Below, piece after piece: positions 1 to 37,540 of a DNA stretch of 37,540 nt. The stretch lies in NCBI GenBank assembly GCA_946186945.1, contig CAMHPC010000010.1:1-37540 (forward strand), in the 5' to 3' direction. This DNA is from an uncultured Prevotella sp. GTDB lineage: Bacteria > Bacteroidota > Bacteroidia > Bacteroidales > Bacteroidaceae. A program made the translations under genes and the position numbers. The notes under the pieces were generated by a model that did not search any database, was not told the DNA's origin, and worked only from the letters and a program-made list of their open reading frames with translations. Positions within the stretch are counted from its first letter, which is position 1. Each line of letters begins with the position of its first letter.

Positions 1-55
1 CAGAATCTTTAACGCATTCTATTGCTTCTTCTCGGTAATTTATTTCTTTATTCAT
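1..55 (-). CDS. 5' end of an unknown leftward gene (partial)
   Basis: Only the first 18 codons lie in the window; the gene runs off the left edge. The reading frame from the ATG at 53-55 on the minus strand begins MNKEINYREEAIECVKDS, a plausible charged cytoplasmic N-terminus. A good Bacteroidota -7 box lies about 45 nt upstream (99-106), which supports a real start here. There is too little sequence to name a family. Confidence 0.5.
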   Translation of the reverse strand, partial: MNKEINYREEAIECVKDS

Positions 56-98
56 GATTCTTTCTATACAATTCAGTGCTAATTACGATTTTTGTACG

Positions 99-132
99 CA
101 AATTTAGATAAAAATTCGGCGTATAGGTCAAA
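99..132 (-). promoter_or_regulatory. Bacteroidota-type promoter of the leftward partial gene
   Basis: The minus strand reads TAAATTTG at 106-99, a perfect TAnnTTTG -7 box. A TTTG at 132-129, 22 nt further upstream, can act as the -33 element. That TTTG lies inside the outermost copy of the IS terminal repeat (126-142). The predicted transcript start would give a leader of about 35-40 nt, like other promoters in this window. Confidence 0.5.
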
Positions 133-184
133 TTGCAGGATAGTTTAGTGGTACTTTGTTTCAATGGGTCAAATTGCAGGATAA
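126..184 (+). repeat. Left IS end: two tandem terminal-repeat copies
   Basis: GGTCAAATTGCAGGATA occurs at 126-142 and again, extended, as ATGGGTCAAATTGCAGGATAA at 164-184. The copies begin about 40 bp apart and have the same orientation. They mirror the two inverted copies on the right side of the element. Confidence 0.8.
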
Positions 185-322
185 GAAAATTCTGTATTTG
201 TTTGTCCGTATTTTCAGGATTGATTATCTTTGCTCCGCAGTCTGAAGCATAGTGGAGCTCTGCTGGGGAGCAACTCCATGAGGAATAGGATTGTGCAAAT
301 CGACAGAAATGGGCAGGGGTCT

Positions 323-1279
323 CTATAGGCAGGACTCTTGCCTTTTCATTCCAAGAGATTCTGCCAATGCCAAGAAAAACCCGATAATGAAGCGCCTGCG
401 GTTCTCTTGCGACATCCCGCTGTGGTTGTTCAAGTTCTTCTTCAAGTCAGTGAATGTGCCTTCTATCTTGTTGTTGGTGTTGGGCATTCCCTTGCACTCC
501 GGCAACTGATAGGTAAAGAGGTAAGGGAGATAGAAATCCACACTGTGCATGGCGGAACGGAGCCGCCGATGGGTGAACTGTGTCTTGCCTGACCTTAGTA
601 GAGACCTTTTGTTCAGAGTGTCCTTCCATGTCATTTTCCACAGGCTGTATCCTGCCTCGAAGTCGGCTTTCCCCACCTTGGTCAGCCTATCCATCAGCGC
701 CTTCAGTTCCCTGGCTGCCAGGAGTCTGGGGTGAAGTGTAAGATAGCGCTTTACTATCTGTTTCATATGGTATTGGCACATTTGGATCTTATAGGCAGAA
801 AAGATGCCGAAGAGGCTCTGCTTGCCGTCGATGATGATGCCGCGGATGGCGTATCCTCTTTCCTCTATACTGTTTACGGCATCCTTGTAGTCCTGATTCG
901 TCTCGCTCTTTATGAACCCAAGATAGAGAGGAATGCCGCTCTCTTCGTCAAGCCCGAGCATGATTCCCCAGTTGTGGCCCCAGTAAGTGCCATCCAAATG
1001 AACAAAGCCAGAACCGGAGAGCGGAGGCTGCTCCCATGTCTTTTCCACATATCGGAGGCGACGCTTGATGGTCGAAGGGCTTACACCATGTGCTGCAGCT
1101 AGTTCGGAAACAGTCTGCTTGCCGTCCTGATAGGAACTCCAGAGGCTCGACAATGCCACTTCATGGCTGTTGCGGAACTGATACCTGCATTCTCTACATA
1201 CGTATAGCTGAACGCCTTTACGCTTTCCATTCTTCATCGTGTGCGACGAACCGCACACAGGGCATTTTACTTTATACAT
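323..1279 (-). CDS. IS256-like transposase, N-terminal zinc-ribbon type
   Basis: This 318-residue DDE transposase catalyses movement of the element. Visible parts, in order: a zinc ribbon with Cys6, Cys9, Cys28 and Cys31; a helix-turn-helix around residues 54-72 (TVSELAAAHGVSPSTIKRRL); and a DDE core with Asp96 (HLDGTYW), Asp151 (IIIDGKQSLF), the C/H pair Cys168 and His171 (MCQYH) that is typical of IS256 relatives, and Glu273 (NNKIEGTF). The length is full for this type and no frameshift is seen, so the gene could be active. The family assignment comes from the motif pattern; other zinc-ribbon DDE families (IS1595, ISL3) are less likely because of the C/H motif and E spacing. It reads leftward and stops about 140 nt from the left inner repeat. 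Confidence 0.85.
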   Translation of the reverse strand: MYKVKCPVCGSSHTMKNGKRKGVQLYVCRECRYQFRNSHEVALSSLWSSYQDGKQTVSELAAAHGVSPSTIKRRLRYVEKTWEQPPLSGSGFVHLDGTYWGHNWGIMLGLDEESGIPLYLGFIKSETNQDYKDAVNSIEERGYAIRGIIIDGKQSLFGIFSAYKIQMCQYHMKQIVKRYLTLHPRLLAARELKALMDRLTKVGKADFEAGYSLWKMTWKDTLNKRSLLRSGKTQFTHRRLRSAMHSVDFYLPYLFTYQLPECKGMPNTNNKIEGTFTDLKKNLNNHSGMSQENRRRFIIGFFLALAESLGMKRQESCL

Positions 1280-1344
1280 CTTCTACCGTTTATGGGGTGC
1301 TTGAATGCCCACAAAGGTAGTGTATATCGACATCTTAGAAGATT

Positions 1345-1467
1345 TTATCCTGCAAAATGACCCATTGACATATTTTATTCGCCGATTTTTGCCTCAAGCT
1401 GCTTAATCTCTCGGAATGCCTTTATATACTGGCATTACGAGAGGTTTTATCCTGCAATTTGACCCAT
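1345..1467 (-). repeat. Right IS end: two terminal-repeat copies flanking a hairpin
   Basis: Inverted copies of the terminal repeat lie at 1345-1368 (TTATCCTGCAAAATGACCCA start) and 1447-1467 (TTATCCTGCAATTTGACCCA start). They begin 102 bp apart. The interval between them holds a strong hairpin (1408-1443). Confidence 0.8.
1408..1443. terminator. Strong hairpin inside the right end of the IS
   Basis: CTCTCGGAATGCC (1408-1420) pairs with GGCATTACGAGAG (1431-1443) with one mismatch, leaving a 10-nt AT-rich loop. On the plus strand it is followed by GTTTTATCC, a short T run, so it could act as a weak terminator. Because it sits upstream of the leftward transposase, it may also block read-through from outside into the transposase gene, a known strategy in insertion sequences. 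Function is inferred. Confidence 0.45.
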
Positions 1468-1638
1468 AGACCAAAAATAATTTCCTAAAATATGTTTTTT
1501 TATAAAATTAGAAGTTTTTTTTGCCACACTATCATAAGATATAACAGGACATATTCATGGCAGAAATAAAAACATCATTAACACGGAATTGCTCATTTGC
1601 CCGAAGGATTTGATTTTTACAAATACATCAGTTGAATT
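1468..1638. other. AT-rich intergenic stretch before the STAS-like gene
   Basis: This stretch lies between the right IS end and the next rightward gene. It contains poly-T and poly-A tracts but no convincing TAnnTTTG box and no open frame with coding character. Any promoter for the STAS-like gene is not obvious to me. Confidence 0.3.
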
Positions 1639-1968
1639 ATGAAACAAGTTATCAATATCCAGGAAAAGTACGGGAAAGAATTGCATACCCGTCAGATAAT
1701 GGAGCGACTTTCTGCTTCTCTCAATGCAGAGGACGACTATCTGTTAGACATGCGTGGCATAGAACAGATTTCACGTTCTGCTGCAGATGAACTTTATAAT
1801 TTGACTCATGGGATAAAGCGGGTTGAGATTATCAATCTGGAGCCATTTGTAGAGAAGATGCTCTCTGCCGTTACGCTCGGTCGTTTCCTACCTCGCCGTC
1901 GGTCTTCTACCGACCTGCCCATCGTGGAATGTCAGACAATCAACCAGGTGAACCAGCGACTTCTATAA
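1639..1968 (+). CDS. Small STAS-like protein (DUF4325-like)
   Basis: This is a 109-residue soluble protein with no signal peptide. The central segment DYLLDMRGIEQISRSAADEL has the pattern of the STAS-like DUF4325 fold: a beta strand ending in a D-hG loop, then a helix with S/A-x-A-D-E-L. That fold is related to the anti-anti-sigma factors of the SpoIIAA type. Such proteins are often encoded beside an ATPase or anti-sigma partner; none is present here, because the gene is isolated between an insertion sequence and the tail of a leftward transcription unit. The C-terminus (residues about 80-109, with RRR) looks unstructured. Family placement is by eye and only moderately certain; function is unknown. 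Confidence 0.5.
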   Translation: MKQVINIQEKYGKELHTRQIMERLSASLNAEDDYLLDMRGIEQISRSAADELYNLTHGIKRVEIINLEPFVEKMLSAVTLGRFLPRRRSSTDLPIVECQTINQVNQRLL

Positions 1969-2050
1969 CGGAATGATATCGGCGACACCTTCAGGGTCGG
2001 CTTTGGTGGTTGCCATGCCAGTCCGAGGGTACTCCGCTGCGCTCCGCACC

Positions 2051-2084
2051 CACCGGTTATCGAGCGGTGACGCCGTCGGCGTCA
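2051..2084. repeat. GC-rich intergenic palindromes
   Basis: TGACGCC (2068-2074) and GGCGTCA (2078-2084) form a perfect 7-bp stem with a 3-nt loop. Directly upstream, CACCG (2051-2055) can pair with CGGTG (2065-2069). The stretch does not look coding and is much GC-richer than the rest of the intergenic space. A stem of the same design occurs at 37519-37535, which suggests a dispersed intergenic element. Confidence 0.4.
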
Positions 2085-2096
2085 TGGTATGTCGGC

Positions 2097-2137
2097 AAAG
2101 AAAAAGAGCACTGCGCCACGCCTGGCTACAGTGCTCT
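2097..2137 (-). terminator. Rho-independent terminator of the TonB receptor gene
   Basis: On the minus strand, AGAGCACTG (2137-2129) pairs perfectly with CAGTGCTCT (2113-2105). The 15-nt loop is followed by the T-rich run TTTTTCTTT (2105-2097). It lies about 30 nt past the stop codon of the leftward TonB-dependent receptor. There is no T run on the plus side, so it should act mainly on leftward transcription. Confidence 0.8.
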
Positions 2138-2169
2138 GACAATATCAAATCAAAGGTCTAAAAGTGTGA

Positions 2170-4617
2170 TCAGAAATGGAGATTGAGATCTACACCCATC
2201 TGGAAGGGGTTGCCACGGTGAGCGAAATAGAGACCCTCTCCGAATGCCGTGTTGGGCACGGCGAAAGTGCTATAGCGTGTGTCGGTGAGGTTTTTCGTCC
2301 ACAGGCGCAGGGTGATATCCTTCATGTGGCATGCCACATTGGCACCTGCCACAGCATAGAAGGGCTGCGAGGCATTATTGAACTCGTCCCAGTATATACG
2401 TCCCTGAGCACTGACGTTGGCACCCACGCTTATGGCAGTGAGCGGTCCGGCAACGAGGGGCCAGCGATAGTCGCAGGCTGCGCTGAGGGTGTGCATGGGC
2501 ACATAGGGCACACGCTTGCCGCCGAAGTCCACGACCTCGGTAGTGGTCACGGGATTGTCGTCGGCACCCATGGTGGTGATATCGCGGCTGTCGGTATAGT
2601 CTTTAAACTCTGCATGAGTGAGTCCGTAACTCACGTTCCATGTCAGGCGCTCGTTGAACAGACGTCCAGCGAGGGTGGTCTCCAGTCCGCAACTGAAACT
2701 CTTGCCTGCGTTCACCATCTGGCGTCCGTAGCCGTAGTTGTCGGTCATGACGGAGAGTTGCTGGTTGCGCACCTGCATGTAGAAGAGTGAGAGGTCGAAG
2801 TGCAGGGCATTATCGAAGAGGTTGAGGTGTGTACCTACCTCGTAGTTCCAACTCACCTCGGGTTTGTACGAGATAGTCTGGTACAGGCGTTCGTAGTCCT
2901 CATCAGTGTGTAGCACCTCGAAGTCGCCGCGCATGGCAGCATTGCGGTTTGCATCGAGTTCTGTCTGCAGCACGTCGGAGAACATCTGTATGTTGAAGCC
3001 GCCGGCACGGTAGCCCTTGCTCACTGTGGCATATACATTGCTGCCGCTATCGTCGAAACGGTAATTCAGTCCGAACTTAGGCAGGAGTTGGTTGAAGTTG
3101 CTGTGATCGTGGTGCATGAGGTGTGAGAACAGTGTGTAGGTAGCCTCTGTACCCATCACATTGGCTGTCATAGCCATAGAAGCCTGAGTGTCGTAGTTGA
3201 TGCTCTGACGGTTGTAGTCGTAGCGCAGTCCGATGGTGGCAGTGAAACGGGGAGTGATTTCGATGTTCGACTCGTGGAACACGCCGAGGTTGAACTGCGG
3301 AGTGCGGAACGTGCCCGGCACCTCCATATTCACATCCATGGTCACACCGCCCCTACTCTCTATGGCCTTGGCTGCGGCAGCCATGGCTGCTGCTTCAGGC
3401 ATACCGCCTGCTATCATTCCAGCCGCCATGGAACGCACCATGGCATTGTACATGGCTGTCTGTATGCCGTTGGCGATAGGTCCGGTGATACCCTCGCCGA
3501 AGTCGACGGGTGCCCAGGTCTTGAGCCACGACTTTGAGATGAAGAGTCCGGTGGTGGCATGCCAGATGCCGTCATACTTACTCTTGAACACCAGTTCCTC
3601 GGACAGTCCGTTGTGCAACTGCCTCTGCTGCAGGTGCATGAAGTCAATGGGCAGGTAGTCCTGATCCATGAGCATGTAGTCCTTGAGGAACTGATATGAG
3701 GTGGTGGAGAAGATATCAAACTTAGCGGCAGAGTACTTCATGTTGACCGCGGTATTGAACATATTGCGGCGGTAGTTGCTCTGACGGTTGGTATTGGGCT
3801 GCTCCACACTGCCAGACTGTATATCGAGGCGTCCGTAGGGGAAGGCATTCTCGCGCACGTACTGATAGTCTGCCACCACGTCGAGTGAGAATCGCGATGA
3901 GGGGTGCAGCACCAGACGGGTGCGTGCTCCAGCCTCGTTCATGCGGTCGGCACGCTGGTCGTCGAAGGCATTGCGACGGAAGCCGTTGGTACCTCCGTAG
4001 AAGGCAGCCACCGACAGGGCGACAGCATCGGAGAAACGCTGGTGGTGAGCCACCTCCACATTTCTGAACAGGCGAGTGCCGATACTCAGGTTCACGTCGG
4101 TGCCCTGATAGGTCATGGGGTTGCGTGTGTATGCGCGCACCAGTCCACCCTCCACATTATTGCCATAGAGAGTGCCCTGCGGACCGCGAAGCACATCTAT
4201 GCGCTCCACATCGTACACATGGAAGTTGTACGCCGTCTTGGAGAGTATAGGCATATTGTCTATATAGAAACCCACGGAGGGACTATTCACACGCGAGCCC
4301 ACACCGCGCACATATATAGAAGAGGTGAGGCGTGAACCGTATTCGGGCATGGTGACCGAAGGCACGAATTGCGTGAGTTGTCTGAGGTCGCGTGCACCCA
4401 ATTCCTGCATATCCTCGGTGGAGAACATATTGGAACTGATGGGCTGCAGACGCAGTTGGAAGACATCCTTAGGTTGGGAGACCACCACCACCTCGTCCAG
4501 GTCGTATGGGCGCAGCGAGTCGATGGGAGAATCATTTTCGTCAGCGGCACTGACAGAAAGCGGGAGCCCTGTGCTGATCAGCATGAGGGCAGCAATAAAT
4601 TTGTAAATTTTCTTCAT
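2170..4617 (-). CDS. TonB-dependent outer-membrane receptor (non-SusC type)
   Basis: This 815-residue outer-membrane receptor imports a ligand using energy from TonB. The start at 4617 gives a classic signal peptide (MKKIYKFIAALMLISTGLPL, then SVSAA) and lies about 35 nt downstream of the predicted transcription start; a longer frame to 4689 would run over that promoter. After the signal comes a TonB-box-like LDEVVVVS, a plug domain with YVRGVGS and VERIDVLRGPQGTLYG, then a 22-strand-type barrel ending in a C-terminal Phe. There is no CarboxypepD-like N-terminal domain and no SusD gene beside it, so it is not a SusC-type glycan importer; siderophore, haem or cobalamin transport is more likely. 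An unusual Met/Ala-rich stretch lies around residues 382-420. Substrate unknown. Confidence 0.88.
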   Translation of the reverse strand: MKKIYKFIAALMLISTGLPLSVSAADENDSPIDSLRPYDLDEVVVVSQPKDVFQLRLQPISSNMFSTEDMQELGARDLRQLTQFVPSVTMPEYGSRLTSSIYVRGVGSRVNSPSVGFYIDNMPILSKTAYNFHVYDVERIDVLRGPQGTLYGNNVEGGLVRAYTRNPMTYQGTDVNLSIGTRLFRNVEVAHHQRFSDAVALSVAAFYGGTNGFRRNAFDDQRADRMNEAGARTRLVLHPSSRFSLDVVADYQYVRENAFPYGRLDIQSGSVEQPNTNRQSNYRRNMFNTAVNMKYSAAKFDIFSTTSYQFLKDYMLMDQDYLPIDFMHLQQRQLHNGLSEELVFKSKYDGIWHATTGLFISKSWLKTWAPVDFGEGITGPIANGIQTAMYNAMVRSMAAGMIAGGMPEAAAMAAAAKAIESRGGVTMDVNMEVPGTFRTPQFNLGVFHESNIEITPRFTATIGLRYDYNRQSINYDTQASMAMTANVMGTEATYTLFSHLMHHDHSNFNQLLPKFGLNYRFDDSGSNVYATVSKGYRAGGFNIQMFSDVLQTELDANRNAAMRGDFEVLHTDEDYERLYQTISYKPEVSWNYEVGTHLNLFDNALHFDLSLFYMQVRNQQLSVMTDNYGYGRQMVNAGKSFSCGLETTLAGRLFNERLTWNVSYGLTHAEFKDYTDSRDITTMGADDNPVTTTEVVDFGGKRVPYVPMHTLSAACDYRWPLVAGPLTAISVGANVSAQGRIYWDEFNNASQPFYAVAGANVACHMKDITLRLWTKNLTDTRYSTFAVPNTAFGEGLYFAHRGNPFQMGVDLNLHF

Positions 4618-4658
4618 ATCTTTCGTTACATATACAGTGAATGTCTGTATCTCGGGTG

Positions 4659-4666
4659 CAAAGTTA
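4659..4666 (-). promoter_or_regulatory. -7 box of the TonB receptor gene
   Basis: The minus strand reads TAACTTTG, a match to the Bacteroidota TAnnTTTG consensus, 42 nt before the chosen ATG. It lies in the short gap after the zinc-ribbon gene, so the receptor can be transcribed independently of the upstream operon. No clear -33 TTTG is seen. Confidence 0.6.
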
Positions 4667-4707
4667 GTGCTTTTTTGTGTGGTGCACAATCATCATTTTT
4701 AATGATT

Positions 4708-5703
4708 TTAACTATTTACCGCCCCACAGTGCGGACACACCCCCTTGTGATGCATCTGCATGCCACACTGGCCGCATAGGTATTTGCTGCGTGTGACATG
4801 GAAATAGCGGTAAAAGGCAAAGGCTATGTAGGCTGCCAACAGCACATATCCCACATAGACGAGGGTGGTGAGACTGAACACCACGTAGTTGAGGGCGCAG
4901 AGGCCAGCCAGCCCGAGCAGATAGAGCACTGCCTCGCCGAAATGCAGATGGCGGAAGGTATCGTCTATGGCTGCTATCGACACGATGACCATAGACCATA
5001 CGGAGGTAAGGAAGAAGAAGAGCAGTCCGCTCTGGCGGAAGGGGTTGAGTGTGGGATGGAAATAAAACTCGCGCCATGCCTCGGGAGCAAAGAGTTGGAT
5101 GGTGCTATAGAGGGTGGCAGAGACTGCCACGAGCAGAGCGAGGAGTGTGGGATAGAAGGTGTCGATATCGCGAATGTGCACTATATGGGCATTGCGCCGC
5201 AGCAGGATACGCATGCTGTAGCCCACCACGATGACGATGACCATGACAAGGAAGATGAGCAGGTGGGTGTTGGAGAAGAAGGAGATGAACTGCGAAATGG
5301 GGTCGTCGGGGTCGACACGCGGCAGCAACTGACTCTCGTGTATCCATCCGAAGGTGGACTGGTCCTGTGCCAACTGCACCCATACGGAGTCGACGCTGTC
5401 GGTGGGCAATACGCGTATGTCTGCCACCACCAGACGGGTGTTGACTGGCACTGCGAAGGAGTCGACGGCGAGTCGGCTGACCCATTCCTCGGGTGTCTGC
5501 CGTGTGAGCCACAGTGAGTCGGCACGCACCACGAAGTTGAAATTATCGGTGTAGTAGTGTGTGGCAGCAAACACGATGCTGTCTATCTGTTGGTTGGTGT
5601 ACTGCGCAGGCAGGGTGACCGCCGTGGTGCGACGGTTATAGCAGCCTGTGAGCATGGCTGAGGCGAGCAGTATGAGCAATATCCTAATCCTGGCCATATA
5701 CAT
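4708..5703 (-). CDS. Lipobox / SH3-like / multi-TM protein with C-terminal zinc ribbon
   Basis: This is a 331-residue membrane protein that I cannot name. The N-terminus is a lipoprotein-type signal ending LTGC at Cys21. Residues about 90-130 resemble an SH3-like module (VWVQLAQDQSTFGWIHESQL). Then follow about five hydrophobic helices (around 145-165, 187-207, 226-246, 256-277, 280-300). The tail carries a zinc ribbon, CGQCG followed by CPHCG. The positively charged loop RILLRRN after the first helix and the odd helix count both put the N-terminal domain outside and the ribbon in the cytoplasm. It is the last gene of the abcF-to-U32 operon and its start overlaps the U32 stop by 20 nt; an alternative ATG at 5697 would overlap by 14 nt. 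Confidence 0.7.
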   Translation of the reverse strand: MYMARIRILLILLASAMLTGCYNRRTTAVTLPAQYTNQQIDSIVFAATHYYTDNFNFVVRADSLWLTRQTPEEWVSRLAVDSFAVPVNTRLVVADIRVLPTDSVDSVWVQLAQDQSTFGWIHESQLLPRVDPDDPISQFISFFSNTHLLIFLVMVIVIVVGYSMRILLRRNAHIVHIRDIDTFYPTLLALLVAVSATLYSTIQLFAPEAWREFYFHPTLNPFRQSGLLFFFLTSVWSMVIVSIAAIDDTFRHLHFGEAVLYLLGLAGLCALNYVVFSLTTLVYVGYVLLAAYIAFAFYRYFHVTRSKYLCGQCGMQMHHKGVCPHCGAVNS

Positions 5704-7537
5704 TCATCTGACAGTGAGAGCAGTCAAACTGCAAGGGGAAGCGGCGCCCATCGTCGAGCACCAGAGAGAGGGGTTCGCGCCAAGTGGGAGGTGTACCTCC
5801 CCTGCGCACGCAATGTCCTAAGGAGAAGCGCAGACAGTGGCGGCACTCCATGAGGAGCGGATGGTGTGTGGACTCCACCTCGAAGGCTGGCACGGGACTG
5901 ATGCCGCGCTCGCGGTAGTAATCGGCTGCCAAGGCATTGGCTGCCAGAGGTGCGGCTCCGGGATGAGCCGGTGGCATGGGTGGAGTGAATGGTTCGGTGT
6001 GTGGCAGTGAGTCTGTCACCAACTGCGAGAGGGCGTCTGACACATTCCTGCGCAGCGTGGCGAGGACGGTGGCGGGTATGAAGAGGTGGTCCATACCCTG
6101 TGAGAGGGTGATGCTGTCGGCAGCGAACACTGTGTTGCCCCATTTCTCCAACTGTCTTCGCTGCACGTCGGTCTGCGGTTGCCGTGCCTCCTCGTACTTG
6201 TATGGTGTATGGCAAGTGGCAGTGAGGAGAGGCCTCTGACACACGGTGGCAGTGAGCCACAGGGCTTCATCGTGGTGAGCGAGCGTGAGCGATATGGGTA
6301 TGCGTCGCTGTGCCGAATTGCGCGAGAGTGCCGCTGTCATGCTTTGGTCGGCGTTGCGGTATAAGGTGGCGCCCACGGTGAGACGCGGCGGCATGGAGAG
6401 TGGGAAGACATGATTGCCCTCTACCCTATTCACACGAAAGCCCACCAACTGACCGTCGGGGTCGAAGAAACAGAGCCCATCGCCATTGGCGAGCGGTGTA
6501 GTGGTGCTCACCACGATGGTGCGGTGGGCGATGCTCTTCACCCTGCCTATACGCGGTCCGGTGGCTTTGGGGGTGAGTGGCGACCATATATCGGCAGTGC
6601 GGCCGTTGAGGAAATACTCGGTGTAACCGCGGTTGTACGTGCGGTTCACGTCGGGCTGGAAGGTGTATGTGGTATGTCCGAGCGACGCCCTGCAGTAGAG
6701 GTCGGGGTGGCGGTCGATGATCGCGTCTAACCGCTGAGAATAGGCAGCCACAACGTTTTTCACATAATCGGCATCCTTGAGACGTCCCTCTATCTTGAGC
6801 GAACTGACACCTGCCTGGAGCAGAGCCTCGAGATGGTGGATGCGGCACATGTCGCGCAGCGAGAGCAGGTGTGCACGGTGTGCCACCACGGCACCGGTGC
6901 TGTCGACGAGGGTGAAGGGCATGCGGCAGAACTGCGCGCACTCGCCCCTGTTGGCACTGCGCGAGAAGCAGTACTGCGAGGCAGTGCATGCACCCGAGTA
7001 GGACACGCAGAGGGCTCCGTGCACAAACACCTCGATAGAAGCCTGGGGCACCTCGCTGTGTATGCGTGCTATCTCGTCGAGTGAGAGTTCACGTGCCAGC
7101 ACCAGTCGGCTCATGCCCTGGGCAGCCAACCACCGTGCCCTCTCTGGTGTGCGTATATCGGTCTGTGTGGAGGCATGGAGCGCGGGCATGCTATGACCCT
7201 CTGTCTGCAGGCGGCGTACACACTCCACCACAGCCATGTCCTGCACCAGCAGTGCATCCACGCCTGCCTGTGCCAGAGCGAGGAGCAGCGAGGGCAGCGA
7301 AGGCAGTTCGCTGTCGTATACAAAGGTATTGACCGTGGCATAGACGCGTGCCCCATAGCGGTGGGCATAGTGACAGAGAGCAGCCACATCATCGATGCTA
7401 TTGGTGGCTGCGGCACGAGCACCGAGGTGTGTGGCACCCACATACACGGCATCGGCACCGTGGTCTATGGCAGCCATGCCGCACTCTAAGTTGCGCGCCG
7501 GTGCCAGCAGTTCTATGGCTCTCTGTCTGTGACTCAT
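5684..7537 (-). CDS. U32-family protein, RlhA/YdcP-like
   Basis: This 617-residue U32 (collagenase-like) family member is now understood to act in RNA modification; the E. coli relatives of this length hydroxylate 23S rRNA (RlhA) or tRNA (TrhP). The N-terminus ELLAPARNLECGMAAIDHGA is the usual U32 start. The family signature is visible as EVFVHGALCVSYSGAC, followed by the Cys-bearing segment SRSANRGECAQFCR. A long C-terminal half (DUF3656-like) ends in conserved cysteines, CRHCLRFSLGHC and FDCSHCQ, which probably hold a metal or cluster. The ATG at 7537 was chosen because the frame upstream overlaps metA for about 180 codons and has no sensible protein sequence. It begins 11 nt after the metA stop. 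RlhA rather than TrhP is inferred from length. Confidence 0.82.
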   Translation of the reverse strand: MSHRQRAIELLAPARNLECGMAAIDHGADAVYVGATHLGARAAATNSIDDVAALCHYAHRYGARVYATVNTFVYDSELPSLPSLLLALAQAGVDALLVQDMAVVECVRRLQTEGHSMPALHASTQTDIRTPERARWLAAQGMSRLVLARELSLDEIARIHSEVPQASIEVFVHGALCVSYSGACTASQYCFSRSANRGECAQFCRMPFTLVDSTGAVVAHRAHLLSLRDMCRIHHLEALLQAGVSSLKIEGRLKDADYVKNVVAAYSQRLDAIIDRHPDLYCRASLGHTTYTFQPDVNRTYNRGYTEYFLNGRTADIWSPLTPKATGPRIGRVKSIAHRTIVVSTTTPLANGDGLCFFDPDGQLVGFRVNRVEGNHVFPLSMPPRLTVGATLYRNADQSMTAALSRNSAQRRIPISLTLAHHDEALWLTATVCQRPLLTATCHTPYKYEEARQPQTDVQRRQLEKWGNTVFAADSITLSQGMDHLFIPATVLATLRRNVSDALSQLVTDSLPHTEPFTPPMPPAHPGAAPLAANALAADYYRERGISPVPAFEVESTHHPLLMECRHCLRFSLGHCVRRGGTPPTWREPLSLVLDDGRRFPLQFDCSHCQMNVYGQD

Positions 7538-7548
7538 CGTAGTGGTGG

Positions 7549-8466
7549 TTATCTGATATCGTCGAGATTGTACGGTGTCTCCTGATACACGTAGTAGTTG
7601 ACCCAGTTGTTGAAGAACAGGTTGGCGTGTGCCCTCCACGTGACATGCGGTCCGCGGTCGGGGATATTGTCTACGTAGTAGTTGATCGGTGGCAACACGT
7701 CGGTGCGTATGTTGCGGTCGCGCTGATACTCGCTGTCGAGTGTGCCGGGTGCATACTCCAGGTGTCCGGTGATGAAGAACTCCCTGCCGCCGCGTGCCAT
7801 GACAATGCCCACCCCGCTCCTCTCCGACCGCGCTATGACATGCAGGTCGGGATGCTGTTCCACCTCCAGGGGGTCCACTTCGGAGTGTCGGCTCTGCGGC
7901 ATGTTGAATGTATCGTCGAAGCCACGGAAGATGGGCAACAGGGGATGTAGTATCTGCTGAGGGTATATGCCAAACATCTTCTTGGGCAACAGGTGTTTGT
8001 GTATGCCGTAGTGGTAGTAGAGTGCTGCCTGAGCCGCCCAGCAGATATAGAGTGTGCTGGTGACATGGGTGCGTGCCCATGACATAATCTCCTGCAACTC
8101 GGGCCAGTAGCCCACCTCCTCGAAGTCCAGTTGCTCCACCGGTGCACCCGTCACTATCATGCCGTCGAAATTCTGGTGGCGCAGCAGTTCAAACTCCTCG
8201 TAAAACATCATCATGTGTTCCACGGGAGTATTCTTGGGAGTGTGGCTGCGCAGTTTCATGAAAGTGATTTCTATCTGCAGCGGAGTGTTGGAGAGCAGGC
8301 GTATGAGGTCGGTCTCGGTAGTGACCTTGATAGGCATGAGATTGAGTATGACGATGCGCAGGGGGCGAATATCCTGCGAGTGGGCGCGTGTGGCGTCCAT
8401 CACGAAGATATTCTCCCTCTTGAGCAGGTCTATGGCTGGCAGCCTATCGGGCAATCTTAGCGGCAT
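7549..8466 (-). CDS. metA: Homoserine O-acyltransferase (MetA family, probably acetyl-CoA-using)
   Basis: This 305-residue cytoplasmic enzyme activates homoserine in the first committed step of methionine synthesis. The catalytic residues fall at the canonical numbers: nucleophile Cys142 in LYICWAAQAAL, and His235 with Glu237 in FITGHLEY. Residue 111, in GAPVEQLDFEEV, is Glu; in studied MetA enzymes Glu at this place favours acetyl-CoA and Gly favours succinyl-CoA, so homoserine O-acetyltransferase activity is predicted. It sits 6 nt downstream of the M13 peptidase gene and 11 nt before the U32 gene, so it should be co-transcribed with them. I see no SAM riboswitch or other methionine signal in front of it. 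Confidence 0.93.
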   Translation of the reverse strand: MPLRLPDRLPAIDLLKRENIFVMDATRAHSQDIRPLRIVILNLMPIKVTTETDLIRLLSNTPLQIEITFMKLRSHTPKNTPVEHMMMFYEEFELLRHQNFDGMIVTGAPVEQLDFEEVGYWPELQEIMSWARTHVTSTLYICWAAQAALYYHYGIHKHLLPKKMFGIYPQQILHPLLPIFRGFDDTFNMPQSRHSEVDPLEVEQHPDLHVIARSERSGVGIVMARGGREFFITGHLEYAPGTLDSEYQRDRNIRTDVLPPINYYVDNIPDRGPHVTWRAHANLFFNNWVNYYVYQETPYNLDDIR

Positions 8467-8472
8467 AGTGGT

Positions 8473-10515
8473 TTACCAGAGGTTAAGACGCTGTTCCTTG
8501 GGCAGATACATAGCGTCGGTGGGTTTCACATTGAACGCATCGTACCACATGTCGATGTGTGGCAGTGCGCCGTTCACGCGCCAGCGTCCGAGGGAGTGGG
8601 GGTCGCTCTTGGTGCGCTGTCTTATCTCCTTCTCGGTGATATTGCCAGCCCACACCCCTGCGTATGCCAGGAAGAAGCGCTGTTCGGGTGTCAGTCCGTC
8701 AATGACGGGCAGCGGATGGTCGGCAGTGGCATTGCGGAAGGCATGGAAAGCCACCTGCAGTCCGCCGTGGTCGGCGAGGTTCTCACCCAGTGTCAGTCTG
8801 CCATTGGCGCTGAGGTCGGGCAGCACCTTTATCTTGCCGAAGAACTCTGCATACTGGTCGGCGCGTGCATTGAAGCCCTTGGCATCGTCCTCTGTCCACC
8901 AGTCCACCATGTTTCCTGTCTTATCGTAATGGCGTCCCTGGTCGTCGAAGCCGTGGGTCATCTCATGCCCTATCACCACACCGATGGCACCGTAGTTGAA
9001 CGCGTCATCAGCGTTCATGTCGAAGAAGGGTACCTGCAGTATGCCAGCGGGGAAGCATATCTCGTTGGTAGTGGGGTTGTAGTAGGCGTTGACGGTCTGC
9101 GGTGTCATGAACCACTCGGTATTGTCGACGGGTTTGCCTGCCTTGTGGTCGTTGTTGTACTTGCTCCAGAAACGGCGGCACTCCTGCACGTTCTCGTAGT
9201 ATGACTTCTTGGGGTCGATATTGAGTGCGGAGAGGTCTTTCCACTTGTCGGGATAGCCTATCTTCACGTAGAAGGCATCGAGTTTCTCATGTGCGTTTTT
9301 CTTGGTGCTCTCGCTCATCCACTCCTGAGCATCGATACGCTGACTGAGAGCCACCTGCAGGTTGCGCACCAGTGCCTCCATGCGTGCCTTTGCCTGGGCG
9401 GGGAAGTAGCGCTCCACATACATGCGGCCGAGTGCCTCGCCCATCTGACTCTCCACCTGGTTGGTGGCACGTTTCCAGCGTGGGTGGTCTTCCTTCCTGC
9501 CACTCATGGTCTTGCCGAAGAAGTCGAAGTTGGTGGCTTGCACCTTATCGCTCAGATAGCCGGCAGAGGACATGATGAGGTCCCACTGCATGTATGCGCG
9601 CAACTGGTCGGGAGTGATGTCGCGGAACAGGTTGTTGGCAGCGGCGAAGAAGTCGGGCTGTCCCACCACCACCTCGGGGAAGAGGGGGGTAGCCACACCG
9701 TCGGCATTCATCAGTGCAGTGAGGCGCAGGTGTGGGTATCGACTCTCAAAGTCGGCAGTGCTCATCTTGTTGTAGTTGGCCTCCACATCGCGCAGTTCGG
9801 TGCGCGACTTCGAAGCCTGTGCCAGTTTGGTCTCCAGGTCGAGTATGAGGTTCATCTTCTTGGTGGCGGCACCCTCCTTGAAACCATAGAGGCAGAACAT
9901 GCGCACGATGTGTTTCTTGTATGCCTCGCGTATGGAGGCTGTGGCAGAGTCGTTGTCCAGGTAGTACTCTTTCTGTCCGAGTGTGATGCCACCCTGCGAC
10001 ACGTTGAGTATGTTCATGCTGGCATTCTTCTCATCGGCGCCGAAATAGATGCCCATGGGTATGCCATAGCCGAAGGTGGCATACTTCAGTTGCAGTTGTT
10101 TGAGAGCATACACGGTCTTGGCTTTCTCTATCTCGTCCATCACGGGCAGCACGGGTCTCACGCCCTCGCGGTTGCGGCGTACGGAGTCCATGGCGAGTGT
10201 GTAGTAGTCGCCGAGTTTCTGCTCCACCGTTCCCTTGGCATAGTGTCCCTGTTGCAGTTCGGTGAGTATACTGTTTATACGTTTGTTGTTATCTTCCGCC
10301 AGACGGTCGAACGAGCCGTAGCGCGAGTAGGCAGCAGGCAGCGGGTGTGCCTGCATCCACCCTCCGCAGGCGTACTGGTAGAAGTCGTTGCCGGCAGAGG
10401 CGGATGTGTCGAGGTCTTTCAGGTTGATGCCCGACTGCAGTGTGGTCTGTGCAGAGGCACCGGCAGTAATGGATGCTATAGCCATGACAGAGAGTAATTG
10501 TTTGATAGTCTTCAT
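8473..10515 (-). CDS. Exported M13-family zinc metallopeptidase (PepO/neprilysin-like)
   Basis: This 680-residue secreted or periplasmic endopeptidase begins with the signal peptide MKTIKQLLSVMAIASITAGA, followed by SAQ. The neprilysin zinc site is complete: H517EMTH521 in VIGHEMTHGFDDQG, and the third ligand plus catalytic Asp in GENLADHGG (577-585). The substrate-binding motif NAYYNP and the C-terminal Trp after RLNL also fit M13. The length is normal for the family. It lies 14 nt after the abcF stop and 6 nt before metA. The physiological substrate (small peptides) is not revealed by context. Confidence 0.93.
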   Translation of the reverse strand: MKTIKQLLSVMAIASITAGASAQTTLQSGINLKDLDTSASAGNDFYQYACGGWMQAHPLPAAYSRYGSFDRLAEDNNKRINSILTELQQGHYAKGTVEQKLGDYYTLAMDSVRRNREGVRPVLPVMDEIEKAKTVYALKQLQLKYATFGYGIPMGIYFGADEKNASMNILNVSQGGITLGQKEYYLDNDSATASIREAYKKHIVRMFCLYGFKEGAATKKMNLILDLETKLAQASKSRTELRDVEANYNKMSTADFESRYPHLRLTALMNADGVATPLFPEVVVGQPDFFAAANNLFRDITPDQLRAYMQWDLIMSSAGYLSDKVQATNFDFFGKTMSGRKEDHPRWKRATNQVESQMGEALGRMYVERYFPAQAKARMEALVRNLQVALSQRIDAQEWMSESTKKNAHEKLDAFYVKIGYPDKWKDLSALNIDPKKSYYENVQECRRFWSKYNNDHKAGKPVDNTEWFMTPQTVNAYYNPTTNEICFPAGILQVPFFDMNADDAFNYGAIGVVIGHEMTHGFDDQGRHYDKTGNMVDWWTEDDAKGFNARADQYAEFFGKIKVLPDLSANGRLTLGENLADHGGLQVAFHAFRNATADHPLPVIDGLTPEQRFFLAYAGVWAGNITEKEIRQRTKSDPHSLGRWRVNGALPHIDMWYDAFNVKPTDAMYLPKEQRLNLW

Positions 10516-10529
10516 ATTGCTATTGATTG

Positions 10530-12485
<1,956 letters not shown>

Positions 12486-12524
12486 CTCTTCTTGTAGAAA
12501 TAGCGTGTTATTATTCAAAGTTTG

Positions 12525-12532
12525 CAAAAATA
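12525..12532 (-). promoter_or_regulatory. -7 box of the abcF operon
   Basis: The minus strand reads TATTTTTG, a match to TAnnTTTG, 39 nt before the abcF ATG. A second, poorer match (AAACTTTG at 12523-12516) lies just downstream. No clear -33 element is visible. Confidence 0.5.
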
Positions 12533-12655
12533 AACTTTTTTCGGCAGAAAAGAGAGGAAACCACCTAATATTTTCAAAATAGCACGTACTTTAGCATGGC
12601 GAGAGGGTGTAACGACAGCGCAAAGCCCTATGAGCAGCCCTTCGAACACTGACAT

Positions 12656-12688
12656 TTTGTCAGCATCCGAGCATAGGCATAATGTTTG
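12656..12688 (+). promoter_or_regulatory. Predicted clpB promoter
   Basis: TTTG at 12656-12659 and TAATGTTTG at 12680-12688 are separated by 20 nt. They match the Bacteroidota -33/-7 arrangement except for one extra base in the -7 spacer. The implied leader before clpB is about 45 nt. I see no CIRCE inverted repeat, so HrcA control is not indicated. Confidence 0.5.
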
Positions 12689-12723
12689 AAACAGGGTGTA
12701 TCAGAAAGCAACAAATCACAAAG

Positions 12724-12730
12724 AAAGGAG
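12724..12730 (+). promoter_or_regulatory. Ribosome-binding site fixing the clpB start
   Basis: AAAGGAG lies 9 nt before the ATG at 12740. It is a strong Shine-Dalgarno sequence, which is uncommon in this window, and it supports this ATG over an upstream TTG at 12686. Confidence 0.7.
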
Positions 12731-12739
12731 AATAGGAAA

Positions 12740-15337
12740 ATGACATTAGACAAATTTACAATCAAGGCTGCAGGTGCTGTGCAAGAAGCAGTTAGCCTGG
12801 CAGAACGCCACGGTCAGCAGGTGATAGAACCAGAGCACCTGTTGGGTGGTATCATAGAGAAGGGAGCCGATGTGGTGACCTTTGTACTACAGAAATGCGG
12901 TGCCAATATGTCACAACTGAAGCGTGTAGTAGAGCAGAGCATCAAACACCTGCCACGGGTGGAGGGCGGCGAGCCGTATCTGAGCAGCACTTCAAACCAG
13001 GTGATGCAGCGCACCATGGCCATCTCTGAGAAGATGGGCGATGAGTATGTGAGCATAGAACCGCTGCTGTTGGCACTGATAGAGGTGAACAGCACGGCGT
13101 CGCAGATGCTGAAGGATGCCGGAGTGACGATGAACGATGCACGCAAGGCGGTGGACGAACTGCGCAAGGGGGAGAAAGTACAGAGCCAGTCGGGCGATGA
13201 GAACTACCAGAGTCTGGAGAAGTATGCCAAGAACCTGGTGGCAGAGGCACGACAGGGCAAACTGGACCCCGTGATAGGACGTGACGATGAGATAAGACGA
13301 CTGCTGCAGATACTATCGCGCCGCACAAAGAACAACCCCATACTGATAGGCGAACCCGGTACGGGCAAGACAGCCATAGTAGAGGGTCTGGCACAGCGTA
13401 TAGTGCGCGGCGACGTGCCCGAGAACCTGCGCGACAAACAACTCTACTCGCTGGACATGGGGCAGTTGGTGGCAGGCGCCAAGTACAAGGGCGAATTTGA
13501 AGAGCGACTGAAAAGCGTGATTAAAGAGGTGACCAAAGCCGATGGACAGATAATACTGTTTATCGATGAGATACACACGCTGGTGGGTGCCGGCGGTGGC
13601 GAGGGAGCCATGGACGCAGCCAACATACTGAAACCGGCACTGGCAAGGGGTGAACTGAGGGCCATAGGTGCCACTACGCTCAACGAATATCAGAAGTATT
13701 TCGAGAAGGACAAGGCCCTGGAACGCCGTTTCCAGACGGTGATGGTGGACGAGCCGGATGAACTGAGCGCCATATCCATACTGCGTGGACTGAAGGAGCG
13801 TTATGAGAACCACCACCGTGTGCGTATACAGGACGATGCCTGCATAGCCGCCGTGCAACTCTCCGAACGCTACATCAGCGAGCGCTTCCTGCCCGACAAG
13901 GCTATAGACCTGATGGACGAGGCAGCAGCCAAACTGCGCATGGAGCGCGACAGTGTGCCTGAAGAACTGGATGAGATAAGCCGCCGACTGGCACAACTGG
14001 AGATAGAGCGCGAGGCAATCAAGCGCGAGAACGACACCGACAAACTCTCCACGCTGGACAAGGAGATAGCCGAACTGCGCGAACAGGAGACGGCTTACCG
14101 TGCACGCTGGGAGAGTGAGAAAGGCATAGTGAACGAGATACAGCAGGCCAAGCAACAGATAGAGCAACTGAAGTTTGAGGCTGAACGTGCCGAGCGCGAA
14201 GGCAACTACGGCAGGGTGGCAGAGATACGCTATGGCAAGTTGCAGCAACTGGAGCAGCAGATACAGAAGGCTCAGGAACACCTGCACCAGTCGCAGGATG
14301 GCGATGCCTTGGTGCGTGAAGAGGTGACCGCCGATGACATAGCAGAGGTGGTGAGCCGATGGACGGGCATACCGGTAAACAGGATGCTGCAGAGCGAGAG
14401 AGAGAAACTGCTGCACCTGGAGGAGGAACTGCACCGCCGTGTGGTGGGTCAGGAACCCGCCATCCGGGCAGTGGCAGATGCCGTGCGCCGCAGCCGTGCC
14501 GGACTGCAAGATCCGAAGCGACCGATAGCCTCGTTCATCTTCCTGGGCACCACGGGTGTGGGAAAGACCGAACTGGCTAAGGCACTGGCGGAATACCTGT
14601 TCAACGACGAGAGGATGATGACACGTATAGACATGAGCGAATATCAGGAGAAGCACACCGTGAGTCGACTCATCGGTGCACCTCCGGGATATGTGGGCTA
14701 TGACGAAGGAGGACAACTGACAGAGGCTGTGAGACGCAAGCCATACCAGGTGGTGCTGTTTGACGAGATAGAGAAGGCTCACCCCGATGTGTTCAACATC
14801 CTGCTGCAAGTGCTCGACGACGGCAGGTTGACCGACAACAAGGGAAGGACAGCCAACTTCAAGAACACCATCATCATCATGACCAGCAACCTGGGCAGTC
14901 AGTTGATACGCGAATACGTGGGCACCCACACGCAGGGTGACGGTGAACTGAGCGAGCGCGACACAGAGGTGCTGAGCGGACAACTGATGCAGATGCTGAA
15001 ACAGACCATCCGTCCGGAATTTCTGAACCGTATAGACGAGACCATCATGTTCACACCGCTCACACGCACACAGATAGCCGATGTGGTGAGACTGCAGATA
15101 AAGAGTGTGCAGCAGATGCTGGAGCCACAGGGCATAGACCTGCAGGTGACACCGCAGGCCATAGAAGAGATGGCAGAAGAGGGCTATGACCCTGAGATGG
15201 GTGCACGTCCCGTGAAACGCGCCATACAGCGGATGCTGCTCAACGACCTCTCGAAACGCATACTCGCCGACGAGGTGCACACCGACCGCCCCATCACCGT
15301 AGACAGTTTCGGCGACGGACTGGTGTTCAGGAACTGA
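12740..15337 (+). CDS. clpB: ClpB protein-disaggregating chaperone
   Basis: This 865-residue cytoplasmic AAA+ chaperone dissolves protein aggregates together with DnaK. The N-domain ([17 protein letters not shown]) is followed by AAA-1 with Walker A GEPGTGKT (204-211) and Walker B ILFIDEIH, the M-domain coiled coil (about 400-530, rich in E/R/Q), and AAA-2 with Walker A GTTGVGKT (603-610) and the pore-loop GYVGYDEGG. These positions agree with E. coli ClpB. The M-domain distinguishes it from ClpA/ClpC, and there is no IGL-type ClpP-binding loop that I can see. It has its own promoter and a terminator after it, so it is monocistronic. Heat induction is expected from the family; the sequence does not show how. 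Confidence 0.96.
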
Positions 15338-15375
15338 GCGCTACGAGAATAATTTCATCCAAAGAAATGTATTTT

Positions 15376-15420
15376 TTGCAGATTATCGCGTAAATTTTGC
15401 GATAGTCTGCAATTCTTTTT
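15376..15420 (+). terminator. clpB terminator
   Basis: TTGCAGATTATCGC (15376-15389) pairs with GCGATAGTCTGCAA (15399-15412) over 14 bp, including one G-U pair. It leaves a 9-nt loop and is followed by TTCTTTTT. A T run (15372-15377) also precedes it on the other side as seen from the plus strand. It lies about 40 nt after the clpB stop and overlaps the -33 region of the next promoter. Confidence 0.85.
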
Positions 15421-15429
15421 CTATCTTTG
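15396..15429 (+). promoter_or_regulatory. Promoter of the recQ-PRTase/dprA module
   Basis: TATCTTTG at 15422-15429 is a perfect TAnnTTTG box. TTTG at 15396-15399, 22 nt upstream, is a possible -33 element and lies in the loop and 3' arm of the clpB terminator hairpin. The leader to the recQ ATG would be roughly 70 nt, longer than others here. Confidence 0.6.
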
Positions 15430-15450
15430 TAGTCGAAAACTTGCGAGGAG

Positions 15451-15570
15451 ATGATGAGAAGATGCACGGGACATTGCTATATTACATACAAAATCGGTTA
15501 TTTGCATTATGAACAGGGTTCAAGCAGAACAACAGTTAAAGAAAATATTCGGAATAGACCATTTCTATGA
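15451..15570 (+). CDS. Possible leader peptide overlapping the recQ-like start
   Basis: A 39-codon frame starts at ATG ATG directly after the Shine-Dalgarno-like GAGGAG (15445-15450). It runs past the recQ-like start codon (15509) in another frame and stops at 15568-15570. It begins MMRRCTGHCYITYKIGYLHY. If translated, it would compete with or couple to initiation of the helicase. The evidence is only the SD sequence, the position in the leader and the overlap; it may be chance. Confidence 0.25.
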   Translation: MMRRCTGHCYITYKIGYLHYEQGSSRTTVKENIRNRPFL

Positions 15571-17737
15571 TGAACAATGGAATGCTGTTTCTATGATTTT
15601 GACTGGCAAAAGGGTTTTAATGATAGAAAGAACAGGTTTTGGTAAATCCCTTTGCTATCAATTTCCCGCCTGCCTGTTTCCAGGTATGACCGTTGTCTTC
15701 TCTCCTCTGATAGCCCTCATGAGAGATCAAGTGAACAGCTTAATACAAAAGGGTATCAAGGCTGCATATATCAACAGCGAACAAAGCCATGAAGAAAACG
15801 ACAATGTGATAGAGCAAGCCATTTCCGGAAAAGTGAAAATTCTATACATTGCTCCGGAAAGGCAAGAGAACGAGCACTGGATTGAAGCTGTAAGACAAAT
15901 GAATTTGTCTATGATAGTAATTGATGAGGCGCATACCATCTCTACTTGGGGACATGATTTCAGGCCAGCCTTCCGCAGAATTATCAATTTAGTTCAGTTG
16001 CTTCCTGCTCACATGCCTGTTCTTGCTACCACAGCCACAGCAACAAAACGTGTGCAACACGATATAGAACAACAAATTGGCGGGAAACTGACAACTATTA
16101 GAGGATCACTCTTTAGAAGCAATTTCAGACTTCGCGTAATACGCGTAAAGAGCGAAGATGAAAAAATGATTTGGCTCGCAGAAAATATTAACAGAATGCA
16201 GGGTACAGGTATCATTTATACGGGTACACGACTTAATACTGAGGTGTATGCCAAATGGCTACAGTATGTGGGTATAGATGCCATTGACTACAATGCTGGG
16301 TATGATGCAGAAACGAGGAAAGATGTTGAAAAAGGTCTGATGGACAATCGCTGGAAATGCATTGTTTCTACCAATGCACTAGGGATGGGGGTAGACAAGC
16401 CTGATATCCGCTTTGTGATACACACACAGATGCCAGCCTCGCCTATACACTACTACCAGGAAATAGGCAGAGGTGGACGTGATGGATTACCCACAGAAAT
16501 AATACTATTTTACAACGACACCAAAGTAGGTGAAGAACAACTGGCTTACGACATATTATTGCCAAAATCATTTATAGATAATGCCAGACCTGCACAAGAG
16601 AAGTACACCAAGGTTGTAAATATGCTCCTCGATGAACCTCTTATGGAAAAGGAATTGATGAAAAAAGGTAACCTAAAACAGGGAGAAGTTCGTGTAATAA
16701 AATACGACTTGATTGATCAGGGTATAATCAAAGAAGTAAAATATGGAAGCGTAAAGAGATACGAATACCAATATGGCGCGAAACCATTCGACTACAAGTT
16801 ATTTGAAGAATTGAGGAAGGCTAAATTGGAGGATTTGAGAAGGATGGAGGAATATGTTTATACGAAGACTCCAAGAATGAAATACCTCTGCAATTTCCTT
16901 GACAGCAACGAGCAAATAGAGTATACGAACTGCGACAACACCAACCTAGCAAAGATAGATCTGACCAACCAAGATGCAGTACTGACAGAAAGGCTCAGAC
17001 AGTTTAGAGAGTCCTATTTTCCGAAACTTGAACTCTGTGAGTCGACTTACAGATATGCCAAGAGCCAGAACGGGGAGAAAGTGCGTCTGACAATAAAGAT
17101 TTCCTCACCCGACATCATAGATGTATATCGCGATAAGGAACTTGTCAACCGATACCACAATCACATTGACATGTCAGACTTTAGTGCCAACGAGGCTACC
17201 ACCTTAGAGGAAATAATGACACATCACAGACAAGAGAAATCACACATTACCGATGGTATAGCGGCATCTTACTATGGGGTATCTAATGTAGGAGCAGCCA
17301 TCAATCGCAGCAAATACGAGAATGGCGGCGATTTTCCAGACTTCCTGCTGCGCTTGACCCTAAAGGCATTTGGAAAGTGGTTTGGGAAGTACCATTTTGA
17401 CCTGGTCTTATATGTCCCTCCCACTCACTCAGGCAATCTGGTGAAAAATTTTGCTTCGAAGTTTTCTTCCGTCATAAAGACACCTATTTGTCACAGTTTG
17501 AAGAAGATAAGAGAAACAAGAGAACAAAAGGTGTTTCAAAACCGATATGGCAAACAAGATAACATAAAGGATGCATTTGACATAGACATCAACCTTAGCG
17601 GAAAGAATGTGATTGTAATTGATGACATCTACGATAGCGGTGAAACACTTAAAGAAATCGGCAGATTATTAACAAAAAAAGGAGCAAATTATATTGTTCC
17701 TGTAGTAATAGCAAAAACTGTAGGAGGCACGCAATAA
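15509..17737 (+). CDS. RecQ-like helicase fused to a C-terminal phosphoribosyltransferase domain
   Basis: This 742-residue protein begins with a RecQ-type SF2 helicase: motif I RTGFGKSLCYQ (41-51), DEAH (139-142), TATAT (174-178), NALGMGVDKPDIRFV (289-303) and motif VI QEIGRGGRDG (317-326). The usual RecQ four-Cys zinc region is reduced to Cys461 and Cys475. A less recognisable stretch (480-610) leads into a phosphoribosyltransferase fold with the PRPP loop VIVIDDIYDSGETL (701-714), as in ComF-type and ShosT-type PRTases. No HRDC domain is seen. The gene's TAA and the ATG of the dprA-like gene overlap as TAATG, implying translational coupling. It is AT-richer than clpB and topB, consistent with horizontal acquisition. 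The likely role is anti-phage defence or DNA processing, by analogy with ShosTA (PRTase plus DprA); that is inference. Confidence 0.85.
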   Translation: MNRVQAEQQLKKIFGIDHFYDEQWNAVSMILTGKRVLMIERTGFGKSLCYQFPACLFPGMTVVFSPLIALMRDQVNSLIQKGIKAAYINSEQSHEENDNVIEQAISGKVKILYIAPERQENEHWIEAVRQMNLSMIVIDEAHTISTWGHDFRPAFRRIINLVQLLPAHMPVLATTATATKRVQHDIEQQIGGKLTTIRGSLFRSNFRLRVIRVKSEDEKMIWLAENINRMQGTGIIYTGTRLNTEVYAKWLQYVGIDAIDYNAGYDAETRKDVEKGLMDNRWKCIVSTNALGMGVDKPDIRFVIHTQMPASPIHYYQEIGRGGRDGLPTEIILFYNDTKVGEEQLAYDILLPKSFIDNARPAQEKYTKVVNMLLDEPLMEKELMKKGNLKQGEVRVIKYDLIDQGIIKEVKYGSVKRYEYQYGAKPFDYKLFEELRKAKLEDLRRMEEYVYTKTPRMKYLCNFLDSNEQIEYTNCDNTNLAKIDLTNQDAVLTERLRQFRESYFPKLELCESTYRYAKSQNGEKVRLTIKISSPDIIDVYRDKELVNRYHNHIDMSDFSANEATTLEEIMTHHRQEKSHITDGIAASYYGVSNVGAAINRSKYENGGDFPDFLLRLTLKAFGKWFGKYHFDLVLYVPPTHSGNLVKNFASKFSSVIKTPICHSLKKIRETREQKVFQNRYGKQDNIKDAFDIDINLSGKNVIVIDDIYDSGETLKEIGRLLTKKGANYIVPVVIAKTVGGTQ

Positions 17738-18852
17738 TGAAACAAGAATTAACCTATTGGGTCACACTTGCCATGATTCCAAAGATGTGGACAAAACGTA
17801 AGAATGAGATTTATGTCAAGTGCTATTTGCATTCACCACGCATTTCTATTATTCAATTATTTGAAGAAGCTTCGCTGTGGGACGAACTGGGACTTGACTC
17901 CGATGAAAAACGACTCTTTTCTGAGGCTAAATCCCAACTCGCCAACAACTCATTTCTGGTTGAGGAACTATTGGCACAAGGATATAATATAATTCCGATA
18001 GACTCTGCCGATTTTCCCAGAGCACTAAAAGACAACTTAAAACAGGGTGCTCCTACCGTGATTTTCACAAAGGGAAATCTACAATTACTAAAGAAGGAAA
18101 GTGTTGCAATAGTTGGCTCTCGCTATGCCAATAACAATGCTCTGACCTTTACTGAAAACGTAGCACACAAAGAGGTCAGCAAAGGTAACATTATTGTCAG
18201 TGGCTTTGCAAAAGGTGTTGACCGACATGCTCTGGATGCTGCCATCAGAAATGGTGGTGAGAGTATTATCGTACTCCCACAAGGCATAACAACTTTTGGT
18301 ACAGGATTTAAGCAGTACTATAAACAGATATTACAGGGAAAAATCCTCGTACTCAGCACATTTCACCCTAAAGCCCCATGGAGTGTGGAACATGCCATGT
18401 CAAGAAATTCCATCATATATGCCCTGGGCAGAAGTATATACGTAGCCCAGAGCGACAGTAAGGGGGGCACATGGTCGGGAGTGATAGATGGGTTGAGGAA
18501 AGGAAGGGACATCTATATCAGAATACCAGAGAGTGGAGAAAAAACAGCAAATATGACTTTGATAGAAAAGGGAGCGAAGGCTGTCGATATGGAAGGTACC
18601 CCCACCATTATTGGTATCTCCTCAATTCCTAAGAAGGTGTCGAACGATGAGTATAAAGCCACAATCATCAAGTTACTGACCACAGAGCAGAGAACAAGTC
18701 AAGAAATCAAGTCAAAGATTAATGTGTCATGGTCTGATAACAAGATGAAGAAATTTCTAAGAGAGATGGAGTCTGTAGAAGAATTCAAAGAAAAGAAAAG
18801 AATTTTCTTCCGGTTAAAGATGGCTCATACGCCAACATTATTCGATAATTGA
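17737..18852 (+). CDS. DprA-like (SLOG/Rossmann) DNA-processing protein
   Basis: This 371-residue protein belongs to the DprA family of nucleotide- and single-strand-DNA-binding proteins. Motifs: AIVGSR (124-129), SGFAKGVDRHALDAA (155-169), the EHAMSRNSIIYALG segment (218-231) and SKGGTWSGV (241-249). A small winged-helix-like tail (about 303-360) follows, as in many DprA proteins. The N-terminal part (1-110) is only weakly DprA-like. It overlaps the stop of the RecQ-PRTase gene by one base, so the two are almost certainly made together. In ShosTA the DprA-like partner is the antitoxin; the same may hold here. It is probably not the housekeeping competence DprA, given the operon and the AT-rich codon use. 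Its stop is only 7 nt before topB. Confidence 0.85.
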   Translation: MKQELTYWVTLAMIPKMWTKRKNEIYVKCYLHSPRISIIQLFEEASLWDELGLDSDEKRLFSEAKSQLANNSFLVEELLAQGYNIIPIDSADFPRALKDNLKQGAPTVIFTKGNLQLLKKESVAIVGSRYANNNALTFTENVAHKEVSKGNIIVSGFAKGVDRHALDAAIRNGGESIIVLPQGITTFGTGFKQYYKQILQGKILVLSTFHPKAPWSVEHAMSRNSIIYALGRSIYVAQSDSKGGTWSGVIDGLRKGRDIYIRIPESGEKTANMTLIEKGAKAVDMEGTPTIIGISSIPKKVSNDEYKATIIKLLTTEQRTSQEIKSKINVSWSDNKMKKFLREMESVEEFKEKKRIFFRLKMAHTPTLFDN

Positions 18853-18859
18853 TGTAAAT

Positions 18860-20908
18860 ATGATAGTTTGCATAGCAGAGAAGCCCAGTGTGGCACGCGA
18901 CATAGCACGTATCATTGGTGCCAACAACGCACACCAGGGATATATGGAGGGCAACGGATATCAGGTGACATGGACCTTCGGCCACCTGTGCACGCTCAAA
19001 GAGCCACACGACTATACCGACGCGTGGCGCAAGTGGAACCTCACCTCATTGCCCATGATACCACCCCGCTTCGGCATAAAACTGATAGAGGACGAAGGAG
19101 TGAAGAAACAGTTTGCCGTGATAGAGAGGCTGATGCAACATGCCGATAGCATAGTGAACTGCGGCGATGCCGGCCAGGAGGGTGAACTGATACAACGGTG
19201 GGTGATGCAAAAGGCTGGTGCTCGCTGTCCGGTGCGGCGGCTGTGGATATCGTCGATGACCGACGAGGCCATACGCGAGGGTTTTCAGAACCTGCGCGAC
19301 GAACAGGACTATCAGCCGCTGTACATGGCAGGACTGAGTCGTGCCATAGGCGACTGGCTGCTGGGCATGAATGCCACACGCCTGTACACCCTGCGCTTCG
19401 GCCAGGGGCGGCAGGTGCTCTCCATAGGCAGGGTGCAGACCCCTACCCTCGCACTGATAGTAAACCGCCAGCGAGAGATAGAACAGTTCGTGCCCGAACC
19501 CTACTGGGTGCTTGCCACCAAATACCGCGGTGTGGTGTTCACCGCCACCAAGGGGCGCTTCACCAGCAAGGAAGAGGGCGAACAGGCATTTGCCACCATC
19601 GAGGGGAAGCCATTCACCGTGACCGACGTGCAGAAGAAAAACGGCACCGAGGCACCACCGCGACTCTACGACCTGACCACGCTGCAGGTGGACTGTAACA
19701 AGAAGTTCGGCATGAGTGCCGAACTGACCCTCAACACCATACAGACACTCTACGAACATAAGTTGACCACCTATCCGCGTGTAGACACCCAGTACCTGAG
19801 CGACGACATCTACCCTAAGTGCCCCGCCATACTACGCGGACTACGCGGATACGAGGCACTGACGGCTCCACTGATAGGTACCACGCTGCCCAAGAGCAAG
19901 AAAGTGTTCGACACGAGCAAGGTGACCGACCACCATGCCATCATACCCACGGGAGTGGCGGCAGTGGGACTGACCGATATGGAGAAGCATGTGTACGACC
20001 TGGTGACGCGCCGCTTCATCAGCGTATTCTATCCACCCTGCAAATACGCCACTACCACGGTGATGGGACGTGTGGAGAGCGTAGACTTCAAAGTGAGCGG
20101 CAAGGAGATACTCGACCCAGGATGGAGACGCATATACGAGAAGGATGCTGCCGACAGCCGTGAGGAGAAGAACGAGGAGGAGCGCACCCTGCCACCCTTC
20201 ACCAAGGGCGAGAGCGGACCTCACGAACCCACACTGACCGAGAAGCAGACCACCCCACCGAAATACTACACCGAGGCCACCCTGCTGCAAGCCATGGAGA
20301 CAGCAGGCAAGTTTGTGGACGACGAGGAACTGAGGGCTGCCATGAAGGAAAACGGCATAGGACGCCCGTCATCGCGGGCAGGGATAATAGAGACTCTCTT
20401 CAAACGCCACTACATAAGGCGTGAACGCAAGAACCTGGTCGCCACTGTCACAGGCATAGAACTGATAGACCTGATACGCGAGGACCTGTTGAAGAGTTGC
20501 GAACTGACTGGTATCTGGGAGAAGAAGTTGCGCGAGATAGAACGCCGCGAATACGATGCTGGGCAGTTCATAGAAGAACTGAAGCAGCAGGTACATGGCA
20601 TAGTGCAACAAGTAATGACCGACCCCACCAACCGTCGCATCACCATAGTGGACGAGAAGGAAGAGAAAAAGAAAAAAACTGCGAAGAGCGGCGTCAAAAA
20701 GGGCACCGCTAAGAAGGGTGCCTCAGCACCTGTTTCTGCACCAGCGCCAACACCAGCCGCGCCCACCAGCTCTACCGCGCCCCATGCTGACGACAGCATA
20801 ATAGGCACCGTATGTCCCAAGTGCGGCAAGGGTATAATAATAAAAGGTCGCACTGCTTACGGCTGCAGCGACTACAAGAACTGCGACTACCGCGTGAATT
20901 TTGGGTAG
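18860..20908 (+). CDS. topB: DNA topoisomerase III (type IA)
   Basis: This 682-residue enzyme passes single DNA strands and decatenates. TOPRIM residues are visible in [12 protein letters not shown] (Glu7) and [14 protein letters not shown] (Asp103, Glu107). The active-site Tyr is Tyr305 in [15 protein letters not shown]. After the core comes a Lys/Ala/Pro-rich low-complexity linker (about 595-650) and a C-terminal four-Cys zinc finger (CPKCG, then GCSDYKNC). Base composition and codon use match clpB and other core genes, unlike the AT-richer genes before and after it. The ATG lies 7 nt after the dprA-like stop, so it is probably read through from the recQ-PRTase promoter unless a promoter hides inside dprA. 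TopB and RecQ cooperate in recombination in other bacteria, so the pairing could also be functional. Confidence 0.92.
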
Positions 20909-20989
20909 TGCCATTAAAAAACGCCCCAATTCGAGAAAAATTGTTTTCTTTTTTATATCGACAGTATTACAATTTCCCATTTTTTTATC

Positions 20990-20997
20990 TAAATTTG
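20990..20997 (+). promoter_or_regulatory. -7 box of the restriction-modification genes
   Basis: TAAATTTG is a perfect TAnnTTTG box, 24 nt before the methylase ATG. This short leader supports the start at 21022 and excludes the longer frame that reaches back into topB. No clear -33 TTTG lies at the expected distance. Confidence 0.6.
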
Positions 20998-21021
20998 CGG
21001 GATAAAGTAAAGACACGAACA

Positions 21022-22323
21022 ATGGCAACGACAGAAGTTAAAATATCAGAACTGCCTGAAGAGTTGACAGAAGACGGACTGAAGATATATGGCCCAGCAT
21101 CCTACGAGACGCAGGTTGCCATATTGAGTCAATACCTTCATACCCTTAAAGACAAGCACGACATAGTATCAGGCGAGAAGCGTTATGAGATTCTAGGAGC
21201 GATACGAGATTTCATTGAGTACAAACACCAACAGGACCGGAAGAATCCTATGTGGAAAGATATTAGCGATGAAGTCGTATGGATGGCAGCAGAAAGTCCG
21301 TTAGAGAATGAGCTCTTTTCTGACTTTTTCAAGGTTCCGTTCCCTGCCCCTGAAAATCCCAAGTTTACTTTCATTGATTTGTTTGCAGGCATGGGCGGTT
21401 TCCGCCTGGCCATGCAGGCACAAGGAGGTAAATGTGTCTTCTCATCTGAATGGAATGCCTACTCACAGAAGACGTATTTCTCAAACTTTGGCGACATGCC
21501 TTTTGGCGACATAACCAAAGAAGTCACCAAATCGTATATCCCTGAGAAGTTCGATATTCTTTGTGCAGGATTCCCTTGCCAACCATTCTCTATAGCTGGC
21601 GTTTCCAAAAAGAAAAGTCTTGGACGTGAGACTGGCTTCAAGGACAAGACTCAAGGAACACTTTTCTTTGACGTTGCAGATATTATTAGTCGCCATCGTC
21701 CCAAAGCATTCTTCTTGGAGAATGTGAAGAACCTGACTTCACACGATAAGGGAAATACCTTCCGTGTCATATATAACACGCTCAAGGAATTGCGTTATTC
21801 TGTACACTATCTTGTTATGGACGGTCAAACATACGTACCACAACATCGTGAAAGAATCATGATTGTTGGTTTTGACGAAGATGTCTATGGCGGCAAGGAA
21901 TCATTCACGTTCCCTGAGCAGCATGAAGCTACACGTAGCATCAAGGAAATCCTCGACCCCGAAATTGACCCCAAATACACTCTAAGCGACAAATTGTGGG
22001 CATACCTGCAAAACTACGCTGAAAAGCATCGCGCAAAGGGTAATGGTTTTGGTTACGGGCTTGTTGACCTCAATGGCATCACCAGGACTCTTAGTGCCCG
22101 CTACTACAAGGATGGTTCGGAGATACTGATTCCTCAAGGCGAAGGTAAGAATCCACGTCGTCTTTCTCCACGTGAATGCGCACGTCTTATGGGTTATCCC
22201 GACAAATATAGGATTGATCGCGTATCAGATGTTCAGGCTTACAAGCAGTGTGGTAACTCTGTAATTGTACCCTTGATTACTGCAGTTTCAGAACAAATAA
22301 TTAAAACCCTCCAAAACGTATAA
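21022..22323 (+). CDS. Type II DNA cytosine-5 methyltransferase (Dcm/M.EcoRII-like)
   Basis: This 433-residue methylase should transfer a methyl group from SAM to C5 of cytosine in the site cut by the next gene, predicted CCWGG. The ten-motif order is clear: motif [12 protein letters not shown] (117-127), [10 protein letters not shown] with catalytic Cys186, VI ENV (233-235), VIII QHRERI (274-279), [16 protein letters not shown] (380-393) and X QCGNSV (409-414). The N-terminal extension of about 110 residues is typical of Dcm/M.EcoRII. The target-recognition region between VIII and IX is about 100 residues. It starts 5 nt before the endonuclease gene's partner arrangement (methylase first, endonuclease second). 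The sequence is AT-richer than topB, as expected for a mobile R-M system. Site specificity is inferred from the partner. Confidence 0.93.
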
Positions 22324-22328
22324 TCGTT

Positions 22329-23522
22329 ATGAGTGAAATATTGAATTCCGCCATTAAGAGCGTTGGCAATTCACAAGGAGCTTTTTGTCGGTTTATCACG
22401 GCCAATGACACCCATGCCAGCGGTTCGCATCAAGCCGGGTTCCTGATGCCTATTGCTGCCTACCAGCTTATATTCAACAAACATCGTATAAGGGGTGTGA
22501 ATGAAGACAAGTGGGTCACTGTCAGATGGCAAGACGACAGAACAACAAACAACCGTATGATATACTACGGCAAGGCGAAGAATGAACTGCGCATTACTCG
22601 CTTTGGTGAGAAGTTCCCATTCTTTGAGGAAGACCACGTTGGCGACTTACTCATCATAGCAAAGCATACCGACGAAGATTATTCTGGTTATGTCTTGAGT
22701 ACCGAGGAAGATATTGAGACCTTCTTGGCGTACTTCAATCTCTCGCCCGATAAGACGAATCAGTTGATTGAGGTTAATGAAATGGAGAAACCAAATGCAA
22801 AAATTGCACACCTGCTCAACGAATTCGCTTCAAGGTTTACTGATTTCCCTGAGACTAAAATCATGTCAGAGGGTGCAAGGGAGTGCTTTAACAAAGCTTA
22901 TCGAATCGTAATAGATGACATTATTCGAAAACCAGACGACATAATCATGAACTGGTACGAAACCGAGGAAAGGCTATTCAAGTGCATGGAGGAACAGATT
23001 TATTCATCAATGATTTCACAACCTTTCGGCTCCGTAGAGCATTTTGCCGAGATAGCCAATAAGGTTCTGAACCGTCGCAAGTCTCGAGCAGGTAAGTCAT
23101 TGGAACATCACCTTGCCAACATTTTTCGCACAAACGATATTGTTTTTGAAGAGCAGGCTGTGACGGAGAACAACAACAAGCCCGATTTTCTTTTCCCCAA
23201 CAGTGAATGCTATCACAACATCATATTCCCAACCGAAAACCTGACGATGCTTGGCGTCAAAACTTCATGTAAAGACCGCTGGCGTCAGGTGCTCAACGAA
23301 GCTGAACGTATCAAAAACAAACATCTGTTTACCCTCCAGCCAGGTATTTCCAAGAATCAGTTGAAAGAGATGAAAGATGCAAACCTGACTCTTGTCGTCC
23401 CACACAAGAACATTTGCACCTTCCCTGAGGACTATCAAGATTTTCTTTTTGATTTATCAAGTTTCATTGGTTTGGTTCGCAAAAAGCAGGAAACACTCCC
23501 TAAATACTATTTACTTAATTGA
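22329..23522 (+). CDS. EcoRII-type restriction endonuclease (type IIE)
   Basis: This 397-residue endonuclease is close in length to EcoRII (about 404). The N-terminal half (about 1-170) has the EcoRII effector-DNA-binding layout. The C-terminal catalytic half contains RAGKSLEHHLANIF (253-266), KPDFLFP (284-290) and LGVKTSCKDRWRQVL (308-322), which supply the acidic, Lys and Arg residues of the PD-(D/E)xK centre known from EcoRII. EcoRII cleaves before CCWGG and needs a second site for activation, so the same is predicted. The ATG lies 5 nt after the methylase stop. CCAGG and CCTGG are common in the surrounding genes, so the host must be protected by the methylase if the enzyme is active. No disruption is seen. 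Confidence 0.9.
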   Translation: MSEILNSAIKSVGNSQGAFCRFITANDTHASGSHQAGFLMPIAAYQLIFNKHRIRGVNEDKWVTVRWQDDRTTNNRMIYYGKAKNELRITRFGEKFPFFEEDHVGDLLIIAKHTDEDYSGYVLSTEEDIETFLAYFNLSPDKTNQLIEVNEMEKPNAKIAHLLNEFASRFTDFPETKIMSEGARECFNKAYRIVIDDIIRKPDDIIMNWYETEERLFKCMEEQIYSSMISQPFGSVEHFAEIANKVLNRRKSRAGKSLEHHLANIFRTNDIVFEEQAVTENNNKPDFLFPNSECYHNIIFPTENLTMLGVKTSCKDRWRQVLNEAERIKNKHLFTLQPGISKNQLKEMKDANLTLVVPHKNICTFPEDYQDFLFDLSSFIGLVRKKQETLPKYYLLN

Positions 23523-23567
23523 ACAAAAACTGTTTTTAATTAATTAACTAAAGTTTCGCAAGTTCAG

Positions 23568-23864
23568 GTGCTCCCCAAGATTCAAAATGGTGCATATTGC
23601 TTATTCCGTGCAGGAGGTAGCGTGCATCGTGGTGACATTGTCATAGCTGGCATTCATGACTATGACGAAGACTATAACGGCAGGTTCACTATTAAAGAGT
23701 TCAGGCAAGAGTTCATTATGAACGAAGACGGAGTAAGAGAACGCGAATCGGTAACACTAAAACCATTAAACGACAATGGGAATTATCCCACTTTTGAACT
23801 TGATGGTGAAAGTGGAGAAGGTTTTGGCGTGTTCGGTGTGTTAGTTGATATAATAGAATTGTAA
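23568..23864 (+). pseudogene. C-terminal stump of an S24 (LexA/UmuD-like) peptidase
   Basis: The 98-residue frame resembles the second half of an S24 peptidase domain: PKIQNGAYCLFRAGG, GDIVIAG, and FTIKEFRQEF with the Lys expected in the Ser-Lys dyad. The part with the catalytic Ser is missing, and the frame opens only 24 nt further upstream at a TAA. There is no ATG at its head, only a GTG. It lies 45 nt after the endonuclease gene. It is most likely the remnant of a larger gene cut when the R-M module was inserted or reshaped. A short functional protein is less likely but possible. Confidence 0.55.
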
Positions 23865-23947
23865 TTAAGTCTGACGGTCCCACTTCACAGCAACTCACTA
23901 GGAACATGGCATCGATTCATGATAATGAGGTGAAAACAGAAGTGAGT

Positions 23948-24088
23948 TTACATGTGTCTTGCTAACACCATGTTGCGCTTCATATACTCGGCAAAGTCTT
24001 TGGAGTTCACGGGCGATAGTTTCGATTCGGCTATTTTCCGCATCTTGCGCTCCGAGGCTTCCTTGTGGAACTGATTGAGGTATGTCAT
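23948..24088 (-). CDS. Small 46-residue ORF
   Basis: A short frame on the minus strand begins MTYLNQFHKEASERKMRK and ends MVLARHM. It is charged and helical-looking, has no signal peptide, and uses codons like its neighbours. It follows the HD-domain gene by 46 nt on the same strand. An overlapping 65-codon frame starting at 24095 looks less protein-like. No family recognised; it could be a fragment of a longer ancestral gene. Confidence 0.4.
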   Translation of the reverse strand: MTYLNQFHKEASERKMRKIAESKLSPVNSKDFAEYMKRNMVLARHM

Positions 24089-24134
24089 AACTCATCTCTT
24101 CATTTATTATTTTCTACATTTTTACTGCAAAACA

Positions 24135-24758
24135 CTATTCCGTTTCCAGCATGAAAGTGGCAAACTGGTCGGCTGACTGGATGAGGCTGACGAGGGGAAA
24201 ATTGTTGTTGGCGGCGGAGATGTTGCCCTTGGCATCGGCACTCTGCTGCGCCAGTTCCCATGCCGACATGTGCCATCTGATGGCGAGCACCTCATCCTTT
24301 TTCAGTTTCAAGCCCAACTGAAGGAGCATGATGACCGACTTCTCACCATGGCCCACGGGGAAGCGGCTGTAATCCACATCATAACCTATATATTTCTCCC
24401 ACCGGTCGTTGGCGTCCTTGCGGAACTTCTCCTTTTGCACATAAATGTCACTCTTGCACACATCGTGCAACAATGCTGCTATGGTTATGCTTTCTATGCT
24501 GAGTTTCTGTTCCATTTCTGGTCGCACTTGCAGCACAGCACCGCGCAGCGACATGGCCATATCATACACGTTCAGCGAATGAACGAGCAGACCACCCTCG
24601 TAATTGAGGTGTCGGTGGGCAGATGCCGGTGCTTTGAAGAAACCCAATTTCTCCAAAGCGATAATCACCTTGTCGATACCCTCGCGCCCTGTGTCGAACA
24701 GCAGTTGCTTGTATCTTTCTATTTTCTCTTGCAGATTTTGCACGGTGTTCTCTTCCAT
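24135..24758 (-). CDS. HD-domain protein (putative metal-dependent phosphohydrolase)
   Basis: This 207-residue soluble protein has an N-terminal coiled coil (1-30). The HD-fold metal site is visible in HRHLNYEGGLLVHSLNVY (His48, His50, His60) and ALLHDVCKSD with the His98-Asp99 pair. Further His residues in GHGEKS and RWHMS fit the fold. HD proteins of this small type hydrolyse nucleotides or nucleic-acid phosphates, but the substrate cannot be read from the sequence. It starts 15 nt after the stop of the RsiV-like gene, so they share a transcript. Confidence 0.75.
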   Translation of the reverse strand: MEENTVQNLQEKIERYKQLLFDTGREGIDKVIIALEKLGFFKAPASAHRHLNYEGGLLVHSLNVYDMAMSLRGAVLQVRPEMEQKLSIESITIAALLHDVCKSDIYVQKEKFRKDANDRWEKYIGYDVDYSRFPVGHGEKSVIMLLQLGLKLKKDEVLAIRWHMSAWELAQQSADAKGNISAANNNFPLVSLIQSADQFATFMLETE

Positions 24759-24773
24759 AGTATATATGTTGTT

Positions 24774-25451
24774 TTATTCGTCTTCCTCATCCTCTCCGCC
24801 ATAGTATCCGGAGTAGGTGGAGTGCAAGTACGGCAGCACCCTCATATAGCGCATGCGAAACTCCGCCCCCGTCTGGTGGTGTGCGGGACCGATGACCACC
24901 ACCCACCCGTCGGTGAAGCCGGCATTCACTGCCACGAGTTGGTCGGCACTCTCCACATCCAGTTGCATGTCACCATGGTACTGCCACATCAGTTGCTGCA
25001 ACTGCTGTGTGGAGCAGTTGAATATCTCGGAGATGGTGATGCGGTGACCGTCGCGCTTGTCGAACGATGCACAGTCGGCCGCCTTCCATGTCTCCTCATC
25101 TGTATCGGTGACCCACGACTGGAAGGTGACACAGTTTTCATCCTCGTATGCCCTTTCCACACGTATGATGCGCTTGCCGGAGGCATGAACGAGGAACGAG
25201 TCGGCTGCTACCCTGAGCAGAGTAGTGCCATCAGTGAGGGGAGCATCTACCTCGAGCACCTCTGCGAGCCACAGTCTCGCGCTGCGGAGTGCCTGCACAG
25301 GTCCGTCGGTGGGATACTCCACCTCGGCACTCCACGACACCCCGGCAGTGGCACCTTTACGCTGCAGTGTCAACTGCCTGGTCGAGAAAAAATCCTGCGC
25401 TGCGGCAGTGACAGAGACAAGCATCAGTAGTGCTATAATGACTTTACGCAT
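24774..25451 (-). CDS. Exported protein resembling RsiV/DUF3298
   Basis: This 225-residue protein has the signal peptide MRKVIIALLMLVSVTAAAQ. The body contains GHRITISEIFNCSTQQLQQL and later FTDGWVVVIGP and EFRMRYMRVLPYL. This follows the order seen in DUF3298/RsiV C-terminal domains: a 'dl-F' segment, then a strand pair near the end. It has a Tyr/Gly-rich, acidic tail (residues 210-225). The start at 25451 is chosen for the signal peptide and the promoter 35 nt upstream; the longer frame begins at the promoter itself. It is probably periplasmic. Family call is tentative; role unknown. Confidence 0.55.
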   Translation of the reverse strand: MRKVIIALLMLVSVTAAAQDFFSTRQLTLQRKGATAGVSWSAEVEYPTDGPVQALRSARLWLAEVLEVDAPLTDGTTLLRVAADSFLVHASGKRIIRVERAYEDENCVTFQSWVTDTDEETWKAADCASFDKRDGHRITISEIFNCSTQQLQQLMWQYHGDMQLDVESADQLVAVNAGFTDGWVVVIGPAHHQTGAEFRMRYMRVLPYLHSTYSGYYGGEDEEDE

Positions 25452-25485
25452 GTATAGAATTATAATCCTAAATTCAACATGAATG

Positions 25486-25493
25486 CAAATATA
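25486..25493 (-). promoter_or_regulatory. -7 box of the RsiV-like/HD genes
   Basis: The minus strand reads TATATTTG, a TAnnTTTG match 35 nt before the chosen ATG. It is one half of a divergent pair with 25539-25546. Confidence 0.6.
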
Positions 25494-25538
25494 CAATTAT
25501 TTTTTTTCCTGACAGGTATCTAATAAAGAAAAATGAAG

Positions 25539-25546
25539 TATATTTG
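25539..25546 (+). promoter_or_regulatory. -7 box of the M15 peptidase operon
   Basis: TATATTTG lies 25 nt before the ATG at 25571. A nominal TTG start at 25544 falls inside this box, which argues for the downstream ATG. Confidence 0.6.
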
Positions 25547-25570
25547 CACTGGATTAACATTTCAAGCCAG

Positions 25571-26296
25571 ATGAATAGAAATTTTTTAACACTTATATCA
25601 CTCCTCTTTGCACTGACTACGATATATGCTCACCCAGTATCAGGCGATGACGACGATGCTCTCCGTTTATGGAAAGCGGGTGCCGTGGTGAGCGAGAAAG
25701 CCGTAGGGCGATATGGTATGGACCGCTGTTTCACATCGGAACCGATACCCGATGCCGTATTTGAACGCATGAGGGGTAAATCATATCCTGCGGGATGCAG
25801 TGTGAAGCGCAGTGACCTGCGCTATCTGCGTGTGCTGCATGTGGACTGCGACGGACGCACCCACCTGGGTGAGATGGTGTGCAACGCGAGCATTGCCGCC
25901 GACCTGGTGGACATCTTCCGCCAGTTATACCGGGCACGCTACCCTATAGAGCGTATGGTGCTGATAGACGAGTATGGTGCCAACGATGAGCAGTCTATGC
26001 GTGCCAACAACACCAGCAGTTTCTGCTACCGTGTGGTAAGCGGCAGCAAGACCCTGTCGAAGCATGCCCGCGGCATGGCAGTAGACATCAACACCCTGTA
26101 CAACCCGTACGTGCGCACCCGCGGCGGCAAACAGATAGTGGAACCAGCCACCGCCACGCCCTACACAGACCGTACGAAGAAGTTCAGGTACAAGATAGAG
26201 AAAGGCGACCTCTGCTACCGTCTGTTCACCGCCCATGGTTTCAAATGGGGCGGCAACTGGAACACGATGAAGGACTATCAGCATTTCGAGAAATGA
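25571..26296 (+). CDS. Exported M15-family D-Ala-D-Ala peptidase-like protein
   Basis: This 241-residue protein has the signal peptide MNRNFLTLISLLFALTTIYA. It carries the M15 zinc pattern: SKHARGMAVDIN (163-174) with ligands His165 and Asp172, and GGNWNTMKDYQHFEK (227-241) with the catalytic Asp/Glu region and His238. This matches the VanY/M15_4 type, which trims peptidoglycan peptides or acts as a cell-wall endopeptidase. Several cysteines (53, 76, 93, 104) suggest a disulphide-bonded periplasmic domain. The tandem-SH3 gene follows after 29 nt, so the two could act together on the wall. Confidence 0.85.
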   Translation: MNRNFLTLISLLFALTTIYAHPVSGDDDDALRLWKAGAVVSEKAVGRYGMDRCFTSEPIPDAVFERMRGKSYPAGCSVKRSDLRYLRVLHVDCDGRTHLGEMVCNASIAADLVDIFRQLYRARYPIERMVLIDEYGANDEQSMRANNTSSFCYRVVSGSKTLSKHARGMAVDINTLYNPYVRTRGGKQIVEPATATPYTDRTKKFRYKIEKGDLCYRLFTAHGFKWGGNWNTMKDYQHFEK

Positions 26297-26325
26297 CTAT
26301 CCACTAAAAAATAGGAGACATGACT

Positions 26326-26832
26326 ATGACAAAAAAGATTTTCCTGGTGCTCGCAGTAGCACTCCTGACTTGCACCCTCGATGCAAGTGCACAGACACGC
26401 GGCGTGATCAAGCGCACCAACGACGGTTTCGTGGCATTGCGCGCCGAGCCCACCGTATACAGCACCATGCTGCGTAAGTTGCATGCCGGCGATGTGGTAT
26501 ATTACATCTCAGCAGGCAACGGGTGGAGCCGTGTGAAATACTCTCCCAACGGCAAGTGGCAGGGCTTCGTGGCTTCGAGTCTGATACAGCGTGGCGGACG
26601 AGACTACAACCCCTACCGCGACAGCCCCCAACGCCGCTACGGAGTAATAAAAAGCACCAACGACGGATTTGTGGCTCTGCGCAGCGGACCCGATGTGAAC
26701 ACCACCCTGCTGCGCCGTCTGCATGCCGGCGACCAGGTGTACTACATCCACGTAGGCTATGGATGGAGCCGTGTGAGTTTCACTCCCAACGGTCCGTGGC
26801 AGGGCTACGTGGCAACACGTCTGATACGTTAA
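26326..26832 (+). CDS. Exported protein with two tandem bacterial SH3 domains
   Basis: This 168-residue protein has the signal peptide MTKKIFLVLAVALLTCTLDA and SAQ. Two SH3b domains follow, around residues 25-84 and 105-165. Each starts TNDGFVALR and ends in a WQGxVA segment, so they arose by internal duplication. SH3b domains bind cell-wall peptides or other ligands. The start at 26326 is preferred because GGAG (26314-26317) is 8 nt upstream; an ATG at 26320 is too close to it. It lies between the M15 peptidase and TPR genes in one apparent operon. Confidence 0.8.
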   Translation: MTKKIFLVLAVALLTCTLDASAQTRGVIKRTNDGFVALRAEPTVYSTMLRKLHAGDVVYYISAGNGWSRVKYSPNGKWQGFVASSLIQRGGRDYNPYRDSPQRRYGVIKSTNDGFVALRSGPDVNTTLLRRLHAGDQVYYIHVGYGWSRVSFTPNGPWQGYVATRLIR

Positions 26833-26848
26833 ACTCTTTTTACTACTT

Positions 26849-28552
26849 ATGATGAAGAGAATTATATCATTGCGCAGCATAGTGCTCGGCACTATGCTGT
26901 CAATGTCGTGCTGCCTCTGGGCTCAGGAGGCTGACAGTGAGTGGTTCACCAGCGGCAAGAAGGCCTACACAGAGGATGACTACGAACTGGCCAAGAGCAT
27001 GTTTGACCGTGAACTGCAGCGCGACAAGACCAACGGCATGGCATGGCTGTACCTGGCCGCAGTGTACCGCGACACACAAGAGACCGACTCGATAATATAT
27101 GCCGCCAACCAAGCCATAAGATACCTACCCAAGGAGAAGGGCGAGGAACTCTCGCAGGCCTATATCATGCGTGGCACCGGTCGTCTGGTCAACGAGGACC
27201 ATGATGGTGCGATAGACGATTTTGAAAGAGCCAAGGAGATGGACCCCTTCCAGTCGGCCTGTTACATGTACGAAGCCTTTGCCCTTGACCAGAAAGGCGA
27301 AAGAGACGAAGCCACCAGGCAACTGCAAGAGATGATAAAGGTGCCAGGCAGCGACAAGTCGGGCGGCATGGGCGTGCTGTCAACACGTCTGATGGAGAGC
27401 GACCCACAGAAGGCTATGGAATATATAGACAAAGCCATAGAACTGGATCGCACCAATGCCGAATACTACGTGCAGCGCGGCAAGTTGAAGATTCAGACGG
27501 GCCAGAAGCAAGAAGGAGTGAACGACATAGTGCATGCTTTTTCTCTGGATGTGAGCAGCAACAACATGGAGGAGGTGAGCAGTCTGGCAGAGGAGGATGA
27601 CATGCGCCAGATGGTGATGGTAGCAATAGAGCGAGAGCGCGTCACACATGGCGACCAGACCGTATGGGAACACCTGCTGGCCGAAGTGTATGAGAAATCT
27701 AATGACGAGACCGAGGCATTACGCCATGCGATACGTGCGGCGCGCATATCTCCCACCCCTCAGTTGCTAATCAAACTGGCCAGACGCCTTGACAGCAACA
27801 ACATGAACGAAGAGGCTACGTTCGTGGCCAGAGAAGCATTTGCCAAGACCGACCATGAGAATGGAGGAAGCGTTTACGAGAATGCCTTCACACAATTGAT
27901 GGATTCTGAGATGAGCGCCTTACATCTGGAACAGGCAGTGGCCGACATGAAGCAATACATAGAGGAAGGAAAAGATACGGATCCTGCAAATACAGTCATA
28001 CTGGCTGTCTGCCAGTACTATGCCGGCCAGAATGAAGATGCTCTTGCCACAATGGAAAATTTGTCGGAAGACTATAAGACAGCAAATGAAGTGTTACTTC
28101 TGAGAGGCAAGATAATGCGCGATTGTGGTATGAGCAACGAGGCTCGTGAGTTGTTTCAGACAGTGGCAGCCGACGAGGACGCCTCACTGTTCATTCGTGT
28201 TCAGGGCTATGCTCTGGCTGGTGACAAGGACAATGCCGGCAAGCTGTATAAGGAATGGTTGGAAGAACATACTCAGGAGGACGACAGCATGTCAGCATCA
28301 GACTATTTCAAGCAGGCCACCATGCTGACCGACCTGGGCGACCGCGCCATGGCAGTGGACTGTCTGCGCCGCTGTATGGAAAATAGCAAGACCATGCGCC
28401 CTCAGATAGAGTTGGATGAGGACTTCAGCCCCTTGCATGGCTACGCTGACTATGAGAAGCTCATAAGCGAATACCGCAAGCGCGATGAGCACGACACCGC
28501 CCCCCTTCGTCAGGTATTGACAGAAGAATGGCCTGAGATGTTTAAAAAATAG
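26849..28552 (+). CDS. Exported TPR-repeat protein
   Basis: This 567-residue protein has the signal peptide MMKRIISLRSIVLGTMLSMS followed by CCLWAQ; the Cys pair could be lipidated but does not form a strong lipobox. The body is built of TPR helices throughout, for example WFTSGKKAYTEDDYELAKSM, YIMRGTGRLVNEDHDGAIDD and AEYYVQRGKLKIQTGQ. TPR proteins are scaffolds for protein contacts, and in Bacteroidota many are envelope-associated. It starts 16 nt after the SH3 gene. Function unknown. The exopolysaccharide genes begin about 100 nt later. Confidence 0.8.
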   Translation: MMKRIISLRSIVLGTMLSMSCCLWAQEADSEWFTSGKKAYTEDDYELAKSMFDRELQRDKTNGMAWLYLAAVYRDTQETDSIIYAANQAIRYLPKEKGEELSQAYIMRGTGRLVNEDHDGAIDDFERAKEMDPFQSACYMYEAFALDQKGERDEATRQLQEMIKVPGSDKSGGMGVLSTRLMESDPQKAMEYIDKAIELDRTNAEYYVQRGKLKIQTGQKQEGVNDIVHAFSLDVSSNNMEEVSSLAEEDDMRQMVMVAIERERVTHGDQTVWEHLLAEVYEKSNDETEALRHAIRAARISPTPQLLIKLARRLDSNNMNEEATFVAREAFAKTDHENGGSVYENAFTQLMDSEMSALHLEQAVADMKQYIEEGKDTDPANTVILAVCQYYAGQNEDALATMENLSEDYKTANEVLLLRGKIMRDCGMSNEARELFQTVAADEDASLFIRVQGYALAGDKDNAGKLYKEWLEEHTQEDDSMSASDYFKQATMLTDLGDRAMAVDCLRRCMENSKTMRPQIELDEDFSPLHGYADYEKLISEYRKRDEHDTAPLRQVLTEEWPEMFKK

Positions 28553-28652
28553 AGTCCGTCTGCAACAAAATCATAAAATCTGAGTTATATATAAGATAAT
28601 AACAAGAAAACCACCGTTGACACCAGAAGTGACAATACCATCCACCAGGCTC

Positions 28653-29264
28653 ATGATACGCTATGACGCCATGGGACAGTGGAGCCGTTTTGTGAAACGC
28701 ACAGCCGACATCGTCTTCGCGCTGTGCGGACTCTTGCTGTTGTCGCCGGTCTTCCTCGTCATCATCATAGCACTTCTCTTCCAGCGCAACGGCAATGTGT
28801 TCTTCTCACAAGAACGCATAGGCTATCATGGCAAACCCTTCCGCATATACAAGTTTCGCACCATGAGCAGCGTAGTGGAAGACGAAGGACCGCAACTCAT
28901 AGCCAAGAGTGATGCCGTGAGCAGCACCAGCCTGGAGCGTTTTCTGCGCGAACACCACCTGGACGAGTTGCCGCAACTGTGGAACGTGCTCATAGGCGAC
29001 ATGTCGATGGTGGGTCCGCGCCCCGAGCGCAAATACTTCATCGACCAGATAATGGAGCACACCCACGACTATGTACTGATATACGAGATGCGGCCCGGAC
29101 TGACCTCTGAGGCCACGCTCTACAATGGATATACCGACACCATGGAGAAGATGCTGAAACGTCTGGATATGGACATACGCTACCTGCGGCGCCGCTCGCT
29201 GATATTAGATGCCCATATACTGATACAGACGGTGCTGAGCGTGGTGAGCGGAAAGAAATTTTAA
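28653..29264 (+). CDS. Phosphoglycosyl transferase (priming sugar transferase, PglC/WcaJ C-terminal type)
   Basis: This 203-residue monotopic membrane enzyme moves a sugar-1-phosphate onto undecaprenyl phosphate, the first step of repeat-unit assembly. One hydrophobic segment (about 18-43) is followed by RIGYHGKPFRIYKFRTM, the catalytic Asp104-Glu105 in HHLDELPQLWNVL, and GDMSMVGPRPE. It is the short form, without the four-helix N-terminal region of WcaJ/WbaP. The start is uncertain: ATG at 28653 is used, ATG at 28671 is also possible, and a TTG at 28617 is unlikely. It opens the exopolysaccharide operon, 6 nt before the SLBB gene. The sugar used is not evident. Confidence 0.85.
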   Translation: MIRYDAMGQWSRFVKRTADIVFALCGLLLLSPVFLVIIIALLFQRNGNVFFSQERIGYHGKPFRIYKFRTMSSVVEDEGPQLIAKSDAVSSTSLERFLREHHLDELPQLWNVLIGDMSMVGPRPERKYFIDQIMEHTHDYVLIYEMRPGLTSEATLYNGYTDTMEKMLKRLDMDIRYLRRRSLILDAHILIQTVLSVVSGKKF

Positions 29265-29270
29265 TAAGAC

Positions 29271-31892
29271 ATGAAGAAGAATATCTGTTTCTTATTGCTA
29301 CTGTTGATGATGCCCGTGGCCGTTATGGCACAGTCGTCGATGACCGACGACCAGGTGATAAAATTCGCCGTACGCGAGCACGAGAACGGCACCTCGAGCG
29401 CCCAGATAGTGACCAAACTGATGCAGCGCGGAGTAGACATCACACAATTGCGCCGCGCCCGCAAGAAGATGGAGCGCCTGCAGAAAGAGCAGGGACTGGG
29501 AGCACTGTCGAATGACACCGAGGCCTCAGCCGACCAGCGCACTCGCGTGAACAACGGTACGGGAGCAGCAGGCAGCAGCACCCTGCGCACCGACAATTTC
29601 CGCACCGACAACGCGCCGGAAGGCTATACCAGCCACCGTGTGCGCGAGGGTGTGGTGAACAAGCGCCACACCTATGATGACAACGACGAGGACTTCGTGG
29701 CAATGCGCGACGAACTGGATGAGTTTATGCCCACCGACACTGCCACTATGTACAAAAACCTTCTGAAACAGATGGAGAAAGAGAAGCGTCAGGTGTTCGG
29801 TCGCGACATATTCAACCAGCGTAACCTCTCTTTCGAGCCCAACATGAACATAGCCACGCCAGCCAACTACCGTCTCGGTCCTGGCGATGCCGTGTTTATC
29901 GACATCTACGGAGCCTCACAGAAGACCATACAGTCTACTGTGTCGCCCGACGGCACCGTCACCATAGAAGGCTTCGGTCCGGTGAGTGTGAGCGGACTGA
30001 CCGTAGAGCAGGCCAACGCCCAACTGCGTTCACAATTGGGCAGCCGCTATCAGAGTTCGCAGATACGCCTGACGGTGGGTCAGACCCGCACCATCATGGT
30101 CAACGTGATGGGTGAGGTGAATGCCCCTGGCACCTATACCCTCTCTGCCTTTGCCAGCGTGTTTCATGCCCTGTACATGGCTGGCGGTCCCAACGAACTG
30201 GGAACGTTGCGCAACATCAAGGTGTATCGCAACAATCAGTTGGTGACCACCGTGGATGTATACGACTACATGCTCAACGGCAGGTTGACGGGCAACGTGC
30301 GTCTGGCAGACAACGATGTGATAGTGGTAGGCCCCTACGACTGTCTGGTGGACATCACAGGCAAGGTGAAGCGCCCCATGTGGTATGAGATGCGCAAGAA
30401 CGAGAGCCTCGCCACCCTGCTGCGCTATGCCGGCGGCTTCACCGGTGACGCCTACAAGAACAGCATACGTGTGGTGCGCAAGACAGGTCGCCAGTTCTCT
30501 GTGTACAACGTGGGTGAGTTTGACATGAACACCTTTGTCATGAGCGACGAAGACTCGGTATCTGTAGACAGTATCATCCAGCGCTTCGAGAACATGGTAG
30601 AGATAAAAGGTGCCGTATTCCGCCCCGGCATGTATCAGGTGGGCGGCGACATCACCAGCGTGCACTCACTCATACAGAACAGTGAGGGACTGACTGAGGA
30701 GGCATTCACCGCGCATGCCGTGATGCACCGCATGCGTGCCGACCGCACATTGGAGGTGATACCCGTGGATGTGCAAGGCATACTGGAAGGCAGAGTGGCA
30801 GACATACCCCTGCGCCCCAACGATGTGCTCTTCATACCCACACGCAGCGACATGCAACGCGAACAGACACTCACCATACACGGCGAGGTGCACTACCCCG
30901 GCATATACCGCTATGCACACAATGAGACACTGGAAGACTTCATCCTGCAAGCAGGTGGACTGACCGACCGTGCCTCGTCAGTAAGAGTGGACGTGGCGCG
31001 CCGCATCATCAACCCACAATCTATGGGCAACGACACCATCATCGCACATACCTACTCCTTCGCCCTGAAGGACGGTTTCGTGGTGGACGGCGAACCAGGT
31101 TTCGAACTTCAGCCCTTCGACGAAGTGTACGTGCGCAAGAGTCCCGGCAGTCATGCCCAGCAGAACATAATCGTGGAGGGCGAAGTGATGTTTGCCGGCG
31201 CCTATACCTTAGACCGCAAGAACATGCGCTTGAGCGATGCCATCAAGGCAGCAGGCGGAGTGAACAACCTGGCATACATAGAGGGAGCCCGTCTGATACG
31301 CCGCCCCAATGAGTTTGAGCGCCAGCGCATGGAGAAATACTTAAGCGATGCCCGAGAAAAATTTGAGGATGACATGATGGAGGTAATGCTGAAATCGGGC
31401 AATGCCGCCGGCATAACACAGATGCAGAAGCAAGGGCTGACCAAGGAGCAACTGGAGCGTTACCGTGTGCCCGACACTTACCCTGTGGGTATAGAACTGG
31501 ACAAGGCGCTCTCCAACCCCGGTGGCAGAGAAGACATAGTGCTGCGCGAGGGTGACCGACTGATAGTGCCACAATACAATGGTACGGTAAAGGTGAACGG
31601 CGAGGTGATGTATGCCAATACCGTGGCATACAGAAAGGGCAAGAGCGTGAAATACTATATAGACCAGGCAGGTGGTTTCTCAAGCAAAGCCAAGAAGAGC
31701 CAGACCTATATCATCTATATGAACGGCACCGTGGCAAAGGCAGGACACAATGCCAAGCCTATGCCAGGCTGTGAGATAGTAGTACCGTCGAAGACCATGA
31801 ACAAGACCTCGCTGCAGGAGACACTGAGCATAGCCACAGGCGTGGGCTCGTTTGCCGCCATCATAGCCACACTGGCAAATATTCTAAAGTAA
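29271..31892 (+). CDS. Polysaccharide export protein with six SLBB domains (Wza-like)
   Basis: This 873-residue outer-membrane polysaccharide export protein has the signal peptide MKKNICFLLLLLMMPVAVMA with a signal-peptidase-I-type QSS site and no lipobox Cys. A charged N-terminal stretch (25-190) leads to the poly-export domain (about 199-265, NYRLGPGDAVFIDIYG). Six SLBB repeats follow, starting near residues 272, 359, 442, 532, 632 and 770, each with a V-x-G-x-V-x-x-P-G-like strand and AGG. It ends in a short hydrophobic helix (about 850-873, GVGSFAAIIATLANILK). E. coli Wza is much shorter (about 380 residues), so this is the long Bacteroidota form, which may span more of the periplasm. Confidence 0.88.
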   Translation: MKKNICFLLLLLMMPVAVMAQSSMTDDQVIKFAVREHENGTSSAQIVTKLMQRGVDITQLRRARKKMERLQKEQGLGALSNDTEASADQRTRVNNGTGAAGSSTLRTDNFRTDNAPEGYTSHRVREGVVNKRHTYDDNDEDFVAMRDELDEFMPTDTATMYKNLLKQMEKEKRQVFGRDIFNQRNLSFEPNMNIATPANYRLGPGDAVFIDIYGASQKTIQSTVSPDGTVTIEGFGPVSVSGLTVEQANAQLRSQLGSRYQSSQIRLTVGQTRTIMVNVMGEVNAPGTYTLSAFASVFHALYMAGGPNELGTLRNIKVYRNNQLVTTVDVYDYMLNGRLTGNVRLADNDVIVVGPYDCLVDITGKVKRPMWYEMRKNESLATLLRYAGGFTGDAYKNSIRVVRKTGRQFSVYNVGEFDMNTFVMSDEDSVSVDSIIQRFENMVEIKGAVFRPGMYQVGGDITSVHSLIQNSEGLTEEAFTAHAVMHRMRADRTLEVIPVDVQGILEGRVADIPLRPNDVLFIPTRSDMQREQTLTIHGEVHYPGIYRYAHNETLEDFILQAGGLTDRASSVRVDVARRIINPQSMGNDTIIAHTYSFALKDGFVVDGEPGFELQPFDEVYVRKSPGSHAQQNIIVEGEVMFAGAYTLDRKNMRLSDAIKAAGGVNNLAYIEGARLIRRPNEFERQRMEKYLSDAREKFEDDMMEVMLKSGNAAGITQMQKQGLTKEQLERYRVPDTYPVGIELDKALSNPGGREDIVLREGDRLIVPQYNGTVKVNGEVMYANTVAYRKGKSVKYYIDQAGGFSSKAKKSQTYIIYMNGTVAKAGHNAKPMPGCEIVVPSKTMNKTSLQETLSIATGVGSFAAIIATLANILK

Positions 31893-31907
31893 AGCGATGG
31901 TGGGCAG

Positions 31908-33251
31908 ATGAACATACACTCGCTGTTGGGCAATGACGCACGCACCATACTCATGCGCAAGAACATGCTTGTGTCGCTTGGTGCAAAGATATGGTCAGGC
32001 ATAGTGTTTCTGGCACTGGTGCCCCTCACCCTGCAGTGCATAGGCACATATAGCAACGGTATATGGCTCACCATCAGCAGCATGCTGATATGGATAGACC
32101 ACCTGGACATAGGTCTGGGCAACGGTCTGCGCAACCAACTCGCCACCCATCTGGCACACGGCGACCGCGTGGCAGCACAGCGAGTGGTGACCAGTACCTT
32201 CTTCATGCTCGCCATCATCATCGTGCCGGTGATGCTGCTCACCCTTGTCTTGGTCTATGGCACCGACATGTATGGATTTATGAACGTAGACCCTGCACAG
32301 GAGCCCTCGCTGCGCCATGCAGTGGCAGTGGCGGTGATATTCGTGTGCGGCACATTCATATTCAAGTTTATAGGCAATTTCTATATGGGTCTGCAACTGC
32401 CGGCAGCCAACAATATCATCACCACCACCGGTCACACGCTCACACTGATAGCCACCATAGCGGCATGGCTCATGGGTTGTCACTCATTAGTAGTGATAGC
32501 CGCCATCAACACCTGCTCACCCATGCTGGTATACCTGCTGGCATATCCCTACACCTTCCACCACCGCTACCCCGACCTGCGCCCCACGGCAAAGACATTC
32601 CGCTGGAGCACCACCAAGAGTCTGTTTACCATAGGCGTGAAATTCTTCGTGCTGCAGATAGCCGGCGTGCTGCTGTTTATGACCAGCACCCTGATTATCT
32701 CGCGTCTGTTCTCGCCCGAGATGGTGAACCCCTATCAGATAAGTTACCGCTACTACACGCTGCTCATGATCATCTTCAGCATCATCTGCACCCCCATCTG
32801 GAGTGCCACCACCGATGCCTATGCCCGTGGTGACGAGCAGTGGATACGCGACTGCCGGCGGCGCATGGACCGTGTGATGCTGGGCATGCTCTGTGCCCTG
32901 ACAGCGATGGTAGCCCTCAGCGGTCCCGTATATCACGTGTGGTTGCAGGACCAGATAGAGATGCCCCTGCTGCTCAATGTGCTCATGGCAGTATACCTCT
33001 TCGTGGTGATGTACAGCATGAGTTACAGCAATTTCCTCAATGGCATAGGTGCACTGACCATGCAACTCATCTTCACCTGTGCAGCCGCCATAGCCTTCGT
33101 GCCCCTCACCCTGCTGCTGCACCACCTCACCCACAGCATAAACAGCATAGTGACAGCCATGATAATAGTAAACCTGCCCGGACTGTTAGTGAACCACATA
33201 CAGTTCTACCGCATACTCAATCATAAAGCCACGGGAATATGGAGCAGATAA
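31908..33251 (+). CDS. Wzx-like repeat-unit flippase (MOP superfamily)
   Basis: This 447-residue protein has about 12 hydrophobic helices and no signal peptide. It begins with the usual Wzx-type amphipathic start and KNMLVSLGAKIWSGIVFLAL, then DHLDIGLGNGLRNQLA. It should flip the lipid-linked repeat unit from the cytoplasmic to the periplasmic face. It overlaps the next gene by 13 nt, so the two are translationally linked. A MATE-type drug transporter is much less likely given the neighbours. Confidence 0.8.
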   Translation: MNIHSLLGNDARTILMRKNMLVSLGAKIWSGIVFLALVPLTLQCIGTYSNGIWLTISSMLIWIDHLDIGLGNGLRNQLATHLAHGDRVAAQRVVTSTFFMLAIIIVPVMLLTLVLVYGTDMYGFMNVDPAQEPSLRHAVAVAVIFVCGTFIFKFIGNFYMGLQLPAANNIITTTGHTLTLIATIAAWLMGCHSLVVIAAINTCSPMLVYLLAYPYTFHHRYPDLRPTAKTFRWSTTKSLFTIGVKFFVLQIAGVLLFMTSTLIISRLFSPEMVNPYQISYRYYTLLMIIFSIICTPIWSATTDAYARGDEQWIRDCRRRMDRVMLGMLCALTAMVALSGPVYHVWLQDQIEMPLLLNVLMAVYLFVVMYSMSYSNFLNGIGALTMQLIFTCAAAIAFVPLTLLLHHLTHSINSIVTAMIIVNLPGLLVNHIQFYRILNHKATGIWSR

Positions 33252-34096
33252 GTCATCCCCGCATAGCCATACTCATGGCCACCTACAACGGAGCCCGGTA
33301 TGTGGCAGAACAGATAGAGTCGATACTGCACCAGACCTGTACCGACTGGACGCTCTACATACATGATGACGGCTCTACCGACGACACCCGTATCATCATC
33401 ACCCGCTATGCCGATGCCCACGACAACATAGTGGTGATGAGCCACGAAGGCGGTCACGGAGCCATGGAGAATTTCCTGGGCATGCTACGCACGGTAGAGG
33501 CAGAATACTACCTCTTCTGCGACCAGGACGATGTGTGGAAGCCAGAGAAGGTAGAGCGCGAGATGGCAGAGATGCGAAAGGCAGAGACAGAGACCCCGGA
33601 GATGCCCATTATCATCCACAGCGACCTGAGCGTAGTGGGCAGCAGTCTGCAACCCGTACACCCATCGTTTCTGCGCTACAGCCGTCTGCGCCCCGACTGT
33701 ATACACACCTTCAGTCATGCCGTGGAGCCATTCATCACGGGATGCACCATGCTCTTCAACCGTGCTGCCCGCGATGCCGTGCAGTATCCTGCCACCCACG
33801 CCATCATGCACGATATATGGGTGGCACTATGCACCCTGAGCAAGGGCGGCAGGATAATACTGATAGACGAGCCCTTGGTGCGCTACCGACAGCACGGACA
33901 CAATGCACTGGGAGCACGCGACATACACCACGTCACCCTCGCTTACCGCATGAAACGCATGCGCCATATCATAGACGACAAAAAACATTACTATGCCATG
34001 CTCAGGACACTGGGCTACGGCTCGTGGCTGAAATACCTGAAGAACAAGTTACGGATGATGTACATGGTGCGCAAGCGACGCACCAGTCAATCATGA
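33239..34096 (+). CDS. GT2-family glycosyltransferase
   Basis: This 285-residue cytoplasmic enzyme adds one sugar to the growing lipid-linked repeat unit. The GT-A fold is clear: IAILMATYNGARYVAEQIES (9-28), the nucleotide-sugar site HDDGSTDD (42-49) and the metal motif DQDDVW (95-100). The lack of long hydrophobic helices argues against a synthase type. It resembles the rhamnosyltransferase-like GT2 group, but donor and acceptor cannot be told. It is the only glycosyltransferase of its type in the window. Confidence 0.85.
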   Translation: MEQISHPRIAILMATYNGARYVAEQIESILHQTCTDWTLYIHDDGSTDDTRIIITRYADAHDNIVVMSHEGGHGAMENFLGMLRTVEAEYYLFCDQDDVWKPEKVEREMAEMRKAETETPEMPIIIHSDLSVVGSSLQPVHPSFLRYSRLRPDCIHTFSHAVEPFITGCTMLFNRAARDAVQYPATHAIMHDIWVALCTLSKGGRIILIDEPLVRYRQHGHNALGARDIHHVTLAYRMKRMRHIIDDKKHYYAMLRTLGYGSWLKYLKNKLRMMYMVRKRRTSQS

Positions 34097-34117
34097 CAAC
34101 ATAGCATACAGAACACA

Positions 34118-35209
34118 ATGGAAGAATACAAGAAACGCAAGATAGCAGTCGATTTCTTCAGGCTGCTGAGCATAATCAAGAGAGACAAAAAGAAGATGTT
34201 GCTCTTCTGCGGAGTGGCAGCCGTATTGGGTGTGGCTATAGCCCTCGACACCCCTAAGGAATACACCTCGGGAGTGCTGCTGGCACCCGAGAGCAATGAT
34301 GCCTCGGGGATGAGTGGCAATCTCTCATCGCTCGCCTCTATGGTGGGTATGAAATTCAGCATGGGCGGCGGCGATGACGCCATCTTTCCCGAGATATACC
34401 CCGACCTGATGGAAAGCAACGACTTTAAGGTGAGCCTCTTCCCCATAGAGGTACAAACCATCAAAGGCGACCTGAAGACCACCTATTACGACTATTTAGA
34501 CAAGCACCAGAAGGTGTCGTGGTATGAATATCCTGTAGTATGGTTTCAGGCACTGATGAAGAAGTTGGTATCCGACCCCGTGCCCGATGCACAAGGAGGC
34601 AGCAGCACACCAGAGAAAGCAGACCCCTTCCGTCTGACCAAGCGTCAGGCAGCCATAGCCGACTACATAGGCAAGCACGTGACATGCGCTGTAGACAAGA
34701 AGACCAGTGCCATAAGCATACAGGTGACCGACCGCGACCCACTCATAGCCGCCACCTTGGCAGACTCGGTGAAGGCACGTCTGCAAGCCTTTATCACCGA
34801 CTATCGCACCAATAAGGCGCGCAAGGATCTGGAATACGTGGAAAAATTGTGCAACGAGGCAAAGGCTCAGTATGTGGAGGCTCGCCAGTTGTATGCTGCC
34901 TATTCCGATGCCAACCAGGAACTGATACTGCAGAAATACAAGTCGAAGCAGGAAGACCTGGAGAACGACATGCAGTTGAAGTACAACGCCTATACACAGA
35001 TGATGGAGCAGTTGCAACTCTCACGAGCCAAGGTGCAGGAGCGCACTCCAGCATTTACAGTGATACAGTCGGCATCGGTGCCCTTGAAGCATAGCAGCAA
35101 GTCGAAAGCCTCTACTGTGCTGCGCTGGGTATTCATGGGTTTCATGCTGCGTGTAGTCATCCTGATGTGGAAACGCCGTCGTGAGATATTCCGCGTGGTA
35201 GAAGCATAA
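34118..35209 (+). CDS. Wzz-type chain-length regulator, first copy
   Basis: This 363-residue inner-membrane protein has one helix near each end (about 28-45 and 325-342) and a long periplasmic part with a coiled coil (about 225-320). It fits the Wzz/PCP fold that sets polymer length with Wzy. There is no fused kinase domain and no BY-kinase gene nearby. The block IQVTDRDPLIAATLADSV recurs in nearly the same form in the next gene, so the two are paralogues. The N-terminal helix is preceded by a basic cytoplasmic stretch. Confidence 0.8.
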   Translation: MEEYKKRKIAVDFFRLLSIIKRDKKKMLLFCGVAAVLGVAIALDTPKEYTSGVLLAPESNDASGMSGNLSSLASMVGMKFSMGGGDDAIFPEIYPDLMESNDFKVSLFPIEVQTIKGDLKTTYYDYLDKHQKVSWYEYPVVWFQALMKKLVSDPVPDAQGGSSTPEKADPFRLTKRQAAIADYIGKHVTCAVDKKTSAISIQVTDRDPLIAATLADSVKARLQAFITDYRTNKARKDLEYVEKLCNEAKAQYVEARQLYAAYSDANQELILQKYKSKQEDLENDMQLKYNAYTQMMEQLQLSRAKVQERTPAFTVIQSASVPLKHSSKSKASTVLRWVFMGFMLRVVILMWKRRREIFRVVEA

Positions 35210-35226
35210 GAGCCCTGGGCTGAGAG

Positions 35227-36198
35227 ATGAGTGAGGAGAGTGCATCAAGAGCATGGAGCGCAGCGAGCGTATGCCGCAGCCACTGGCGGGCATACGTGGC
35301 AGCAGTCGTGGCGTCGCTGTTTCTCACCGTCCTGACCGTGAGTTATACCCCCCGCACATACGCCGGATGGGTGACTATCGCCGACGAGAATACGGAGACC
35401 GACCTTATGATAGGTCTGAGCAACGTTCAGGCATGGTTGCGCGGCACAGTGCGTCTGAATCAGGGTATAAAGAACCACGAGGTGTACGTTCACCATATCA
35501 CCTCTCAAGCCTTTGCAGAAGAGATGAGCCGCGTAAAGATAGAGGGCTACGACTGTGACTACGCTCATTACCTGTCAGCGCACCACCGTGTGCCCTGGTG
35601 GGAGAGCATTATGGGAGTGACCGACCTGAGCGAACCAGGAGAGGTGATAAGTCTGATCAGTGACAATATAAAGGCCGATGCAGACGATATGACCAATACC
35701 ATAAAAATACAGGTGACCGACCAAGACCCTGTGGTGGCAGCGATGATGGCAGACAGCGTAAGAGCGAAACTGGAACAATTTATCATCTCTCAGCGCATGT
35801 CCACCGCCGCAGACTATTACAACAGGAAGATACAGGCCAACGAGATAGCCAAGCGCCGTTTCACCGAAGCACAGCAGCAATATGCCGAATATACCGACAG
35901 TCACCAAGACCTGATATCGGGCAAGGAGAGCATAGAAGAGAAGACACTGCAGAGGGAGTATGACGATGCGTTCGCCTCATACAACCAGACTGGTCTGAAG
36001 GTGCTCCGCGCACGCGCACTGACCAACAAGGTGAACAGTCCGTTTGCCGTACTGAAAAATGCCTCGGTCAACTACGACCACGTATCCCCCATATTCTTCG
36101 GTCAACTGATTACATACCTTGCCTTAGCCCTCATCCTCACCACCTGGGCAATACTCTACATGCATAGATACAAGATGAAGAAAGGAGGCAAGGCATGA
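35227..36198 (+). CDS. Wzz-type chain-length regulator, second copy
   Basis: This 323-residue paralogue of the preceding gene has a helix around 24-42 and another around 290-310, with a periplasmic coiled coil between. Shared block: IQVTDQDPVVAAMMADSV. It lacks the long Gly/Ser-containing stretch of the first copy (around residues 55-85 there). It starts 17 nt after the first copy, and its TGA overlaps the ATG of the Wzy gene by 4 nt (ATGA). The two Wzz proteins may form a hetero-oligomer or give two length classes. Confidence 0.8.
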   Translation: MSEESASRAWSAASVCRSHWRAYVAAVVASLFLTVLTVSYTPRTYAGWVTIADENTETDLMIGLSNVQAWLRGTVRLNQGIKNHEVYVHHITSQAFAEEMSRVKIEGYDCDYAHYLSAHHRVPWWESIMGVTDLSEPGEVISLISDNIKADADDMTNTIKIQVTDQDPVVAAMMADSVRAKLEQFIISQRMSTAADYYNRKIQANEIAKRRFTEAQQQYAEYTDSHQDLISGKESIEEKTLQREYDDAFASYNQTGLKVLRARALTNKVNSPFAVLKNASVNYDHVSPIFFGQLITYLALALILTTWAILYMHRYKMKKGGKA

Positions 36199-37403
36199 GC
36201 ATAGGCATACTTATTCTGTTGGGCGTGGTGGCAGCCGCGTTTCTGGCATTCAAGGTAGGCGACGTATTCTCGCCGTGGTTTCTCACCGTGATAGTATGGT
36301 TTGGCATCCTGCTGATGTTTCAGTTCGACACCCTGCTCTATCCCCTTGGCGACCGTTTCTACACCAGCCTCCTACTCTGGATACCCATCTTCTGCGGTGC
36401 CTCCATACTGACATACTACGCCCTACCCTCTACCACCACGGACAACAAGCACAAAGAGCCGATGCAGGCGATAGATGTCAACAATACCATATTCAATGTG
36501 CTCTTCTACCTCTCGCTGGTTCTCACCCCCCTGTATCTGTATCGCATCATGCAGACCATCATGATGTTTGACACCTCCGACATGCTGTACAACCTACGTA
36601 TACTGGCAGTGCACGGCGAACAGAGTTACGGCATACTCAACTACACCTACGTCATCAACATGTCGCTGTTGGCAGTAGGCATCTGGCACTATCCGAAGAT
36701 ACCTTTGTGGAAACTGCTGGCCATATATTTCGTGTGTGGCATCAGTGCCTTCGCCATCATGGAGAAAGGCATGATATTCTTTTTCCTGGCAGCCACGGTA
36801 TTCGTACTGTACGAGAAGCGCGTGATCAGGATGCGCACCATCATCATCTGGGGACTGGTGATAGTGGTATTGTTTTTCCTGATGAACATGGCTCGCGACA
36901 GCAGCGAACTGGATGATGACGAGCGCATGACCTTCTTAGACTTTCTGGCTGTTTACCTCCTCTCCCCCTCCGTGGCATACGACCGAATAAGCGAGGACAT
37001 GTCGGGTCAGTGGGGCACCAACACCTTCTATACCGTCTATCTCTTTCTGAACCGTTTCGGCTTTAATTTCGAACAGGGTGCGAAGTTGCAAGACTTCGTA
37101 TGGGTACCTCTTCCCACCAATGTATACACCATCTTCCAACCTTTCTACCAGGACTTCGGTCAGAAGGGCATAGCCATGTTTGCCCTGCTCTACGGCACCC
37201 TCTCAGGCTGGGTGTACCGTCTGTTCCGCAACGGCAGTCGTTACGGCCGCTGCATATACATCTATTTCGTGTATGTGCTGGTGCTGCAGTTCTTCCAGGA
37301 CAACCTTCTCCAGAGCACGGTGATAGTGCTTCAATTCCTCTTCTTCGTATGGCTGATGACTCAGCAAAAATACTACGTGAATTGGGGGAATGATGTAAAA
37401 TAA
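36195..37403 (+). CDS. Wzy-like O-antigen/exopolysaccharide polymerase
   Basis: This 402-residue integral membrane protein has about ten hydrophobic helices and a large loop near residues 225-305 (SSELDDDERMTFLDFLAVYL onwards), as in Wzy-type polymerases. It should join flipped repeat units in the periplasm. Wzy proteins share little sequence, so the call rests on topology, the FGFNFEQG / VWVPLPTNVYT segment seen in this polymerase group, and the neighbours Wzx and Wzz. The start overlaps the end of the second wzz as ATGA. Confidence 0.75.
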   Translation: MSIGILILLGVVAAAFLAFKVGDVFSPWFLTVIVWFGILLMFQFDTLLYPLGDRFYTSLLLWIPIFCGASILTYYALPSTTTDNKHKEPMQAIDVNNTIFNVLFYLSLVLTPLYLYRIMQTIMMFDTSDMLYNLRILAVHGEQSYGILNYTYVINMSLLAVGIWHYPKIPLWKLLAIYFVCGISAFAIMEKGMIFFFLAATVFVLYEKRVIRMRTIIIWGLVIVVLFFLMNMARDSSELDDDERMTFLDFLAVYLLSPSVAYDRISEDMSGQWGTNTFYTVYLFLNRFGFNFEQGAKLQDFVWVPLPTNVYTIFQPFYQDFGQKGIAMFALLYGTLSGWVYRLFRNGSRYGRCIYIYFVYVLVLQFFQDNLLQSTVIVLQFLFFVWLMTQQKYYVNWGNDVK

Positions 37404-37445
37404 GGCGATTTTTTTAAAGTGTGATATTGCATATCAATTTTCTTA

Positions 37446-37453
37446 TATTTTTG
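37446..37453 (+). promoter_or_regulatory. Possible -7 box after the Wzy gene
   Basis: TATTTTTG matches TAnnTTTG and lies in an AT-rich gap. No -33 element at the usual distance is seen, and the gene it would serve is outside the window. Confidence 0.25.
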
Positions 37454-37484
37454 AGGCCGATAAAAAGGTTGGGACGTTTTTTTA

Positions 37485-37503
37485 TGCACGCAAGATGCGT
37501 GCG
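37485..37503. repeat. Short perfect hairpin
   Basis: GCACGCA (37486-37492) and TGCGTGC (37496-37502) form a 7-bp stem with a 3-nt loop, extended by a T-G pair. It is preceded by a run of seven Ts. On the minus strand, the reverse order would place the hairpin followed by A-rich sequence, so it is not a standard terminator in either direction. Confidence 0.4.
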
Positions 37504-37518
37504 CTCCTAAAATAATTT

Positions 37519-37535
37519 TGCCGCCTTCGGCGGCA
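37519..37535. repeat. GC-rich palindrome like the one at 2068-2084
   Basis: TGCCGCC (37519-37525) and GGCGGCA (37529-37535) form a perfect 7-bp stem with loop TTC. The design (TGxCGCC, 3-nt loop ending TC, GGCGxCA) matches the palindrome near 2068. Confidence 0.45.
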
Positions 37536-37540
37536 GAAGG

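Follow-up and report, generated by a model that had tools for sequence, protein, structure and literature searches.

An RqlHI/PsyrTA-type pair of helicase-phosphoribosyltransferase and DprA-like genes in an uncultured Prevotella

Described relatives of the pair

RqlHI of extraintestinal E. coli, published by Russell and Mulvey in 2015, consists of a RecQ helicase with a C-terminal phosphoribosyltransferase (PRTase) domain, RqlH, whose gene lies upstream of and overlaps that of a DprA-like protein, RqlI (PMC4670107). The paper covers toxicity, antitoxin activity, interaction and distribution, and gives RqlH as 698 aa, with toxicity that requires the PRTase domain, mutations at K49, D148 and D663, and a partner, RqlI, that binds and restrains it. 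E. coli MG1655 does not have the pair, according to the same paper. It also calls PsyrT an RqlH orthologue and cites P. syringae PsyrT as toxic without PsyrA; PsyrTA itself was described by Sberro in 2013 (as cited in PMC8790059 and PMC4670107). ShosTA also combines a PRTase toxin with a DprA-like antitoxin, and a review-type paper summarises its effect on the purine pool (PMC12593503). A parallel to the helicase ComFA, the PRTase ComFC and DprA of natural transformation has been drawn as well (PMC5512222 and PMC4670107).

The Prevotella module and its two proteins

The window analysed here, 37,540 nucleotides of contig CAMHPC010000010.1 from an uncultured Prevotella sp., carries two genes on the forward strand. 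The first (15509..17737) is psyrT/rqlH-like and encodes a RecQ-family helicase of 742 aa with a C-terminal PRTase, as indicated by PADLOC PsyrT, Pfam and an AlphaFold2 model. The second (17737..18852) is psyrA/rqlI-like and encodes a DprA-like protein of 371 aa, as indicated by PADLOC PsyrA/ShosA, Pfam DNA_processg_A and a structural model. Stop and start overlap by one base in TAATG (17735..17739, forward strand), and a recheck of the open reading frames reproduced exactly the coordinates, strands and overlap originally given. GC content is 40.6% in the first gene and 40.9% in the second, as against 56.2% in clpB and 56.4% in the topoisomerase III gene topB, bearing out the view that the module is AT-rich relative to its neighbours. 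A forward-strand hairpin 3' of clpB (15376..15412; 15 bp stem, predicted −22.3 kcal/mol) is a likely terminator dividing clpB from the module. The −7 element of Bacteroidetes promoters has the consensus TAnnTTTG, which TATCTTTG (15422..15429, forward strand) resembles, and we predict that the module promoter lies there.

The pair is a module of the already described RqlHI/PsyrTA type and not a new system or class, because PsyrT and PsyrA are its best PADLOC matches and the architecture and behaviour of RqlHI are in print. Of the two PsyrTA models (PDLC03928 and PDLC03927), the PsyrT profile aligns with the whole length of the first protein (823.6 bits, 3.1e-248; residues 2-740 against model positions 2-687 of 689), and the second protein matches PsyrA best (248.8 bits, 2.4e-74); no difference is seen at the level of these models, which stand in for the P. 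syringae proteins themselves. The original prediction that a helicase carrying a PRTase is partnered by a DprA-like gene agrees with both Pfam and PADLOC, and its toxin-antitoxin logic is that of RqlHI, which has the same architecture and behaves so in PMC4670107; its claim of novelty falls to the better PsyrT and PsyrA models and to that same publication.

In the first protein, Pfam identifies DEAD (3.5e-25), Helicase_C (5.2e-19) and Pribosyltran (1.8e-7, residues 649-729). The first RecA-like helicase domain spans residues 22-183 (15572..16057, forward strand), with Walker A K46 and a DEAH box at 139-142, and the second spans residues 219-326 (16163..16486, forward strand). GntX and ComF are the best family models for the PRTase domain (residues 577-742; 17237..17734, forward strand), which contains the PRPP loop VIVIDDIYDSGET (D705, D706, D709 and S710). 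These four residues, together with K46, D139, E140, A141 and H142 of the helicase, are invariant in all 47 aligned sequences, a set made up of the window protein, those of 45 of 60 related loci, and that of locus L085. The matches listed in structure searches with the whole AlphaFold2 model (mean pLDDT 86.7) are helicases. The helicase had been called a full RecQ, but only the RecQ core is present: RecQ-family models match residues 7-340, and structure matches to RecQ-family proteins cover residues 1-484. A housekeeping RecQ identity was rejected, as the equivalog model for full RecQ, TIGR01389, reaches 362.8 bits where its cut-off is 640.2, and over residues 7-340 only.

Between the RecQ part and the PRTase, alignment and model place a lineage-specific insert (residues 509-576; 17033..17236, forward strand), predicted to form a small beta-sheet with strands at 512-550. 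More than 50 residues occupy this place in 16 of the 47 homologues, and 3 or 4 residues in the other 31. We found no credible relative of the insert in the PDB; the top-ranking hit, to a calcineurin entry (3.1e-5), includes no stretch that passes by itself, and we regard it as a chance match.

The second protein yields a model (pLDDT 92.2) that matches DprA and ShosA structures, with solved ShosA 8zva among the top matches (E 8.5e-17), and its Pfam DNA_processg_A domain scores 4.1e-41. We also considered whether it could be a LOG-type enzyme undoing the PRTase reaction. The catalytic Glu of LOG-type phosphoribohydrolases sits in a PGGxGTxxE motif. In an alignment of 35 of 52 partner genes this Glu is absent, its expected position being occupied, as judged by eye, by an invariant G248 in a conserved GGTW stretch, and LOG structures are only weak fold matches; the idea was rejected on the missing Glu.

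Comparison with RqlHI used the E. coli CFT073 form, which is 698 aa long and reads DIVD at 663, like published RqlH. The domain order from RecQ helicase to PRTase is shared, as is an upstream helicase gene overlapping the DprA-like gene. The helicase-PRTases are 29% identical (residues 19-737), and the DprA-like proteins are 32% identical across 217 residues. RqlH K49, D148 and D663 align with K46, D139 and D706 of the window protein, the last three being invariant in 47 of 47. The two forms differ in the 68-residue region 509-576, which is absent from the E. coli form, and in the DprA-like protein, which at 371 aa is shorter than the 431 aa annotated for CFT073 and the 400 aa given in PMC4670107.

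Kinship to ShosTA, also part of the original prediction, holds: PADLOC ShosA matches the second protein (3.2e-34), which shares the ShosA fold, and ShosT matches the first (3.4e-5, residues 685-738 only). However, PsyrT and PsyrA match far better, and ShosT (a 237-position model) is a PRTase protein of its own with no helicase attached, whereas the window PRTase is the C-terminus of one, so the module lacks the stand-alone PRTase that marks ShosTA. The ShosT model is non-specific: 143 of 149 genomes from the order give a match to it, and the matches listed are mostly open reading frames as long as ordinary stand-alone PRTases (about 215-290 aa). ComFA/ComFC/DprA likewise comprises a helicase, a ComF-type PRTase and DprA, but the window protein is a RecQ-type helicase fused to its PRTase, and the genome carries a separate DprA and a separate 238-aa PRTase reading frame.

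Linkage, distribution and genomic setting

The DprA-like gene lies directly 3' of the helicase gene in 52 of the 53 loci whose downstream sequence is long enough, implying that the pairing is beyond chance. The sample of 60 loci came from a single-protein query and so holds close relatives only; three loci without a usable helicase reading frame and four ending at a contig edge were dropped, while the split copies L135, L137 and L140 were counted for linkage and excluded from the first-protein alignment. The question raised at the outset, how often a DprA-like gene follows the fusion, is thus answered in favour of the pairing, and a general lack of the partner was not what relatives displayed. 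The two genes overlap by four bases in 29 of the 52 pairs, counted from the longest reading frame. Three annotated plasmid copies, from E. coli, Acinetobacter and Nostoc, also have a DprA-like gene; by annotation, one archaeal and two actinobacterial plasmid copies have no DprA neighbour, and two further plasmid copies carry no annotation. Two other copies, L129 and L085, are complete and keep all active-site residues with no DprA-like gene nearby. These five partnerless copies imply that the partner is not always needed.

Within the genus the pair is patchy. It was found in none of a first set of 35 genomes, and both genes were found in 4 of 298 others (the helicase gene in G226 being cut by the contig end); a search at 1e-20 for the DprA-like partner was negative in all 130 same-genus genomes that are 90% complete or better with contamination no higher than 5%. 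The wider group comprises 2,279 proteins matching residues 490-742 at E ≤ 0.001, of which the best 120 were listed, and no match covering 80% of the protein was found in 50,697 phage records. In E. coli, one helicase-PRTase gene carries a frameshift next to a DprA gene that is intact, and in a listed record an insertion element splits the helicase-PRTase gene.

The module had been placed beside a restriction-modification (R-M) system. An EcoRII-type system (dcm-type methylase and EcoRII) is indeed present, but about 2 kb downstream, beyond the high-GC topB. We searched at 1e-15 for topB, dcm, EcoRII and clpB in the available DNA of 67 other loci (L085-L146 and L206-L210, many with short flanks) and found none apart from a 26%-identical topoisomerase-like match at L098, leaving a conserved link to topB or R-M unsupported. 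In 20 relatives (19 of the same genus, one of the same order), clpB was not found in the roughly 16 kb around topB, and therefore no clean insertion site could be demonstrated.

Elsewhere the setting is inconsistent. E. coli copies lie between hsdS and hsdR of a type I R-M system in four places read, likely one event because all are at least 99% identical, and an Acinetobacter copy is flanked by pglX and pglZ in a BREX operon. One common E. coli form has gntU and yhgN as its neighbours, and neither a defence nor an R-M gene next to it, in five of six places read; one of these five has a frameshifted helicase gene. Eighty reading frames adjoining 50 of the 52 pairs matched 210 PADLOC models at 1e-10, against 4 for 79 reading frames adjoining topB in the 20 relatives, a poor control because models rather than proteins are counted, with many models per protein, and because the sets differ in taxa and in reading frames per locus. 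Scanned singly, 20 of the 80 gave three clear defence matches (L089, where a PglX or type IIG-like gene follows the pair, L127 and L136) and one partial match (L133). An AbiEii-like match is also in the tally of 80, and the most frequent families, among the 25 listed, are ordinary. The case for a defence neighbourhood is thus weak: nearby defence genes, as the prediction expected, occur as R-M or BREX at some loci, but just three clear and one partial match came from 20 reading frames and the gntU-yhgN form has none beside it in the five places read. The argument from R-M proximity is weakened further by the failure to find EcoRII and dcm in the available DNA of the 67 other loci and by the housekeeping surroundings of that common form in those places.

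Proposed function and alternatives

By analogy with RqlHI and PsyrTA, a toxin-antitoxin role is likely for the window pair, and we consider it fairly probable that the pair is such a module, its PRTase restrained by the DprA-like protein, with a proposed part in abortive infection. We predict that the PRTase would perturb nucleotide pools or DNA whenever the DprA-like protein does not hold it back. If the published account of RqlHI (PMC4670107) carries over, the free helicase-PRTase would be genotoxic through its PRTase, the PRTase domain alone would be insufficient, the helicase motor would help to hold the PRTase in check, and the DprA-like protein would bind the helicase-PRTase directly. 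As in ShosTA, the PRTase may alter the purine nucleotide pool, leading to DNA damage, filamentation and death (PMC12593503). We propose that the RecQ core and its DprA-like partner may probe for DNA that is unusual or single-stranded, and that phage replication or host shut-off could disturb the complex, freeing the PRTase and causing abortive infection. Against this stand results in PMC12409345: deletion of PsyrTA in strain NILS69 left infection by 10 phages unchanged, and when PsyrTA was cloned in E. coli K-12, growth was impaired and protection against 15 phages was not detectable. Identity between the window pair and the E. coli pair that has been tested is also only about 30%. A published correlation in P. 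aeruginosa bears on phage protection as well.

It is less probable, though deserving of some weight, that the two proteins maintain DNA and have no immune role, processing stalled or damaged DNA together, with toxicity a mere result of the missing half. Russell and Mulvey proposed a cooperative function on DNA (PMC4670107), and the partnerless copies, the gntU-yhgN form without adjoining defence genes and the failure of PsyrTA to protect by deletion or cloning in one study (PMC12409345) fit such a function. However, patchy presence in the genus and GC unlike the neighbours would be untypical for core repair, another DprA is encoded elsewhere in the same genome, and PMC4670107 reports no detected fitness cost of the E. 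coli double deletion.

We regard as very unlikely a guard over restriction, in which the pair would travel within R-M or BREX operons and cause cell death if restriction fails or is blocked. The EcoRII-type system 2 kb away, the hsdS-hsdR and pglX-pglZ copies and the gene following L089 would suit it, but a search of the available DNA of the 67 other loci revealed neither EcoRII nor dcm, the gntU-yhgN form has no R-M beside it in five places read, the families most frequent beside the pairs are ordinary, and the hsd copies are likely a single event. The original reading, a new ShosTA-like defence system with the helicase as sensor, scarcely survives: its DprA-like partner and the ShosA and ShosT matches favour it, but PsyrT and PsyrA match far better and the toxin-antitoxin behaviour of this architecture is in print (PMC4670107).

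Besides the RqlHI/PsyrTA-type toxin-antitoxin reading that we prefer, a doubtful possibility is that the helicase carries the PRTase to unwound DNA, where it would act on bases or nucleotides at the fork, the DprA-like partner being an on-site brake that reads single-stranded DNA. If true, the protein would be a motor-targeted PRTase toxin for which DNA structure, and not a free nucleotide pool, determines the target. With about 30% identity to its E. coli counterpart, the window copy offers an independent system for the same three residues and for an insert missing from that counterpart.

Gene pair and its place in the window

The first gene (15509-17737, + strand) is an ORF of 742 aa with the Pfam domains DEAD, Helicase_C and Pribosyltran (phosphoribosyltransferase, PRTase), and the second (17737-18852, + strand) is an ORF of 371 aa with the DNA_processg_A domain. 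The stop codon of the first and the start codon of the second share one base in the sequence TAATG. Both genes have a GC content of ~41%, against 56% in clpB before them and topB after them. The original prediction of an overlapping helicase-PRTase and DprA-like pair, AT-rich relative to its neighbors, is thus borne out by the exact ORFs, their one-base overlap, the Pfam domains and the base composition. A strong hairpin is predicted after clpB (15376-15412, -22.3 kcal/mol), as is a Bacteroidetes-like promoter element (15422-15429), from its likeness to the Bacteroidetes consensus. Together these elements suggest that the module is likely transcribed separately.

The topoisomerase III gene topB (18860-20908; best same-genus matches at 70-82% identity) starts 7 bases past the stop of the DprA-like gene and may share a transcript with the RecQ-type helicase gene. 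Topoisomerase III and RecQ are known partners. In the DNA examined around 67 other loci topB was not found, except for a 26%-identical match at one of them (L098).

Relationship to PsyrTA and RqlHI

The pair had been proposed as a new system, a claim that did not hold. The first protein matches the PADLOC profile PsyrT across residues 2-740 (823.6 bits), the second is best matched by PsyrA (248.8 bits; ShosA next, 116.6 bits), and the same architecture has been published as RqlHI of E. coli, the twin of the window pair (available text of PMC4670107). In E. coli CFT073 the helicase-PRTase is 698 aa long and has K49, D148 and DIVD at 663, as in the published F11 protein. The first protein shares 29% identity with it over window residues 19-737, while the DprA-like proteins share 32% over 217 residues. 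RqlH residues K49, D148 and D663 align with window K46, D139 and D706, all of which are unvarying in 47/47 aligned homologues. Because architecture, gene order and active sites agree, the window pair is, as judged from sequence, a member of RqlHI/PsyrTA. Pairs of this kind have been known since 2013-2015, and the helicase-PRTase fusion was tied to DprA and invasive DNA in a 2017 survey (PMC5512222, in part). Specific to the window copy are its divergent lineage and an insert at residues 509-576, which is found in 16 of the 47 homologues. By eye, the RecQ-type zinc site (residues 454-486) seems to have lost all but two Cys in the lineage of the window protein and to be intact in a few relatives (e.g., L120, L121, L128 and L131); a Dehalococcoidia relative (L117:7995-10586) has a C-terminal extension past the PRTase that by eye resembles HRDC.

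Constancy and distribution of the pairing

Among about 85,000 species, each represented by one genome, close relatives of the first protein occur at 60 loci, mostly in Bacteroidota and also in Fibrobacterota, Ignavibacteria, Desulfobulbus, Dehalococcoidia, Cloacimonadota and others (taxa per record titles; many are MAGs). As to how often a DprA-like gene comes next, it lies directly 3' and at most 171 bases away in 52 of the 53 loci whose helicase ORF was usable and whose 3' flank was long enough, and 29 of these 52 pairs overlap by 4 bases, counted from the longest ORF. Two complete helicase-PRTase genes stand alone, with no DprA-like gene within 7.8 kb (L129, the exception among the 53) or within the locus (L085, a further copy from a same-order genome), and both keep all active-site residues. 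Annotations likewise place no DprA neighbor beside one archaeal and two actinobacterial plasmid copies, the latter agreeing with the finding that Gram-positives nearly always carry RqlH alone (PMC4670107, in part). Downstream of a Sinorhizobium plasmid copy, the DprA-like sequence is split in two and carries no gene annotation. Damaged helicase-PRTase genes were also seen: one E. coli copy (L225) has a frameshift by its annotation and an intact DprA-like gene next to it, another (L227) is truncated with no annotated DprA-like gene in the locus, and a third record (H114) is listed as split by an insertion element, with a DprA gene also named.

The fused protein was absent from all 35 same-genus genomes of a first draw and present in two genomes (G042, G051) from other families of the order. 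A larger set of 298 other same-genus genomes, some also in the first draw, held five with a PsyrA-like match at 1e-20; adjoining matches span the whole helicase-PRTase in three of these, and in a fourth it is truncated by the end of its contig, the match covering its last 62 residues. Genome G257 gave a weak DprA-like match only, with no helicase-PRTase in the 17 kb around it. None of the 130 same-genus genomes with completeness ≥90% and contamination ≤5% had the partner at 1e-20; all carriers are thus drafts, like the genome of the window (89.6% complete). The latter also encodes a separate DprA and a separate PRTase ORF (238 aa), and the module is therefore an addition to them.

Possible roles of the pair

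A toxin-antitoxin module of the RqlHI/PsyrTA type is the best-supported reading and, in our analysis, probably the correct one. In the available text of PMC4670107, cells that make RqlH but no RqlI stop growing, induce the SOS response and form filaments; mutating D663 of the PRTase largely abolishes these toxic effects, and the PRTase domain by itself is insufficient for toxicity. With the helicase mutations K49A and D148A, cultures still grow to a normal density, yet SOS and filamentation rise and viable cells fall. RqlI both binds RqlH and counteracts its toxicity. A defence function is favored by the presence of PsyrTA in PADLOC and, in the accessible portions of the sources, in DefenseFinder (PMC12278908), by its abortive infection label and the phage resistance of 81.8% of 11 PsyrTA-bearing strains in a P. 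aeruginosa panel (both PMC10855318), and by an earlier hypothesis joining DprA antitoxins with PRTase effectors (PMC9122126). However, PMC12409345 reports, in the part available, that deleting PsyrTA in its native host NILS69 was negative against 10 phages and cloning it in E. coli K-12 was negative against 15, and the lone copies also weigh against a firm defence label. The NILS69 results slightly lowered our confidence in the toxin-antitoxin reading and slightly raised that in a DNA-maintenance role with no immune function, which we still regard as unlikely.

The module had also been placed beside a restriction-modification (R-M) system. An EcoRII-type methylase ORF (20812-22323) and endonuclease (22329-23522) are indeed near, but topB lies between. 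This R-M island (20812-23864) is AT-rich (43-44% GC) and includes a small S24-peptidase-like ORF (23568-23864) 3' of the endonuclease gene. That the pair guards R-M systems would fit this setting, as well as an E. coli form (found in 53/5,426 genomes, with copies ≥99% identical) lying between hsdS and hsdR at 4/4 places read and an Acinetobacter plasmid pair flanked by the BREX operon genes pglX and pglZ; however, it is not supported as a general rule, because defence genes adjoin the pair only sporadically in the 60-locus set, the commonest families in the 80 ORFs next to it, as judged from the first 25 of 124, are ordinary, and a second E. coli form sits at gntU-pair-yhgN with no adjoining defence gene at five of six places read (one with a frameshifted helicase gene and intact partner). 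At the sixth, the locus begins after gntU and is interrupted by an insertion. This form comes from a looser search with matches in 1,651/5,426 E. coli genomes; identity is 60-80% in 1,598 of the 1,652 records.

As a toxin-antitoxin module, the window pair would act through PRTase-dependent genotoxicity, directly restrained by the DprA-like protein with help from its own helicase motor, as established for E. coli RqlHI. In ShosTA, a stand-alone PRTase toxin with a DprA-like antitoxin, a phage T7 protein is a trigger, and purine metabolism is disturbed, with DNA duplications, filamentation and death (review-type paper PMC12593503, in part). By analogy, the window PRTase may upset purine metabolism once a DNA structure or phage replication frees it.
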